A stretch of 64,000 nucleotides of DNA from Enteropsectra breve (taxonomy: Eukaryota > Microsporidia): assembly GCA_024243835.1 (NCBI GenBank), contig JALPMN010000645.1, positions 57,837-121,836 of the forward strand. Direction: 5' to 3'. The translations under genes and the position numbers were made by a program. Below, piece after piece: positions 1 through 64,000 of the stretch (positions within the stretch are counted from its first letter, which is position 1; every line of letters begins with the position of its first letter). The notes beneath the pieces were generated by a model that saw nothing but the letters and a program-made list of their open reading frames with translations, made no database searches and was not told the origin of the DNA.

Positions 1-76
1 TTGATTTAGTGTTGCTTAATAATACGCTATGAAAATAGTTGGCAAGGAGTACTTCAATTCCTCTAAATTTTGCCCC

Positions 77-1237
77 ATGAGAAGGTCCATAAGGAACGAG
101 CAGCGCCCAAGTGATATTTCGTTTTACACGGAAATGCCCTTGAGCAAACTTGACTACGAGCAGTTCCGCACATATTCTTCCGAAAGATTCAAAATGCTGA
201 AAAAACTAGAACAAAATGTAGTTGATCTTTCACCAATTAAAAATTGCCACGACGATATTGCCAGCCACGCTTGTCTGAAACTAGTCTGTGCACAAGCAAA
301 GTGGTCTTCTATTTGGTTTGTCAACAACGAGACAAAATTGTTCAAGTATCGGCTCGAGAAGGACAGACAGGCAGCCCAGGCGTTTTTTACCAAGGTCTTC
401 TGGCCGCACCTTAACTGCCACAAGAATATTGAGAGTGATACAGTATTTGACGTGAGCACGAACAACACCACAGGCTACACGCCCAATATGCTTGTGCATT
501 TTACCAAGTGCCCAGATCTCCTGTCAAAAAGAATTTACGAAGTGAAAAACGGCTATTTTGAGTCTAAAAATGAAATAATGATATCAGTGATGGCAAATGA
601 ATTTAAAAGACACGTTGAGGAGAGTATAGATGAAATAAATGGCATGCTTTCATTTGAGCCCGACGAGCGCTTGGATAGAATACACAGGGATCTTTTTTCT
701 GAGCGTACTTCCTCTTCTGGGCCAATGCAAGATGTGGAAAGTGTGATCGAACTCTTGCCGCTCTGCATGCGCGGACTTGTTGAGCGCTTGAAAACTGAGA
801 AGCATCTGAAATATCAGGACAGGCAGGCACTGTGTCTTTTTCTAAAAGACATCGGGGTTTCGCTTGCAGACACTATCAATTTTTTCATAAGATATTTTGA
901 TTGCAACCGCGACCAGTTTAACAAAGAATATCTCTATGCGATAAGACACAACTATGGGCTTGAAGGACGCCGTGCAAACTACACATCCTTCACATGCATG
1001 AAACTGATAGGCCTCGGCCCCGACAATTCTGCACTGGGATGTCCCTTCACAGGCAATATGTCATATGCAAAAAAGTACATGGATATTGAAGACGCTGGAT
1101 GCGGTGCCATGAAATGCTGCACAAGGTACGCCGAGAACCAGGCGAATGCTCCACTCAGCAAGAATTATTCGACACCCGCTGAATATTTTCGTATCATGCA
1201 AAGCATGAAGAAGAGTGATAATGATACAAAAGAGTAG
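77..1237 (+). CDS. PRI2: DNA primase large subunit
   Basis: Regulatory, iron-sulfur subunit of the polymerase alpha-primase complex, which makes RNA primers for nuclear replication. The 386-residue product has the four 4Fe-4S cysteines in family context: Cys230 (LPLCMRGL), Cys307 (FTCMKL), Cys322 (GCPF) and most likely Cys348 in the CC pair before TRYAE. The helical N-terminal half is shorter than in yeast (about 530 aa in total). The open frame begins at ATG 29, but I place the start at ATG 77 because it is directly preceded by CCCC, the local start-codon mark; the extra 16 residues have no family counterpart. The stop is TAG. Other replication genes in the window (SLD5, DBF4, POL3) are not adjacent. 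The family call is firm, the start slightly less so. Confidence 0.93.
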   Translation: MRRSIRNEQRPSDISFYTEMPLSKLDYEQFRTYSSERFKMLKKLEQNVVDLSPIKNCHDDIASHACLKLVCAQAKWSSIWFVNNETKLFKYRLEKDRQAAQAFFTKVFWPHLNCHKNIESDTVFDVSTNNTTGYTPNMLVHFTKCPDLLSKRIYEVKNGYFESKNEIMISVMANEFKRHVEESIDEINGMLSFEPDERLDRIHRDLFSERTSSSGPMQDVESVIELLPLCMRGLVERLKTEKHLKYQDRQALCLFLKDIGVSLADTINFFIRYFDCNRDQFNKEYLYAIRHNYGLEGRRANYTSFTCMKLIGLGPDNSALGCPFTGNMSYAKKYMDIEDAGCGAMKCCTRYAENQANAPLSKNYSTPAEYFRIMQSMKKSDNDTKE

Positions 1238-2057
1238 ATAATAGATACCACATCACGGCAAGAAGAACAGGATCTGAAACAATGTTGATCAGCTGCATAA
1301 CTGCTTAAATAGCATATGCACAACCGTTATTACGAGTTACTTATAAAGGCCCTTTTATTGTTTATTAGTCGTAAAGAATTTATTTCTATCATTACTCTGA
1401 GTATTAAAACTATAATTTTTCGTTCTTATTAATATTGGCTATAGCCTGATTGTCTGCAACTTCTATGAAAACTATACGAATTAAAAATATAAAACCTTTT
1501 TCTTAAGAGATTTAGACGGTTCCTGTTGAAAAACTAAACTATTTTGCAATTCGCAAACTTTTAACGAAGTTGTGAACTCTACTAAATAATAGTAGTCTAT
1601 TAAAAATATACTTGTACCACAAGTATATGCTGTATAGCACGTATTTTTCTCTGAATGCCATCTTTATGGGCATAGTAACGTACTGTTTTATTGGAAATTG
1701 CTTTTTTGCCGTATGCGAAGACCATTATATTGCTTGTTTAAGTGTCTTTTGCTAAAACAAAGATTAGTTATAGCTACCAAAGACTTAATAACGGCAGGTA
1801 AGATTACTATTTTCGCAGAAAATATTCTCTAGTGAAGCATGTAAAATCTTGCTGAATGTTCTTTATACATTGACCGATATCAGATATCGAGTTTAAATGG
1901 TGCATACTTGACTCCAGAGATATGAGGCACACAATGAAATACCAACTTTTAGTCAATTGCATGTATATTTCATTTCATTTTGTGCAAATTATATTGAGAT
2001 TCGATGACAAACAGCTACCTATTCATAAAACAAAATGTAAAAGATCCCCGTTTTTGT
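1238..2057. other. Intergenic, AT-rich, two small inverted repeats
   Basis: No credible gene seen. A perfect 10-base inverted repeat with a 3-base loop lies at 1606-1628 and a 7-base one at 1875-1889. The last part should hold the DOM34 promoter. Confidence 0.6.
1606..1628. repeat. Perfect 10-bp inverted repeat
   Basis: ATATACTTGT, spacer ACC, then ACAAGTATAT, a perfect hairpin in intergenic DNA. It could be a protein site or an RNA hairpin; function unknown. Confidence 0.75.
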
Positions 2058-3098
2058 ATGAAAATCGGTAGTATCAGCCTCGATAAAAAAACGCAGGGAG
2101 GCGCATTAACCGTCGAGATGACCAACTTAGATGATCTCTACACGCTGAGCCAAATACTCGAGATTGGAGATAGAGTTGAGTCCTTTACAACACGCAAGAT
2201 ATCTCTCGATGGAGGCAAGACGCAGCAGAAAATAGCACTCAAGCTGCAAGTAAAAGCAGAAACATACAACTACGATCTCGAAGATGGAATTGTTATCGTA
2301 AAGGGGAAAACATGCTGTGAGAATGAGCATGTGAAGCTTGGCTCGTACCACAGCCTTAATATCAACTTGCATGAAAAATTCAAGATTTTTAAAAATAACT
2401 GGAAACACTCGCAGGTAAGAGAGCTGCAGGATGCGACAAATGAAGCACCCGAAATCTGTTTTATCATTTTCTACGACCGAGAGGCTGTTGTTTCAAGTGT
2501 ATCGTCAAACAGTATAAAGACGATCCACAAAGAAGAGCTTAAAAACAAAAACTACAAAAGCCTGCTTGCATGTGTCTCACAGCAAAAGGAAAAAATGAAA
2601 ATATTTATCATTGCCTCCTTCTCAGACATACGAAGCGATTTTAGCAAGAAGCTTTTTGCCGAAGTCAAGACGATCGAAAAGCTTACCACTGTCATAAAGC
2701 TTTCAGGGGAATATAAAGGCATTTCCAACACCAAGGCAATTTCAAAACTATTAACAGACAAATCACACTCGAAGGCATTCACAAACATCAAATACATAGA
2801 TGATTTGAGGTCAGCAGAAGAGCTATTTACTGCAATCAGGGTCGAGAGTGTTCTTGTTGCCATAGGAAAAATAGAAATTCTCGAGGCATTTGAATATGGA
2901 GCTGTCAGTAAGCTGTTTCTTCTCAATACTGTTTATCGCCCACGCACAATTGATGAGCGCCAGAATATTGAGAGTCTGCTTGCAGATGCACGAGAAATGA
3001 GGGCCCAAATATGTGTGATTCCGGCTGACCATGAGCTTGGGGAGAGGCTTAACCAGCTTGGGGGCTTCGCAGCTTTTCTTAAATTCTCATATAAATAA
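2058..3098 (+). CDS. DOM34: Pelota/Dom34 ribosome rescue factor
   Basis: eRF1-like protein that, with Hbs1, splits stalled ribosomes in no-go and non-stop decay. The 346-residue product has the N-terminal Sm-like domain (DDLYTLSQILEIGDRVESFT followed by a TRK motif), a central domain, and an eRF1-type C-terminal domain ending in LGGFAAFLKFSY, which matches the family's LGG-A-L-R/K-F end. The open frame starts at ATG 2004, but the family begins at the MKI seen at 2058, and a CCCC run at 2047-2050 lies 7 bases before it. I therefore use ATG 2058. The stop TAA is followed at once by AATAAA, so the poly(A) signal probably abuts the stop. Firm assignment. Confidence 0.93.
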   Translation: MKIGSISLDKKTQGGALTVEMTNLDDLYTLSQILEIGDRVESFTTRKISLDGGKTQQKIALKLQVKAETYNYDLEDGIVIVKGKTCCENEHVKLGSYHSLNINLHEKFKIFKNNWKHSQVRELQDATNEAPEICFIIFYDREAVVSSVSSNSIKTIHKEELKNKNYKSLLACVSQQKEKMKIFIIASFSDIRSDFSKKLFAEVKTIEKLTTVIKLSGEYKGISNTKAISKLLTDKSHSKAFTNIKYIDDLRSAEELFTAIRVESVLVAIGKIEILEAFEYGAVSKLFLLNTVYRPRTIDERQNIESLLADAREMRAQICVIPADHELGERLNQLGGFAAFLKFSYK

Positions 3099-3596
3099 AT
3101 GTTGCACCGATTATTCTCACTAGTGAGTTGCACTCAGCACATAAGCAGCGAATTGCTACGCATTTGTTGCTAATTTTCTTTAAAATAAAGCGAACTTTAA
3201 CATTATTTTTGTTGCAAAAATATGACGATCACTGTAAAAAATTGCCTTTCTCCTGCTCTGTAAATGTATTCTTTGGGCTCGTCCAAATGCATTTAGCGGT
3301 ATGTAAGAACAGGATTTGGCAAACCAAAAACAATACTTTTGCACATGTTTTAATGGGTTTTTAATGCCATAAACGGATACTCTATAGCTGTGCAGCAAAT
3401 ATTAGTTTATTTTGTGCTTCGTTGCTATAATAATCAAAGTCTAAAAGCTTTGATCGGACTAAAGCTGAGAATACAGTCAAACGTATATTTGTTGAGTTTT
3501 AGTTTTTAGAAGATGCTAATGAAAGTTGAATAAACTTTTATTGGATCTCTTTGCAGTAAATTTTTTATTTCAAATTTGTCAAATCAGCCCCTAAGG
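3099..3596. other. Intergenic, nothing recognised
   Basis: AT-rich, with short open frames on both strands that overlap each other and look random. It starts with the DOM34 poly(A) signal and ends with CCCC before the MYG1 start. Confidence 0.6.
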
Positions 3597-4535
3597 ATGC
3601 AGTTTGGAACGCACGATGGCACGTTTCACTATGACGAGATATTGGCTACAGCAGTTCTGCTTGAGCTCTGGCCCAAGACACCCATAATCAGAACAAGGGA
3701 CGCAGAGCAGCTTGCAAAGTGTAACATCGTCTATGATGTAGGAGGAGTATTTGATCCCCAAAACAATCGCTTCGATCACCATCAAAGCTCCTTTGTCGAG
3801 ACATACTCCGAACAATACAACATAAAACTGAGCTCCGCGGGTCTTATTTACAAATACTTTTGCGATGCGCTCTTCAAGAAATATTCGTTCGAAGCATCGA
3901 GCGAAGTTCGTGAGTATGTTAAGGACAAGATTTACCGTGAATTTTTTCTTTTTGCAGATGCTCTCGACAACGGATATGAAATTTTTTCAGACATCATCCC
4001 GCGTACACTTGCGTCTCTTGTTGCAGGATTTAATGTGTATACCAACAAGGACTATGACAAGCAGCAGCAGCTCGAAAATGATGCATTTATGGATGCCCTT
4101 AAAATAGTGCAAAGAGATCTTAAAAACTACATGGAAAAAATATTTTATGATTATGTCCCGGCATATGAGAAAGTGTACAATGAAATAAAAGATCTCCAGA
4201 CAGAAATTTTTATCACTGAACAGAAATACTCTCCAGATGTCATTTTTGATGTTGATAAAAAACTGAAGAAAGATCTTAAATTTATTATATTCAAGAACAG
4301 AAACGAATTTAGAATCTTGGCCCTTCCCCTTAAAAAAGGGGGCTTTAAGACACGTGTCCCGCTATTGCATGAGTGGTGCGGCAAGCGTGATGCTGAGCTA
4401 GTCAGCGTGAGTAACATCCCTGAGTGTATATTTGTACACGCCACAGGCTTTACAGGCAGTAACAAAACACTGGAAGGGGCGCTTGAAATGTGCAAAATAT
4501 CTCTCGCAGCAGCTCAAACCGTATGCGATCAGTAA
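3597..4535 (+). CDS. MYG1: MYG1-type exonuclease (UPF0160/GAMM1)
   Basis: DHH-like family with reported 3'-5' RNA exonuclease activity; the human member acts in nucleolus and mitochondria. The 312-residue product has the N-terminal signature GTHDGTFHYDEILATAVL and the metal-binding YDVGG...NRFDHHQ motif, with the two histidines in place. Near the C-terminus it has FVHATGFTGSNKTLEGAL, matching the family's FVH-x-G-F-x-G-x-NKT-x-EGA. The start is ATG 3597, 5 bases after CCCC; an in-frame TTG upstream is not a credible start. The length is close to the yeast protein (about 340 aa). It ends 1 base before the stop of the convergent small gene at 4537-4806. Microsporidia have only mitosomes without a genome, so a mitochondrial RNA role is unlikely here. 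Confidence 0.92.
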   Translation: MQFGTHDGTFHYDEILATAVLLELWPKTPIIRTRDAEQLAKCNIVYDVGGVFDPQNNRFDHHQSSFVETYSEQYNIKLSSAGLIYKYFCDALFKKYSFEASSEVREYVKDKIYREFFLFADALDNGYEIFSDIIPRTLASLVAGFNVYTNKDYDKQQQLENDAFMDALKIVQRDLKNYMEKIFYDYVPAYEKVYNEIKDLQTEIFITEQKYSPDVIFDVDKKLKKDLKFIIFKNRNEFRILALPLKKGGFKTRVPLLHEWCGKRDAELVSVSNIPECIFVHATGFTGSNKTLEGALEMCKISLAAAQTVCDQ

Positions 4536-4536
4536 A

Positions 4537-4806
4537 TTATATGCGCGCAGATTTTATTATTTTACTGCGGCGCGGTGTTTCTGTAATTAATATGCAGAAG
4601 GTTAGGCTTAGCCATCGCTTTAAAGAATTGGCAATCGCTCTGGTGATGTTGCGTATTCTTCTGCAAAGAGCATTGAATTTTGTTTTCGCGTGCTTATAGA
4701 CTCGCTTGGCCATGCTTTCCTTCTTCGGCCCATTAACCTCCTGAATATTTTTTTCGTTTACTACTAAGCTTTCACAATTACGATGCAACACTTCTACCCC
4801 CTCCAT
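4537..4806 (-). CDS. Small basic hypothetical protein
   Basis: 89 residues, not recognised. The main support is the start: the ATG is directly preceded by CCC (GGG at 4807-4809 on the plus strand), as in the confident genes here. The frame stops 1 base from the MYG1 stop, as expected of tightly packed convergent genes. The middle (MAKRVYKHAKTKFNALCRRI) is basic and probably helical; a moderately hydrophobic stretch (WLSLTFCILI) follows and the C-terminus is basic again. It could be a nucleic-acid or membrane-associated protein, but nothing in the sequence decides this. Chance is possible at this length. Confidence 0.5.
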   Translation of the reverse strand: MEGVEVLHRNCESLVVNEKNIQEVNGPKKESMAKRVYKHAKTKFNALCRRIRNITRAIANSLKRWLSLTFCILITETPRRSKIIKSARI

Positions 4807-5927
4807 GGGTTACATTTCCATATTCTCTTTTCTTATTTTATTAAAGGGGCTCCATTTTTCAATTATTTTTGATTTTGTGGCTGATTGGTTTGTCAAGCTG
4901 GTCAACGATAATTGGTCCGATCTGCAAGAAATAGAAGCAATACATTTTAAAGTAAGATTGTAGTCAATGAATAATCAAAATATTTATTAATAGAGCATAC
5001 TAAGTTGCAGCAATTCTGCTTAACACGCTGGTACTAAGTATTGGCAAAAATGATTCGATAATGCTATCTATTCCTCTAAATATAACCACTATTAAAGTTT
5101 ACAAATGATAGCCACTACTTTTGTCTTTGATTTCAGATCCGTTTACTATGAGAGCATCGCCTACTCCGCATTTGTTCTGCTCAATCTTAAAATTTCCGAG
5201 CAAGGGAGCCAGAAGATATTTGTTTTGGTGCAAATATTGGGTCCGTTTGATGCACCAAAGAGCTGTATTGATGCTATCTCTCATAAACGTATAATTTTTT
5301 ACACTTCACCCAGCATTTTATATTTATTTTGGAAATCAAAGACAATTATTCAAGTTATATATCATATGTATGTGCGCGGCATAAAGGCTTCAAAACCAGT
5401 TTTGTAGTCTTGCATCACAAGAAAAGCTTAAAATAAATGGCATTTTCAACACACAAGCTTCTTATGGGCAATAATTTCAATAATATAATGGGTGAGCTGT
5501 AACTTTTAGTCATATACCATGGGCGTATTGCATCTTGTGCCGCGTAAAACTTCATGTAGATTAATTTCTTTTTCTCAGAGATTTGACTAAAAGATAGCAT
5601 GCTCATTTCAACCGAATAAAAGCAAAAAGTAAGAAAATGTTAGCGAGCATGGATCTCTAATAAAGTGTTTTGTGCGATTTTATCCATTAAATAAAAAATG
5701 CATAATGTGGCATTCTACAGAGCTTCTTTGGTCTCTTGCCTTAAAACGCCCTTACTCGTGTTTTTAATATTCTTTAGCAAAATAAAGTTATTGCCATTCA
5801 TTTTGCAAATTGGGGGCATAATGCAATCAATATGTATAGAAAATACATTTCTTGTGATTGTATTGGAATTTTGGGGATTGCTACATGCTCCTGGCAAAAT
5901 AATTTCTTCCGAAATTTTTGTCGTGCT
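4807..5927. other. Intergenic, nothing certain
   Basis: About 1.1 kb. Open frames of 60-100 codons occur on both strands (for example 5105-5407 plus and 5099-5284 minus), but they overlap, are rich in Ile/Phe/Tyr as AT-rich DNA gives by chance, and lack the CCC mark. Bases 5698-5927 continue in frame into SLD5 only partly and are not needed for that protein. Confidence 0.5.
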
Positions 5928-6419
5928 ATGCCTTCATTCGCTAAACTAATAGAGGCGTATCTAAACGAAAAAGCTTGTAAAATGTTGCTGCCATACAATT
6001 GCATCGCCGATGAGTTTTTAGGGTATTTGCAGAATGAGGATGCATCATCCATGGGCAGTGATATTATCAGAAGCCTGAAAGAGCTCGAAAGAGAAAGAAT
6101 ACAGTTTTTTGTAAAAGAATACATATTGGTACGAATAGAAAAAATAAATGCAAACCTGTACTTAGAAACCAGTCTTTTAAATGCGAGCGAGAGAATATAC
6201 TATAGCAAAATTAAGTCAGCCTTAGAAAATTATATTGACATCCCCGTAGGGCCTTCTAAAGACGGTAGAGATGAATATATAGCATTTAGGTGTATCAAAA
6301 AAATGGAAAACGTTAAAATCGATGGCGAAGTAATAAACATTGCAGAAGGGAGTTTTGTTATTGCTAATATCAAGGAAGTGATTGATTTCCTCGTTCCGGG
6401 ATTTATAGTGCTAGTATAG
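5928..6419 (+). CDS. SLD5: GINS complex subunit Sld5
   Basis: GINS is part of the CMG replicative helicase (Cdc45-MCM-GINS). The 163-residue product begins with FAKLIEAYLNEKACKMLLPY, which fits the Sld5 N-terminal helix. It continues with ELERERIQFFVKEYILVRIEKI, given here as part of the A domain: this is the Sld5 ELER-I-x-L-x-Y-L-R-R-L-x-KIE helix. A short B domain closes the protein and ends in FLVPGFIVLV, like the family's terminal strand. The frame is open from ATG 5832, but the extra 32 residues do not fit the family, so ATG 5928 is used. No CCC run lies beside it, so the start is less sure. The length is below the usual 220-290 aa. Confidence 0.75.
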   Translation: MPSFAKLIEAYLNEKACKMLLPYNCIADEFLGYLQNEDASSMGSDIIRSLKELERERIQFFVKEYILVRIEKINANLYLETSLLNASERIYYSKIKSALENYIDIPVGPSKDGRDEYIAFRCIKKMENVKIDGEVINIAEGSFVIANIKEVIDFLVPGFIVLV

Positions 6420-6803
6420 GGATTTTCTCATTATAGGAGCCCTCCATACATTTTCTAGTGATTTACTACATAGTGAAGGCTGTAAGAACACTGATAACAC
6501 CTTATATTTATAAATTTTATCGATTTTATTTTCAATGTGATCTCGCACTCTCAGTGTATTGATTTCTTTTTACTTTATTAAACACCACCTAGAGCTAATT
6601 AACAATTATAGATCATTGGCAAATCTTTTTTTCGCTTGAAACGCAGCACCTATGTGCTTGAACATTGGTAACGTGTATAAAGATAAAAAACAGAATTCTT
6701 ATTGTTAAAATATTCTGCTATTCTTGTCAGAAGCTCTATTTATTATGCACAACAGCCTAAAATTAACTATATTTTAATTATATTCATTAAACTATAAGGA
6801 TTT
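6420..6803. other. Intergenic between convergent genes
   Basis: Nothing recognised. It contains AACGCAGC at about 6641, an octamer that recurs in several other gene-free stretches here. Confidence 0.55.
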
Positions 6804-7526
6804 CTATGAGTTTTGTAAAAGAGAGTATAGACAATCTCCAGATATTGCACCCTTTGTGCAGAGTGGACATGTTTTTTTAATTTGCAGCCATTCCCGTATA
6901 CATTCATCATGAAAATAATGCTTACACTGTAGCTGAAAAACGTTTTCATCTTGATTAAAGTCCTCCCTGCAAATAGGGCATTCTTTTATATTACAGCTGC
7001 TGCCATCAACACTGGAGTAGACTTTTGGCGAAATGCAGTCAGATGCAGCCAAGTATATTATAGTTCCAAGGACTTGAACAGCAGCATGCAACAATGAAAT
7101 TACAAATAGTACTAGGAGCATGTTAAAACTTGCAATTGGAAAGACGTCGCTTCGATAGTTAGCTGCTCCACTTTCAGCCAAAAGTACGAGGGCCACGACT
7201 ATGTCTAGCAGCTCCAAAGTTAGTAATTTCGAAATCTCTTCTGACAGCAGGTTTTCCTGGAACTCTCGCCGCACAACATTCTTTTTAAGCAGTGTTTTAA
7301 TGTGCTTGGTATATAGATAGAGTTTATATGCTATTATGACAAGATTCATATTAATGGCTTTGCTTAATATGTTCGCTTTGGAGCTGAAGCTCCTGTAAAA
7401 TACGGATACCATATACACCAGCTGAAGCAGTAGGTGTGCACCCACGATATACGTGTTATTTTTTAATCTTAACAGTGTGCGTAATCTTTTTCTAATTTCT
7501 GCAGATTGTGCTAAAATCTCGCTCAT
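6804..7526 (-). CDS. Multi-pass membrane RING-H2 E3 ubiquitin ligase
   Basis: The 240-residue product has hydrophobic segments in its first 180 residues (around YIVGAHLLLQLVYMVSVFY, MNLVIIAYKLYLY, LELLDIVVALVLLAES and FNMLLVLFVISLLHAAVQVLG). It ends with a complete RING-H2 finger at about residues 183-223: CPIC, then CKHYFHDEC, then CPLC, all eight ligands present as C3H2C3. This layout, several membrane spans then a cytosolic RING, is that of ER or endomembrane ubiquitin ligases that recruit an E2. The longer open frame begins at a TTG; the first ATG is 7526. No CCC run precedes it. The substrate and exact subfamily cannot be told. Confidence 0.85.
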   Translation of the reverse strand: MSEILAQSAEIRKRLRTLLRLKNNTYIVGAHLLLQLVYMVSVFYRSFSSKANILSKAINMNLVIIAYKLYLYTKHIKTLLKKNVVRREFQENLLSEEISKLLTLELLDIVVALVLLAESGAANYRSDVFPIASFNMLLVLFVISLLHAAVQVLGTIIYLAASDCISPKVYSSVDGSSCNIKECPICREDFNQDENVFQLQCKHYFHDECIREWLQIKKTCPLCTKGAISGDCLYSLLQNS

Positions 7527-8361
7527 TCTATTGAATAGCGGTCTATTTTCTCCTTTAAAAAAATGAAAAAAGTTCAAAAAATAAGGAGCGCAAATAAATG
7601 AACACTTCTTGCCATTTTCCAAAAGACGCTTAGTTTATAACACATAAGAAGACATATCCGCTGCTCATTATTAACAGAGAACTGACTTCCTCTCAGCTAA
7701 AATAGGGCAAATGCTTGTTTGATCCGCGGCAAATGCTATATTCGAGAGCAGCCAATAGCTAAGATAAAATTACCTATGATTACACTATGATATACTCTAT
7801 TATATTCATATACATTCGTAAACCCGCGCTCATATTGTTGATTTAAAAAGTGTTTTAAAGGTATTGATACTATAGCAAGGTATTTATTAGAGTGTTTGCA
7901 ACAGGCATTTATGAGTAATAAATATTTAAGTTCAAAATTTTGTATTTTAGCTCTAATTCCTAAATAACGTTTATCAGAACATAGATAGGACATAAAATAA
8001 TAGCATAAGTGGTACATGGATCCAATATTTTTTAAGTGGTGGATAGTATATGGTTTACGTAAAAACAAGATAATAATTTTAGTATGACTTGGCTTTTTCC
8101 AGATATTTTACTGGGCTCGTTGCTATTAATGAAAGCAAACGAACGTTTTGGCAAACAATGCATAAGAATCAAAATGTAAAACGCAGCGATAGTGGTAAGA
8201 AAGTTTTGCATGATAATAAAAATTATTCACACAAGCTTTGTAGCAGACTCAATTCTTTAAACAATGTTCATGCCGAATTTTAGTGCTGGGATTTTTCAGA
8301 AGCTTAGAATCATCCTGGCATATTTTGTTATTTGCATTTTAAAATACAAAAATTTCCTCCC
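7527..8361. other. Intergenic, nothing certain
   Basis: AT-rich region between the divergent RING gene and a small plus-strand gene. Open frames at 7736-8068 (minus) and 8089-8283 (plus) begin at TTG, not ATG, and are not supported. Confidence 0.55.
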
Positions 8362-8592
8362 ATGACTTGGTCCAATAGTTGTTCAGAGGAGTCGGAAAAT
8401 AATGACTTTAACGTTAAGATGACGGACTTTGTGGTAAACGAGCATGTACCGGCAGCTTCATCTGCTCAACAGTACAAACCCGAAGGGATTCAACCAAATA
8501 ATGAGTACTTCAGGCAGAGGATCGGCTTTGAACTAAAAGACCCTTTTGAAGGCGAGAAAAAAATTTACTATTCTAAACAAAGCAAGTTTTAA
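8362..8592 (+). CDS. Small hydrophilic hypothetical protein
   Basis: 76 residues, not recognised. The start is ATG 8362 with CCC directly before it, strong local evidence for a real gene; the frame upstream of it has no motif. The protein is acidic and Ser/Asn-rich at first (NSCSEESENNDFN) and ends in a charged segment (EYFRQRIGFELKDPFEGEKK then YYSKQSKF). It has no membrane span or cysteine pair. Such small hydrophilic proteins are often subunits of larger complexes, but no family is evident. Confidence 0.6.
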   Translation: MTWSNSCSEESENNDFNVKMTDFVVNEHVPAASSAQQYKPEGIQPNNEYFRQRIGFELKDPFEGEKKIYYSKQSKF

Positions 8593-9206
8593 AATACACT
8601 CAACGGAGTTACTCATAGGAGAAGAACCACTTGACTGTAATATGGTGATTTATAAGTGCTTAAACCATGTGTAAATGTAATCAGCTGCGGCAATGCATAC
8701 TTTGAGAAAATACCTTACATTGCGAAGTTTTGCAACAATCACATGAACAATCACATGAATATACTAAAGGATATGTGCATAAGCAAATAAAAATGTTTAA
8801 ATAAGACGATTTTACCAAGTTATTTATCCAATTCATAGTTTTAATTTAAAGAAATGAATTACTTACAAAATATTCTTTTTATGGCATTAGTTGGGCGCGA
8901 GTGTTCTTTGATCAGGACTCATCCAAGCACTGAATACGAGATAGTCTATTAAGAATTAGAAGAATTACAGGTGCAACGAAAATTGAACACCTGTAAAATC
9001 ATACAAGCACACTAAATTCTTTGTGTATTAAAATAATGATTTCATTTAAGGGGAGAGAGACTCGGTGGTATATTGCAGCTTTTATTATAGTCTTAGCTGG
9101 GTGTAGAATTGGAAGAAAGCTTGTAAAAATAAACGCAGTGGGTTAAGAAATGATTATATAGTATTTACTTGTTTAAATAGCATTGGGAGGCCTTGTTGCA
9201 ACCAAA
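8593..9206. other. Intergenic, nothing recognised
   Basis: AT-rich, between a plus-strand gene and the 3' end of SDS22. No open frame worth reporting. Confidence 0.6.
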
Positions 9207-9875
9207 CTAAATCCAGATATCAACATTTGGTATTTTCTGAATTTTGATCCTTGTATTTTTGATATTGAGTATTTTCAATGTTGGCAGGCATTCAATGTTC
9301 AAAATCTTTGTCAGTGCGGTGTTGCCTTGAAGCATCAAAATCTCCAGAGTCGGTGGTATGCATTTACAATCGATCTCTGAAAGACGGTTATATTGTAAGT
9401 CCAGTATTTTTAGATGTGTGAACTGATCCAGGTTTTCAATACTTTTTATCTTATTTGAAGAGAGATAAATTTCTTCAAGTTCGGGTGCGTCCATGTTTTC
9501 TATCCTTGCGATATTATTGCCCGCCAAATCGAGCTTCTTTAGCCGATTAAATGCAATATTTTTAAGAAGAGAGATGTCATTGGCAGATAGATAAAGCTCT
9601 TCTAGAAATTCAAGGCGAACAGGGCTAATGCTTGATATAACATTATAGGAACAGTCTAAAACCTTAAGCATTGGGCACCGCCCCATTCCCTCAATTGTAT
9701 TGAGAATATTGTCAGAAAGATCAAGATATTCTATTTTAGATTCTTTGTTCAGATTAAGCTTTTTGATGCTGTTTCGGTGCACATCTACTGCCACAATTTC
9801 ATCTGGAATTTCGGGAAACTCTGTCAGTTTTTGCTTCACTTGTACAAATATTTTTTCTTCAGGATAATCGTCCAT
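9207..9875 (-). CDS. SDS22: Leucine-rich repeat PP1 regulator Sds22
   Basis: Sds22 binds the type 1 protein phosphatase catalytic subunit and is needed for its assembly and mitotic function. The 222-residue product has about eight LRRs of 21-22 residues of the SDS22 subclass: LEELYLSANDISLLKNI, LKKLDLAGNNIARIENM, LEEIYLSSNKIKSIENL and LKILDLQYNRLSEIDCK, with the I-x-x-IE-N-L/M ending typical of Sds22. The yeast protein is about 340 aa with around 11 repeats, so this is a shortened version. The start is ATG 9875, preceded by CCCCT. A different SDS22-class LRR protein (for example a U2A'-like or axonemal-type homologue) cannot be fully excluded. Confidence 0.75.
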   Translation of the reverse strand: MDDYPEEKIFVQVKQKLTEFPEIPDEIVAVDVHRNSIKKLNLNKESKIEYLDLSDNILNTIEGMGRCPMLKVLDCSYNVISSISPVRLEFLEELYLSANDISLLKNIAFNRLKKLDLAGNNIARIENMDAPELEEIYLSSNKIKSIENLDQFTHLKILDLQYNRLSEIDCKCIPPTLEILMLQGNTALTKILNIECLPTLKILNIKNTRIKIQKIPNVDIWI

Positions 9876-10324
9876 AGGGGCAAGGAAAAACGCAAGAATA
9901 TTGTAAAATATCTAATGAGCCTATCTGCAGTTGAAAAAAAACATTCGAATGGGCATTTGATTTTTGATTTATTATGTCTTATTTTATAAATAAATCTAGC
10001 TCGCATCATTATCTTTCTGATTACTTCTGCTGGCGTACTGAATTCTTTCGTATTCCTCATGTTTAAGGAATTAAAACGCAGTATTGTTTTACTCTTATAG
10101 GGTGTAAATATCAAAAAGATACACAATGCCTAAGGGTTGTTTTCGCGCTTGCTTCGAGATCCGTCCTCTACACCATAAAAAAAGTTTACTATCATCAAAC
10201 ACTGCTATGTACGGCAATTTGCCTTTGAGTGAATCCGTTAACTTGTAATTTAAAAGTTGCCAAAGATAATGGCATTAGCCTCGAAAATATGGAAAAATAA
10301 ATTAATATTTGACTATTAAATGGT
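9876..10324. other. Intergenic, nothing recognised
   Basis: It separates the SDS22 start from the CCT2 end. Open frames here continue out of SDS22 antisense and are not supported. Confidence 0.55.
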
Positions 10325-11839
10325 TTAATGCCTGTGTCTCTCACGGGGTGGGCATTTTATTATACCATCACACTTTAATATGACCTGTGCGGTTTCACAA
10401 GCTGCGGTGAGCACTCTTTTCTTCATCTCATATCCCTCAATGACACCACGCTCTTTCATACAGAGTGTTTTTCCGTTTTCAGTGTTCACTCCATACGTCG
10501 CCCGTCTGTAGGCATGGTCATTCTTGAGGGCTGCCTTCGTCTCCTCGCCATCAAACCCACAGTTATCCGACAGAATTCGTGGTATTTGCTGCAGTACGCT
10601 CCCAAAAATCTCTACCCCTGCTGCATCCTTGGTCTTTATTTCGAGCGCATATTTTGCCAGCTCTAGTGACAGCGCCATTTCTATGGAGCCTCCGCCATAT
10701 ACACAGAATGGGCTGTCCTTGATTCTTTTCAGCACGCATAGTGCATCATGTATGCTTCTTTCCGCCTCTTCTTGGATCTCCTTTGAACATCCAAAGACAA
10801 CAATCGTAACAGCACCCTTTTTGACACCCTCAAACTTCACGAGTTTGTTTCCTTTGATGTTTATTGTAGAAACACTTGAGCATACACCCAGGCTCTGTTC
10901 ATTAAGCGAGTCAAATGTGGAAATAATCTCTCCCCCAAGAACCTTATTCAGTCTCTCAACGCCCTCGAAATCAGCATGCTCAATCACATCAACGCCCTTG
11001 CTTCTTAAGAGCTGCATCGGATAGTCATATATTATTTGCCTGTTTATAAATATGTCAAAATCAAGTGATGTGATCATATTTATTTTTTCGATCATTTTCT
11101 GCTTTTCGGCCTTTTCTATCTCTTCGAGCTCGATGATGCTGCCAACGCTAATCTTCGAAGAATGTATTTTTACTTTATCGTAGTCCAAAGATGTGTTAGC
11201 AACCAGAATCTTCGGACTCGTTCTGCTAATTTCTATACTTTTATTTAGAAGGAGCCCTTCAACCAGCATACTTTCGCTCAAGTCACCTTCCAGCTTTATT
11301 ATTTCGATGAGATTTATATCATCAACCATCTCGACTGCACGGATGCAGATGTCAACGAAGTTGTCCATGCTGTTCGCTAATATTTTGCTGTTTATTGTTG
11401 TGCGCACCAGGTTTTTAATGTCTTCTGGCTTAGGAGCAAATTTCTTCTTGTTTAGAAGCTCTAAACATTTTTTGAGAGCCAGTGAAAATCCACGGATCAC
11501 ATTTATGGGATGAACAGTGTGCTTATAGGTCTCTGTCACAAGCAGTGCCGAAAGAACCGCAATGCTTGTTGTTCCGTCCCCCTCGTCCACATCCTGGTTG
11601 ATGCTGCTGTTAGCAATTATTCTCGCACTCGCGCTGTCAATCAGAAGATTTTTGAGAATAAAGGCGCCGTCATTTGAAATGGAGGTTTCTTTGCCCTGCA
11701 AAACTTTGAGCGATCCCTTCGGTCCTAGTGTTGTTTTCAGAATGTCTCCAATTAGGCTTGCACCTGATTTTATGGTCTGTATTGCTTCATCTTTTCTCTG
11801 TTCAGAATTATTTGCATTCTGGTGGGTATAAAGCTCCAT
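10325..11839 (-). CDS. CCT2: CCT chaperonin subunit beta
   Basis: Subunit of the cytosolic TCP-1 ring complex that folds actin and tubulin with ATP. The 504-residue product has the group II ATP site: LGPKGSLKVL and NDGAFILK near the N-terminus, DEGDGTTS at about residue 85, and GGGSIEMAL and AAGVEIFG in the C-terminal half. The subunit type is read from VLGGEIISTFD and from the ending VILKCDGIIKCPPRE, which resembles the beta subunit's ILKVDDIIK...PR end. The open frame starts further upstream, but ATG 11839 has GCCC directly before it and gives the usual N-terminus. Family certain; beta identity probable. Confidence 0.9.
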   Translation of the reverse strand: MELYTHQNANNSEQRKDEAIQTIKSGASLIGDILKTTLGPKGSLKVLQGKETSISNDGAFILKNLLIDSASARIIANSSINQDVDEGDGTTSIAVLSALLVTETYKHTVHPINVIRGFSLALKKCLELLNKKKFAPKPEDIKNLVRTTINSKILANSMDNFVDICIRAVEMVDDINLIEIIKLEGDLSESMLVEGLLLNKSIEISRTSPKILVANTSLDYDKVKIHSSKISVGSIIELEEIEKAEKQKMIEKINMITSLDFDIFINRQIIYDYPMQLLRSKGVDVIEHADFEGVERLNKVLGGEIISTFDSLNEQSLGVCSSVSTINIKGNKLVKFEGVKKGAVTIVVFGCSKEIQEEAERSIHDALCVLKRIKDSPFCVYGGGSIEMALSLELAKYALEIKTKDAAGVEIFGSVLQQIPRILSDNCGFDGEETKAALKNDHAYRRATYGVNTENGKTLCMKERGVIEGYEMKKRVLTAACETAQVILKCDGIIKCPPRERHRH

Positions 11840-12360
11840 GGGCAAAATTTTACATGTCTTGAAAAGCGCATTATAAAATGCGAATGGATGTGTGAATTGG
11901 CGCCGCAATCATGTTCTGAAGGCTACATTTTTCAACCTTTGTGATGAATATAAATAGCATGATAATACTTGGTTTACCACTGATTAGCTGCACAACAGTC
12001 TGCATTAATAATGAAATACAGCCTGAAAGCACAAAAATTGAAAATAGTACAAAAAACACACTAAAAGATTTAGAAAAATGCGGATAAGCATTATTTTGTA
12101 TTTAAAGCATAAAATTGAGTTATAAATATTACCTCACCTGCTAAAAACTGTCCAAAGTGTCACATCAGTTATTTTCGATTGGCTATTCTGCTCCTGGCAA
12201 AACGGCAAAGAAATGCGTTTTGTGAGCAGACAAAATACAGATGTTTTTACTATGCTCGACATATTGTTTCTTTGGCACCAGCTATTCAGCTTGTGCTTTA
12301 AAATCGCTTTGAATTTTTTCCCGCCATAATTTGTTTTTCTCAAAAATTTAAAACACCTTT
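11840..12360. other. Divergent promoter region CCT2/DBF4
   Basis: It lies between two divergent genes. It carries a TTTCCCGCC box at 12317-12325, close to the DBF4 start. Open frames on the minus strand (11871-12059, 12134-12343) are not supported; the latter begins at TTG. Confidence 0.65.
12317..12325 (+). promoter_or_regulatory. TTTCCCGCC box (E2F/MBF-type) upstream of DBF4
   Basis: TTTCCCGCC ends 35 bases before the DBF4 ATG and is followed by ATAATTT. It fits the E2F consensus TTTSSCGC and contains the MBF-type CGC core. The same 9-mer lies before histones H4 and H3. Binding is inferred. Confidence 0.65.
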
Positions 12361-12885
12361 ATGCGAACATATACAACCTTTAAGCATCCGTATATCCTTG
12401 TGGAAGATGCGAAAGCAAAGATGAGGCCAATATTTAGGGAGTATGCAAAGACCACCCCCAAGATAAACACCGACAGCCAGCAGTTTGTGTCGCCATTTTA
12501 CCATGCAAATATGACGAAAAAAGTTCAGAAAAAGCCACAGAATAACAAGGCCTACTGCGACATCTGCCATACTAACTACATGGACTATGAGACACATGTC
12601 AACGGTGTTTTCCATCGGGAATATACCTCCAATCCTTCGAATTACAAGATCATTGATGCATTTATATGTAGATTTAAAAATGAGCACAGAAACAGTGAAA
12701 GCATGCGTCTATTGAACAGTCCGTGCGATGTGCTTGAACGTGGTATAAAAAAGCTGATGAACACGTGGGGCTCTATGAAAGAAAACTCAAGCAGCATATT
12801 GAGGATTAGTCAGGAGTCATCTATAGAGCAAAATCAGTTGTTCTCTGTTGATGAAATTTTAGAAAATATTGACCTTAAGATGTAA
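12361..12885 (+). CDS. DBF4: Dbf4-like regulatory subunit of Cdc7 kinase
   Basis: Dbf4 activates Cdc7 kinase, which phosphorylates MCM to fire replication origins. The 174-residue product has two of the family motifs. Motif M is at about residues 10-28 (PYILVEDAKAKMRPIFREY), matching the family's P-[FY]-[IL]-x-VED-x-x-x-x-[FY]-RP. Motif C, the CCHH Dbf4 zinc finger, is at residues 65-86 with Cys66, Cys69, His79 and His85 (AYCDICHTNYMDYETHVNGV). The N-terminal BRCT-like motif N of larger Dbf4 proteins is absent, so this is close to the minimal kinase-activating unit. The promoter has an E2F/MBF-type box, which fits G1/S expression. Start is ATG 12361. Confidence 0.88.
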   Translation: MRTYTTFKHPYILVEDAKAKMRPIFREYAKTTPKINTDSQQFVSPFYHANMTKKVQKKPQNNKAYCDICHTNYMDYETHVNGVFHREYTSNPSNYKIIDAFICRFKNEHRNSESMRLLNSPCDVLERGIKKLMNTWGSMKENSSSILRISQESSIEQNQLFSVDEILENIDLKM

Positions 12886-13164
12886 GAATTAAATTAAACA
12901 CATAGCAGCTTTTATACTTTATTATTTTTATTATAGTTTTGCAGTATTTTTATCCCTTTCAAGCACGTCTGTATGGTAAACGCTTAGTAAGATTAAGCTA
13001 TACGCTTGAATTTGAAAGCTTCCCTTCAATAACCATTTTTAATGACATGCTTTTAAGGCATTTCCGTTGGCACTATTTTCGCAAGAGGATAAAAACTGAT
13101 ATATTAAAACTTTACCTGCCTCCTGGCTTAAAAACACAAAAATACTGTGTGCTAAATAAACAGT

Positions 13165-13866
13165 TTATTTGTTGGTGGTTGATACCTTGCTAATATTTCT
13201 GCTAATCTCCTCCTCTTCCATAAATCTCTGTGTTTCCTTCGTGTAGATGAGTATCTCCATCTTGTCTGCTGAACTGGATATCGACTCCTTGGACTCCATC
13301 AGAATCTTCAGCAGAAGAGGAACCGACTCTTCGATCGAGCACGGCTGCTCGGGAAGCACCGTTCTAAATCCGCAGTTAATGGACTCTTCTCCTTTTCCAA
13401 ACGCCCATGCTCGCCATTTATTAATGGTGCCTGACGGATCCGTTGAAAATAAATTGTATTCATCCCCCATTGTTCCCGCATACAAAAAAGAGACTCCAAA
13501 AGGCCTTACTCCGCCGTAGTGCGTGTATCTTTGTTTTTTGCTTGCAATTAAATCACACAACACTTCCACTGAGGGGACTTCCTCAATCTGTTCCTCCTTG
13601 TTGGCACTTGCAATACGAGCAAACCTTATAAGTCTTAGGGCATCGCTAAAAATCCCTGCTACGGCACAATAAGTGCTCTTGTTAAGTTGATATATCTTTT
13701 CCTTGTTGCTTGTATTTTTGTCTTTCACTCCTGCGAGGATAACACCATCGGTACAAAGCACCCCTGCGATTGTCTTGGCCTCACTCACATTTTTGATGGC
13801 ATATTCTGCCTGCAGAAGTTTTCCTTCCTCGGTAAATGCGTTTGAGCGTGCTCTTTCATCCTCCAT
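13165..13866 (-). CDS. PRE9: 20S proteasome subunit alpha3 (PSMA4/Pre9 type)
   Basis: Structural alpha-ring subunit of the 20S core particle. The 233-residue product has the alpha-type N-terminus (FTEEGKLLQAEYAIKNVSEA) that gates the pore, then CAVAGIFSDA, and YTHYGGVRPFGVSFLYAG with the family's G-x-RPFGVS motif, and STDPSGTINKWRA. SDPSG-x-x-x-x-W is typical of alpha3, and the charged C-terminal tail also fits. The tail is shorter than in yeast. The start is ATG 13866 with GCCC three bases upstream. The stop codon lies inside AAATAAA, so it overlaps the probable poly(A) signal. A second alpha subunit (alpha5) lies at 38765-39466. Confidence 0.87.
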   Translation of the reverse strand: MEDERARSNAFTEEGKLLQAEYAIKNVSEAKTIAGVLCTDGVILAGVKDKNTSNKEKIYQLNKSTYCAVAGIFSDALRLIRFARIASANKEEQIEEVPSVEVLCDLIASKKQRYTHYGGVRPFGVSFLYAGTMGDEYNLFSTDPSGTINKWRAWAFGKGEESINCGFRTVLPEQPCSIEESVPLLLKILMESKESISSSADKMEILIYTKETQRFMEEEEISRNISKVSTTNK

Positions 13867-14471
13867 TAGGGCTAAACAAAAAATGTAGCATTGAAGGATT
13901 CGTATGCAAAACTCATAGAGGATGTGGAGTTAATAAATGCGCAAGATTATAACGAGCTGCAAACAATATTTTGAAGAATTTATGACCGCAGCATCTTATC
14001 CATTTCTAAGACTTCTCTTTTTTGTCCAAGTGCAAATTAAATTTTCTGTCTGCCATTGTTTTCAGAAACTGCAACGTATGCATGGTGCTTTTCTTTATTC
14101 CTCCCTTGCGGCTGGTTTATGTATAAAACTAAGCTGTCCGCTGGAGTCTACTCATTTTTAAACATAGACATTTGTTTAAATGCGAATGTGTGGTTAGAGG
14201 ACATACATTACCATTGATATGGGAGCAATAAGCATTACTCAGAATGGACAGTGATTTACATCATGATAGTACAGAATCATGCAACGCACAACTATCGCCG
14301 GTTTATAAAAGCATTAGTGCCAACAAAAATCAAAATTTAATGGACAGCCCAATATTTTCACAAGCGTTTTAGAGTATTTTCACTGTGAGGCTGCTAACTA
14401 TTTTTCGCTCTGGTTTTGCAATACAATTTTTCGCACAAAACGTTTGTTTCAATTGCTTCTATTTGATGCCC
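13867..14471. other. Intergenic between divergent genes
   Basis: Promoter region for proteasome alpha3 (minus) and the LSm gene (plus). The 74-codon open frame at 13937-14161 is not supported. Confidence 0.55.
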
Positions 14472-14729
14472 ATGGAGCTGGAGCCACGGGAATTCGAAAA
14501 GTATCTGAATAAAAACGTGGTGGTTGCTATTTGGGGCGATGCATGGGTTTCGGGCATTCTAAAATCGTACGACCAGTATAACACCATCTCTCTTAACTAT
14601 GCAACCGAGTTCCGGAAGGATGGAGGCAACAGGGTTCTAAAGAAGAGCCTCGGGCTTATTGTTTTGCGAGGAGAAAACATTATTTGTATAGGAATTGCTC
14701 AGCTAGGGTTAGGCGAAGGTATGTTGTAG
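14472..14729 (+). CDS. Sm-like (LSm) protein
   Basis: 85 residues, one Sm fold. Sm1 is at about residues 16-46 (VVVAIWGDAWVSGILKSYDQ then YNTISLNYATE), Sm2 at about 60-75 (LGLIVLRGENIICIG), with the RGEN form of the Sm2 RG motif that binds uridine. LSm proteins form heteroheptameric rings on U6 snRNA (LSm2-8) or on decaying mRNA (LSm1-7). LGL-x-V-x-RGEN-x-x-x-IG is closest to LSm1 by eye, with LSm7 as the alternative; I give no symbol. The start is ATG 14472 with GCCC directly before it. A longer frame exists upstream but begins at GTG. Confidence 0.85.
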   Translation: MELEPREFEKYLNKNVVVAIWGDAWVSGILKSYDQYNTISLNYATEFRKDGGNRVLKKSLGLIVLRGENIICIGIAQLGLGEGML

Positions 14730-15572
14730 TTTTACAGAAAATACTGTGAAATCTCAAGACTATACTATATTCATTGGGCGAATAAGAACAGAAAGCTCAT
14801 TCAGAGCCATGCAAACGCGCTCCGTGGCTGTTTGATAAGAAAAGAATAGTCTTTTAAAATATTAAAAAACAATGCAGCACAATAATGGCATTCCACTTGA
14901 AAGCACATTTTTGCAGAACTCTAAGATTTTAAAAAAACTAAAATTATTTGATTTCTGAGCTAGACAACAGAATTATTTTATAACGCTTCATATTAACGCA
15001 TATAGACTGACTGTTATTACTTGCACTCAAATTAATCTTATTTTCACTTCGAAACTTAGCCTTTTTATTGTGAGAAAATAGATGCCAATAAAAATTCTCT
15101 TTGATTGGATTAAAGTTGTTCGTCAAAGCAATATTCTCAGTGTTATAGGAAGAGGCTAGTGCACTGAGTGGAATATCCATTGTATTTTTATTTTAGGATT
15201 TTTTTTCATTTGTTTATCAACAGCCATATTACAAAAAACCCTTCCTTTAAAATCTTCGCACTTTTTTGAAAAAGCTTATTCATTGCGAGCCTTCTATGAG
15301 AATTAAAAAAGGCTTTGAACTAGGCTCTTAACAACTAATTAAAATATGTTTGTACATCCTCGCACTTTAAATACTTGCAATGGGCAACAGAAGGTTTAAA
15401 ATCATATAACTGAAGTTTTTAATAATAATGCGCGCGTTCTAGCCTCCTCACTGTATAATTTTATACAGTGTTCTTCGCTTGAAATACACATATCCATCAA
15501 ATAGCTATTTTGCATGCGAAACGCAGCTAATATGGCCAGGTGGCATATGCACATCAATCATACGCAACAAAA
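14730..15572. other. Intergenic with a strong hairpin
   Basis: Between convergent genes. A perfect 10-base inverted repeat lies at 15449-15470. A 78-codon minus-strand open frame at 14944-15180 starts at ATG but is unlike any family and lacks the CCC mark. AACGCAGC occurs at about 15515. Confidence 0.55.
15449..15470. repeat. Perfect 10-bp inverted repeat
   Basis: CACTGTATAA, two bases TT, then TTATACAGTG. It lies about 100 bases beyond the 3' end of IMP3. It could be a hairpin in a transcript end or a protein site. Confidence 0.75.
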
Positions 15573-16121
15573 TTAATATTTGTAATCATCATACTCATCA
15601 TTAAACTCATCTATTTTCTTTCTGATCTTAGAACTATCGGTCCATGTAACGAACTCTTCCATTGCTTTACTAATCAGAGTAGAAGTGTCGTTTAGTGTTT
15701 TTGCTCCAAGCCTGACATGTCCATGCTGGACAAATTTGTCTGCATCGCAGTATTTGGCGAGCATTTTCTTTTGTACCATCACCATTGGAAGGCGTCTCAT
15801 GCAAAAATCAGATACTGAGACTTGCGTGCACTCCAGGAGCTTTCTGTGCTCAATAATTCCAATATCATAAAGCAGTGATATGAGCTGCTTTCCGATCTGT
15901 TGCTTTGTTGGACTGTTGTCAGCCAGCCGTGCTAGATTTTCCGCCAGCTTTCTTATCATTCCAACAATCTTGTTGTACCGTTTGTATTCATCGCGAGATT
16001 TTAGCAAAAACTTTGAGATAACTTGCTGCTCCCTGGTCGTGTTGGTGTCACTCCATTCCAAAAAATTCACTTTTTTCAGAAGTTTCTGCTCATGGAATTT
16101 CAACTTTCGCATTCTGGTCAT
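15573..16121 (-). CDS. IMP3: U3 snoRNP protein Imp3
   Basis: Imp3 sits in the small-subunit processome and helps U3 snoRNA pair with pre-18S rRNA. The 182-residue product is close to full length for the family. It has the N-terminal signature MRKLKFHEQKLLKKVNFLEW, an arginine/lysine-rich helical part, then the S4-like RNA-binding part with FCMRRLPMVMVQKKMLA and FVQHGHVRLGAKTL. It ends with MEEFVTWTDSSKIRKKI, matching the family's SMEDFVTW-x-D-SSKIK. The start is ATG 16121; a second ATG three codons on would give the shorter N-terminus seen in most homologues. No CCC run precedes either. Confidence 0.94.
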   Translation of the reverse strand: MTRMRKLKFHEQKLLKKVNFLEWSDTNTTREQQVISKFLLKSRDEYKRYNKIVGMIRKLAENLARLADNSPTKQQIGKQLISLLYDIGIIEHRKLLECTQVSVSDFCMRRLPMVMVQKKMLAKYCDADKFVQHGHVRLGAKTLNDTSTLISKAMEEFVTWTDSSKIRKKIDEFNDEYDDYKY

Positions 16122-18139
16122 AAAATTTTATATTTTAAAATCAAAAATAAAAGATTTTTAATGCAGTAGCAAAAGTTTCTTTTTTAAAGAAAACGATTAA
16201 GTTGGTGTAGACTGACTATAATACTTCTGAATAACCATAGCTAAGATAATCACTACTTATTTAAGATTTGTGCAAAATCTATCAATCTGTCACAAATTGA
16301 GCACGTGCATGCTCCAACACTAGCATTTAAATATCGGCGTCTTGAATATTTGTGCTTTTGGACCTAAACAACTTGGGGCTTTCGCTTTACTCAGGCGTTG
16401 ATGATATTCGCTCAACAGTCGGGAATTTTGTATACATTATCCTTGGGCATATAAAAAGCACGAAAAGCTGGGGCCGCCCCTTTAAAAGTTAAAGTCTTCC
16501 TTTTTGGTTCTTAAACACCAGACTGGTTTTAAAAACACTAAAATTCATTGTAATGCTCATTTTTCATTTTACTCCTGCAACAGCATTTAATTCCCCTAAA
16601 GTCACAAACCCAAACACAGGCAAAATAAAATTTGAGCCCACAAAAGATGATAAAAGAAATAAAATTTGCTCAAATAAACAGTGTTAGCGTTTTAATCGTC
16701 AAACTCTTATTGATTTTTGTTAAAATACCACTGATTAATAGTGCATTTTCATAAATATTGTGAAGCAAAATGATTCGCAGATTCTCAATAGAGTTAAGAC
16801 CAGGGACATACACACTACTTGCTGTAGGTATGGATACTTTAGTCTAAAACAAGATAATCGAGGGCTTTAAACCTGTGCCATAGCATTATCTTGTTGAATA
16901 GTATTGAACCATTCCTGTTCGTGCAATAAAGACAATGAATAAGCGTGCCCAATATTATATTATCTTCCTTCATTGATTCACCCTCTGATTGAAAAAATAC
17001 TCAAAGCCAGCTCAACCACGTTGCCTATACTTCAATAGCCCTGTGGCATAAAATAAAAATGCTATTACCAGAAAGCGCAGGCAAATCATAAACAATGCAT
17101 TTTTTAAGCCGTTCGTGATATGTGAAAGATACTATTCGCGGCAAACAGAGCTTAAGTTTGTTATTTTTTAATCTGTTAAGAGCTTGCCTTTCTCAATGAA
17201 ATTATACTATGAAATCACTTATAGCTATTTTAGAGGGCATGCTACATTTTTCTAAAGATGGTTCCTTCTGCTCCCCATGTCATAAACTTTTGTATTGCCC
17301 TTAAGTTTAATTTTAGCATAAGCACCAGTACACTCACGGAAAAAAGCATGCGAGCGATTATTTTAATGCCTACAAAGGCTTGTCGGCTTCTCTTAATCCA
17401 ATTATGGCCGTAGTTTCAGCCTTTTCTACGGTTTGTATTGTCCTCTCTATTTTCTAAGTTCTATTTCCTGAATGATGGAATGTGTACAAGGAAATATAGA
17501 ATTCGCAAAGATGTAAATACTTTAAAAACACTAATTACGAATCAGGCCTTCTCTTCTATAGAAAAACATAACTAAATTAAAGTTCGAATATCTTAAGCTT
17601 TTACCCATTTTTCTTTATAAAAAGCTGTAGAATGAAAATTTCGCGCCAAAAGTTACAAAAATTTAATTTTAAAGGAGAGCACTCAAGTGACGCAAAGTAC
17701 AACATAGTGCTGTCCATTTTATTTCTACCTCACTTATATATCTTAAATACGTTTTTCTTGGATCAACAACACTTTCTGGCATACTTTATGTCGTCTTACA
17801 TGCTGCGTGTTGGTAGAATCACCATAATTCATGATTTTTAATAGACAAGCACTTAGTCTTTGTAATTATTGATGAATGTCAATACTTCAGATTAATCTTC
17901 TTTCTGCTAGTTGTAAATTATGATAAAGAAGTAAGTAAGGCTGCATAAATGGCAGGCAGTGTGCATACCCATGCAACTACATGCTTGCTTTGTACAGAAA
18001 ATCTTATTTTATGTTTTATTCCAAATTCAAATATTTTCTCATTTAAACCTTCTTCCCCGGTTACTACGACATAAAAAATATTTGTTTCCCGCCATATTTT
18101 TTTGTAAAAACTATAAAAACAAAATTCTTACAGCCCTTA
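16122..18139. other. 2-kb gene-free region upstream of histone H4
   Basis: No supported gene. It contains GGGGCCGCCCC followed by TTTAAAAGTT at about 16470-16490, a TTTCGCGCC site at 17639-17647, and the H4-proximal TTTCCCGCC at 18085-18093. Short open frames (17632-17841, 17959-18156) look random. Confidence 0.6.
18085..18093 (+). promoter_or_regulatory. TTTCCCGCC box (E2F/MBF-type) upstream of histone H4
   Basis: TTTCCCGCC ends 46 bases before the H4 ATG and is followed by ATATTTT. It has the same core and right flank as the boxes of DBF4 and H3. Confidence 0.7.
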
Positions 18140-18442
18140 ATGAGCGGAAGAGGTAAGAGTGCAAAGAGCGCAAAAGGAGGAGCAGCAAAACGTCACAGAA
18201 AACAGACCGCATCAAGCAACAAGATCAGCGGCCCAGCCATTAGAAGACTTGCAAGAAGAGCTGGTGTGTCAAGAGTAGGATCAGGTTGCTTCCCAGAAGT
18301 CAACAATGCTGCTGTGAACTATCTCACTGATCTTTTGGACTGCTGCAAGGCCTACTGCACACACAGCAAGAGAAAGACAATCAACTGCATGGATGTAATT
18401 TATTCTCTGAAGAGACTTGGAACAAAATACATGGGATATTAA
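18140..18442 (+). CDS. HHF1: Histone H4, divergent
   Basis: Core nucleosome histone. 100 residues against 103 in most eukaryotes. The tail keeps SGRGK and the KRHRK block at positions 16-20, the target for K16 and K20 marks and for nucleosome-surface contacts. PAIRRLARRAGV and HSKRKTINCMDVIYSLKR match the alpha1 and alpha3 regions. The alpha2 region (GSGCFPEVNNAAVNYLTDLL) has diverged strongly from the usual ISGLIYEETR-type sequence, and the protein has five cysteines where H4 normally has none or one. CCC lies three bases before the ATG. The stop TAA overlaps AATAAA. It converges with the H3 gene 680 bases away. Confidence 0.96.
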   Translation: MSGRGKSAKSAKGGAAKRHRKQTASSNKISGPAIRRLARRAGVSRVGSGCFPEVNNAAVNYLTDLLDCCKAYCTHSKRKTINCMDVIYSLKRLGTKYMGY

Positions 18443-19124
18443 TAAAGTTATTATGTTATTTATGGTTTGTTGTTTTTGTGTCTTTTACAGGAACTGTTAT
18501 AAGCGTGTTTAGCTAGACGTTGTATATTTTTTACGTTGATAGCACACATAAACTTGAGAGGCAAAATTTATCTATTTCATCACAACGCTTGGATACATAT
18601 ACAAGTTAATTAAGAAGCGGCGTGCAACAAGGCGTGACCTCTATTCGGGGAGAGCCTTCAGAAGCATGTGGCGATATTATGCTGTCGATAGGCCATACAA
18701 TTAACTATCACAGTCAAACGTATATTAACAAACCAATAAATTTTAATAAAAGTTTTTCATGGTATTTCTTATGTTTAGCAAGCAAAGAATTAGCATATAT
18801 CTGCTTACATGGCCAAAATTATAAATTTACTATGCTGCTTATTAAGGTTATACACAATAGTTATATTTCTAGCCAAAAACGATGCATTTGCTCCTCAACA
18901 GCTGCCACGCTTGTACCGACTCAGAATGCATGGGTAAATATTTCTGTGGCGGTACCAGTGTTTCTTCATAAATAATGCATAGCATTCCCTGCCTTTTAAA
19001 TATTAATAGAGGAACTTGAATTACAAAGTGCAAAGTATTTTAACTGCGCAAACATAAAAAATGCCTGACATGATGATAAACATAGTTTAAGACAGACAAG
19101 AAGCAGATAACATAATATTTTATT
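18443..19124. other. Region between convergent H4 and H3 genes
   Basis: It holds the two 3' ends. The stretch 18615-18720 is less AT-rich and part of an open frame (18622-18975) that lacks an ATG start; it may be a decayed gene or an RNA, but I cannot tell. Confidence 0.5.
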
Positions 19125-19550
19125 TTAGATCATAGATGTGTTTAAATAGCGAGAGTACTTTATCTTGTAGACTAAAACCAGATCTCTGGGCATCAGTGTT
19201 ACTCTCTTGGCATGCACCGAGCATCTATATGCATCTTCCAACAGGCTTGTCAAAAAATTTTCTGTTGCTTCCTGAAAAATTACCAGTGCTGCGGACTGAA
19301 AGCGAAGCTCCTCTGAAAAATTTGTCAAGCTGCGCACCAATCGCTGGAAAGGGCGTTTCCTTATCAAGAGGTCTGTCGATTTCTGGTATTTTCTAATCTC
19401 TTTGAGTGCGAGAGCGCCCGGCCTGAAGCGCTGCTTTTGCTGAACGGGTTTCTTTATTGCGGGCTGTACAGATTTGCGGGCTGCTTTTGCACCACTATGC
19501 CCGGGTCGCTTGCCAGCTAATTTTGCGTCTAAATTCTTTGCTCTTGACAT
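19125..19550 (-). CDS. HHT1: Histone H3, divergent
   Basis: Core nucleosome histone of 141 residues. The histone fold is clear: YQKSTDLLIRKRPFQRLVRS, LRFQSAALVIFQEA and HAKRVTLMPRDLVL. In the tail, Lys4 is kept as SRAK and the Lys27 motif as AKAARKS, but the ARKS motif around Lys9 is replaced (NLDAKLAG). The loop 1 region is one residue shorter than usual, and the C-terminus carries about ten extra residues (KYSRYLNTSMI). LRFQS and HAKRVT argue for H3 rather than CENP-A. The start is ATG 19550; CCC lies two bases upstream. Two E2F/MBF-type boxes lie 32-52 bases upstream. The stop is followed directly by AATAAA. Confidence 0.93.
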   Translation of the reverse strand: MSRAKNLDAKLAGKRPGHSGAKAARKSVQPAIKKPVQQKQRFRPGALALKEIRKYQKSTDLLIRKRPFQRLVRSLTNFSEELRFQSAALVIFQEATENFLTSLLEDAYRCSVHAKRVTLMPRDLVLVYKIKYSRYLNTSMI

Positions 19551-20349
19551 ATGGGCATTAAAGAAAAATTTCTTTTATATTTTTCCCGCCTTTTTTCCCG
19601 CCATTTAAAAACTTTTGCTCCAAAATAGTATGCGGTTCCCATAGCAGCATAACTTAGTTTTTCTGTAGCACAATGCATTTCCAATCTAAAAAATGCGTAT
19701 CTATCAATTGTATTGGCTAATTTTGTATCTTGCTCTTAGGAAATAAAGATCTCTACATGGCATTAAAGACAGTATTCTACGAATTCTAGCAAAAATCACT
19801 CCTTGCTCTTTCCCGAAGATAACTGAGTGTATCAAGTGCATGGTCCAAAATCTGCTCTATCGACAGGAGCATTTAAATACAGTAGGATAAAGTTTATTTT
19901 GCTTTTAGCAACAACAGTTTATTTTCAAAAAATAAGACTGAATTATATCAAACAAAAGTGTTTGGTAGTTGAGTGGCCATTTTTATATGCATTTAAAATG
20001 CTTTTAATTTATTACATATCGATGAGTCTATCACTATGTTGTAGTGCGTTTTAAATTTGTCTCTGTAACTGCGGCCATGAATTGCACTAGTATCGATGTA
20101 TAATCATTTTAGTAATAGAACTGCTAAAATGGCTGATCAAGCCTAAACAACAACATTTTATAATGAAAGAACAGTCATACATTCAAAGTATAGTTACTAC
20201 TGATCTACACAGGCCGGTGCCCGCCCCTATGAAGGATTAGAAAGTTAATACAATGTAGTAGATCTAGTATTTTTAATTAATATTTAGACTTGCTTTCCTT
20301 TTTTGTTCAAAATGAAACAAATATTTTACAAAGTTTTCGTGTTATACCC
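19551..20349. other. Divergent promoter region H3 / large membrane gene
   Basis: It starts with the double TTTCCCGCC box at 19582-19602. The rest shows no supported gene; the open frame at 19827-20054 looks random. Confidence 0.6.
19582..19602 (+). promoter_or_regulatory. Double TTTCCCGCC box (E2F/MBF-type) upstream of histone H3
   Basis: Two exact copies, 19582-19590 and 19594-19602, with 3 T between them, 32-52 bases from the H3 ATG. H3 is on the minus strand, so relative to the gene the boxes read GGCGGGAAA. The right-hand copy is followed by ATTTAAA. Confidence 0.7.
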
Positions 20350-23300
20350 ATGGATCTCTCGATACTCAAGATCTACAAAAAGTTTTTTGGCACTGGCTCC
20401 AAAAAGGCAAAGGCAGCGATCATCATTTCACTTTTGCTTGCGGTGCTTTACAAGGCCTTTTCACTGCTAACAATGCTCGATCTTATGCTAAAGGATTTAA
20501 GCAACATAGCAATTTTATCGATGGAGATCAGTGACAACAATTTCTTAAAGCTGAGTGCAGTAAGACTTAACAACGAGATTTCGATAAATGCGGAAGTATC
20601 AAACATTCAGCTGTGCCTGTTGGCGGAGACGGACAATAAAAAGACACCAATGATTTCGATTGGCGAGATGAGTGCTGATGGAATAATTTCAAATAATTAC
20701 AGACACATCTCAGCCGAACTATCTCTGAACTTCTTCAAAAACAAAGATTGTAACATTTTTGACATCGTGTTCGCGAAAAATATCATTGTTAGTGCGTCGA
20801 TGCATGCAAAGCTGACATTCTGCAAGATCCCCCTGTATTTCTTTACTTATCTAGAAATTCCGCTGCATGACAAGCTGCCCAGATTTTTAGACCCCCGATA
20901 CAACGGCTTTCTACAGAGCCTGTGCATAACAACGGCACGTATCAACGGCTTTGAGGTGCCCCCAGAGAATGCAAGCATAGAACGCCCTACAGGTGAATTG
21001 CCAGAAACTCTTTGCATAACAGTGGATAAAATAGAATGGCTTCTACGCATGGGAGCAATAGCATGCGCACGGCTCAGAAGCATCAAAGTGGGGAACAAAA
21101 ATTATCCAATTGACCGGTATTTGCAAGCAAACAAGGTTATGTCTTTTTGCCCATTCTTTCGCTACAAACTAGCTGAGCATACGGCAGAGGATTTTCAAAA
21201 ACACTGGAAGCTCAGTATATTTTACAAGTATAATGATTATGCATTGCTCCCAGAGCTCGTTAATCTCCTGTGCCACAGAAGCGGTGTGTGTTTAAGCACT
21301 AGGCGCAGTCCTGACGAAAGCAACTTTATTTTCAAATCGAGGCTTATCACTTTTTCCAAGAATCACAACAAATACGAGTACGCACCATGGAGACATTTTG
21401 AGTGCATATCGGCTGTGTGTATCCCCAGGCTATGGGAAAAGGATTCTTATGTTCGTGTTTTTGTAAATGAAAATTTTCTGTCAAAAAGCTTGTTTTACTT
21501 GTTTAATATACTATTGCCGAGAAACACAAGCCTGCAAATATCACTTAGTGGAGAAGACGAGCAGGGAAACCCTGTTCACCAAGAACTAGAGGCAGTGTAT
21601 CTAGGAACATCGCATGCACCGCTTTCCAAAAATATTGCTGCAGAATACGAGACACTAAATTTTTACAGTTCTGAAAACTTCAACATTCAAGGAGTTAGTA
21701 AGCATGATTTCACGCACAAGCTCTGTGAAGCGTTTTGCTTCAGGCTGCAGCACTGCAACCTTTCTGCAGAAGAAGCCCTTAAGTTTGTCCTTGGAAAATC
21801 GAAAGTAACAATCGGAGTCAAAAATTCCGTTTTAGATATATTTAAAAAAATAGAAATATACGCCTTGACTGAAAACAAGTATGCAATAGAAATCGACAAA
21901 ACTAAGTTGAAGTACGATGCAAACAAACATATGTTCACAGTAATTACAGCAAAATCAAACGGTACTTCTGAAACTAACACAGAACAGCTTGATTCAGAAA
22001 TTAAGTGGAAGATGCATCTGAAGGCTGTCCACACAATTATGGAGGCTGATGACACCAGTGCTCAGCAAGTAATAGATAGTTCGGTGCGGACAGTCTATAA
22101 AATCCGTGATAAATCCTTGGGGATTTTGCTTCCGCAGACAGAGCTAGAGATCCATGGCTTGAACACGATAATCAAACTTAAAATGGACCACTGCAACATT
22201 TTTTACTCCTCAAAGGCAAAGACGGCAGGCTGTGAGATGAAAATAAGCTCAACAATGGAGCACGGCCGCATAGATTCTAGTGTCATAAATCCAGAAATAA
22301 GTTTATTAACGGCAGTCTCGGCAGGTTTCGCGGGCCAAACATTTTTAAAATTAAGCGGTGGTCAAATATCTGCAATTATATCACTTCTGAATCAATCCTC
22401 AGAGGAGAGTGGCTTTTGTGTAAATGCTATGCCGTTTCACTTTAGACTTGCTGGCCACCCGACAATGAGTGTGATTGACAGCATAACGATCGATTCTGTT
22501 TCAGCAGAAAGTAATAAGCACCGCAACAAAGAAATACAAAGTTTTACCTGCGCAGGCAAGCCGTATGGATTTAGTTTGAAGAACGAAATTTCCTTTCCAA
22601 CAAAAAGCGCAATTGGTGTAGCCACAAGGAGGCATGATAATGGAGAATATAGGCCCTTTGTTCAGCTGGTAACGAAAGAGAGGATTGCTGTCTGCCTTGA
22701 CTGCTTCGACAGCACAATGTATCTCTATTTGCCTCATCCAATAGAAACTCGTCCTTTTGTCGATCTCGAGGAATTACTCGGCTGGCTGGAAACTAAAATG
22801 ATTTGTTTTACTCCCAATTCCCGGTTATCCAGCCCTGTCAACCTGTGTTTCTGCAGCGCATTGCAGCGAATCATCAATAATAACAAAAATTTTGAAAAAA
22901 TAGTATCTGACAGTATTAAGATAGGGATAAACAGTGAGGGTGATGGTATTTCTGTGAGCCATGATAACACCGCTGCCAAGGGCATTATAAGCATCGACAT
23001 CAAGATGCCTTATAGCATTTTTAATATTGAAGATCTCCTACAACTTGAAAATGTGAAGAATATTAAGCTAGTCATTAGTGAACAAGCATCAGTAAATAAA
23101 ATCAAGATTGACGCAAGATACTTGGAATCGGTGTCTGAAATGGCAGTTTGCAGCCCTAAAATCGTGAAAAAGATGTGCTGCAACAAAACCAATTCTGCAC
23201 AAGAGTCGTTCTTTGATCCAATTTCGCCAAGAGAACAAGAGCTACAAAAAGACACGGCAACAGAAGGAGTAACACAATTCAATAAAGTAGCAAAATTCAA

Positions 23301-24864
23301 AGAATTTAATATTCGAGTAGAGGCACAGTGGGAAGATAAAATTAAAACATGCATCAGCAGAACTCAGAAGGGTATTGAAAGCATTGCCTTCCATCACGCG
23401 CAAAAAGATCTCTCGATTGAGATGGTTCTTCCTAGCGCACGAGTGGACCAAAATGTGCCTCTGGTCTACTGTATTTTTAGGATGCTTGGGGAAATTCAGA
23501 AAATATCAGGCCTTGGCAATTCTGCTGGTACAAATGAACAAGGCTCATTCGAGGATACTCGAGAACAGGTGGCATTAAATCTGTGCGATGTCGCTCAAAA
23601 TGAACATGATTTGATTATAGATCTGGATTTGTATGTCTTGGCGGTTGTTGATCTTCTCGACACATGGCTTGCTTCAGTATTTATAGGCATGCCATTTAGT
23701 AATATTCCGCTGTTCGCTGATATTCAAATTGATTTGCAAATAAAAGATGTCTTGTTTGCCGAGGCAATTCCAGAATTCCCATTGATCCCTCGTCTTAATA
23801 TCACGTACAAATGCAATAAAGAACTGGACTACAGCAGAACACGCTATGATGCATTTAACTATTCGTATTTCAAGACGTGCTTTGATCCAAATGCAAAAAA
23901 CAATGACGCTTGCGAAATTACCGCCCGCCCGTTGCACATCAAAGGCATTCTGCCCTTAAAGCGCTTGGAGACTCTGATCAAAGAGAAATATTCAGCAATA
24001 ACGGCTTTCAAGACTGCAAAAGCTTTGGGGGAATTTATTGCTAATTTTCTATTAAGCTTTTTTATAGGAAATACTTCAAACGCTCTGGTAAAATACTCAG
24101 GCAAAGCGTTCATCGAGGCATATTCAGATGGGTGCAATGCCGCTAAAAAGAAAATCAGTGCATTCAAACTCGATAAACTGCCAGTCCGTCCTGATACAGA
24201 CGGTGTGAAAGTATATATGCGCAATAGTGCCTCGTTTGGCATTTCTATAAAGATTGACACTCCGATATACATTTCTTTTACATCTAAGAAAAAAAATCTG
24301 CTGCTCTTAGCCAACTGTTATCTGAGTGATCCAAGCATGCCGGATATAACAATTTCTGCTGCAGTTGTGGGGAGAAATACGCATGATTATTTAGACTTAA
24401 GCGAAAACCAGAAAAGGTATTATCCTATGTGTAGTGCTGGAACGCTTGACCTGGAAATTGGAATACATATGCTTTGCAAAAATGAAAGCCAAGAAAATAA
24501 ATCTCAGCAGCTCGGCCATGAAGAAGATATGCATATTGACTGCTTTCCTATAGAGATCAGGCTGCATAGCAGTCAGCCTGATGCTAAAATTGTTCCACTA
24601 AAACAGCCTTTGCTCAAGCACTATGTCTTGGGGCCATTCTTAAGCAATGGAAGAAATGATGCCCGTATCTATAGCAACGCGGATATGTCACTAAGCGGGA
24701 TACTTTCTTATGCATGCAATAAAAAAGGGGCTCTGGATAAAAGAATCCCTGCACAAATACAAGAAATGATCCACCTGGAGGGCAAAGAGAGAATGAGAAG
24801 ATTTATTTATGGCATATCTCCAAACTGGCGTGGGCTAATAAGACTCGCTCCTAGTATCGAGTAA
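20350..24864 (+). CDS. Very large membrane-anchored protein, unrecognised
   Basis: 1504 residues, the longest gene of the window. The start is ATG 20350, directly preceded by CCC, not the in-frame site at 20290. The N-terminus MDLSILKIYKKFFGTGSKKA is basic, followed by one hydrophobic span (AAIIISLLLAVLYKAFSLLT), so it is probably a signal anchor. The rest is soluble-looking, rich in alternating hydrophobic/polar residues typical of beta-strands, with few charged clusters and no catalytic motif I can name. One N-terminal anchor before a very long beta-rich region recalls bridge-like lipid-transfer proteins (Csf1/Fmp27 class) or the LEA-like repeats of fungal Tag1. Both are guesses from architecture only. 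No internal stop or frameshift. Confidence 0.9.
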   Translation: MDLSILKIYKKFFGTGSKKAKAAIIISLLLAVLYKAFSLLTMLDLMLKDLSNIAILSMEISDNNFLKLSAVRLNNEISINAEVSNIQLCLLAETDNKKTPMISIGEMSADGIISNNYRHISAELSLNFFKNKDCNIFDIVFAKNIIVSASMHAKLTFCKIPLYFFTYLEIPLHDKLPRFLDPRYNGFLQSLCITTARINGFEVPPENASIERPTGELPETLCITVDKIEWLLRMGAIACARLRSIKVGNKNYPIDRYLQANKVMSFCPFFRYKLAEHTAEDFQKHWKLSIFYKYNDYALLPELVNLLCHRSGVCLSTRRSPDESNFIFKSRLITFSKNHNKYEYAPWRHFECISAVCIPRLWEKDSYVRVFVNENFLSKSLFYLFNILLPRNTSLQISLSGEDEQGNPVHQELEAVYLGTSHAPLSKNIAAEYETLNFYSSENFNIQGVSKHDFTHKLCEAFCFRLQHCNLSAEEALKFVLGKSKVTIGVKNSVLDIFKKIEIYALTENKYAIEIDKTKLKYDANKHMFTVITAKSNGTSETNTEQLDSEIKWKMHLKAVHTIMEADDTSAQQVIDSSVRTVYKIRDKSLGILLPQTELEIHGLNTIIKLKMDHCNIFYSSKAKTAGCEMKISSTMEHGRIDSSVINPEISLLTAVSAGFAGQTFLKLSGGQISAIISLLNQSSEESGFCVNAMPFHFRLAGHPTMSVIDSITIDSVSAESNKHRNKEIQSFTCAGKPYGFSLKNEISFPTKSAIGVATRRHDNGEYRPFVQLVTKERIAVCLDCFDSTMYLYLPHPIETRPFVDLEELLGWLETKMICFTPNSRLSSPVNLCFCSALQRIINNNKNFEKIVSDSIKIGINSEGDGISVSHDNTAAKGIISIDIKMPYSIFNIEDLLQLENVKNIKLVISEQASVNKIKIDARYLESVSEMAVCSPKIVKKMCCNKTNSAQESFFDPISPREQELQKDTATEGVTQFNKVAKFKEFNIRVEAQWEDKIKTCISRTQKGIESIAFHHAQKDLSIEMVLPSARVDQNVPLVYCIFRMLGEIQKISGLGNSAGTNEQGSFEDTREQVALNLCDVAQNEHDLIIDLDLYVLAVVDLLDTWLASVFIGMPFSNIPLFADIQIDLQIKDVLFAEAIPEFPLIPRLNITYKCNKELDYSRTRYDAFNYSYFKTCFDPNAKNNDACEITARPLHIKGILPLKRLETLIKEKYSAITAFKTAKALGEFIANFLLSFFIGNTSNALVKYSGKAFIEAYSDGCNAAKKKISAFKLDKLPVRPDTDGVKVYMRNSASFGISIKIDTPIYISFTSKKKNLLLLANCYLSDPSMPDITISAAVVGRNTHDYLDLSENQKRYYPMCSAGTLDLEIGIHMLCKNESQENKSQQLGHEEDMHIDCFPIEIRLHSSQPDAKIVPLKQPLLKHYVLGPFLSNGRNDARIYSNADMSLSGILSYACNKKGALDKRIPAQIQEMIHLEGKERMRRFIYGISPNWRGLIRLAPSIE

Positions 24865-25544
24865 ATTTATTTGTTTCCTTTTAAAATTATTTATTCGCAA
24901 CAGATAAAACATCCTTTTTAGAATACATGCTTTAATTACCGAAGCATTAAAATGCAGCCACTACTGAGGTCAATTTTTGCCAGTTTAGAACTTCTATGCA
25001 GATAAACAAGTTAAAGCTAATATCTTTAGGCAATATTCGAATTTAACTTAATGAGGAGCAAACTGGTGGAATGCATTATTGCAGTCACTCGAATTATAAA
25101 CGTTGCGCACAAAATATCACCATGCGAAATTAATTTTATTCTGTCCGAGACTATCTGACTGTAGTATTGAGGAGTTCATATGGGCGATATTTTGTAGAGC
25201 ACAGCATAAAATATTGCATCTAGCTTCTCCAGCCTCATTTTGCGTGTTTGTACGTTATTTTTGCTCATCTTTTTTGCCACTATATTTCTCACTGTAATTG
25301 ATATGCAGCCCATCATAGTTTTATCTGAAAGCACACTTATGTCATGTTTAGCCATTTGCATACTCATAAAAAAGAACATCGTTTGAAGCATCACCACAGA
25401 GGTGCGGTGCATGTTGAGGACAAAATATCTTTAATAATCGTGGCTCCTTTTTGCTTCCCAATAACAATGCTTCAACAACAGTAGGTAAATACGTTTTATA
25501 TTATAGGAAAGTATCAACAAGTATAATCAGTGCATCGCTTACCA
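24865..25544. other. Intergenic, nothing certain
   Basis: Between convergent genes. A 78-codon minus-strand frame at 25176-25412 begins at ATG and has a basic C-terminal half, but no CCC mark and no recognisable family; I do not call it. Confidence 0.5.
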
Positions 25545-25916
25545 CTAGTTGAAGCCATCATTGCCATAATCGGTTATTTTCTTGATCTCGCTTTCTATGG
25601 CGCTGTACAGATCGTAAAGCTCCTTGTTGTCTTGTATGTCCGAGATGTCATACTTTTCTTCTTCTATTTTTGATTTTTTTTCTTTGAACTCATAGTTATC
25701 GAACGTTTTCTCTTTATAACGGAGCTGTATGTATTTTAAAAGCTTTGCGTTTTCAGCTGCACTAATGGGGATGTTGAAGATTACTGAGTCGAAATCAGCG
25801 TTTTCGTGGCTTAGTGAATTGATCTTCCTCGAGGATGCCCTTGTTTCGTCGCATCTGCCTTGCTTGATGTTGCTGATTAGCTGTTTTTCAATATCATTGA
25901 CATTATCACTTGTCAT
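25545..25916 (-). CDS. Small acidic hypothetical protein
   Basis: 123 residues, not recognised. It is hydrophilic with a mixed-charge, probably coiled-coil C-terminal half (YEFKEKKSKIEEEKYDISD and LYSAIESEIKKI). No cysteines beyond one, no membrane span. The ATG at 25916 is preceded by TCC, close to the local start mark. The codon content resembles neighbouring genes, and the other frames here are broken. A role as a small subunit of a complex is possible but unsupported. Confidence 0.65.
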   Translation of the reverse strand: MTSDNVNDIEKQLISNIKQGRCDETRASSRKINSLSHENADFDSVIFNIPISAAENAKLLKYIQLRYKEKTFDNYEFKEKKSKIEEEKYDISDIQDNKELYDLYSAIESEIKKITDYGNDGFN

Positions 25917-26668
25917 GGATCGAAAAAATTTTTTATTTAAAAATTGCTTGAGCTGCCATGGAACGGCAGAAATCGACGCTGCCCAAACCGTAGAATTTGG
26001 ATTTAAAGCAGCATGATAAACACACGACAGCGATTTTATGAAATAGTTTTAATATAATTTAAAGTGTAATTTGAAACATAGAATTACCGCAAAGACAGAT
26101 GCTTTTGCACCTTAGAAACGCAAACAGTAATAAAAAATAGAGTTTTATGCTCAATAAATGGGTTATTTTGTAGTGCGACAAAATATTACTGTAACAAAAT
26201 TTGAGTTCGAATGCAACTATTGAATAACCTCACTTATTTCTCTTGGCACAGTAATCAACAGTGAGGCCCTATGCACAAGCTTGCGAGAGTACGAGTACAA
26301 ATTGCTCAAGTCTTTCATTTCGGGTATAGAAGGTTTAAATTTTAAGCAACTTGTGCAAAATCCAATTCTATTAAACCTACTAAATAGTGTGTTTGCATTT
26401 ATATAAGAAAAATCAAGTATGTCCAGGCATTGTGTGTGCATTCTTTTTCATATATGATAAATACATAGCGCAGAATGTTTTTAACGTTTGAAAAATCAGG
26501 TTGATCTTTTTAAAAATTTCATGTTTTACTAATGGGAAAGAATTAGTGAAAAGTAAAACCCTAGGCTTATATACAATGTGTTTGATGAGCGAGGTACAAG
26601 CTTGTGGATGCACAGGTCTAATATTATCTGCTAGCTTTTTACATGCATAATTTTTCAAATAATGTCCC
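25917..26668. other. Divergent promoter region, nothing certain
   Basis: Between the small acidic gene (minus) and capping enzyme (plus). A 74-codon minus-strand frame at 26217-26441 has an ATG but no mark or family. Another at 26413-26811 runs antisense into the capping gene and is rejected. Confidence 0.55.
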
Positions 26669-27739
26669 ATGGAAACTAAAGATTTTGGGCAGCGGGTGAA
26701 TAAATGCGATGCTGACGCAATACTGAGAGACCTAGGATGCTGTTTGGACATTAATGATCCGATTGATGAGTTTATCGGAGCCCACCCAGTCACACTGACA
26801 TTGGCCAACATTAAAAATCTTCTTGAGAAGGATTATCTTGTTTGTGAAAAAAGCGACGGGATTCGAGTGTGCTTGATCGTTTATAAAGGTACCGTTTTCC
26901 TTTACGATCGTAAAAATATTGTCTATGTGACGAAATATGTTATTCCGAAGGCGAGCGACATATATGTCTTCGACGGAGAAATGTATTTTGAAGACAAAGC
27001 CATTTACATTTTGGCGTTGTTTGATGCTCTCGTCTACAAAAGCAAAAATATGACAAGATGCAACTTGTACAAAAGGCTGGAGTGTACGAATAAGTTTGTG
27101 GCAGACCTACAGAAAATAGGTATTTTCAAGCAAAATTGTATCGCTACAAAAGACTTTAGGATATGCCCCAAGAACATGATCAAGTCCTACGGCTTTTTCC
27201 AAATACTAAAAGAAATAGCATCGTTAAAGCACGACAACGACGGACTGATTTTTACTCCGGTGCAAGATCCCTATTTAATGAACAAACGCTCCAAGATCTT
27301 CAAGTGGAAACCCTCCCACTTAAACACGGTTGATTTCAAAATAAAAATGTTCGATAAAATACATATGATATATGGGCTCTATGTACAGGTTTCTGAAAAT
27401 CAGATAGACTGCAGGAAGGGCAATCAGAGCATGGAAAAGTTAATTGGGGTGTATTATGATACTGCCAACCAAGATATCGACCAAAGAATCGGCGAGTTCT
27501 CATATGATAGCACGCTGCCCACGATTAACTACAGGAACCTTAGCCTCAGCAGCGGGGGCTGGGTACTCCACAAAATAAGGACCGACAAGATGGAGCCAAA
27601 CAACATAAAGGTTGCCCTGAATATCCTTAATAGCATCGAAGAAAATATTAGCGAGGAAAAGCTTATTACATACTGGAAAGAAATGCACAACAACTACAAG
27701 GCCCGGCAGCTTGCAGAAAAATCCATAGAGAAGCCCTAA
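26669..27739 (+). CDS. CEG1: mRNA guanylyltransferase (capping enzyme)
   Basis: Transfers GMP from GTP to the diphosphate end of nascent mRNA. The 356-residue product has the nucleotidyltransferase motifs in order: motif I with the GMP-accepting Lys61 (CEKSDGIRVCL), motif III (VFDGEMYF), motif IV (NDGLIFTPVQ), motif V (FKWKPSHLNTVDFKIK), and an OB-fold part at the end. The RNA triphosphatase is a separate protein in fungi and microsporidia, and no such domain is present here. It is shorter than yeast Ceg1 (459 aa). The start ATG 26669 has TCCC directly before it. The gene could serve as a test of capping specificity in this lineage. Confidence 0.94.
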   Translation: METKDFGQRVNKCDADAILRDLGCCLDINDPIDEFIGAHPVTLTLANIKNLLEKDYLVCEKSDGIRVCLIVYKGTVFLYDRKNIVYVTKYVIPKASDIYVFDGEMYFEDKAIYILALFDALVYKSKNMTRCNLYKRLECTNKFVADLQKIGIFKQNCIATKDFRICPKNMIKSYGFFQILKEIASLKHDNDGLIFTPVQDPYLMNKRSKIFKWKPSHLNTVDFKIKMFDKIHMIYGLYVQVSENQIDCRKGNQSMEKLIGVYYDTANQDIDQRIGEFSYDSTLPTINYRNLSLSSGGWVLHKIRTDKMEPNNIKVALNILNSIEENISEEKLITYWKEMHNNYKARQLAEKSIEKP

Positions 27740-28560
27740 TGACTAAATAAATCTAAAGAATTGAAATAAAGCACATCATTTTCAAGCATTAAGTTCGAAA
27801 TTTGATTGAAAATGATTTACCAATGTTTTTTAAAAATAACTCGTTACTTACGAATATGGCATAGAAAAATAATAAAAAGTTAGTTTCATGTTTTTCCACG
27901 CGTAACTTATGAGTTTTCTTTCAGGCACGCCTTTTCTAGCTTTGCTCTGCAAAAGAGAAAATAAGACTTTTAAGCATTTTTGTAATGGTGCACTGCCAGT
28001 ACTGAGGTTATAGACTATACTAGTATTAATACTCACGTGGATGTAAGCGCAGGATCTGAGTGCTAATAGCACCAATTAATGTGGTTAGTCAATAAATGCA
28101 TAAAAAGAGGCGACTGGAAGCAAAGCGCTCTGTGTAGTCTGGGGGTGTGCCCCAAAAGTTTCTTGTAACAATTAATAAACTGATTTTTTAATGTGTTTCT
28201 AGATTTCCTCGCTTCTCGATAATTAAGAAATAGAATAGCTATCAAGCTAACTAAAGGTTTTTATAACAAATACATATAAAGAAACAAAATAATAGCCCTA
28301 TTTGGTACATTAGGGAACGAAATTATCTTAAATATTGCAGAGCCAGGACATGTTTTAATAGAAATACCAAGCTGTATGGCTTTTTATCTACATAGCAACT
28401 ACACAACAAATATTCAATGTAATGCTGTTTAAAAATAGCCTCAATAGACCTATTATTTGGAAATAACAACTAATGAATTACACTCTATCGTTATATCGAT
28501 AAAGTGCTTATTAAGTTCTAGACAAAGACGAAAAATATTTTTTTATTAGAGGAAAGCCCC
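27740..28560. other. Intergenic with copy 1 of a dispersed element
   Basis: It holds the element at 28104-28180, similar to one at 44649-44731. No supported coding sequence; frames at 27848-28075 and 28063-28245 are not credible. Confidence 0.6.
28104..28180. repeat. Dispersed element, copy 1 (possible ncRNA)
   Basis: The first 58 bases align almost without gaps to 44649-44707, sharing AAAGAGGCG, AAGCAAA, GTGTG and AAAAGTTT. It contains GGGG-TGTG-CCCC, a potential hairpin, then AGTTT...AAACT, a stem kept in longer form in copy 2. It may be a non-coding RNA family or a small mobile relic. Confidence 0.5.
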
Positions 28561-31008
28561 ATGAAAGAAAAGGAATGCAGCAGACTGCGAGAAATATTCA
28601 AAAACAGAGAGATTCCTGCTCCCAAAGTGCCGCATACCAGCAAAGATGCAAGGCTGTGCAAAAGCAGCAAGAACAGCTATCACAACAAGGCACTTATTTA
28701 CATGCGTAGCAGCATGCAGGAGCCTATCAGTCTCCCTGCACTGAAAAATGTGTACAAAACGCTTATCCACCATGTACCCAGGGCTTACCGGGTGCAGATG
28801 CAAAACTATGGAAACATTATAAGCCAGCAGAAGAAGCTTTCGATAATATGCCTGCGCGAGCTGAGAAGAGGGCTTTCCAGGACATCGAGGACCAACCCCA
28901 ATCTCAAGAATAAAAGGATAAACAAGGAACTGCAAAAGCACCTGAACAGGACAAATAAGAAGATTAAGGATAGGAAGAAGACTGATGACATCAAGAATGA
29001 GGAGCGGAGAAAGAACGAAAATCTCAGGAAGGAGGAGGAGCGCCAGAAACGAAAGTTTGCGTATTTGATGAGCCAGACAGAGGCGTTTGCAAGTTTTGTT
29101 CTAAACAAGCACCGCAAGGAGCTCAATGAGGAGAGCATTGGAGCGTCTGCAGCCAAAAGACATCTGGAGTTTGTCAAGGAGTTTGATCTTGACAAACAGA
29201 CAAAGACCCAGCAGTCTGGAATGGAGGAGTACGAGGCCAAGGACATCAAGCAGCCTGGCATTTTAAACACGAATTTGAAAGTTTATCAGCTGAAGGGCCT
29301 GAATTGGCTTGTGAATCTTTACCACCAGGGAATCAATGGGATTCTTGCCGATGACATGGGTCTTGGAAAAACCGTGCAGTCGATTTCGATGCTTGGGTAT
29401 CTGGCCGAGACCGAGAACGTGTGGGGGCCCTTTTTAGTGGTGACTCCCGCATCTACGCTGCACAACTGGGAAGCGGAGTTTAAAAAGTTTCTGCCTGACT
29501 TTTCGGTTGTTGTTTACTATGGGACACTCAGTGAGCGGGCAGAACTTAAAAAGCAAATTAAAAAGGCTAATGTCGTGGTAACGTCATATCAAATAGCAGT
29601 AACTGATGAGAATTTATTTAAAAGAATAAAGTGGGAGTATATGATTCTGGATGAGGCACAGGCCATCAAAAGCAACAGCTCTGTGCGCTGGAAAACCCTT
29701 CTGGCGTTTAAAACACGGAACCGCTGTCTGCTCACCGGCACCCCGATCCAAAACAACATGCAGGAGCTGTGGAGTCTGCTTCATTTTATAATGCCTGGGC
29801 TTTTTGACTCGCTTTCTGAGTTCAGCGAGTGGTTTTTGGCTGACAACAAAGTGGATCTCGATCAGATTGACAAGCTGCACACGATACTAAAGCCTTTCAT
29901 GCTTAGAAGGCACAAAGACGATATTAAAGATGAAATAGGAACCAAGAAAATACTGCAAATTGAGTGCAAAATGAGTCTGCGCCAGTTGGCACTGTACGAA
30001 GAGGTTCTGAATACGCAGCTGCTCGGGAAGAAGTCAGATGCAAATGAGTATGACAATGTTGTGATGCAGCTCAAGAAAATCTGCAATCATCCGGATTTGT
30101 TTAATAAGCTCGAGCCACTGGGGAATATTCACTTTACAGCAGCAGGAGAATCATCACTTGCTACTTACAGAAGCAGTGAAAAGATCTTTGTGCCCCAGCA
30201 TTTGCTTGGTGACGATGCGAGCAACGGTTTGCCGATAAAGAAGCCATCGGCGGCACTAGGCGGCATTTTGGGGGCGCGAGTGTGGAAGCACACGGGTGGG
30301 CTTGAAAATCCACTTCCCGCATGCTTGTCTTCCGAACTCATGGCCCATAAGCGCATTCTTGAAAATGGGCTGAAAAGATTCAGATTCTTACAGCCACAGG
30401 TTTTTCCACACAAAACACAGTTATTTTCAAGCGGCTCCGATAAAAGACTGGACACCTTTGCCACAGCACAGAAAAAGCACGGGCCCACTGAGCAGATGAT
30501 CTTTGTGCCCCCAATAAACACGTTTATCGTAGACTCGGGCAAACTGGAGGCCTTGCACATCCTTCTCAAGGAATTGAGAGAAAATAATCACAGGCCTCTG
30601 ATTTACTTCCAGATGACAAGAATGATGGATCTATTTGAGGAATATCTGGTGAAGATGGAGTATCCGTATCTGCGGCTGGACGGATCGTGCAAGGTTGGTG
30701 CGCGCAAAGAGCTTGTTAAGTCGTGGCAGAGCCAGGATAACATTTTCATATTCATTTTGAGCACCAGGGCGGGCGGTGTTGGAATAAACCTGACTGCTGC
30801 TGACACAGTCATTTTCTATGACTCCGACTGGAATCCAACGGTGGACCAGCAGGCAATGGACCGTGTGCATCGTCTGGGACAAACGAAGGATGTGACTGTC
30901 TATCGCCTGATTACAAAAAACAGCATCGAAGAGAAAATTATGGAGCGGGCCAACAAGAAGGACGAGATGCAGAAAATCATTATTAAGGGCAAGGTGTTTG
31001 AGGGATAG
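28561..31008 (+). CDS. INO80: INO80 chromatin remodelling ATPase, compact
   Basis: Swi2/Snf2 motor of the INO80 complex, which slides nucleosomes and acts in transcription, replication and repair. The 815-residue product (yeast about 1490) has the DBINO region at about 150-195 (EERQKRKFAYLMSQTEAF). The first ATPase lobe has ILADDMGLGKTVQS, the box MILDEAQAIKS and LTGTPIQNNMQELWSLLHF. A reduced insertion follows, then the second lobe (FILSTRAGGVGINLTAADT, DQQAMDRVHRLGQ). MQELW-LLHFIMP-LFDS and DEAQAIKS are INO80-specific. The Walker A segment reads DDMGLGKT where DEMGLGKT is usual, a mild change. The insertion between lobes, which holds Rvb1/2 and Arp5, is short but present at about 500-640. 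CCCC lies directly before the ATG. Confidence 0.95.
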   Translation: MKEKECSRLREIFKNREIPAPKVPHTSKDARLCKSSKNSYHNKALIYMRSSMQEPISLPALKNVYKTLIHHVPRAYRVQMQNYGNIISQQKKLSIICLRELRRGLSRTSRTNPNLKNKRINKELQKHLNRTNKKIKDRKKTDDIKNEERRKNENLRKEEERQKRKFAYLMSQTEAFASFVLNKHRKELNEESIGASAAKRHLEFVKEFDLDKQTKTQQSGMEEYEAKDIKQPGILNTNLKVYQLKGLNWLVNLYHQGINGILADDMGLGKTVQSISMLGYLAETENVWGPFLVVTPASTLHNWEAEFKKFLPDFSVVVYYGTLSERAELKKQIKKANVVVTSYQIAVTDENLFKRIKWEYMILDEAQAIKSNSSVRWKTLLAFKTRNRCLLTGTPIQNNMQELWSLLHFIMPGLFDSLSEFSEWFLADNKVDLDQIDKLHTILKPFMLRRHKDDIKDEIGTKKILQIECKMSLRQLALYEEVLNTQLLGKKSDANEYDNVVMQLKKICNHPDLFNKLEPLGNIHFTAAGESSLATYRSSEKIFVPQHLLGDDASNGLPIKKPSAALGGILGARVWKHTGGLENPLPACLSSELMAHKRILENGLKRFRFLQPQVFPHKTQLFSSGSDKRLDTFATAQKKHGPTEQMIFVPPINTFIVDSGKLEALHILLKELRENNHRPLIYFQMTRMMDLFEEYLVKMEYPYLRLDGSCKVGARKELVKSWQSQDNIFIFILSTRAGGVGINLTAADTVIFYDSDWNPTVDQQAMDRVHRLGQTKDVTVYRLITKNSIEEKIMERANKKDEMQKIIIKGKVFEG

Positions 31009-31482
31009 TATGGATGTATTTTACAATGAAATACTTTTGAATGGCATCTGTTAAATCTTTTAAATTGCATTTTACTAAAGCATAATATCTGCTATTTTAC
31101 ATCATAAAAGAGGCTATTTTTAAGCTTGCGACAGAATGTAATTTATATCATGTGTATTCACCATTAACGGTATTTCAAAAAAAGATATGGCAAATCAACT
31201 AAGAACAAAGTTGAGTTATTCCTTTGAGACATGAGTGCTTGCAATGATGTAGTATAAGAGTTAAAAAGCACATAAAAATTATATCAACATCGTATGCTCA
31301 AATATAATTTATAATTAAAATAGGTTTGATGACCAATAATAAGTCTTGAGAAAACAAAATTGTATGAAAATAATTTGTAATTAAAATAGGTTTGATGACC
31401 AATAATAAGTCTTGAGAACACAAAATTGTATGAAAATAATTAGCATTTGTTTTATTATACCGTTTATACGTTCCCCCTTGAG
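31009..31482. other. Intergenic with 66-bp tandem repeat
   Basis: Between convergent INO80 and a minus-strand gene. It contains the two-copy repeat at 31304-31441; no coding sequence. Confidence 0.65.
31304..31441. repeat. Tandem repeat, 66-bp period, 2 copies
   Basis: Two almost identical copies, with only a few differences (for example GAGAAAACA in the first, GAGAACACA in the second). The shared core is TAGGTTTGATGACCAATAAT. It lies in the 3' region shared by convergent genes. Confidence 0.9.
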
Positions 31483-32352
31483 TTATTTATCCTCAGTCTT
31501 TTCATGTCCGTTGTAAAACAATATTCTATTGCGGTCATCTTTCATTCCCCACTCTCCTGACAAATTTATGAAGGGTGCAGCATCTGCATAGCGCTTGCGA
31601 AGCTCATGAAGCAGTGGTGCATCAACCCACCCATTTTCAACAGCAATGCTCAGTGCCCACTCACTTTTCTGCCTGTAGAGTATATCCATTATATCTTCTC
31701 TTAGCAACCCAAAGCTCTTTACATATTCCAGGTAAACCTCTTTTTCCAGCGTTTTATCTGTTTTGACGATTCGAGCCAAAATAAACATATTTTTTGTAAA
31801 CAGACTATGCAGGTATCTGAGCTGAGCTGTTCCGATTTTAGATACATAGGCTTTGTCAAAAAGTGCTTCTATCTTTTCCATGTTATTGCTGTGAATCTCA
31901 CTAATTGTGCACTTCATTTTAAGCATAACAAGATCAGAGAGGCAACGCAGTATTCCCTCGCAGTATTTGTGCTTCAGTCCAGAATATGCTATTTCCAGTG
32001 CGCTGTCTATTTCAACACTTTCACTTGAAAGCAGATCGTGCAAACCAAGAAGAGAGCTGAGATGCATAACATTTTTATTTGCGAACTCGTAGTATTTGAG
32101 ATATTCTTTTGCACCGCAGGTATCTCCAAAAAGAATGTAGGTGCTGATTACTTCTTCGATTACACGGACTGAGCTGTCCGATTTTCGCATTGTTGTGAGG
32201 ATCCGCAGAGCAGAGTCTTTCTGGCCCGTTTCACAGTAGTATCGCACCATCATTGATGGATGCTTTTTTGTAAAGTGCACTACGGCATCCTTGGCACTGA
32301 GGCCAAGCATTTTCTGTTCTTCCTCCAGGAACTTTGGTATATTCCATGCCAT
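31483..32352 (-). CDS. Helical hypothetical protein
   Basis: 289 residues, not recognised. Predicted by eye to be mainly helical, with repeated helix-turn-helix segments (GLSAKDAVVHFTKKHPSMMV, YYCETGQKDSALRILTTMRK, VISTYILFGDTCGAKEYLKY) that suggest a TPR- or clathrin-like solenoid. There is no membrane span or catalytic motif. ATG 32352 has CCC directly before it. It is divergent from CFD1 with 153 bases between the start codons, so the two probably share a promoter region. Solenoid proteins of this size act as scaffolds in transport or complex assembly, but nothing here points to one. Confidence 0.8.
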   Translation of the reverse strand: MAWNIPKFLEEEQKMLGLSAKDAVVHFTKKHPSMMVRYYCETGQKDSALRILTTMRKSDSSVRVIEEVISTYILFGDTCGAKEYLKYYEFANKNVMHLSSLLGLHDLLSSESVEIDSALEIAYSGLKHKYCEGILRCLSDLVMLKMKCTISEIHSNNMEKIEALFDKAYVSKIGTAQLRYLHSLFTKNMFILARIVKTDKTLEKEVYLEYVKSFGLLREDIMDILYRQKSEWALSIAVENGWVDAPLLHELRKRYADAAPFINLSGEWGMKDDRNRILFYNGHEKTEDK

Positions 32353-32505
32353 GGGCTTGTAAAAACAAAGATAGATGGCTTCGCGGCGAATTCTCGCAGT
32401 AAAAATCTATTACGTGAATGGCCAAATGGGCAAACATACCCCATCCTAATAGTGATGTAAATGTGGATCTCCTCATTTCCTGCTCCTGCTGAACATAATG
32501 AATAA

Positions 32506-33327
32506 ATGGCTAATAAACCCAGAACAAATATGCTTTCCAATGCAAATAGGAAAGACAAAATACTCCTTGCAAAGCAACAGATTTCACAAGATTTGTTACC
32601 CGTGAAAATTTTGGCAGTGCTAAGCGGAAAGGGAGGCGTTGGAAAGACAAGTGTCAGCGCTATGCTTGCAATGGCACTTGCTGAAAAGTACAGAACACTC
32701 ATAATTGACTTCGATCTTTGCGGGCCTAGCGTTTACCGAGCACTGGGCGCCAAAGGAAAGATGATTAAGGACAGAGACGGATTTAAGCCGTTAAATGTGT
32801 CTCCAGGATTAGATATCCTCTCTTTCGGAGCTACTCTCGGGCAAAATGATGCCGTTATATGGCGGGGAGCAAAGAAAAAAATATTTCTCGATCTTTTCTT
32901 GAGCTCAGCCAAAGACTACGATATTCTGCTTATAGACACGCCGCCTGGAATATCTGACGAGCATTTATTTCTGGCACACAGAGATATCAACGCGCTCATT
33001 GTCACAACGCCACAGAACGTCGCGCTGAACGACACGCAGCGCTGCATAGAATTTTGCCAAGGAAACGCAATAAACATCGTTGGTGTCCTAGAAAACATGT
33101 CATTTTTTGAATGCGAGTGTTGTGCAGAGAAGACTTATATTTTTGGTGGCCAGGGGGGAAAGAGCCTTGCTGAGGAGTATCAGCTCAACTTTCTGGGCGA
33201 GATTCCACTTTCATCAGAGCTCTCTGAATGCATCGATAGCGATGCGAGTAAAATGCGTCTCAAGTCCCTTGAGGGCTATAAGATGATTCAGAGCCTGATA
33301 GCTGATGGAAGGCTTTGCCTTCAGTAG
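32506..33327 (+). CDS. CFD1: Cytosolic Fe-S scaffold ATPase Cfd1/NUBP2
   Basis: P-loop NTPase of the Mrp/NBP35 family that, with Nbp35, assembles 4Fe-4S clusters for cytosolic and nuclear proteins. Clients include the primase and polymerase delta in this window. The 273-residue product has the deviant Walker A SGKGGVGKTS, the loop IIDFDLCGPSVYRALG, LLIDTPPG (Walker B region) and a late cysteine pair in MSFFECECCAEKTYIFGGQG. The last corresponds to the family's CPxC, here CECC. The N-terminal four-cysteine cluster of Nbp35 is missing, so Cfd1 is the better fit. Start is ATG 32506; ATG 32530 is also possible and has CCC 9 bases upstream. Confidence 0.9.
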   Translation: MANKPRTNMLSNANRKDKILLAKQQISQDLLPVKILAVLSGKGGVGKTSVSAMLAMALAEKYRTLIIDFDLCGPSVYRALGAKGKMIKDRDGFKPLNVSPGLDILSFGATLGQNDAVIWRGAKKKIFLDLFLSSAKDYDILLIDTPPGISDEHLFLAHRDINALIVTTPQNVALNDTQRCIEFCQGNAINIVGVLENMSFFECECCAEKTYIFGGQGGKSLAEEYQLNFLGEIPLSSELSECIDSDASKMRLKSLEGYKMIQSLIADGRLCLQ

Positions 33328-33896
33328 CTCTTCCCATCTCTCTTGGCAAGAGATGCAACACCTCAATGCACTAATTCAGAATAAATTTTGCTTGAAAATT
33401 CCGTAATGCGCATTGCTAGCTCTGGCTATCAAGTATAGTGTTCTCAGCAGATTCATTGATTGGCTAAGAAAGCGAGTTTATACTTGTATTTATCCCATGG
33501 CTATATAAATTAAAGAAGTTTTTAGGCATAGCAAGCAAACTTTTTAGTCTAAAATTGAAGTTCTGTATGGGTAGTGAAGCCTATTGGATCAAAGAACATT
33601 AAATTTGGCTGTTAATGTGATGTTGAACAAACTTGTTCATTGAAAATTAATGTTGCTTAAAAAGTGTTAATACAGACTTGAATATATAAAATGGCCTATT
33701 GAAGAAATATTTTTTTAATAATTCCTTATTATTAAAAACAGTCTCTGATCTTATAAAGAAAACTAAATCCGACACAAAGTGCTCGAGTGGAAAGGCCAGA
33801 ATTAAGCACGCTGTTCTGTTGTATTGAATATATTCTTAGCAGATAACTGAGCAATGCCGGCATTTTTTGTGAAATATAATTGGGCCTGTGTTTGCA
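33328..33896. other. Intergenic, nothing recognised
   Basis: Between convergent genes, AT-rich. No open frame of note. Confidence 0.6.
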
Positions 33897-34670
33897 TCAG
33901 AGTGCGCCATCACACGAAAGCGATACTTTCAGAGATGCACCCTTCGAAAAGAAGAGTGAAGCAACAACCTTTTTATTGCCATCTTGATAAATACAACCGT
34001 CACGTATTGCAAGGCTATTTGAGGAGTAGTACATTTTGGGAGATATGTTGAGAATAGAATGATACAGGCTTATGTTGATAGTTTCCTCTGAATAGTGTGA
34101 AGCAATATTTGCGTCAACATAGAGTGTTGTATCTCCGTCTGAAAGAGCGATTGCATCTTCATTTTTGTCATAGTCAAGAAGTAAAAAGCAGATGCTGTGC
34201 AGCTTTTGAGTCTTGTGGGTGAATATATTGAAGTTTTCTGGTAAGTCATACAGGCCTGCCGTGATTTTCAAATCTTCGCCAAAAATACAATTGCAAACTG
34301 TTTTGTGTTCCGCTAAGCAGCACTGCTTTTCGGAGAAATGGTGCAGATCTCCTGATAGGGGCCCTTGATGCGCTTCGTACCGCGCAAAGCACCGAAGAAT
34401 AAAGAAAAAGAGCTTTTTGTTGGCAAAATAAAAATTGAGATAGCGCTCGATATATGCAAACTTACGGGTGTTCGTCTCAAGCACAAAAATAAGCTTTACA
34501 TGTGAGGGAAAAATGTCAAGAACAAAGTTGTCGTTGCACATGGTTGTGATGCCATTTTCACTAAAGATAGCAAGGCCTAGTAAATGAGCAATGCGTGGCA
34601 ACAGCCTTTGCATCTCTATTCGTTCAGAGTCGAGTAGCATGATTATGTTCGTCTGGTCATTCTGTTGCAT
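33897..34670 (-). CDS. Hypothetical protein
   Basis: 257 residues, not recognised. It has a mixed alpha/beta look, with beta-rich stretches (FVLDIFPSHVKLIFVLETN, CFLLLDYDKNEDAIAL, GDTTLYVDANIAS) and a cluster of cysteines at about 117-129 (CCLAEHKTVCNC). No signal peptide, membrane span or known motif. The ATG at 34670 is preceded by GGG rather than CCC, the alternative microsporidian start-proximal motif. It ends 570 bases from CFD1 in convergent orientation. Confidence 0.75.
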   Translation of the reverse strand: MQQNDQTNIIMLLDSERIEMQRLLPRIAHLLGLAIFSENGITTMCNDNFVLDIFPSHVKLIFVLETNTRKFAYIERYLNFYFANKKLFFFILRCFARYEAHQGPLSGDLHHFSEKQCCLAEHKTVCNCIFGEDLKITAGLYDLPENFNIFTHKTQKLHSICFLLLDYDKNEDAIALSDGDTTLYVDANIASHYSEETINISLYHSILNISPKMYYSSNSLAIRDGCIYQDGNKKVVASLFFSKGASLKVSLSCDGAL

Positions 34671-35363
34671 CCCTACCGCGACAATTTGAGATAAAAATTT
34701 TAAATTACATCTGTTTCATGATGCACTTAAGAGATTCTTTTAGAATCGTGCTAAAATAATAGTTTTCGACTCGCGCTTTACTTTCCGTTAGAGCCGAGTC
34801 AAAATGCAGCTTAAATAGTCTTCTCAGATAAAAAACATTCAGTTTAAATAGCATAAATTAACCACTCTAATTTACCAAAGCGTTTAAGATCTAAATGATT
34901 TCATTCTCGGTAAGTAAATTGCTAACTTTCCATTACGATGATAATATTCCTCTCGAATGTTGTCCGGGCAAAAAATGCCATCTTTTTTGTAATGCCAGAC
35001 GGAAGAGCAGGCATCACATTTCCTGTAATAGTCATTCATGAGTTAGATTTTACTTACAGAAATTTGTAAAATTAAATGCTCACAACGAATGGACTGCATA
35101 CAGCGACAACTTTCTGTGCGCTTCAAAAAATGTTTCGAACAGCATATTATTTTCCCTGAGAAAGTAGATAAATAACCGCTTTTCTCTTGGCTGATTAGTT
35201 TTCACAATTTCTATGTCTCCCAAAGCTTATAAAGATGAATATTTTAGCATACAACAATTATTATACAATCATAGCTTTTGAATAGCCAATTTACTTCTTT
35301 TTTATTAAAAACCAAGGCCTTCATTTAAAGTGGCTGCACTTTAAAAACTAAGCCATAGAGCCC
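34671..35363. other. Divergent promoter region, nothing recognised
   Basis: Between an unknown minus-strand gene and ARP5. No supported gene. It ends in CCC at the ARP5 start. Confidence 0.6.
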
Positions 35364-36974
35364 ATGATTGATCTTGCAGAAAAAATATATTCAAACACAT
35401 ACAAAGAGGTGCAGGACAAGAGCAGTACAATTGTTATTGACAACGGGGTGTATGAGATTAGAGCGGGCTTCAATTCCTTTCATGCATTCACGGCCCGCAA
35501 CAGGATATACAAGTACAAGGAAAAGGTGTCTTTTAACCCGTTCCCACAGTCGATCATGAAAAGCATGTTTGATGGTGATGTTATTGTTAATTTTGAGGTT
35601 CTTGAGCATAGCATTGATCTTGTTCTTGAGCATTTGCAGCCAGAGCAGCTTGATAATTTGATTATAACAACAACTCCGCAGAGTCCCACTGAGAACGAGC
35701 TCTTGGATTTCCTGTTCAGCGTCTACAAATTCAACCGTGTGCAGCTTGGATACGACTTTATTTTCCCATATCAGCACCACTGCCCTGGACAGGACTGCCT
35801 TGTTGTGAGTATGAAGTATTCAAGCTGTATTGTTGCGTTTATTCAGGAAGGCGGCATTGCTGAGATGTACAAAATCAATTTTGGTGGAAAGGATATTCAG
35901 GAGTACATCAACTATGTCATGACTGAGCGGTATAAGCAGTTTAAGAAGAGCTACAGCCGCCTGTCAGAGCATCTGCGGGCCTCTCTGGACTACACGCGTG
36001 AAAGCACAGCACTCTACAACCAGATGTGTGTTGGAGACTATAAAGATACGCTTTTTTTGAATGAAGAGCAAATTAGCAGCCCAGTGGTCCAGGATATGGC
36101 CAACCAGAAGAGCGCCTTGAATACAGGGCCACAGCTGTCCATCCCCAGCATCGACTACACGCTGATGGGCACTGATGATGGCGAGCTGAGTGCCGAGGAT
36201 ATCAAGGAAAAAAGAAAACAAAACATGCTGTTCCACGCAACGCTCTACCGCATCAAAACAAAGATTCAAAAGAACATGACAAACCTGGGGATGCTGATTG
36301 AAAGTATCAGCGATGTGCAGGAAAAGCAGGACGACATCAACCGATATCTTGAAAACAAGAAGAGAAAGTTTGAGGAGATTAAGAGGCTGCTGGAGCTAAG
36401 AAACAAAATAAGGCAGGATTCAAAAAACAAAAAGACTAAGGAGTTTCAAATTAAGCACAAAGAGGGTCTTCTCACCGAAGACGACATTGTGATACGAACG
36501 GCAATTGCTGACGCGGAGGATGAAGCCATGGAAAGCAAGCTGGTGGAGCGGCTCAATTTTCTTAGCAAGGAAATTACTGCTGTCGATCCAGATTTCATTC
36601 CCTTCTATGCGAATGCGCTGGAAATCCTGCATGGAGAAAACATCGGCCGCCAGTGTGTGAATGTGGATCTTATCAAGTGGGTGGAGATATTCTTTGATCC
36701 GATGATAATTAATTTGGAGGAGATGGGCCTTTCTGAAATTTTTGGATGCATTGCACAGAAGTATCCCATTAAAAATGTGCTTCTGTGTGGAGGATTTTCC
36801 TTCATCAAGGATTTGGAGAAAAGAATTGAGATGGAGCTTAATTCTTTGCTGCCGAACGAAGTGCATATTATCAAGACAGACGAGACGAAGCCCACAGCAT
36901 TCATGGGCGCAGAGTTCTCACCTCTTCTGAAGGTTTATACCCGGGAGGAGTACAACGCCGGGATGTTCAAGTAA
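35364..36974 (+). CDS. ARP5: Actin-related protein Arp5 (INO80 subunit)
   Basis: Arp5 couples ATP use to nucleosome sliding in the INO80 complex, whose motor is encoded 7 kb upstream. The 536-residue product begins with an actin-like phosphate-binding strand (TIVIDNGVYEIRAGF). It keeps NFGGKDIQEYINYVM and, near the end, NVLLCGGFSFIKDLEKRIE, corresponding to actin's second adenosine loop. It closes with FMGAEFSPLLKVYTREEYNA, which matches the W-G-x-x-x...(I/V)TR-x-EY-x-E end of Arp5. A long charged coiled coil (about 275-400, with YLENKKRKFEEIKRLLELRN) interrupts the actin fold, as in Arp5. The ATG at 35364 has CCC directly before it. The yeast protein is about 755 aa. Confidence 0.9.
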   Translation: MIDLAEKIYSNTYKEVQDKSSTIVIDNGVYEIRAGFNSFHAFTARNRIYKYKEKVSFNPFPQSIMKSMFDGDVIVNFEVLEHSIDLVLEHLQPEQLDNLIITTTPQSPTENELLDFLFSVYKFNRVQLGYDFIFPYQHHCPGQDCLVVSMKYSSCIVAFIQEGGIAEMYKINFGGKDIQEYINYVMTERYKQFKKSYSRLSEHLRASLDYTRESTALYNQMCVGDYKDTLFLNEEQISSPVVQDMANQKSALNTGPQLSIPSIDYTLMGTDDGELSAEDIKEKRKQNMLFHATLYRIKTKIQKNMTNLGMLIESISDVQEKQDDINRYLENKKRKFEEIKRLLELRNKIRQDSKNKKTKEFQIKHKEGLLTEDDIVIRTAIADAEDEAMESKLVERLNFLSKEITAVDPDFIPFYANALEILHGENIGRQCVNVDLIKWVEIFFDPMIINLEEMGLSEIFGCIAQKYPIKNVLLCGGFSFIKDLEKRIEMELNSLLPNEVHIIKTDETKPTAFMGAEFSPLLKVYTREEYNAGMFK

Positions 36975-37091
36975 AGGTGATGCAACTGGTATGGGCGGTA
37001 TGGCGTTCTTCTGTTTTCGTTTCTCAGCAAAAGAATAAATCTTAATTTATCATTGTATTAAAAGCTGATTTTTTACGTAAACACAAAATAC

Positions 37092-37147
37092 CCTAGTGTT
37101 TAAATACTGAAGCACATATTCACCTAGTGTTTAAATACTGAAGCATA
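37092..37147. repeat. Tandem repeat, 31-bp period, 2 copies
   Basis: CCTAGTGTTTAAATACTGAA occurs twice, at 37092 and 37123, followed by GCAC in the first copy and GCAT in the second. Function unknown. Confidence 0.9.
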
Positions 37148-37292
37148 CATTTATATAGAGGATGATTATTTTGGCAGAGTATTAAATATTGCCTAGATTG
37201 GGACTAGGCTTTGAAATAAAAAATATTAACTTTTTTATCAAGAGTATTTATGATAGCTGTTTCATTTCCAAATAGGAACTCTTTTTACACTG

Positions 37293-37320
37293 GCAAACTG
37301 GAATGATCATTCCTGTTTGC
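37293..37320. promoter_or_regulatory. 28-bp palindrome upstream of STE24
   Basis: GCAAACTGGAATGA followed by TCATTCCTGTTTGC. Fourteen pairs with one T-T mismatch and no spacer; the inner 14 bases GGAATGATCATTCC are perfect. It lies about 115 bases before the STE24 ATG. It is a plausible dimer-binding site. Confidence 0.55.
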
Positions 37321-37435
37321 GTTCCACACATTTGTTTCAGCTATCATGACAATTTCCGTATCAGCCATAAAACAGGCTTTCATTTGGCCTATAGCAATGT
37401 AAAGCACAAATAAATGTAAAAATTCAGTGATTTTA

Positions 37436-38686
37436 ATGGCCAGATGCTATGGGAAAATTGTGTTTTTCATGGCGTTCCTTACGATGCTTGCCATAGCAAT
37501 AGAACTCTTTAGTGCCTCTATGATTTATGGCAGGCTTTTCAACCAGAAGGAGGTTTTCAGCAGCACCTCAAAAACAGCTGTGATCGCTTCTTCGGATGCT
37601 AAATTTGTGCCCAATGAGCTGAAGGCAGCGAAAAAGCGGCTGATAAAATGTATTTATGGCATTTTGGAACACTTGCTGCTCTTGATGGTATTCCTCTCGT
37701 TTACGGTTGCTGCTGCCCGCAAGCATCTATTCACGGCCGCGGGCTATCGTTTCAATATGCTGCCATCACAGACCAACAATCCTTACATAGTTGAGGTAAA
37801 CTACTTGTGCATCTTATTCTACTGCATTTTTACCTTTATCTACCTAGTGCCCACGTACAAAATGCTCGTTAAAGAAATCTCTTCGGGCATCGCTACCGTT
37901 CTCATCATTGCAGCTATTTATACAGTTGCCATTCCATATTCTGTTCTGTTTGTGTACAAGCTCTTCCAACACCACGGGCGGAAAGTAATCATTATTTGCT
38001 ATGCAGCATTCTTCCTAAAGGCTATTTCTGAGTTTATTGACCAGGAAACGGTGGATCTCTCGAAGATGCGGCGGGTGCCTGTAAGCGAGTTTTCGGAAAG
38101 AGTCCAAATATTCCTGGCAGAAACGGGACTGACAAACAAAATCTACAAAGAAAAGGTGCCGTCCAACCAGGTAAATGCAGCCCTGGTTGGATGGGGGAAA
38201 CAGGAACACATTGAGATTTACGGGAATCACAAAGGCTTCACCACAGAGGAGTTTGAGGCGATTCTGATGCACGAAATTGGGCACTCGAAGGACAAATCAC
38301 TCTACAAAAAGCTAGGAATGCTCTTTGCGCTTAAAATATTGGAAATGGTCGCCCTCGTTTATATTTTCTCTGTGGTAACACCAAAGTATGTTGATGCCCC
38401 CATTTCGCTGTGCGGTGCATTTCTGGTACTCGCTGCATTTTACTTTCTGGTCATCCATCCCTGGCTGTTCATCGCCCACCGCATCACCAGCCAGGCTGCC
38501 GAGCTTTCTTCCGACATAATTGCCAAAAATCAGCACTACGGGAATGATCTCGCAACTGTTCTCTACAAAATATCAATTTCTGCATCTGACTTTATTTTCT
38601 CAACACTTGTCTTCAACTTCCTTTATAGCTACCATCCAAGCGTGTATAGACGGGTGGAGTATCTTGCGAATAGTGATGTTTCATAA
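37436..38686 (+). CDS. STE24: CAAX prenyl protease Ste24
   Basis: Membrane zinc metalloprotease (M48) of the ER and inner nuclear membrane that trims C-terminal AAX from prenylated proteins. The 416-residue product has several membrane spans and the zinc motif HEIGH at residues 279-283 (His279, Glu280, His283). The third ligand is Glu in QAAELSSDIIAK, corresponding to the family's FE-x-x-AD motif. NAALVGWGK preceding the HEIGH also fits the family (N-A-x-x-x-G). The start is ATG 37436; the frame extends to an upstream GTG. The gene ends 78 bases before proteasome alpha5 on the same strand. Confidence 0.93.
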   Translation: MARCYGKIVFFMAFLTMLAIAIELFSASMIYGRLFNQKEVFSSTSKTAVIASSDAKFVPNELKAAKKRLIKCIYGILEHLLLLMVFLSFTVAAARKHLFTAAGYRFNMLPSQTNNPYIVEVNYLCILFYCIFTFIYLVPTYKMLVKEISSGIATVLIIAAIYTVAIPYSVLFVYKLFQHHGRKVIIICYAAFFLKAISEFIDQETVDLSKMRRVPVSEFSERVQIFLAETGLTNKIYKEKVPSNQVNAALVGWGKQEHIEIYGNHKGFTTEEFEAILMHEIGHSKDKSLYKKLGMLFALKILEMVALVYIFSVVTPKYVDAPISLCGAFLVLAAFYFLVIHPWLFIAHRITSQAAELSSDIIAKNQHYGNDLATVLYKISISASDFIFSTLVFNFLYSYHPSVYRRVEYLANSDVS

Positions 38687-38764
38687 AGAGCGGTGCTTGC
38701 TTCTCGATACTCATCTCTCCTCTTTGCGGATGCAGTTTGTTTCTTGAGTTCTTTTTTTACCCCC

Positions 38765-39466
38765 ATGAGTGTTGAGCACAAAGACACCAAGACTTACAGC
38801 GCAGACGGGCGTATAACACAGGTTGAATATGCAATGAAGGCCATCAACCTGGGAACAACAGTTATCGGAGTCAGGCTTGCAGACTCTGTCATCCTCATAT
38901 CAGAGAAAAAGCTGCTCAGCAAACTGCAAAATCCGAAGAGCATCAAAAAGCAGTACAAAATATACGACCGGCTGGTGGCAGGAGTCTCCGGTATTAGCGG
39001 AGATGCCCCATCGATAATAAGAACTTGCGTTGATATTTGCATCAACCACGAACGAATATTCAACAAAGCAATTCCTCTTAAGGACCTTATGAAACAGATT
39101 TGTAAACTGGCTCTTCAGTTCTCCGAAGATGAGGCGCACAAAAAAATATTCAGCAGGCCATTCGGGGTTTCTCTGCTGCTGGCCTCATATGAGGAGAAGC
39201 CAAAGCTGTTCACAGTCGATCCGAGTGGTTCTTTCGTCCCTTTCATGGCAAAATCAATTGGATCGACGCAGGAAGTCCTTGAGCCTGAGCTGGAAAAAAT
39301 TTATGATCCTGTTATGAGTGTTGATGAGTGTATTACAAAGGTTCTTGGTCTGCTGAAACATGTGATGAAAGATAAAATGACTGAATATAATGTTGATGTG
39401 GCGGTCGTCGACCGCTCCGGGGTAAAAATGCTTGTTCCAGAAGAGATTTTGAAATATCTCCAATAA
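38765..39466 (+). CDS. PUP2: 20S proteasome subunit alpha5 (PSMA5/Pup2 type)
   Basis: Structural alpha-ring subunit of the 20S core particle. The 233-residue product starts MSVEHKDTKTYSADGRITQV then EYAMKAI, the gating N-terminus. It has VAGVSGISGDAPSII, FGVSLLLASYEEKPKLF and VDPSGSFVPFMAKSIGS. S-RPFGV-LL and DPSG-F---A-AIGS are closest to alpha5. The family ends with an acidic helix (PEEILKYL), as here. CCCCC lies directly before ATG 38765, so the open frame upstream of it is not used. The stop TAA overlaps AATAAA. Only 78 bases separate it from STE24; co-transcription is unlikely but readthrough is possible. Confidence 0.9.
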   Translation: MSVEHKDTKTYSADGRITQVEYAMKAINLGTTVIGVRLADSVILISEKKLLSKLQNPKSIKKQYKIYDRLVAGVSGISGDAPSIIRTCVDICINHERIFNKAIPLKDLMKQICKLALQFSEDEAHKKIFSRPFGVSLLLASYEEKPKLFTVDPSGSFVPFMAKSIGSTQEVLEPELEKIYDPVMSVDECITKVLGLLKHVMKDKMTEYNVDVAVVDRSGVKMLVPEEILKYLQ

Positions 39467-40175
39467 ATATACTATAAATAATTAAAACGGGTATTTGTTT
39501 CTTTTTAATATGCACCAGTGCAGCTTTGTGGTTATAGGATTGGGCTGCGCAACACAGCTCTAAAGTGAGAGCATTTCATAACCCACGAGTTTTACAGTAT
39601 AAAAAATGAATGAGGTTTTTAATTGCTTCCATAAATCCTAATACGAGCAACACGAATATTCAAGAAACAATGACTATGCGGCTCATTATGTCTGCTATTT
39701 TGTATAATAAGGGAGAATCTGTTGATTGCCAGGCTTATATTCATAAAAGAATATCAAGAGCTACTTTTGTAATGATCTATTTTTCGAATTTATAAATCTA
39801 TGCAGTTTTCTTATATGAATCTTACTCGATTGCACGGAACAAAATTACTCAAGCTGCAGAAACACAGGAAAATATAATACATTTTTGGACCGACCTTTTA
39901 CTTTCTCACTAATTAGAAGGCGCGTAAATGCTCGCAAAACGTCTTAACACCTTCAAGTGAATGCAAGCAGGAAAAGAATAAAAGCTTATAAGATGCATTT
40001 CTTTACATTACTATGGCAGATATGGCATCAGAAATTCCAAAGTGACAAAGACAATATCTCTAAGATAACGCTCTTCTGCATCATAGAACTCACTTGTAAA
40101 ATGCATATTAATTGCTTGCTGTGGGATTCAACAGCAAATATTCACAGTAAAATTCATTTGCAAAATTTTAGGCCA
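39467..40175. other. Intergenic, nothing certain
   Basis: A 61-codon frame at 39610-39795 starts at ATG and contains INPNTS near its N-terminus, a motif seen in Asp/Glu-racemase families. The rest does not continue the fold, so I treat it as chance. Frames 39957-40175 continue into TMA20 but do not belong to it. Confidence 0.5.
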
Positions 40176-40667
40176 ATGAGAGGATTCTTCCACAAAGTAA
40201 GCACATCAAATTCACACATCATCAGCAAAAGCGATAAGAAGAAGTATAACTGTATTGTCAACAATCTTTTGGATGTCAAGAGTGACTACAAGATTCACTA
40301 TGTCAGCAACAAATCAAAGGTGATAAGGCGGGATGGCGAGGCTGTCTGTTTTCTTTGGGAACACAAGATATTCCCGTCGATTAAGCATTTCAGTAAAGAT
40401 ATGTGGAAATGTGTATATTTAGATGACGGCGCCTTAGAGCCGCTTAAGAGAGGAGCTGATGTGATGGCAGCAGGTATTTTAAAGAATATTGGAATGTGCT
40501 CAGCGTTTGAAGCTGGAGATGTTGTTGGGGTTGAAATCATTGGGCAGGGACTGCTAGCTGTCGGTATTGCAATTCTCGGATCCGCCGATATTGTTGGGGG
40601 CAAAACAGGGCCTGCGGTAAACATACTCCACATCAAGGATGACGATCTTTATAATGAATCTTTTTAA
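40176..40667 (+). CDS. TMA20: MCT-1/Tma20 ribosome recycling factor
   Basis: Tma20 works with Tma22 to remove deacylated tRNA from recycled 40S subunits and affects reinitiation. The 163-residue product has the pre-PUA domain (RGFFHKVSTSNSHIISKSDK to FLWEHKIFPSIKHF). A C-terminal PUA domain follows, with VYLDDGALEPLKRGADVMAAG, matching the family's VD-x-GA-x-x-x-x-x-GA-x-x-M-x-x-G, then VGVEIIGQGLLAVGIAIL. The longer frame begins at ATG 39957, but MCT-1 starts correspond to ATG 40176. Only GGCCA, not a full CCC, precedes it. A partner (Tma22) is not in the window. Confidence 0.85.
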   Translation: MRGFFHKVSTSNSHIISKSDKKKYNCIVNNLLDVKSDYKIHYVSNKSKVIRRDGEAVCFLWEHKIFPSIKHFSKDMWKCVYLDDGALEPLKRGADVMAAGILKNIGMCSAFEAGDVVGVEIIGQGLLAVGIAILGSADIVGGKTGPAVNILHIKDDDLYNESF

Positions 40668-41306
40668 AGTGGTGCCATAAAATCCGAAAGATTCTTTTTT
40701 ACGGCTGATACTGGCCAGCTCCTTATCAATAATTGCCTAAATAGTTTTACAATAAATTCTGATACAGGCAGACAACTACATTTATTCAAGTGAATTCTTT
40801 ATACCCTAACTATGCGTTTTTATAAATTTGTATTGTTGTACTAACGAAAAGCTCGTTTATATTTTTTGTATTTCCCAGTTTTTCTAAGATTATTTTGCAT
40901 TATCTTCATTCAGCAAAGAGTTTATCTGGACCATCAGTTATTTCTTCGCTTTAGTACATCACTGTCGATTTATTGGAAATTTTCTGACGAACTCAAGAAA
41001 GAAGAAGCCTCAAGTGCCTTAAAACTCTTTATGTGGATACTTAGTGATAGCCAGTATGGCATTTCTGAGTGTTTTATAGACTGGTAATATACATAATTAT
41101 ATTGCAGCTGCCGCTTATATATGATGAGAATATAACTAGCATTATGTATCTCGTGGTCTTATTCATTATATTAACAAATACCTTCTTTTATCACTTCTTT
41201 AGAAGCCTAATGACAAATGAAAAGCAGCTGCTGTTTAAGCATATAAGCATTTATTGATAATTATTATATATGGCATTATCCTGATAGTTACTGCCGTTAT
41301 TTCAGT
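40668..41306. other. Intergenic, nothing recognised
   Basis: Between convergent genes, AT-rich. Small frames at 40866-41087, 41069-41257 and 41254-41517 look random or lie antisense to the ATPase-like gene. Confidence 0.6.
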
Positions 41307-44102
41307 CTATATCGCTGCATTCCTTTTATACTTTCTGGCAGTGTCGAATACTAATATTGCAACAGCAGCCCCAAGCGAAGGGACCAATGCTGACAGATCT
41401 GGCCTTCTTACCATTATGAACTCTTCAAAAAAGGGTGTGTACAAAACGGCTGTGCTAACAATTATTCCTCCGACCATGCTGAAGAAAAGTCTTTTGCTCC
41501 GCAGCAGATTTAAATAAAAATATTCGGTGCTTTTCCTGCAAACGAGCAAGTTTGAGAGTTGGCATAGCAACAAACCAATAAAGAATGTGCACCTCGCCTC
41601 ATACAAGATAGAAAGCTGTTCGTTCTCGTCAAGAATGTTTCTATTTTCAAGCACGAGTTCTTTCGCGTGGTGCTTGAAATAGTCGTTTGTAACAAAAAAT
41701 AGCTTATTTAAGGGGATTCCGTGCTTCAGAAAAACATAGTAAAACGAGAGTGTGCAGCCTATAGTTGTAATTAGTCCCACCTCTACAAGTGACGAGAGCA
41801 GCATTTTCTTAGAGTAGAGGCTTCCTGAAAATACCGAGTTGGACTGCCGCGCTAAATAGTGAAAAAAGTCTTGGTTTGGATCCTGCTGTGCCTCAGAAAT
41901 AGGCGTATTCTGTCTGTTTCTATGTGTCCTGCTATTTTGCACAATGCTGCTCTCAGGTTCTTCAAAGGCAAAAAATGTTGCCGGTAGAATTTCGATCAGG
42001 TAGTTCATAAAAATAAGCAAAATTGGAGATGACGGGATTGGAGATCCAAGAAAAATGAAGAAAAAGACTCCTGCAAGCTGTGGGGTGATGTCCATCATAA
42101 TAAAGCGGATAGCTTTTTTCAGATTAATCAGGAACAGTCTTCCCTCAAAAATGGCATTTAAAATGCTGATCGGACGCATTTCCCTGATAACAAATGATGA
42201 GAGTTCCTGGCATCTTTGTGGTGCGCTCTCAAAGCATATTCCAATATTTGCCTCAGCCAGCGCCTTGCAGTCCGTCATATCAGCGCCCACAAATGCCACA
42301 ATCTCGCCCTGGCTCTTAAGATCATGAACAATCCTGTAGCGGTCCTCCGCACTGCACTTTGCAATAATGAGATTGCTGTGTGCCCTTACTGCCCCGGGAG
42401 GCTCTGCAAAAAGAAGTGCATCCTCACTATCTCTGTTATTGTCTGTTATATTTTTTCCAGTGAAAAATTTTTGTCCCACTCTTCGCAGCCGCTGGGCCTC
42501 TGAGTCCCCGGTAAGGCAAACAGAGATGCCTGCCTTGTTTAAAACAGTTGATAGAACCGTTGCACCGTTTTTAAGCTCAGCCGTGAAATAAAGAATCGAA
42601 ACAAATGTGAACTTGCTAAGCGTAACATCCTTTTCATCGTGAAGTGCTGCTCGTTTTTCCAATAGAACTATGGTTTTATATCCGCTGGCTGCATGTTCGC
42701 ATGCGTTTTCGTAAAGCTGCTCAAGAGTTTTGCGTTTTGTGCGCAGAATTCTCTCTCCGTACAGAATGCTCTTGCACTGCATGATTATCTCATGGCTCAT
42801 TGCTGCAAAATACACGGTTTTGTATTTGGGTGTTTGAGTCGCCACACCATATATTTTCTGTTCGTCATACTTGTTATAAGGCACTGTTTCTCGGTTGCTG
42901 TATCCATAATACTCCTGGCATTCCTTTCCAAAGAGCATCAGAGAGTACAGTCGGTTATTCTCAAGGCCGATACTGCGGTACAAACTCATTCTGTACGCAA
43001 TCTCGCCCACTTTTCTCAACAGCAACTGCTCATATGTATTTTCGTCCGATACTATGAAATCAATATTAAAGAGCCTGAATCCATCAGAGATGCAGCTGCA
43101 CTCCAGCCGTCCATCGTGTACCAGCGCATTCTTAGTAATGCAAAGAGCAGTGATCTCTCCCAGTGCCTCTATGCTTTCGAGCTCATTTGCCACAAGACCC
43201 TGCTCCTTAAGCTTAAAGGCTGTCTGGAATAGCAGCAGCTTTACCGCTGCGGGAATTCCCTCAGGCAGCACTGCGATAAAAATGGACACAGTAATGTCAG
43301 CCAGAGTGAAGAAATGAACGCCAAAGATAACACCAAAAAAAAGACAGAGTGCGGCTAGCGCTGTTGCAAAAACAAATGACCCCCAGAAAAATACCGTCAG
43401 GCTCCTGCCCAGCCGGGTTTCCGCGTTTCTCATTTGCCTGGCTGCCTCCGATGCCTTCGAGATTGTGGTATCAGCCCCAAGAGCAAATATTTTCGCCACG
43501 GCCTTTCCAGACGCAATAAAATGGCTTTCAAGAATTTGAGTGCTGCCGTTTTCCTGAAGTTTCTCAGCTGAAACCAGGTGATGGTGCCCTGTAAACTGCG
43601 ATTCGTCAATCTGCAAGTTCTCGGAAGAGACAACAATGCAGTCTGCGGGACACGTGTCTCCCTGTGATAAAAGCAAAAGATCACCAACAGCTAGATCTTC
43701 TTTGTTTACGAGTTGCATCTCCTCCCCGCTTTGGACCTGGTACTGGCTTTGGATGAAATTCTCGTCAAGCAGCCTCTCAAGCTTATTGTGGCTGTAGATT
43801 TCAACCAGAATATTGAAGCCCATTATCACAAAGGTGAAAATGGAGACCATCAGGTGCTCGCGTTCCTCCTTGGAAAACCAGTAAATACCCGCAAGAACAA
43901 ACGCTGATGCGATAAGAACGATATTAATAGGCTCGGCGATGATGTGCAGTGTCTGTCTCAGGTTCCACTTGAGCCGGTTTGCACAGCGCCGAACGATGTT
44001 TGAGATCCGAGTGGAATACCCCTTTTTAGCCACAGAAGGCTCTATGTGCTCAGACTGGAATTTACCTCTTATCATATTTGACCTTGATTTAGTGCCGTCC
44101 AT
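41307..44102 (-). CDS. P-type ATPase-like protein lacking catalytic residues
   Basis: 931 residues with the layout of type IIC cation pumps (Na,K-ATPase-like). There are two spans, an A domain, two spans with PEGIPAAVKLLL at about 280, P and N domains, and a C-terminal membrane part with several spans. The catalytic residues are gone. The phosphorylation motif DKTGT is CITKNAL with Thr323 in place of Asp. The A-domain TGE is TGH (171-173). The first Asp of the GDGxND hinge is Ala607 (VGADMTD). The KGAPE lysine is replaced (YFAAMSHE). It therefore cannot form the aspartyl phosphate. The frame is complete and unbroken, so it looks like a maintained pseudoenzyme. The start is ATG 44102; an upstream TTG is not used. 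Confidence 0.9.
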   Translation of the reverse strand: MDGTKSRSNMIRGKFQSEHIEPSVAKKGYSTRISNIVRRCANRLKWNLRQTLHIIAEPINIVLIASAFVLAGIYWFSKEEREHLMVSIFTFVIMGFNILVEIYSHNKLERLLDENFIQSQYQVQSGEEMQLVNKEDLAVGDLLLLSQGDTCPADCIVVSSENLQIDESQFTGHHHLVSAEKLQENGSTQILESHFIASGKAVAKIFALGADTTISKASEAARQMRNAETRLGRSLTVFFWGSFVFATALAALCLFFGVIFGVHFFTLADITVSIFIAVLPEGIPAAVKLLLFQTAFKLKEQGLVANELESIEALGEITALCITKNALVHDGRLECSCISDGFRLFNIDFIVSDENTYEQLLLRKVGEIAYRMSLYRSIGLENNRLYSLMLFGKECQEYYGYSNRETVPYNKYDEQKIYGVATQTPKYKTVYFAAMSHEIIMQCKSILYGERILRTKRKTLEQLYENACEHAASGYKTIVLLEKRAALHDEKDVTLSKFTFVSILYFTAELKNGATVLSTVLNKAGISVCLTGDSEAQRLRRVGQKFFTGKNITDNNRDSEDALLFAEPPGAVRAHSNLIIAKCSAEDRYRIVHDLKSQGEIVAFVGADMTDCKALAEANIGICFESAPQRCQELSSFVIREMRPISILNAIFEGRLFLINLKKAIRFIMMDITPQLAGVFFFIFLGSPIPSSPILLIFMNYLIEILPATFFAFEEPESSIVQNSRTHRNRQNTPISEAQQDPNQDFFHYLARQSNSVFSGSLYSKKMLLSSLVEVGLITTIGCTLSFYYVFLKHGIPLNKLFFVTNDYFKHHAKELVLENRNILDENEQLSILYEARCTFFIGLLLCQLSNLLVCRKSTEYFYLNLLRSKRLFFSMVGGIIVSTAVLYTPFFEEFIMVRRPDLSALVPSLGAAVAILVFDTARKYKRNAAI

Positions 44103-44920
44103 CTGGAGTAAACAATTAAAAAAATTAACACCAGGAATATCTAAAACAGAGGCACATATTTGCAATTCAGATGCTTTTTTCTTTACAGTTTCTTTAATTG
44201 CAGTCTGAGAGTAGGCGCAATTTAAGCTTTAAAAATAAATCCAGGATTTTGAAAGGAGTTAACAGATCGTTATTTTGCTGTTTACTAAAATAGCTTATTA
44301 AAACTATCAACAAAACCCAACATATGATGGTAGCAATTATATTATTCCTCTTGAAAGGTATATCTGTTTGGCCACAGATCTTTAAAACGTGCTGATGCTT
44401 TTTGGACTATTTAAAGTAAATATATCAGACTCTGCAACAGCAACATTTACATGACAAAAGAGAAGTCTTTTAACAACTTAAACAATATTTCAATAATTTA
44501 TGGCATCACTGGGCTTAAACACTTCTTGCATTCAGCTGATTATTGTCTCTCACTCATTAATAATATTTTTCATATTACTTTTTGTTTATCAAGCCAATTG
44601 GGCGGCGATATAACTGTCTCATTCTGTCTAAAGCCAACACTCATTAATAAAGAGGCGGCGGAAAGCAAAACGCACTGCGTATGCTAAGTGTGAATCCCTA
44701 AAAGTTTACTGTGAGACGATTTGAGTAAACTAACTTTCTTATATTCTGTCCAAACCTTCTATAATTCTTTTCAAATGACACTGTATTGTTATTCATTAGC
44801 CGTGCTGAAGTTTCTTGCTGATTTATGATTTGCTCTATTAGCTTGAAAGAACTTTATTTACTGTGTGCAAAATGAAAGTAATATGTCAAAGTATTGAAAA
44901 TATTGCCATTTAATTTAATA
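44103..44920. other. Intergenic with copy 2 of a dispersed element
   Basis: Between POL3 and the ATPase-like gene, both on the minus strand. It holds the element at 44649-44731. A 78-codon plus-strand frame at 44451-44687 overlaps it and is not supported. Confidence 0.6.
44649..44731. repeat. Dispersed element, copy 2 (possible ncRNA)
   Basis: It aligns with 28104-28161 with at most one gap over its first 59 bases. After AAAAG it continues with AGTTTACT, 13 bases, AGTAAACT, a perfect 8-base stem where copy 1 has a 5-base stem (AGTTT...AAACT). The stem is therefore kept although its sequence changed. Confidence 0.5.
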
Positions 44921-47914
44921 TTACCAGCTGAGTCTGTTCAGGCCGTCGATTTTTGCCTGGAGAGGAGCAAGTTCCTTTCTAAGCTTTGTTCTTTTGTACC
45001 AAATCGGGCATATTCGGTTTACACAGAGAACTTCGTTTATCACACTTCCCTGGCAGCGCTGGCACTGGGTCCAGCACTCATGAAACTTCTTCGTCTTCGT
45101 GTTGTACACTTCCTGCAGACTCTCGTAAAACTCAAAGAAATTGGGTTTGCACTCGGAACAAATAATAGTGCCGCTCTTTCTACAGCCAATGCACTCGTCA
45201 ACAACCTTCACAAATGCGTTCATAGGCCCCTTCATGCTGACTGATTTAGTCATGACAGTCGTGTGCTCACCACTGAAAAGCGAGCTCACATTATCCATGA
45301 TCGGCTCAAAAAGCCTTTGTATGGGTTTTGTCAGCTGGTTCTCAATGTAGTACTCTTTGTCAATGGGCAGGTTGTTTTCCAGCACATAGACGGGATCCTC
45401 GCTTTTTTCGTTTGCCTGCATCTTTTTGTCGCCCTGCACAATGACATACGGAATACGATCGCCAATACCCACGTGCACGCCGCGCTTTCTGAGACGCTCT
45501 GCCAACGCAGTATGCGGCAGTTTTGTCGCATAGTTCTCCTTAGTGTAGGTTTTGGAAATTACAAGCTGGCTCAAATCAACTCTGTCGGTGTAAATGTCTC
45601 TTACAGTCTGCTTCACATACACCATAGCCCCCTCCACATCTCGCTCCAGAAGTATCTTGTTGAGGCAGACCGTAATAACATCCTTGACAAGCTCGCAGTT
45701 GTCTCTTCTTACTGTTTCAATGCCCTTGGTATCAATTCGGTCATATTTTTCAGGCTTTGTGTAAATCAGACCGGCATATCGCTTTTTGTTCATCAGAAGA
45801 TACGGACAATACACTTTTTCGAAGGCGAGGGATACTGGTTTTTCGAAATGCGATGTTACGAAGACCGATATCTTTTTGGCTTCGTCCATCACAAACTTGA
45901 TTTTGCGCTGATGCTCATCGTACTCAGCCGTAATGCCAGACGCTTCGAGCTGTTCTGCAACCTTTCCGTAGTCCAGGTTTTTAAAATGTATCATAACACT
46001 GTCGGTGTCTCCATAGATTATTTGGGCATCGAAGATGTAGCCTCTCTGCCGTGAAAATGAATCTTCAATCAGTCGCTTGGTCTTGGCGATCATTTCACGC
46101 CCAAAGGCTGTTGTGCTCTGCGAAATCTCGATGCACGGGAGCTGCCCGGTGAACGAGCCTGTAAATCCATAGATGGAATTCGCACAGATTTTAAGGGCAT
46201 TTTGTCGTCCGTCATACGAGCGGGCGAGAAAGGGATCGGTTTCTTTCTTCAGGAGCTCTTTAGCCTCTTTACGCGACTGCAGCAGATTCTTCAATATCCT
46301 TGGCAGAAGGCCTTCTTTGGTCTCCACATTGCAAAAATAATTCCCCGTCGGTGATTCTGTGCCTCCCAACTCTGTGTGCTGCTTCTTAGTCATCAGTGTT
46401 GTGTAGCACAGGTTCTTGCTGATAATGATCGATGGGTACAGAGAACTGAAATCCAGAACCGCGATGGGATCCCTGTAGTAGTCTTTGATCGGATCCATGA
46501 CGAACGCCCCCTCAAAACCCTCTTCGTTCCCCGCTACATTTAAATCAGGTATTGCATATCCGCTAATTTTAGCCTCGTGATAAATCTGCGAAAGCACTTT
46601 GATGGCTGCTCCGCGGGTCAAAAAGTACTCCAGAGGCACTTTTGTTGCCCTGCTCAGCTCTACATAGTTGACAATAATGTTGAGTTTGTCCAGCAGCCGC
46701 AACGGAAGATACGTATCCTGCAGACAGTAAATAGCGATTCTTTTGCGGGTCTCAGGACTCTTGGCCTGCAGACCAGAAATTGCGGTGTAGGGGACATCTT
46801 CTTTCTGTTCATTCAGAAAGTGGTACGAAACAGAGTTCAGCGAATAGCTGCGCAGTTTGTGCTCTCGCCGCACAATATGCAGCAGATCAAGAACAGTACG
46901 TCCCTCGAGATTGATGTCTCTGGCCTCGAAGGCCCCAAAGTTATTCGAACTTTGTTGCCGTGAAATTATTTTTGAGGGATTCTTCGTCCTGCCAAGCATA
47001 TTAAAATTCTTCAGATTGAAAACCTCAGCGCGCTCTAAAATGTACGGGAAATCAAAATTCTTTATGTTATAGCCGATCACAATATCTGGATCCACAGCAA
47101 GAAGATAGTCCCTCCAGGCACACAACAACTCGGCTTCTGTGCTGAACCAGTGCACCTCTTTTCCCGGGATCGGACTAACCTCCTGGAGACAGAAGATGCT
47201 CTGCTTTATCTCGTCGCTTCCAAAGCACTGCACACTGTTTCCGATCTGTATGATTGGATCACGCTGTGCGTTTGGAAAGCTTGTCGTTTCTCCACAGGTT
47301 TCAATATCAAAACTCAGTATTTTCAGTGGCGGCAGCTTCAAATACTCGCCTTCGCACTTAAGCGCCTCAATTTCAGTGAAGCTGCATGAAACGGTGTGAG
47401 GCTCGTTGTAGAGAGTGGTCCCGCTTTTCTGCACCTCATTAAATTTTTTGATCTTCACGTAGCTCATTCCAGTGATATTCAGATCATTCATAAAGCGGAG
47501 CACAAAAGGAAAGTTGCTTTCATATGTTTTTACTCTGAAGTTCTGTGCCTTGAGAAATGCTGAGTTTTCAAGATGCAACTTCGCCGCCTTAAAACAGTAC
47601 GGGGTATTGAAGTAGAGCTTCATAAAGGCACTCGTGCTGTTCCCGTATCCATAAAGGCTCTGCTTGCGAGCATCTTCAACATGCAGGCACTTTCCCTTGG
47701 TAAAAGACGTGCTAAAAACTTCTTCAATGTCCGAACAGCTGACTGCATCGCTGCCCTCAATGTAAAAATACGGCAGAAAATCATGTACCTTCACCTGGAC
47801 AGGTGTCCCGTCAACCATGCTCCCATGCATGGTAATAAGCGGCGTCTGAAGCCCATTGGCCGTTGTTTCAAGCTCAAAATCAATAAAGGTCTGCAGCAGA
47901 ATAAGTTCAGCCAT
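44921..47914 (-). CDS. POL3: DNA polymerase delta catalytic subunit
   Basis: Lagging-strand replicative polymerase of family B. The 997-residue product has an active-looking 3'-5' exonuclease (ExoI SFDIETCGE at 202-209; ExoII GYNIKNFDFPYIL at about 281-293; ExoIII YCLQDTYLPLRLL at about 396-408). The polymerase motifs are complete (DFSSLYPSIIISKNL, LKICANSIYGFTG and YGDTDSVMIHF with both Asp). KKRYAGLIYTKPEKYDRIDT then KGIETVRRDNC follows. The C-terminus has CysA (CIGC...CSEC) and CysB (CQRC...C...C), the last being the iron-sulfur site that binds Pol31. The start is ATG 47914 with GCCC directly upstream; the longer frame is not used. The length is near that of yeast Pol3 (1097 aa). Confidence 0.96.
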   Translation of the reverse strand: MAELILLQTFIDFELETTANGLQTPLITMHGSMVDGTPVQVKVHDFLPYFYIEGSDAVSCSDIEEVFSTSFTKGKCLHVEDARKQSLYGYGNSTSAFMKLYFNTPYCFKAAKLHLENSAFLKAQNFRVKTYESNFPFVLRFMNDLNITGMSYVKIKKFNEVQKSGTTLYNEPHTVSCSFTEIEALKCEGEYLKLPPLKILSFDIETCGETTSFPNAQRDPIIQIGNSVQCFGSDEIKQSIFCLQEVSPIPGKEVHWFSTEAELLCAWRDYLLAVDPDIVIGYNIKNFDFPYILERAEVFNLKNFNMLGRTKNPSKIISRQQSSNNFGAFEARDINLEGRTVLDLLHIVRREHKLRSYSLNSVSYHFLNEQKEDVPYTAISGLQAKSPETRKRIAIYCLQDTYLPLRLLDKLNIIVNYVELSRATKVPLEYFLTRGAAIKVLSQIYHEAKISGYAIPDLNVAGNEEGFEGAFVMDPIKDYYRDPIAVLDFSSLYPSIIISKNLCYTTLMTKKQHTELGGTESPTGNYFCNVETKEGLLPRILKNLLQSRKEAKELLKKETDPFLARSYDGRQNALKICANSIYGFTGSFTGQLPCIEISQSTTAFGREMIAKTKRLIEDSFSRQRGYIFDAQIIYGDTDSVMIHFKNLDYGKVAEQLEASGITAEYDEHQRKIKFVMDEAKKISVFVTSHFEKPVSLAFEKVYCPYLLMNKKRYAGLIYTKPEKYDRIDTKGIETVRRDNCELVKDVITVCLNKILLERDVEGAMVYVKQTVRDIYTDRVDLSQLVISKTYTKENYATKLPHTALAERLRKRGVHVGIGDRIPYVIVQGDKKMQANEKSEDPVYVLENNLPIDKEYYIENQLTKPIQRLFEPIMDNVSSLFSGEHTTVMTKSVSMKGPMNAFVKVVDECIGCRKSGTIICSECKPNFFEFYESLQEVYNTKTKKFHECWTQCQRCQGSVINEVLCVNRICPIWYKRTKLRKELAPLQAKIDGLNRLSW

Positions 47915-48237
47915 GGGCAAATTTTGCCGAGAAAAAAAATATGAGAGAAAATAAATGCAAAGGTGTTTTAAAAGTGTTGATATTAAAGCATGGTATTTAC
48001 TATGTCGCATGAAACAATTCTTCACAAATGACGTAGGTTTAAGTACAGTAGCTACTATGTTTGAGCCAATGCTAAGTAATGGATGATTTGAATAGTAGAT
48101 ATTTTAGCAGCTCTTTATGTAATAAAATTACCCTCTTTACACGCTTCATACGCTCTACATTCATAATTATAGTATAAAAGTTATGTTAAGTTTATTAATA
48201 AAATGGCCATGGATGTATTGGGCAGCAGCACCCCTCC
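47915..48237. other. Intergenic, nothing recognised
   Basis: POL3 promoter region; it lacks a TTTCCCGCC box although POL3 is an S-phase gene. Confidence 0.6.
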
Positions 48238-48510
48238 CTAAGGATTTCGTTTCGTTTCAGACTTTTCACTGTGGTCTTCATACAGATCTTCAAAGGGGTA
48301 TTTGTATCTAAATATGATTTTTCGGAGAATGTTTTCAGAGATTTGCTTCTTTTTACATGTCTTCGCCTCTTGCTCTGCTTCCTTGCATATCGCATAGAGC
48401 AGCTCATTTGTCATCTTTGCAACAAGCTCCACATCTTCTGCCTCCAGATTTATTCCCAGTGCGCCCGAGAGCACCTCAACATTTTCAAAAATTTCTTTGC
48501 TCTGCACCAT
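48238..48510 (-). CDS. Small histone-fold protein
   Basis: 90 residues. Helices and loops fit a histone fold: VEVLSGALGINLEAEDVELV, TNELLYAICKEAEQEAKT, then CKKKQISENILRKIIF, where KKKQIS occupies the loop before alpha3, like the KRQKL(S/T) of TAF-type histone folds. The resemblance by eye is to the N-terminal TAF6-like or CENP-S/MHF-type fold, not to core histones. With only 90 residues it would have to pair with another histone-fold subunit. A transcription (TFIID) or DNA-repair/kinetochore role is open. The ATG is 12 bases from the ESF1 ATG on the other strand and has CCC eight bases upstream. Confidence 0.75.
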   Translation of the reverse strand: MVQSKEIFENVEVLSGALGINLEAEDVELVAKMTNELLYAICKEAEQEAKTCKKKQISENILRKIIFRYKYPFEDLYEDHSEKSETKRNP

Positions 48511-48522
48511 AAAATTTTGGGC
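48511..48522. promoter_or_regulatory. 12-bp head-to-head intergenic region
   Basis: AAAATTTTGGGC lies between the start codons of the histone-fold gene (minus) and ESF1 (plus). It has GGG next to the plus start and CCC eight bases from the minus start, so one G/C run may serve both. Confidence 0.7.
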
Positions 48523-49173
48523 ATGACGGAAAGCGAAATAACGAAGCGACTTGCAATGACCGACATAAACACAGATATTGTAACGCTTCCATGGATCTTC
48601 AAGATTGTTGAGGGCGTAAGCGATAAGTGTGCGATCAAAGAAATAAAGTCATATGTTTCCAAAACTGGTGCAGTGTACTGCATTCTTGAGTTTGCAGATG
48701 CAGAATCAGCCAAGAGCATCTATAACCTCTGCGATGGCATTGAGATCGAGCAAACTGGAGAGTACTTCAACTTGAGTTTTGTTCCCGAAGGCATGGAATT
48801 TGCAAACGAGATCGAAAAATGCTCAACCGCTGCGCATTTTGACTACAATGCGCATGTGGGAAGAATAAAGTGTTATGGCGATATGCTTGAGATCAGCGAT
48901 GAGGACCTGGATGCTGCGATCGAAAAAAAGCTTTCTGATGCGAAGGAGACAAAAAAGGCACCGGAGGCCCCGTCAGAAATTGCCAAAGAATTAAGTGCCA
49001 AAAGCAGTGACCGGGAATTCCAAGGATTTGAATTTAACCCGCGTGACCCCAGGTTCGCAAAAATTTTTTCTGATCCTGCGTATTTTATTGATGCGTCTCA
49101 TAAAAAGTTTAAAGAATGCAAAGAGCTGGCCGATATCATAGAAATATACAGAAAAGAAAATAAAGACGACTAG
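48523..49173 (+). CDS. ESF1: Esf1-type 18S rRNA processing factor, minimal
   Basis: Esf1 is needed for early pre-rRNA cleavage toward 18S rRNA. The 216-residue product has KRLAMTDINTDIVTLPWIFK, then the RNA-binding-like part with VYCILEFADAESAKSIYNLC and FNLSFVPEGMEF, where the Esf1 family has CDGxE...F-x-x-DLRF-P. A charged linker follows (160-190 region), then the NUC153 domain DPRFAKIFSDPAYFIDASHK followed by KFKE. Yeast Esf1 is 628 aa; this is about a third of the size. The start is ATG 48523, which follows GGGC; the open frame extends upstream through the neighbouring gene, but that part is its antisense strand. The stop TAG is followed by ATTAGCATTCAATAAA. Confidence 0.85.
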   Translation: MTESEITKRLAMTDINTDIVTLPWIFKIVEGVSDKCAIKEIKSYVSKTGAVYCILEFADAESAKSIYNLCDGIEIEQTGEYFNLSFVPEGMEFANEIEKCSTAAHFDYNAHVGRIKCYGDMLEISDEDLDAAIEKKLSDAKETKKAPEAPSEIAKELSAKSSDREFQGFEFNPRDPRFAKIFSDPAYFIDASHKKFKECKELADIIEIYRKENKDD

Positions 49174-49760
49174 ATTAGCATTCAATAAAAACTTCTATAA
49201 ATATTTTGCAAATTTATCGGTTGAAAGCCATGAAGCGCTAGGTGAAACTCAAACAATTAAACCATGCCACCTAAAGTTATAACGATGATATAAACATTTA
49301 CGCTGAATAGCCAGAGTGGTGAGTACATTACTTTTTCAACATGTCTTAATTGAATTTTTAAAGAAAATTTAGGTTTTTATATGCATTCATATAATTTTCT
49401 TTCGTTTTAATTAGATACTAAAAGAGATGCCTCATTTGCCGTTAATAGGAGCTGTCCTGAATATGCTGCATGCTCATTTTCTGTTTGTGTAGAAAGTAAG
49501 TTGTGAGGTTTTTTACTAAGGAAGAAGAATGTGATTAGTACGATCCCTTTAATCCTATGCTAGCCCCTTTGTGTACTAAAAATGCATCATTATAGACGTT
49601 CATACACAGTATAAAGCTATTCATACCATGAAACTCAAGCATATTATTTTAGCACATTTCAGTGATCACATCACAGTCCTCTTCCTAATTTATCTTTATG
49701 TATAAAATTTTACTAATTAAATTCATGATAAAATTTTCTCAATACAAAATATCCCTCAGT
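49174..49760. other. Intergenic, nothing recognised
   Basis: AT-rich, between two plus-strand genes. It contains CCC five bases before the next start. Confidence 0.6.
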
Positions 49761-50408
49761 ATGGAAAAAATAGACCTTATTAAGCTTTTCTTTCCCGTGA
49801 AGCTTGTGCTGATCACCATGTCTTCTTTGTCATTTATCACAACAATGAGCACGGCAACATACAGCAATGACCTAGGGGTTATGCTTAAGGAGTATTTCTT
49901 TTTTACCAATATTGCTCTCTGCTATACTATTCTGGTTGTTGCGCTCGGTCTTGTTGGCATGATGTGGAAACAAACACAGCGCATCTACCGATTTACACTG
50001 TCCACTGCGATTGTGCTTGAAATCATGGTCACCATTACATTTTGGATTTTGTATCTTATCGATCCAAAGCATGTCATAGAAGACCATGACAGCAACAGCA
50101 GATTAATAGGCGAGTTTCCGAAACATGTATTTCCCCTGGTGATCTTGCTTATCGAGCAGCGAGGTATTTCGCTGGCAAAGAGCGGATATCACAGGCTCTT
50201 CATCGTAGTGTTTGTCACAATATACTATCTGCTGAGTGAGCTCTATCTGCACATATCATCCGGCTTTTTATATCCCTTTTTCAAGGTATTCAGCCCTTTA
50301 CATAGAGTCTTATTCTTCTGTTTTATGTGCATTTCTGCACTCGGCGCGTACGAGACATGGATGCACATGAAGCTGTTCTTCAGCAGAAACACACAAAGAA
50401 ATAAATAA
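49761..50408 (+). CDS. FAR-17a/AIG1-like multi-pass membrane protein
   Basis: 215 residues with five to six hydrophobic spans. The family (androgen-induced gene 1, ADTRP) comprises membrane hydrolases of fatty-acid esters of hydroxy fatty acids that use a Thr and a His. A span with Thr near the N-terminus (ITMSSLSFITTMSTATYS) and a conserved-looking FPKHVFPLVILLIEQRG, comparable to the family's H-x-x-x-P-x-x-x-IE, support the call. The start is ATG 49761, five bases after CCC; the frame extends to ATG 49698. The gene is convergent with another small membrane protein. The assignment is moderate; other families of small multi-pass proteins are possible. Confidence 0.65.
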   Translation: MEKIDLIKLFFPVKLVLITMSSLSFITTMSTATYSNDLGVMLKEYFFFTNIALCYTILVVALGLVGMMWKQTQRIYRFTLSTAIVLEIMVTITFWILYLIDPKHVIEDHDSNSRLIGEFPKHVFPLVILLIEQRGISLAKSGYHRLFIVVFVTIYYLLSELYLHISSGFLYPFFKVFSPLHRVLFFCFMCISALGAYETWMHMKLFFSRNTQRNK

Positions 50409-50672
50409 ATTCAGTAAGCTTGTTTTTGTGATTTGTTCTATTATTTTATTGTAAATGGCTAGTGATTCTAGAAAACACAGATAAGAACTGAATATTTGAT
50501 CTTTTTACATGATAGGAAAGCATCATCAAGATCGACTATAAAAATATAAAGAATGTTCAAACAAGATACATTTTATTAGAAAGTTGCGCCGTATAGCAAA
50601 TGCAGTTGCTTGTTCATAGCATGTAAAACTTAATTACTCTTTCTTTTTAAGGGAGGGTTAGAGCAAGCTTGC

Positions 50673-51191
50673 TTAAATTGTCTGGACTGCCAAAGCATGT
50701 AGAATGCGTAAAAGATTGACAGCCGCATGAACAAGGAAGGCAGCAGTCCACTCTGCCAGGAATGTGTCTTTCCTTTCGGGATCATCGGTGAACAGCCAAG
50801 AGAATATAATAACACAGCCTAGGACGCACAGGTAGAGTTTTGGTGAAGTCATGGTAGTGCCAGCTACTGTATAACGGGCCACACCAACGAGATACGCAAA
50901 GAGCAAAAGCAAGAATTTCAAAAGCATTGATGCTGCTTTTTCACTGCCTTTGTTCATGAAAATAACATATACGATCCAGAGATTGGTTAGCGTGTTGGAA
51001 ACAAACCAGGTGAAGCTGAAATCCCTCAGATTTTGCAGTGTGTGCTGTTTTGCGCTCATGGTGGACCTTGAGCCAGAAAAGCAGCGAAATTTAAGCATGC
51101 AGTTAATATTTTTGGATGTTTGCAGCCATTTTGCGTAGTTTTTTCGTACGCTTTCTTCTTTTAGGTTTACTTCAGAACTCTGTAGTTTCAT
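50673..51191 (-). CDS. Four-span hypothetical membrane protein
   Basis: 172 residues, not recognised. The first 60 residues are basic and soluble. Four hydrophobic spans follow: FSFTWFVSNTLTNLWIVYVI, LLKFLLLLFAYLVGVARY, LYLCVLGCVIIFSWLF and FLAEWTAAFLVHAAVNLLRI. A charged loop (TDDPERKDTF) lies between the last two. There is no signal peptide. The start is ATG 51191; an in-frame ATG at 51059 (with CCACC before it) would give a shorter version that begins just before the first span. No CCC run precedes ATG 51191. It converges with the AIG1-like gene, 264 bases apart. Confidence 0.65.
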   Translation of the reverse strand: MKLQSSEVNLKEESVRKNYAKWLQTSKNINCMLKFRCFSGSRSTMSAKQHTLQNLRDFSFTWFVSNTLTNLWIVYVIFMNKGSEKAASMLLKFLLLLFAYLVGVARYTVAGTTMTSPKLYLCVLGCVIIFSWLFTDDPERKDTFLAEWTAAFLVHAAVNLLRILHALAVQTI

Positions 51192-51640
51192 CGATGGCAA
51201 AATATTTTTGCAAAAAATGCTTGCAATGCTTATCGATACTCATGATATCGACTTTACGGTGATTTTTTATTAAAATTATGTCATCATTTTACTTCAATAA
51301 GCCACGATTTCACAGACTAACTAAAATACTGGCCTATCCAGCGTTATTATAAAAAAAGCATTAGCCTCACATTATACATACAATTGCCGAGACATTAAAT
51401 GTTATTAACCGAAGAATTTTAATTAAACGCATCACGTTTTTTATATTAAATCAGCTATAGTTATATTATTATTCGCTCACATTGATCCAAATTAGCCAAA
51501 TATGCCATGTATTATATTTAAAACTCTCCTCTCATTACAATCGAGTATAGTTGGCATGAATATAGCAATACTCTTTGATTACACACTGAAATTGATGAAT
51601 TTTTAATTTAATCTATATATTTTACAAATTTTTTACGGCT
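51192..51640. other. Intergenic, nothing recognised
   Basis: AT-rich divergent region between a membrane gene and the secreted 622-residue protein. It marks the border from housekeeping to lineage-specific genes. Confidence 0.6.
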
Positions 51641-53509
51641 ATGCGAAGTTTGCCTTGTGTGTTAAGCATGTTAACTTCCATATGGGCAGTCAGTGATGCT
51701 CAAACAAGACCATGCTATTTTTTAAAAGATCTGAAGCATGCTTACTTCAACCCTGAGAATTGCAATCAAATGAGAGGTCAAGTGTACTCGTCTTGCACTA
51801 TTGGAGACACCCAGGAGTTTAATATTTTATCCTGTACTAATAAAAAATGCAATGGCAGCTTTCATGAAGGATGTATTCTTAGGGAAAAGTTACTGCATTT
51901 AAATATGCAGGGCCTCCATTGGAGAAAACCTGTGCCGAGTGCTGAGGAATTCAAACGTAGATTGGTTTTGGAATGCCCACTCTGCTCTGTTGCTTTTGAA
52001 AGACAGCTAGGCAATATTCTTCTACACAATTTTGCAGTAAATGGCGTTGAAGGAAGCGAGGCATTGCTTGAATTTTATAGTTTATTTGTGTTCCCCACAC
52101 TCTTTGGAATATTGTACGATGAAAACATTACTTCTAGTAGGTACGAGGAAATTTATTTTAAACTGTGTACAAGGAAATACATGGAACTATCGGGGCTAAG
52201 GTATGTTATCGCAGATGCTCTTCTTCTAAAAAAAATTCCGCTGGCTAATCGGGAAAACGAAATATATGAAACTTTGCAGAAAATTCTTGAGCATGACTGT
52301 TTGAAAAGTTCTCCTAGTCATTACGTCCATAGTCACTACTTTTACTATTCTTTGTTTATGCTCTACTTCACGACTGAAACGGCTGTGGAAGAAGACTTGA
52401 TCTTTATTGATAATGTTTTGAAAATAATTGAGAATAGACCTCGTAGATTACAAGCAACAGCTTATCGTTCTCTTTTTACCGCATTCTTCGAATCAAAACT
52501 CAATTCAAAGAATATTTATGCAATCGTTGAGCATTTTGCATTTTCGCCGTTGGCAAAATTTTTGCAATATGCAGGTCAGCATAAATTAAATGAAGTAAAA
52601 GATATCAATACGGAGATAATTGCGGAAATTCTTCTCAAGAATATTAAGACCAAAAGATGGTTCGTACAAGGGTATGAAGAAGCTGCTTTAACCTATACTT
52701 TCATATTTATAGAACGAATTGAAAGTTTTGGAGACAACGGGCACCGTTCTTTTATCGAGGGCTTAGCTAAGCACATAGTTAGCCTTTCGCCACAAAGGAC
52801 CTATAAAGGGGTCGTCGTCACAGGAAGCAAGACACTTAAGCTATTTATGGTTGATATGATACGCACGAAAACTAAAAAGCCAACTCTGGTCAAACAGATT
52901 GCTAATATGATTGTTTCTTCCGATGGATATTCATGGTTTTTCTATGATTTTGCCCTATGTGAGTATATTAAGCGTTTTGGAAATAAGTTGAATCTTCACG
53001 AGCATCCAACGATGTTTATTGAAATAGTAAAAGAAGAAAACAAACAAAACTCAAAAAAAATCACTTATACCTGGCTGAAAAAATATTTTGAAGACGCCCG
53101 TTTCAAATCTGAAAAATTGATGCTGAATATAGTTGATTTACTATGTAATAGTACTAAAGACTTACCTGAAAATTGCACCAAAAACTTTTTTGAAAACCAC
53201 GCTAAAAATTTATTGGAAAATTACAAAAAAGTCAAAAAATATACGCATACGGTCCAAAAAATCCCTGTTGTTAATGAGTATCTCAATTGTATAAGCTCAT
53301 GTTTGAATCCAGAAGACTCAGTTAATAAGATTGAAATGGATCTGATAGGTCTGTTTCTCAGGCATATTCATGATAGATCAGCTTTTAAAAAATGCTTTGA
53401 CAGAGCAGTTCAGGGGCAGAGTGATGAAAATATAAAGTACTTAGTGAAAGGTATCAAAAAGCATAGTAAATTTGCCACTTGCCTTGATGCAAGCTTTGTG
53501 ACTTATTAG
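51641..53509 (+). CDS. Large lineage-specific protein with RING-like Cys/His cluster
   Basis: 622 residues, not recognised. The first 20 residues (MRSLPCVLSMLTSIWAVSDA) resemble a short signal peptide. A Cys/His cluster follows at 52-115: Cys52, Cys65, Cys70, His75, Cys78 and a closing CPLC at 112-115. It looks like a degenerate RING or RING-variant finger with some ligands missing. Two features together, a signal peptide and a RING, are contradictory unless the N-terminus is cytosolic. The remainder is helical. At about 510-540 an eight-residue repeat (ENCTKNFF, ENHAKNLL, ENYKKVKK) is seen. No CCC run precedes the ATG. It could be a secreted or host-directed protein, or an intracellular ligase. 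Confidence 0.8.
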   Translation: MRSLPCVLSMLTSIWAVSDAQTRPCYFLKDLKHAYFNPENCNQMRGQVYSSCTIGDTQEFNILSCTNKKCNGSFHEGCILREKLLHLNMQGLHWRKPVPSAEEFKRRLVLECPLCSVAFERQLGNILLHNFAVNGVEGSEALLEFYSLFVFPTLFGILYDENITSSRYEEIYFKLCTRKYMELSGLRYVIADALLLKKIPLANRENEIYETLQKILEHDCLKSSPSHYVHSHYFYYSLFMLYFTTETAVEEDLIFIDNVLKIIENRPRRLQATAYRSLFTAFFESKLNSKNIYAIVEHFAFSPLAKFLQYAGQHKLNEVKDINTEIIAEILLKNIKTKRWFVQGYEEAALTYTFIFIERIESFGDNGHRSFIEGLAKHIVSLSPQRTYKGVVVTGSKTLKLFMVDMIRTKTKKPTLVKQIANMIVSSDGYSWFFYDFALCEYIKRFGNKLNLHEHPTMFIEIVKEENKQNSKKITYTWLKKYFEDARFKSEKLMLNIVDLLCNSTKDLPENCTKNFFENHAKNLLENYKKVKKYTHTVQKIPVVNEYLNCISSCLNPEDSVNKIEMDLIGLFLRHIHDRSAFKKCFDRAVQGQSDENIKYLVKGIKKHSKFATCLDASFVTY

Positions 53510-54116
53510 CAGAAGAACAGGCATGCCTTGTTTTTAATACTTTTATTAATTAAAGGTATTTATACTGCTAATCAGTTTTGCCCGAGAAAGGATTAATTAA
53601 AATTATAAACAAGTAAGAATCTTTTATAATGTTTGACAGGGTTCACCTATGTGCTTTGACACATATAGATGAGCAGTCTACATGATTTATTATCATATCT
53701 TTAGGATCGTTTACTATACCTAGAGATGTCCCAATTTGAATTTAAATATCCGGCTTAAAGACTTTAAATGCTGAAAAGTGCTATGATGATGTGCAAAAAC
53801 TGACTTTTGCATAGCAAGATAAAATAACGTTGGATTCGATAACCGCCGGGGAGAGAAATAAAATTCTCAAGCGCTATAATTCGGAGACAACTGCGAAGAA
53901 ATACTCAACTGCTTGTTTGAATGCGATACAGTGGGATCCGCGCTTTTTTATCCTTTTGGCAATCTCTTCGACCTTTTGTGCTGACCATGAGAATCTGCGT
54001 TGATATTTTTCTTCGAGACTATCGAAGCTTGCAAAAATTCATTAAGTGAAGGAAAAGAAGAACATTTACAACATGTTTAAAAAATAATCCCGAGTGAGAA
54101 CCCAGTAGAAAATGTG
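53510..54116. other. Intergenic with a possible gene fragment
   Basis: It contains a 54-codon open stretch on the minus strand at 53874-54038 without an ATG. The region 53830-53960 is less AT-rich than its surroundings. No intact gene. Confidence 0.5.
53874..54038 (-). pseudogene. Possible gene fragment, no start codon
   Basis: On the minus strand 54 codons are open between a TGA and a TAG. The predicted residues look protein-like (SFDSLEEKYQRRFSWSAQKV then EEIAKRIKKRG). There is no ATG. It may be a decayed gene or chance; I recognise no family. Confidence 0.3.
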
Positions 54117-54539
54117 ATGGCCTTTATGCTGTCTATATCCAAGGAGCAGTGCTACTTTTTAAACGCCACCATGGGTTTTTATCTTGCTATCAGGGGAGGA
54201 AATCATCCTTTTCGCGAAGGTTTTATGCAAAACTTTCCTAATACCAAAACTTGGCTTCTTGATGCAGCCTCTAAATTTAAAGATGCTGAAGACTGTTGGA
54301 ATTCGTATTTCACTGGCGAAATAATTATGAAGACCCTTAGAGTCTTGCCAGGCCATTTATGTTACTATGATATTTTGGGTACTTTATTCTATCAAGGAAC
54401 CATGCTTTTAAAATGCCTTGAAGAGAAAAATAAAGATGATCTTGAGATTTTTAAAGAGAACAATATTTACGTGGACAAGCATACGATTGAAGCCCTTAAA
54501 AGTTTCTCTCCGAACTTCATGCCATACCATCGTCTTTAG
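54117..54539 (+). CDS. Hypothetical protein
   Basis: 140 residues, not recognised. The frame starts with a GTG, with ATG 54117 next; I use the ATG. The protein has alternating helical segments (QCYFLNATMGFYLAIRGGNH, TWLLDAASKFKDAEDCWNSY, GTLFYQGTMLLKCLEEKNKD) and a few cysteines; no signal peptide or membrane span. It lies between the 622-residue gene and the paralogue pair, on the same strand as its neighbours. It may be a truncated or lineage-specific gene. Moderate support comes from length and composition only. Confidence 0.5.
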   Translation: MAFMLSISKEQCYFLNATMGFYLAIRGGNHPFREGFMQNFPNTKTWLLDAASKFKDAEDCWNSYFTGEIIMKTLRVLPGHLCYYDILGTLFYQGTMLLKCLEEKNKDDLEIFKENNIYVDKHTIEALKSFSPNFMPYHRL

Positions 54540-54943
54540 TGTGCATCATACTACAACACCTTCCTTTGCAATTCAGTTGCTTGATCAAACGCGATAACCT
54601 GAAAGCTTATTCTAATCATTAAAACAATTTCTATGCTTCATTGTATACTTTTAACCATTCATTAATAAGGATGTTCGCTGTAATTGCGAACATATATTGG
54701 GCACGAGTAAAATAAAAGAATGGCATACACATATATAAAATGGTATGTGACATGTGTTTGCATTAAGAGTTTAACAATTATTTTCAGGACGGCGGTTCAG
54801 TATTTTTGACTATTTAATCTATTGATAAATAACTATTAGTTAATCCAGAGCCAAGATGACTTTCTTTCTTCCAACAACATCTAGTTGCTTTACTATTAAC
54901 GTGATCGATCAAATTTTACTAAAAATTTTAACGGACTGCCCTC
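54540..54943. other. Intergenic, nothing recognised
   Basis: AT-rich. A short frame at 54856-55053 overlaps the next gene out of frame. CCC lies two bases before the next ATG. Confidence 0.6.
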
Positions 54944-57349
54944 ATGAAAATATTTCTCATATCAGGATTCATAAGCAGAGTATTTTCAAGAATTGTTCTA
55001 GCACCACTCCAACGCCCATACAAAGATCAGTATGCAGTTACACTCAAATCTGATACAATGGCCGTATCTTTTGACTTTAGAGATCTTCTTGTGTCTGGGC
55101 CAATAGAAAGAGCTTTCAGCTACGCAAAGGAGGAGGGTGTGCAGATATCGCCATGGCTTGATCTTCTGGTCGAGTTTAATGAAGTGTATGAACAAGCACT
55201 GCAGGATCTATCCTGCAGCCCGGCAAATGCCTATGACTTGCATGATAAGCTCCTAAATGACGAGCTTAAAAAAAGCGTTCTTTTTCACAAATTCATTAAT
55301 GAAAACTTTCCTGAAGAACTTGATGATTTTATCAAAGTTTTCCCTCTTGATATTGTTTACGATGTCTTTCAGCTAACATCTGGCTGGTGCGAAAGCCTGA
55401 GCATTAAGTTTAGTGAAAGCAGGGCATTTGAGATTCTGAGGGCATATGATTACCTTGAAATAAGCGGTGAAAAGAAGGCTGATCTTTTCTTTAATGAAAA
55501 CGGCGAACCAGTGCGTTTGAGGCTAAAAATCATTGATCTTTTTTGTATTAATTTCGTGTATCTTCTCGGAAAACACGAGCTATTGAAGAAATACAGATCA
55601 TTTTTCAATTCTGTTGAGGAGGATGATGATGAACCGATATTTAGTTCTGAATTATATAGCAACTCTGAAAAAATGAATAGCTCTGCAGGTGCTTTAATAA
55701 AGAACATGCATCTGTTTTCAAGAATAATGAAAGCCATTGCGGACATTTCTATAGAAACAGAAAATGAAGAGTTAATAGAGCGAGCAAAGGATGCGGAAGA
55801 CAACAAAAACACTGCAAGAATCAATGCAATAAAAAGTATAGAGCCACTTAAGGACTACATCTGCTTGCTGAAGGTAATTAAAAATGACGGCCGTGTTGGC
55901 AATCTGTTTTTGTCTTGTGGGGACTATATCTTTGTGCACAAATTGCTCTATGGAGAAAATGCCACGATGATCAGCCTAACTAACAAGAAGAAAAACTATA
56001 GTAACCCACGGGTAGATCTTATTGATGAGTTTAAGACATGCAAACTGCCTATGAGCAACAGAAGACTGGAGATTATGCTGCCTTTTTCAGAATATTACGG
56101 CGGCAATGATAGATTCGTCACCTCTAAAATTCCGAGAGATTTTGCACAGTGCATTAGTTGTTATGCTAATTTTATGCCGATATACAAGGATATTAATGAG
56201 GTGTATATTTATAGCTTGCTTGATCTTTATAAAGAATCACCCAAAACAGGAATGACGAACAAGCCTATGATACGCTATCTTGTGAATATGGTAGTAAAGG
56301 CTCTAAAAGAGTTTTCGGGGCTTAGATCACTGCTAATTGACGGCTTTTACGAATTCCCAGATGAGCTAATTCCAGAGCTGCAAGAGTCTAAATTATCGCA
56401 ATTCGGAGCTGTCAGTTTCTACAAAAATATCGACTACCATGTTATTAATCGCATTTTCAGCAAGGAATGCCCGCTTAGAAAAAGCATCTCTCAGTTTATT
56501 GGACGTTTTAGCTCATTGCAGCTTCTTTCTACATATATTCCAGCGAAACAAATAAAAACTGCAGTAATATACATTGAGGAAGAAGAAAGATACAGAGACT
56601 TCACAAAAAACGAAAGGGCATTTTTTGAACAAATTAGCAACTATTTTGCTGAGCAGAACTTCAAAAAGAATATGGTTCTTAGTAACCAATTTGAAATTGA
56701 AACCGTTTACTTCCAAAGACTTAAATTTGAAGTAGAAGAGTCTGCTTTGAGCTCTGCTAGACCTGAATTAGGTCTGGAAAATTATTTCATTCGTGGTGAG
56801 GGTTATGATTTAGCCAGTGAAATAACGTCTAAATGTAGAATTAGCCAAGTGAAGACTTTCAACTATAATGACAGCACTGGCTTTATTTCGCGCTGCATTA
56901 GCCGTGTTATACTCGGCAATAGGTATATTAAAAAGATTGAGATTATAATAAACAACTATGATAAGTTGGACATGGCAGCTGAACGTTCGAAGATCTTTAG
57001 GTTAGACCATTCTTGTCTAATTCTGAATATGAATGCTCAAAGACTCATTGATAGAGCGACTAAAAGTACTTTATGCAAGAATACAGCGCATGGCATTTTC
57101 TTAATATACGCCAGCTATGTGCATGAAAACTACAATAATGCAGTTCTTAAGATTCGGCTAAGACAGCGTAGATCTGATAAATTTGACTATGAACGATTGA
57201 TGAGTAGTTTACTTGCATATATCAAGACAGAATGTATTAGATACTATCGTTCTGATAACCACGGCTATCTAAAAAACAAGAGTGTGGAATTTGACAAGGA
57301 TATTTATGAAGTCAACAACGATCTTGCGACACAAGTCATTAGGTTATAA
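54944..57349 (+). CDS. Large lineage-specific protein, paralogue A
   Basis: 801 residues with a hydrophobic N-terminus (MKIFLISGFISRVFSRIVLA) that could be a signal peptide. It is clearly related to the gene at 58946-61195 along its whole length: FDFRDL/FDLRDL near the start, LTSGWCESL/LTNGWCHEL, KIIDLFCINFVYLL/KTIDLFCINVVYLL, NRRLEIMLPF/NRKLNIMLPF and SCLILNMNAQR/SCLILNINVHR. No known domain. The C-terminal half has regularly spaced hydrophobic residues that recall leucine-rich repeats (LRSLLIDGFYEFPDELIPEL). A 36-residue acidic/Ser segment (about 225-280) is absent from the paralogue. CCC lies two bases before ATG 54944. Large secreted families of this kind are common in microsporidia. Confidence 0.9.
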   Translation: MKIFLISGFISRVFSRIVLAPLQRPYKDQYAVTLKSDTMAVSFDFRDLLVSGPIERAFSYAKEEGVQISPWLDLLVEFNEVYEQALQDLSCSPANAYDLHDKLLNDELKKSVLFHKFINENFPEELDDFIKVFPLDIVYDVFQLTSGWCESLSIKFSESRAFEILRAYDYLEISGEKKADLFFNENGEPVRLRLKIIDLFCINFVYLLGKHELLKKYRSFFNSVEEDDDEPIFSSELYSNSEKMNSSAGALIKNMHLFSRIMKAIADISIETENEELIERAKDAEDNKNTARINAIKSIEPLKDYICLLKVIKNDGRVGNLFLSCGDYIFVHKLLYGENATMISLTNKKKNYSNPRVDLIDEFKTCKLPMSNRRLEIMLPFSEYYGGNDRFVTSKIPRDFAQCISCYANFMPIYKDINEVYIYSLLDLYKESPKTGMTNKPMIRYLVNMVVKALKEFSGLRSLLIDGFYEFPDELIPELQESKLSQFGAVSFYKNIDYHVINRIFSKECPLRKSISQFIGRFSSLQLLSTYIPAKQIKTAVIYIEEEERYRDFTKNERAFFEQISNYFAEQNFKKNMVLSNQFEIETVYFQRLKFEVEESALSSARPELGLENYFIRGEGYDLASEITSKCRISQVKTFNYNDSTGFISRCISRVILGNRYIKKIEIIINNYDKLDMAAERSKIFRLDHSCLILNMNAQRLIDRATKSTLCKNTAHGIFLIYASYVHENYNNAVLKIRLRQRRSDKFDYERLMSSLLAYIKTECIRYYRSDNHGYLKNKSVEFDKDIYEVNNDLATQVIRL

Positions 57350-57873
57350 ACATTTCAAACTGATTTTTTGATTTCCTTTTGCCAGCGCCTTGTTTTTTAA
57401 AGTATATTTGAAATGACTCATTTCAGTGATTACTATTTATTTTAACACTTATATAACCAGTTGGCCTTCAAAAAGGCTGCTCTTCTAATATAGCATGTCG
57501 TATTTATAAAATACAATGTAAAGAACCCAATGGATCCGAATGCAAAGAATCAATTAAATAATAAAATACCGTTTGATATAGCAAAACTTAATTTAATCAT
57601 TCTTCATACTTATCATGCGAACAATACATTCTGAAACACTGTTTCTAGATTAGGCTCTTTATTCTTTTGTGTTGCCTAACCACAGTACTTCTAATCTAAA
57701 GGAATTATTTTATTAAATAAAAGCATGATGTATTATCAGTTGCTGAAGTTTTAGTGTGTAAATATCTTGCGAACTATGGCAAGGCCTTATTTATGAATTT
57801 GCACACCTATTTTCTGATACGCTTAATATGCATGATGTTTAAGTAAAAATTTTTGAGAAAGGTGAAGCCTTAC
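57350..57873. other. Intergenic, nothing recognised
   Basis: AT-rich stretch between paralogue A and the small secreted protein gene. Confidence 0.6.
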
Positions 57874-58098
57874 ATGCTTTCGCTACATACCAGGATCTTG
57901 AGTATTATATGCATATGCACACTAGTTCTTGTTCTAACGGCTTCAGTGATAAGTGCAGCACAAAGTAATGAGGACAAAATACTTGGCTTTGCCAAGATGT
58001 GCAACAAGTTTTATTCCGAAGGCTGCCCTTGGTCAATAAACCTTCAAGAGTGTAGAGCAAAAGAAAGCATTTGCAGTTTTTTTAAGGGAGGCAAATGA
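57874..58098 (+). CDS. Small secreted cysteine-rich protein
   Basis: 74 residues. A typical signal peptide (about residues 1-29, with the core ILSIICICTLVLVLTASVIS and cleavage near AA-QS) is followed by about 45 mature residues with four cysteines: MCNKFYSEGCPWSINLQECR and then ESICSFF, spaced for two disulfide bonds. No family recognised. The start is ATG 57874; the frame extends to a TTG only. It sits between two convergent, related, probably secreted genes. Such small cysteine-rich secreted proteins are common host-facing candidates in intracellular parasites. The small size leaves some doubt. Confidence 0.65.
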   Translation: MLSLHTRILSIICICTLVLVLTASVISAAQSNEDKILGFAKMCNKFYSEGCPWSINLQECRAKESICSFFKGGK

Positions 58099-58945
58099 TC
58101 AATCAGTGCATGCAATTCTAATAAGTATTCAAGTAAAAAAGCTTACTTCATCATAATTTTTTGCTTCGTTTATATCTTTCTAATATTTCGCCGCCTGCTA
58201 CTGCCTTACGTATCCTTAGATCTGCTTGGAAGGACCAAGTTATTATGCTGAACCGCTTTATGGGCTTTTAAGCTTATAAATACCAAATAAACTTTAGGAT
58301 ATATCTCAATATCGGGTATGTTATGTGTCTATAATATATACAACGATCGAAATAACAGCTGCTGAATATTACAAACCTATTGACGATATTAACCGATGCT
58401 ATATTAGTTTAGTTAGTTCATCATTATGCATACAGGCTTCTTTTCGCATGTTGTCCTTTAGGAAAAATCACAGCACAGATCCTATCAATAACCTGGTAAA
58501 TAAACTGAACTTATGTCTTCGCTATCATGTCTAGACTAGGAGACTGTTCTTTCTGCAATGCTACAATGTGATCATAGCATGCAAATGCTTCTATTTTCTA
58601 TAATTTTATTGTCTTCATTCATAAAATGAATTGTGCCTGAGGCTTGGAAGTAGTCAGATTCTTTTTTATCATGGTCATCAGGAGTTTGGATCTTTAGTTT
58701 CTCAACAAAAGAATCAATGTTGATATCTTAATAAAGACAAGGCATACAAAAATATTAATGCTTAAATTGACAGTACAATCATAATTTCCCTGCGCTTCTG
58801 CAATGACTGTATAGAGACTATTTATGAGTGAGAATTTCATTTTCGTATGCTTTAAAAATATAGAATTATAAACTTTCTTTTGGTTACAACGTTTGTGCTT
58901 AAAAAGAAAGAATCATTAATTTATTTATCCTAGTATGATTGGCTG
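58099..58945. other. Intergenic, nothing recognised
   Basis: AT-rich. A 69-codon frame at 58325-58534 looks random. It contains TTTCGCCGCC at about 58189, which is not the TTTCCCGCC box. Confidence 0.55.
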
Positions 58946-61195
58946 TTACATGCGTATTGACTTTAGAGATGACTCGTTGACTATATTATAACCTGCATAC
59001 TCAAATCTTAGCCTATTTCCAACATTAAAGCCTTGATTTTCATATTCATTCTTGAAGCTCTCCATTAAACTGTGTATTACCTCGTCTGTTGACGACCTAC
59101 TTCGTCTCAGCCGTAGCGTTATTGTCATGTTGTTCTCAAAGACAATACGCCTAATTAAATAAGAAAAATCGCGTGCATATATTGGTTGCAGCCTGTTGTC
59201 TGTCTGATTGCTCATATATCTGTGCACATTTATATTTAATATCAGGCACGAATTGCTACTTTTGAAATATCTTAAATAATTTGACATACTTTCAAAGCAT
59301 ATGTGCTCATGATCCTTTACGATGATCTCAATTATTTTTATAGTCTTAAACGCACTTTCAGCAGCTTTGGTGAGGCCCTCAAGAAAAGCATCAGTGCCAG
59401 GATCATTGCAGGCAACTACTTTTCTGATCGTGCAGCTATCAACGATTTCAGTCCCCCAAATGTATGTTGAACTGTGTCTAAATTCTGTGATAGGTGCTAG
59501 TAGCGGCCTATTTGCATTCATATTAGTGTTATGTGTTAAGAACGACAGCTCCATACAATAAAAAGTATCGATCTCTAGTGCTTCTCCCGGAATGACAGCT
59601 TCATAGAGACATCCGTTTTTAAAATACTTTCTGATTTGCTTGACAACATTTTTTTCATCATCAAAGAAATCCACACGGGCACCTGCTATCCAGTGGGCAA
59701 GGGTAGCCTCTTTTATCTGGTTTTTTGGCAGAAATTTTGAAATAAAGATCAAAGCACGAAAATGGCCCACAAAATGCGTGATGCTTTTCTTAAGCGGAGA
59801 GTTTTCATCAAAAAGGCGGTAAATTACCAAATAGTCGAGTGCTCCATGGGTGCTCATGGCACCGAACTTCTTAAGTGCTTTCTTTTTTAACACTGGGATT
59901 AAGGCATCCGGGAATTTATGAAAGCCCCGAATAAATAGTGCGTTAAGCCCTGGCAGCTGCTTTATTACTGTTAAAACAGTGTCAATCAAGAGACCATAAA
60001 CATACTCCTCTTGGCGCTGAGAAACCGAGTCTTTTTCAGAAAAATGAATCAAATTACTAATACAAACCTCTGTTAGCTCATTGAAGATTCCCATCAGATG
60101 TGTGAAGCTGTGAGATATAAGAACACTGTTACTGTTAAACTTCAGCGGTCTCAGATACTGCTTATACATAAAATCCCTGCAAAAAGGCAGCATGATATTA
60201 AGTTTTCTGTTGATCATGCGGGGACTGAGTGTGTTAAGCTCGACAATAAGATCCAGCCTCGAAGATTCCTCGTTAAAGTCATTTTTATGTTGAAGACGGA
60301 TGCTCTTGCAGTTTTCTTCATGCAGCAGGTCATAAACGAAATAAACTGACTCAGTTCCGAGAAAAAGGCTTTTAACACGATGCTTCTCCATTTTAATATG
60401 CAGCAGACAGATATAGTGGGCTAAGGGGCCGGTCTTTTTAATCAGGGCGGCAATTTTTTTTCTATCGTGTTTATTTTCAACCCCCAGGTATTCGTTGTAT
60501 GCGCTAGCAACAGAGGTTTTATATCCAGCAGTGAGCAATGAACGGTAGTCTTCCAACAAGCCATGTGTCTCGAGGAGATAGACGACATTGATGCAGAAGA
60601 GATCGATGGTCTTTATTCTGAGATGCAGCGGCGCGCCTGAGTGTTTAAAGAAAACATCAACCTGTTTTTCATGATCAAGCTCCAAATAATTAAATGCCAT
60701 CAAAATATCAGATATTGTTTCGTCGTCTACAAAGAATCTTAGTTCGTGGCACCAGCCATTTGTTAATTTAAAAACACTGTTTAAAACGCTTGATGCAACA
60801 TGGAGACTAAAAAGCATAATATCCGCGGGCTCGTTCTCTTTCAAAAAAATATCATAGTGATTGTGCGTCATCATAATTTTTTGGATGTGCTCGCACTGCA
60901 CTCTATGGGTATCAGCAATAGAGCATTTGATCTTACTTAATGCATTCTCATAAAGATCGTACATTTCGAGCAGCACCTTGAGCCTTGGGGTAGCTTCTAT
61001 GTCTCTCAGATGAGTGCCTCGCACAGCCTGCTCTACAACTTTGGACTTAAAAAGGTCTCTCAAATCAAACGTGTCAGTCGAGTCTTTGGTATTTATGCTA
61101 ACCTGAAACTGCTTTTCAAACATTCTTTCATCATCATACACGGGCATTGAAGAATAGTGCTTCCACAGTAATGCGCAAAGTAAAAGGTTCGCCAT
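58946..61195 (-). CDS. Large lineage-specific protein, paralogue B
   Basis: 749 residues, with a short hydrophobic N-terminus (MANLLLCALLWKHYSS), possibly a signal peptide. It is homologous to the gene at 54944-57349, in convergent orientation, from FDLRDLF near residue 40 to the end. No known domain is visible. The C-terminal third ends in a basic strand pattern (ITLRLRRSRSS) also present in paralogue A (LKIRLRQRRSD). ATG 61195 has GCCC three bases upstream. The pair has diverged far enough that identity is limited to short blocks, so the duplication is old. Function unknown. Confidence 0.9.
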   Translation of the reverse strand: MANLLLCALLWKHYSSMPVYDDERMFEKQFQVSINTKDSTDTFDLRDLFKSKVVEQAVRGTHLRDIEATPRLKVLLEMYDLYENALSKIKCSIADTHRVQCEHIQKIMMTHNHYDIFLKENEPADIMLFSLHVASSVLNSVFKLTNGWCHELRFFVDDETISDILMAFNYLELDHEKQVDVFFKHSGAPLHLRIKTIDLFCINVVYLLETHGLLEDYRSLLTAGYKTSVASAYNEYLGVENKHDRKKIAALIKKTGPLAHYICLLHIKMEKHRVKSLFLGTESVYFVYDLLHEENCKSIRLQHKNDFNEESSRLDLIVELNTLSPRMINRKLNIMLPFCRDFMYKQYLRPLKFNSNSVLISHSFTHLMGIFNELTEVCISNLIHFSEKDSVSQRQEEYVYGLLIDTVLTVIKQLPGLNALFIRGFHKFPDALIPVLKKKALKKFGAMSTHGALDYLVIYRLFDENSPLKKSITHFVGHFRALIFISKFLPKNQIKEATLAHWIAGARVDFFDDEKNVVKQIRKYFKNGCLYEAVIPGEALEIDTFYCMELSFLTHNTNMNANRPLLAPITEFRHSSTYIWGTEIVDSCTIRKVVACNDPGTDAFLEGLTKAAESAFKTIKIIEIIVKDHEHICFESMSNYLRYFKSSNSCLILNINVHRYMSNQTDNRLQPIYARDFSYLIRRIVFENNMTITLRLRRSRSSTDEVIHSLMESFKNEYENQGFNVGNRLRFEYAGYNIVNESSLKSIRM

Positions 61196-62271
61196 TAGGG
61201 CCTTAATATAAAAATTTTACAAATTAAAATTAAAGCCAAAATAAATTACCATTAAGGTCTGACATACACCCGTAGGGATATTATGGTGCCTTATAAAAAT
61301 AATTGGTAAATATGTTTATTGATGTACTCACTCCTGGCATACATGGCCCTCTTGGTGCTTTTTTCTTAAATACTTTGTCATCACCTTTTTTATTACTGAT
61401 ATAATCAGTAATAGAAATAGGTATGGTTAAGCTGAAGATGTCTGATAAAGCATGACAAGGTCACAAAAGCACAGTAATTTTAAGTTTTATTAAAAATTAA
61501 TATTTTTTATAATTCAAGCAGCCCTAGTAGAAATATCAGAAAAGCATTATCTGTAGCGATTAGCATCAGGTTATTAGTGTGGTATATTGGAGCAGGAATC
61601 TAATATTTTGAATATAATATGGATCTTCTGTGTTAGTATAGCGTCTTAAGTAGCATTTATAAGTATTCTGTGCGACAGTGGTTAATTTTCGCAGCATTAT
61701 TCTATAAATATGGCATATAAAACGCAGCTACTGGTATTATTTAACTACATATAGACCACATATATCGAGTTGAGTAGTTTAAATATGATATTCTTGTTTA
61801 GTAGCAAAGATGAAATAAGTCTGAGTGCGAATAAATGTAAAGGCATCCTAGACAATATCCTTGGAGTTTAAGGTGATGCCAAAGCTTTAAAAAGCGTGAT
61901 AAATACAGATAGCTGAATATTACGTGGAGAGAATTAAATAGATGCACTATTCTGTTTTTCATCATCAAGGCAATGGCAGCTAGACGCTAAAAAAATTTAA
62001 AATACTCTTATGCACGTTAATTTGTCGCTTTAAAACATCATTGTCGCGGTACTAAGTGCCCAAAAGTATTTTTTTGAATACTGGGCGCTTGTATATTAAA
62101 AGCGATGGGAAAACACGATTATAGACCATTCCGCACAGTATTTTTATTATCTGATTTGTTTGACACATTTTCAACAAACCTTTATGCCCAGCAATAAGTT
62201 CTTACAAAACTTTTTTTATTACGAACAAATATTATATACGTTAAAGATATGAGCGAGGATTCTTAGCTGAA

Positions 62272-62660
62272 TGATGTTGAAAACGGTCAATTTAGGATTT
62301 TGGTTCCAGTCTCAGCAAAGTAGACAGAAGTGCGAACAGGACGGGGAGGCTTTAACCAACTTGCTCAATAAAAAAGAGAATAATGAAAGCTCTCCACGAA
62401 AGGGAAGAACTCCTGTTCTCTATGCGACTAAAGAAGGCTATTAAGTCAGCAAAAGGTAAAGCACGGCCGCAAATATTTTAAAGGACCACAAGTGCCTTAA
62501 AGTATCTGAGAGCAACATACTGAGGACTATAAAGATCGAATAAAGCCTTACTAGTTGTAGCTATAGACGGAAACTTCTTTAACTGACATTCTTATAGGCG
62601 GGAGAAAAGAATTCTGAAAATTTATATGGAACGCAGCGAAAATGAAAAAAATTCAGTGTT
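62272..62660 (+). pseudogene. Possible decayed Tc1/mariner-like transposase
   Basis: One frame starts with ATG 62272 and is open for 56 codons, ending KGRTPVLYATKEGY before a stop. After further stops the same frame gives ILKDHKCLKVSESNILRTIK. This is helix-turn-helix-like, and VSES-x-x-R-x-x-K recurs in Tc1/mariner DNA-binding domains. Another frame then gives RREKRILKIYMERSENEK, like the linker before the catalytic domain of such elements. No catalytic DDE/D part or terminal inverted repeats are seen. Remnant only. Confidence 0.4.
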
Positions 62661-62847
62661 TAGGCCTATATAGATATGAATATAATTGGTCAAGCTTTGA
62701 CCCATCTTGTTCCTTTTTATCATCTATTTTTATCGAAAGCTTACCAGTTCTAACCGCCCTGTGATTTTAATTTTGCTCAAATAACTTCCAGTTTAAATAG
62801 CTATATATGCTAAAAGTGTATTAATACATCCTTAATCAACACCAATC

Positions 62848-63130
62848 TTATTTGCATTGCTTTTCTTTCAGCTTAGCCAACGCAAGCATTACCATTGATC
62901 CAAAAGTATCTAAGAAACCATAATTTCCAGGGACATGAGTGCCAGGAATAGCAACGCTAAAATAAATCCATTTTTTACTCTTTTTGGACATCACTATAGT
63001 ATCCCACTTGGATATCAGAGTCAAATTTAAAGGCCATTACGCAACAGACAATAACATCCAACAATTGAAAAAAAATAGCGAATGCCGAAATAGAAGAGGT
63101 GCAGATAATACCTGAAAAGAAAACTTATAA
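62848..63130 (-). pseudogene. Decayed coding remnant, unrecognised
   Basis: At the minus-strand end, 47 codons from ATG 62991 are open (with WIYFSVAIPGTHVPGNYGFL). Upstream, in another frame, a second run is open (with AFKFDSDIQVGYYSDVQKE) up to a stop at the junction. The two look like one gene with a frameshift. No family recognised; whether this is one gene is inferred. Confidence 0.35.
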
Positions 63131-63605
63131 ATATGAACGTAAATATACTGAAATGTGTCAGTGAATTTTGTTAGTGCCAAAATTTGCAGATAAACAAACG
63201 AAAATGCGTCGGCTAAATATCGACCCATTCATTTTGTAAATGCTTTACACATACCATTATTGGATAACGTACTAGACAAGCTGCAGCAAAAAACATACAA
63301 AGAAGGCTACATTAATTATTTTAAAGTTTAAGCTTCGACTCTCACTGTTGAATTATGCCAAGTTTAAATGATATACGAAAGCCTCGTTTTAGACAAAATA
63401 AAGGCACGCTAGTGTGAACTATTACAGTAAAAATATACAGAAGGATCTTGAACTTATTGGGAAGGGCTAAGTAAGAAAACACAGCTCAGAATGGCATAAA
63501 TATGCTTCTGGTTTGTGCTATAGAATGCATTTATAAAACAGCAAAAAGTCAATTCAGAGCACAACGCTTTATAGGCCACATCCCATGATTAATACAATAG
63601 TGTTC

Positions 63606-63681
63606 GCTTAAACAGACCGCTTTTGTAATAAAAGCGTTGCGTATGTTTAAGCAAACTATGCTGTAAGAAGATTAGTACAGC
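63606..63681 (+). ncRNA. Candidate structured RNA (H/ACA-like hairpin)
   Basis: GCTTAAACA, GAC, CGCTTTT, GTAAT, AAAAGCG, TTGCGTA, TGTTTAAGC: a 9-bp outer stem and a 7-bp inner stem with a two-sided internal loop. AAACTA, which fits box H (ANANNA), follows at once. Then GCTGTA, 10 bases, TACAGC forms a 6-bp hairpin. The architecture resembles an H/ACA snoRNA, but I see no ACA box at the usual distance. Strand and transcription unknown. Confidence 0.35.
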
Positions 63682-64000
63682 CGCTATCAATTAAATAGTT
63701 TTATTATGAAAAAATGGAATACACAAAAGCCAAAAGGACGCGATTATACGAACCCTTTGTGCAGAAGCTAAGTAACTTGGATAATAAAGCTCATGTCAAA
63801 AAATAAAGCGTTTAAGTTGAGAGTATTACGAATATTTTAAAAAATTTTGAATAAAAATTTGCTAATAGTTAGAGGAGGAAGACCGCACCCCTAATCGAGT
63901 AGCGTGGGATGAATTACATAAGGCGACGTGTCAAGAATACCAAACTCAATAAGTGATTTTGAGTGTTCAAGCATGTTACAAGCACGAGAGTAGCTTAACA

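What the first reader, a model, noticed from the sequence alone, without database searches (positions are those of the whole stretch)
41307..44102. A complete P-type ATPase with all key catalytic residues replaced
The protein keeps the full architecture of a type IIC pump and an unbroken 931-codon frame. Its phosphorylated Asp is Thr (CITKNAL instead of CSDKTGT), the dephosphorylation Glu is His (TGH instead of TGE), the first hinge Asp is Ala (VGADMTD instead of TGDGVND) and the nucleotide-site lysine of KGAPE is missing. Several independent losses in an intact gene argue for selection on a non-pump function, such as a lipid/ion sensor, a partner of an active ATPase, or a host-facing membrane scaffold. 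The family and motifs are established; the new function is inferred.
Basis: partly seen in the sequence, partly recalled or inferred. Interest (0 to 1): 0.8.

Follow-up and report, generated by a model that had tools for sequence, protein, structure and literature searches.

The report
Intact but catalytically dead ion pump
A microsporidian parasite carries an unbroken gene for a sodium/potassium-type membrane pump whose ATP-driven engine has lost its essential residues while its membrane part has been spared far more, so it probably does a job other than pumping; what job is unknown.

Summary
The minus-strand ORF 44102-41307 encodes 931 aa with P2-type ATPase architecture. DKTGT reads TKNAL, TGES reads TGHH, KGA reads AAM, DPPR loses its Asp and GDGxND reads GADMTD. 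"All key residues" overstates it: TGD, the motif Lys, PEG in TM4 and the second hinge Asp remain. Against 62 aligned homologues it keeps 39 of 72 near-invariant columns (they keep 51-72); all 145 homologues returned keep DKTGT. Losses are uneven: membrane consensus positions are kept at 61%, inside the homologues' range (53-100%, median 81%); cytosolic ones at 40%, below all 62 (61-98%). Open frame and coding-type GC3 argue against recent decay. The five other P-type ATPases found in this assembly (P1B, two P4, two P5) keep their motifs. No working type II pump was found; marker counts suggest roughly 90% completeness. Best reading: a maintained type IIC-like pseudo-pump whose surviving function lies in the membrane domain. 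Its role (scaffold or regulator, ion-binding sensor, passive path) is inferred. No homologue above 28% (whole-protein search) or 34% (C-terminal half, partial cover) was returned, so dN/dS could not be computed. ERMA/TMEM94 is the nearest precedent seen, but it keeps the Asp.

The parts
41307..44102 (-). Gene for the P2-type (IIC-like) pseudo-ATPase, 931 aa (ATG 44102, TAG 41309-41307)
43581..43592 (-). A-domain loop TGES read as TGHH (residues 171-174)
43257..43265 (-). TM4 PEG (residues 280-282), retained
43122..43136 (-). Phosphorylation site DKTGT read as TKNAL (residues 323-327); only the Lys is kept
42798..42806 (-). N-domain nucleotide motif KGA read as AAM (residues 433-435)
42576..42581 (-). 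Start of the DPPR motif read as AE (residues 508-509)
42504..42512 (-). TGD (residues 531-533), retained HAD motif
42270..42287 (-). Hinge GDGxND read as GADMTD (residues 606-611); the second Asp is kept
41955..42182 (-). TM5-TM6 region (residues 641-716); 32 of 80 residues identical to the IIC protein P0190 (counted on 641-720); pocket positions read Q675, N700, E704
41310..41876 (-). TM7-TM10 part (residues 743-931), C-terminal P2 membrane domain, PF00689

Best explanation
The gene encodes a full-length, membrane-inserted descendant of a type IIC (Na,K-ATPase-like) pump that can no longer form or break down the aspartyl-phosphate and probably cannot bind ATP in the usual way. It is kept for a function of its membrane domain that needs no ATP cycle. 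Proposed mechanism (inferred): the eroded A, P and N domains act as a fixed cap that holds the membrane bundle in one conformation, in which it serves as a scaffold or regulatory subunit for another membrane protein, or as a static ion-binding site. Shown: intact frame, motif losses, uneven retention, no other type II pump found in the assembly. Inferred: that it is expressed, folded and non-hydrolytic, that selection keeps it, and what it binds.
Confidence: 0.57

Rival explanations
1. A gene in slow decay: the pump became dispensable inside the host cell, the engine eroded first, and the frame is open by luck or by weak residual constraint.
For: No close relative found and a very long branch; microsporidian evolution goes with genome reduction (passage of PMC10406608). 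Loss of several pump motifs is what relaxed selection would permit; membrane retention is at the low end of the homologues.
Against: 931 open codons although 33 of 72 near-invariant positions have changed; coding-type GC3; the cytosolic and membrane parts did not erode alike.
Confidence: 0.22
2. An unorthodox but still ATP-driven transporter, as described for ERMA/TMEM94, which lacks TGES, has GSSANL for GDGVND and DKQGI for DKTGT, yet is reported to move Mg2+ with ATP.
For: ERMA precedent (passages of PMC13322241); TGD, K324 and D611 retained, Lys588 changed only to Arg; TM5 carries Gln at the acidic position, and the ERMA abstract names a TM5 Gln as an ion ligand.
Against: ERMA keeps the Asp and its D427N mutant shows no uptake; here the Asp is Thr and KGA and DPPR are gone too. 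By sequence the best matches are Na,K-ATPases; no comparison with ERMA itself was made.
Confidence: 0.1
3. A passive cation pathway or leak: without phosphorylation-controlled gates the membrane bundle conducts ions down their gradient.
For: Membrane segments spared relative to the engine; TM4 PEG kept and the pocket still polar (E281, Q675, N700, E704). A palytoxin-bound Na,K-ATPase described as forming a cation channel is among the fold matches (9vj0, title only), so the fold can conduct.
Against: No direct evidence of conduction; several acidic ligands are neutral.
Confidence: 0.08
4. Assembly or sequencing artefact.
For: Only one assembly; two CCT matches on different contigs have identical scores, which hints at redundancy.
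Against: Several two-base codon changes at separate motifs in one open frame; the same assembly reads five other P-type ATPases with intact motifs.
Confidence: 0.02

Closest known systems
Type IIC P-type ATPases (Na,K-ATPase / H,K-ATPase alpha; TIGR01106, PF00122 + PF00689)
   Same: A/P/N plus membrane architecture in the model, best sequence and fold matches, TM5-6 32/80 identical to the IIC protein P0190
   Different: DKTGT, TGES, KGA, DPPR and GDGxND all broken; 145 bits against a 946-bit cut-off; 17-22% identity to the 62 aligned homologues
ERMA/TMEM94 (abstract and passages of PMC13322241 seen)
   Same: P-type fold with degenerate TGES, DKTGT and GDGxND motifs in a functional protein
   Different: ERMA keeps the phosphorylatable Asp (D427) and needs it for the reported Mg2+ transport; here it is Thr
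C. elegans CATP-1 (passages of PMC11631496 seen)
   Same: A IIC alpha subunit for which pump-independent functions were proposed (Ruaud and Bessereau 2007, seen only as cited there)
   Different: CATP-1 keeps the Asp (D409) of its D-K-S/T-G-T sequence, and the later paper finds that pump activity matters for its own phenotype
Pseudoenzymes in general (abstract and passages of PMC10211241 seen)
   Same: Enzyme fold kept, catalytic residues lost; typical roles named there are allosteric regulation, signal integration, scaffolding, competitive inhibition
   Different: The abstract exemplifies kinases, phosphatases and ADP-ribosyltransferases; the terms ATPase and transporter did not occur in its main text
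P-type ATPases lacking intact DKTGT in UniProtKB (section 27 and passages of PMC3896382 seen)
   Same: P-type proteins without the defining motif
   Different: 22 of 9,634 there, described as single point mutations in the motif; here four of five positions plus other motifs are changed

Membership tests
P-type ATPase superfamily (fold) | E1-E2 ATPase domain and P2 C-terminal membrane domain above curated cut-offs | tested here: met
   PF00122 103 bits (cut-off 28.1), PF00689 73.5 bits (27.3); HAD PF00702 14.7, below its 26.4
P-type ATPase superfamily (mechanism) | Phosphorylatable Asp in DKTGT | tested here: not met
   TKNAL at residues 323-327
P-type ATPase superfamily (mechanism) | Dephosphorylation loop TGE | tested here: not met
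   TGHH
P-type ATPase superfamily (mechanism) | Hinge GDGxND | tested here: not met
   GADMTD; last Asp kept
P-type ATPase superfamily (mechanism) | TGD motif | tested here: met
   TGD 531-533
Type IIC (TIGR01106) | Score above the curated cut-off | tested here: not met
   145.2 bits against 946.1, although ranked first
Type IIC (TIGR01106) | Groups with IIC in a tree | tested here: inconclusive
   SH-aLRT 94, not starred, branch length 4.38
Type IIC | Beta subunit gene (PF00287) in the genome | tested here: inconclusive
   No match, but the control rang nowhere
ERMA/TMEM94 | DKQGI loop retaining the Asp | tested here: not met
   Thr at that position; ERMA motif
Pseudoenzyme | Conserved catalytic residues lacking by sequence | tested here: met
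   33 of 72 near-invariant columns changed, the phosphorylated Asp among them
Pseudoenzyme | Gene maintained by selection | tested here: inconclusive
   Open frame, GC3 and uneven retention point that way; no dN/dS, no expression data
Pseudoenzyme | No catalysis in vitro | not testable with these tools
   needs purified protein

The most novel reading that the evidence does not exclude
A P-type ATPase has been converted into an ATP-independent membrane device: selection has kept the ion-pump membrane bundle and discarded the engine, giving a fixed-state scaffold, ion sensor or passive cation path in a cell in which no working type II pump was found - a true P-type pseudo-pump, which the searches did not find described.
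Probability: 0.35. Interest if true: 0.85.

Novelty: new variant of a known kind. Interest (0 to 1): 0.6.

Why it matters
P-type ATPases are defined by the phosphorylated Asp; a 2014 survey found the intact motif in 99.77% of members (PMC3896382, section 27). A retained family member with the engine dismantled and the membrane domain spared would be a natural test of what the pump's membrane bundle can do without ATP, and would bear on how a microsporidian handles ions when no working type II pump is found.

Tried and rejected
Close relatives: two protein searches returned 68 and 77 homologues besides the protein itself; the best identities were 28% (whole protein) and 34% (residues 470-931, over about a third). 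Both scored only the roughly 8,000 candidates that share most words. Hits shared at least 3 five-letter words in all; with 100 evenly spaced words the hits also share at least 3, but the hits as few as 0, so my guess at the words used fits the first search only. Calibration on DNA polymerase delta (44-48% identity, median 22 shared words of about 496) suggests that an ortholog at about 45% or more should have been found; one at 30-40% may have been missed. Scans of viral contigs (no relative) and genome contigs (one 25% cyanobacterial match) did not help. So dN/dS was not possible.

Active type II paralogue: sought with PF00122 (6 genes), PF00689 (window gene only), PF13246 (4 matches, all in the other ATPases), a IIC protein (matches in the window gene, C82 and C127 only) and the DKTGT DNA pattern. 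The pattern gave 6 matches, 1 with the reversed control: five are the other ATPases; the sixth lies in a locus whose 419-aa ORF lacks the motif and looks, by eye, like an amino-acid transporter. Completeness: 8 CCT matches, two with identical scores and so perhaps 7 distinct, and 13 proteasome loci, against the 8 and 14 usual in eukaryotes (recalled). Only best candidates are scored, and the held contig C108 ends with the window (121,836 bases) whereas the protein database lists a 128,346-base contig for this protein, so some sequence may be missing. Absence is not proven.

The beta-subunit search was uninformative because no control genome rang. Single-sequence folding failed (pLDDT 35.3), so the good model shows compatibility, not proof.

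Literature (open-licence papers only): microsporidia with P-type ATPase, 11 papers listed. [quoted passage not shown] the passages of PMC10406608 have nothing on this. Pseudoenzyme with P-type ATPase: 0 papers. The passages seen of the review PMC10654040 do not mention dead pumps. Searches showed no comparable protein in the rows listed, which for 20, 23, 24, 48 and 65 are a capped part (30 of 77, 25 of 455, 20 of 329, 20 of 1,339, 15 of 620).

Rejected: sequencing error (two-base changes at several motifs); general degeneration of this genome's ATPases (the five others keep their motifs).

Rows dropped: alignment A1 uses 62 of the 145 homologues (long fusion forms, near-copies and weak hits left out by eye); the tree uses 25 of the 145 plus 4 of the 5 own paralogues (one was cut short in its locus); two of the five rows labelled IIC there (P0014, P0037) were labelled by likeness to P0004 only.

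Full report
Check of the observation. The minus-strand frame 44102-41307 is open for 931 codons from an ATG. Pfam recognises the actuator domain (PF00122, 103 bits) and the P2 C-terminal membrane domain (PF00689, 73.5 bits), while the HAD hydrolase model falls below its cut-off at 14.7 bits. Against 62 homologues, 39 of 72 near-invariant columns are kept and 33 lost; the 62 homologues keep 51 to 72. Lost are, among others, D323T, T325N, G326A, T327L, E173H, S174H, K433A, G434A, D508A, P509E, D607A, G608D, N610T and K588R. Kept are, among others, T171-G172, P280-E281, G315, K324, T531-G532-D533, G606 and D611. So the engine is disabled by several independent changes, but "all" key residues is an overstatement.

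Where it lies. Window genes with Pfam matches are eukaryotic: DNA primase large subunit, eRF1, CCT, capping enzyme, an SNF2 protein with the DBINO domain, proteasome subunits, DNA polymerase delta. Among named proteins in the 120 of 2,179 hits listed, DNA polymerase delta is nearest to Pancytospora epiphaga (61%), P. philotis (59%) and Nucleospora cyclopteri (58%), so the organism is a microsporidian near that group. That Pancytospora and Enteropsectra belong to the Enterocytozoonida clade is from passages of PMC10393165. The species was not identified.

What family. By sequence the best solved structures are Na,K-ATPase alpha chains (140 bits; SERCA about 100). NCBIfam ranks IIC first (145 bits) ahead of PMR1-type (135); both lie far below their cut-offs. 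For comparison, three IIC relatives scored 693-1022 on the IIC model, and five other type II proteins scored higher on IIA2 than on IIC. A tree puts the protein with five IIC rows, SH-aLRT 94, on a branch of 4.38: favourable, not decisive. Residues 641-720 (TM5-TM6) are 32/80 identical to the IIC protein P0190.

What the genome holds. Six P-type ATPase genes were found: the window gene and, by best NCBIfam model, one P1B, two P4 and two P5. The other five carry a TGES-type loop, DKTGT, TGD and GDGxND, and also a KG[AS] match, which in the P1B protein may be chance. Only the window gene carries PF00689. No working type II pump was therefore found in 3.96 Mb. Marker counts (8 CCT matches, perhaps 7 distinct; 13 proteasome loci) suggest roughly nine tenths completeness, so one may be missing.

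Pseudogene or gene. Of 8,379 possible single-base changes, 347 make a stop; at 0.1 neutral substitutions per site about 12 stops are expected, at 0.2 about 23 (first order). Third-position GC is 0.49, in the range 0.45-0.57 of eight other conserved genes of the window, against 0.32 in the flanking intergenic DNA. The codon-usage score is highest in the true frame (0.154), but an antisense frame reaches 0.100, so that measure adds little. The most telling result is where the losses fall. At consensus positions (at least 70% among the homologues) the membrane segments keep 25 of 41 (0.61). That is inside the range of the homologues (0.53-1.00) though at its low end (median 0.81; 8 of 62 lower), and level with four of the five IIC rows (0.56-0.64). 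The cytosolic domains keep 50 of 126 (0.40), below every one of the 62 (0.61-0.98, median 0.92). The membrane-to-cytosol ratio is 1.54; the homologues reach at most 1.11 (Fisher p 0.02 for the window protein alone). The homologues are not independent of one another and the segment borders were set from the model, so this is an indication and not a formal test. It is what one expects if the membrane part is still selected and the engine is not.

Mechanism. The most likely account is a pseudo-pump: a folded P2-type membrane bundle under a fixed cytosolic cap, used as scaffold, regulator or static ion-binding site. A passive path or an ERMA-like unorthodox ATP cycle cannot be excluded. ERMA shows that TGES, DKTGT and GDGVND can degenerate in a functional protein, but its Asp is reported essential (passages of PMC13322241).

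Novelty. A 2014 survey found 22 of 9,634 P-type ATPases without intact DKTGT, described as single point mutations, some suspected errors (PMC3896382). A search for pseudoenzyme with P-type ATPase returned no open-licence paper. I rate it a new variant of a known kind. The main gap is the absence of relatives, transcripts and protein.

Noticed in passing
window:44921-48025 (-): DNA polymerase delta catalytic subunit, about 60% identical to Pancytospora and to unnamed proteins from public assemblies; places the organism near that microsporidian group.
   Followed up: yes
G000:C49:25940-27403 and G000:C71:9612-11075: Two CCT matches with identical scores and frame lengths, suggesting a duplicated or redundantly assembled stretch.
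   Followed up: no
window:20290-24864 (+), 54944-57349 (+), 58946-61195 (-): Large ORFs (1524, 801 and 749 aa) without a Pfam match above cut-off.
   Followed up: partly
window:37427-38686 (+): M48-type metallopeptidase-like protein, 419 aa.
   Followed up: no
window:39957-40667 (+): ORF with a PUA domain beside the pseudo-pump; its true start is uncertain, the listed one is GTG.
   Followed up: no
G000:C94:22827-23138 (L003): A P1B-type metal ATPase with intact DKTGT, TGES, TGD and GDGxND and, by eye, a Cys-x-x-Cys stretch near its N-terminus.
   Followed up: partly
G000:C108 end (window end): The held contig ends at 121,836 with the window, while the protein database lists a 128,346-base contig for the same protein; the held copy may be shortened.
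   Followed up: no
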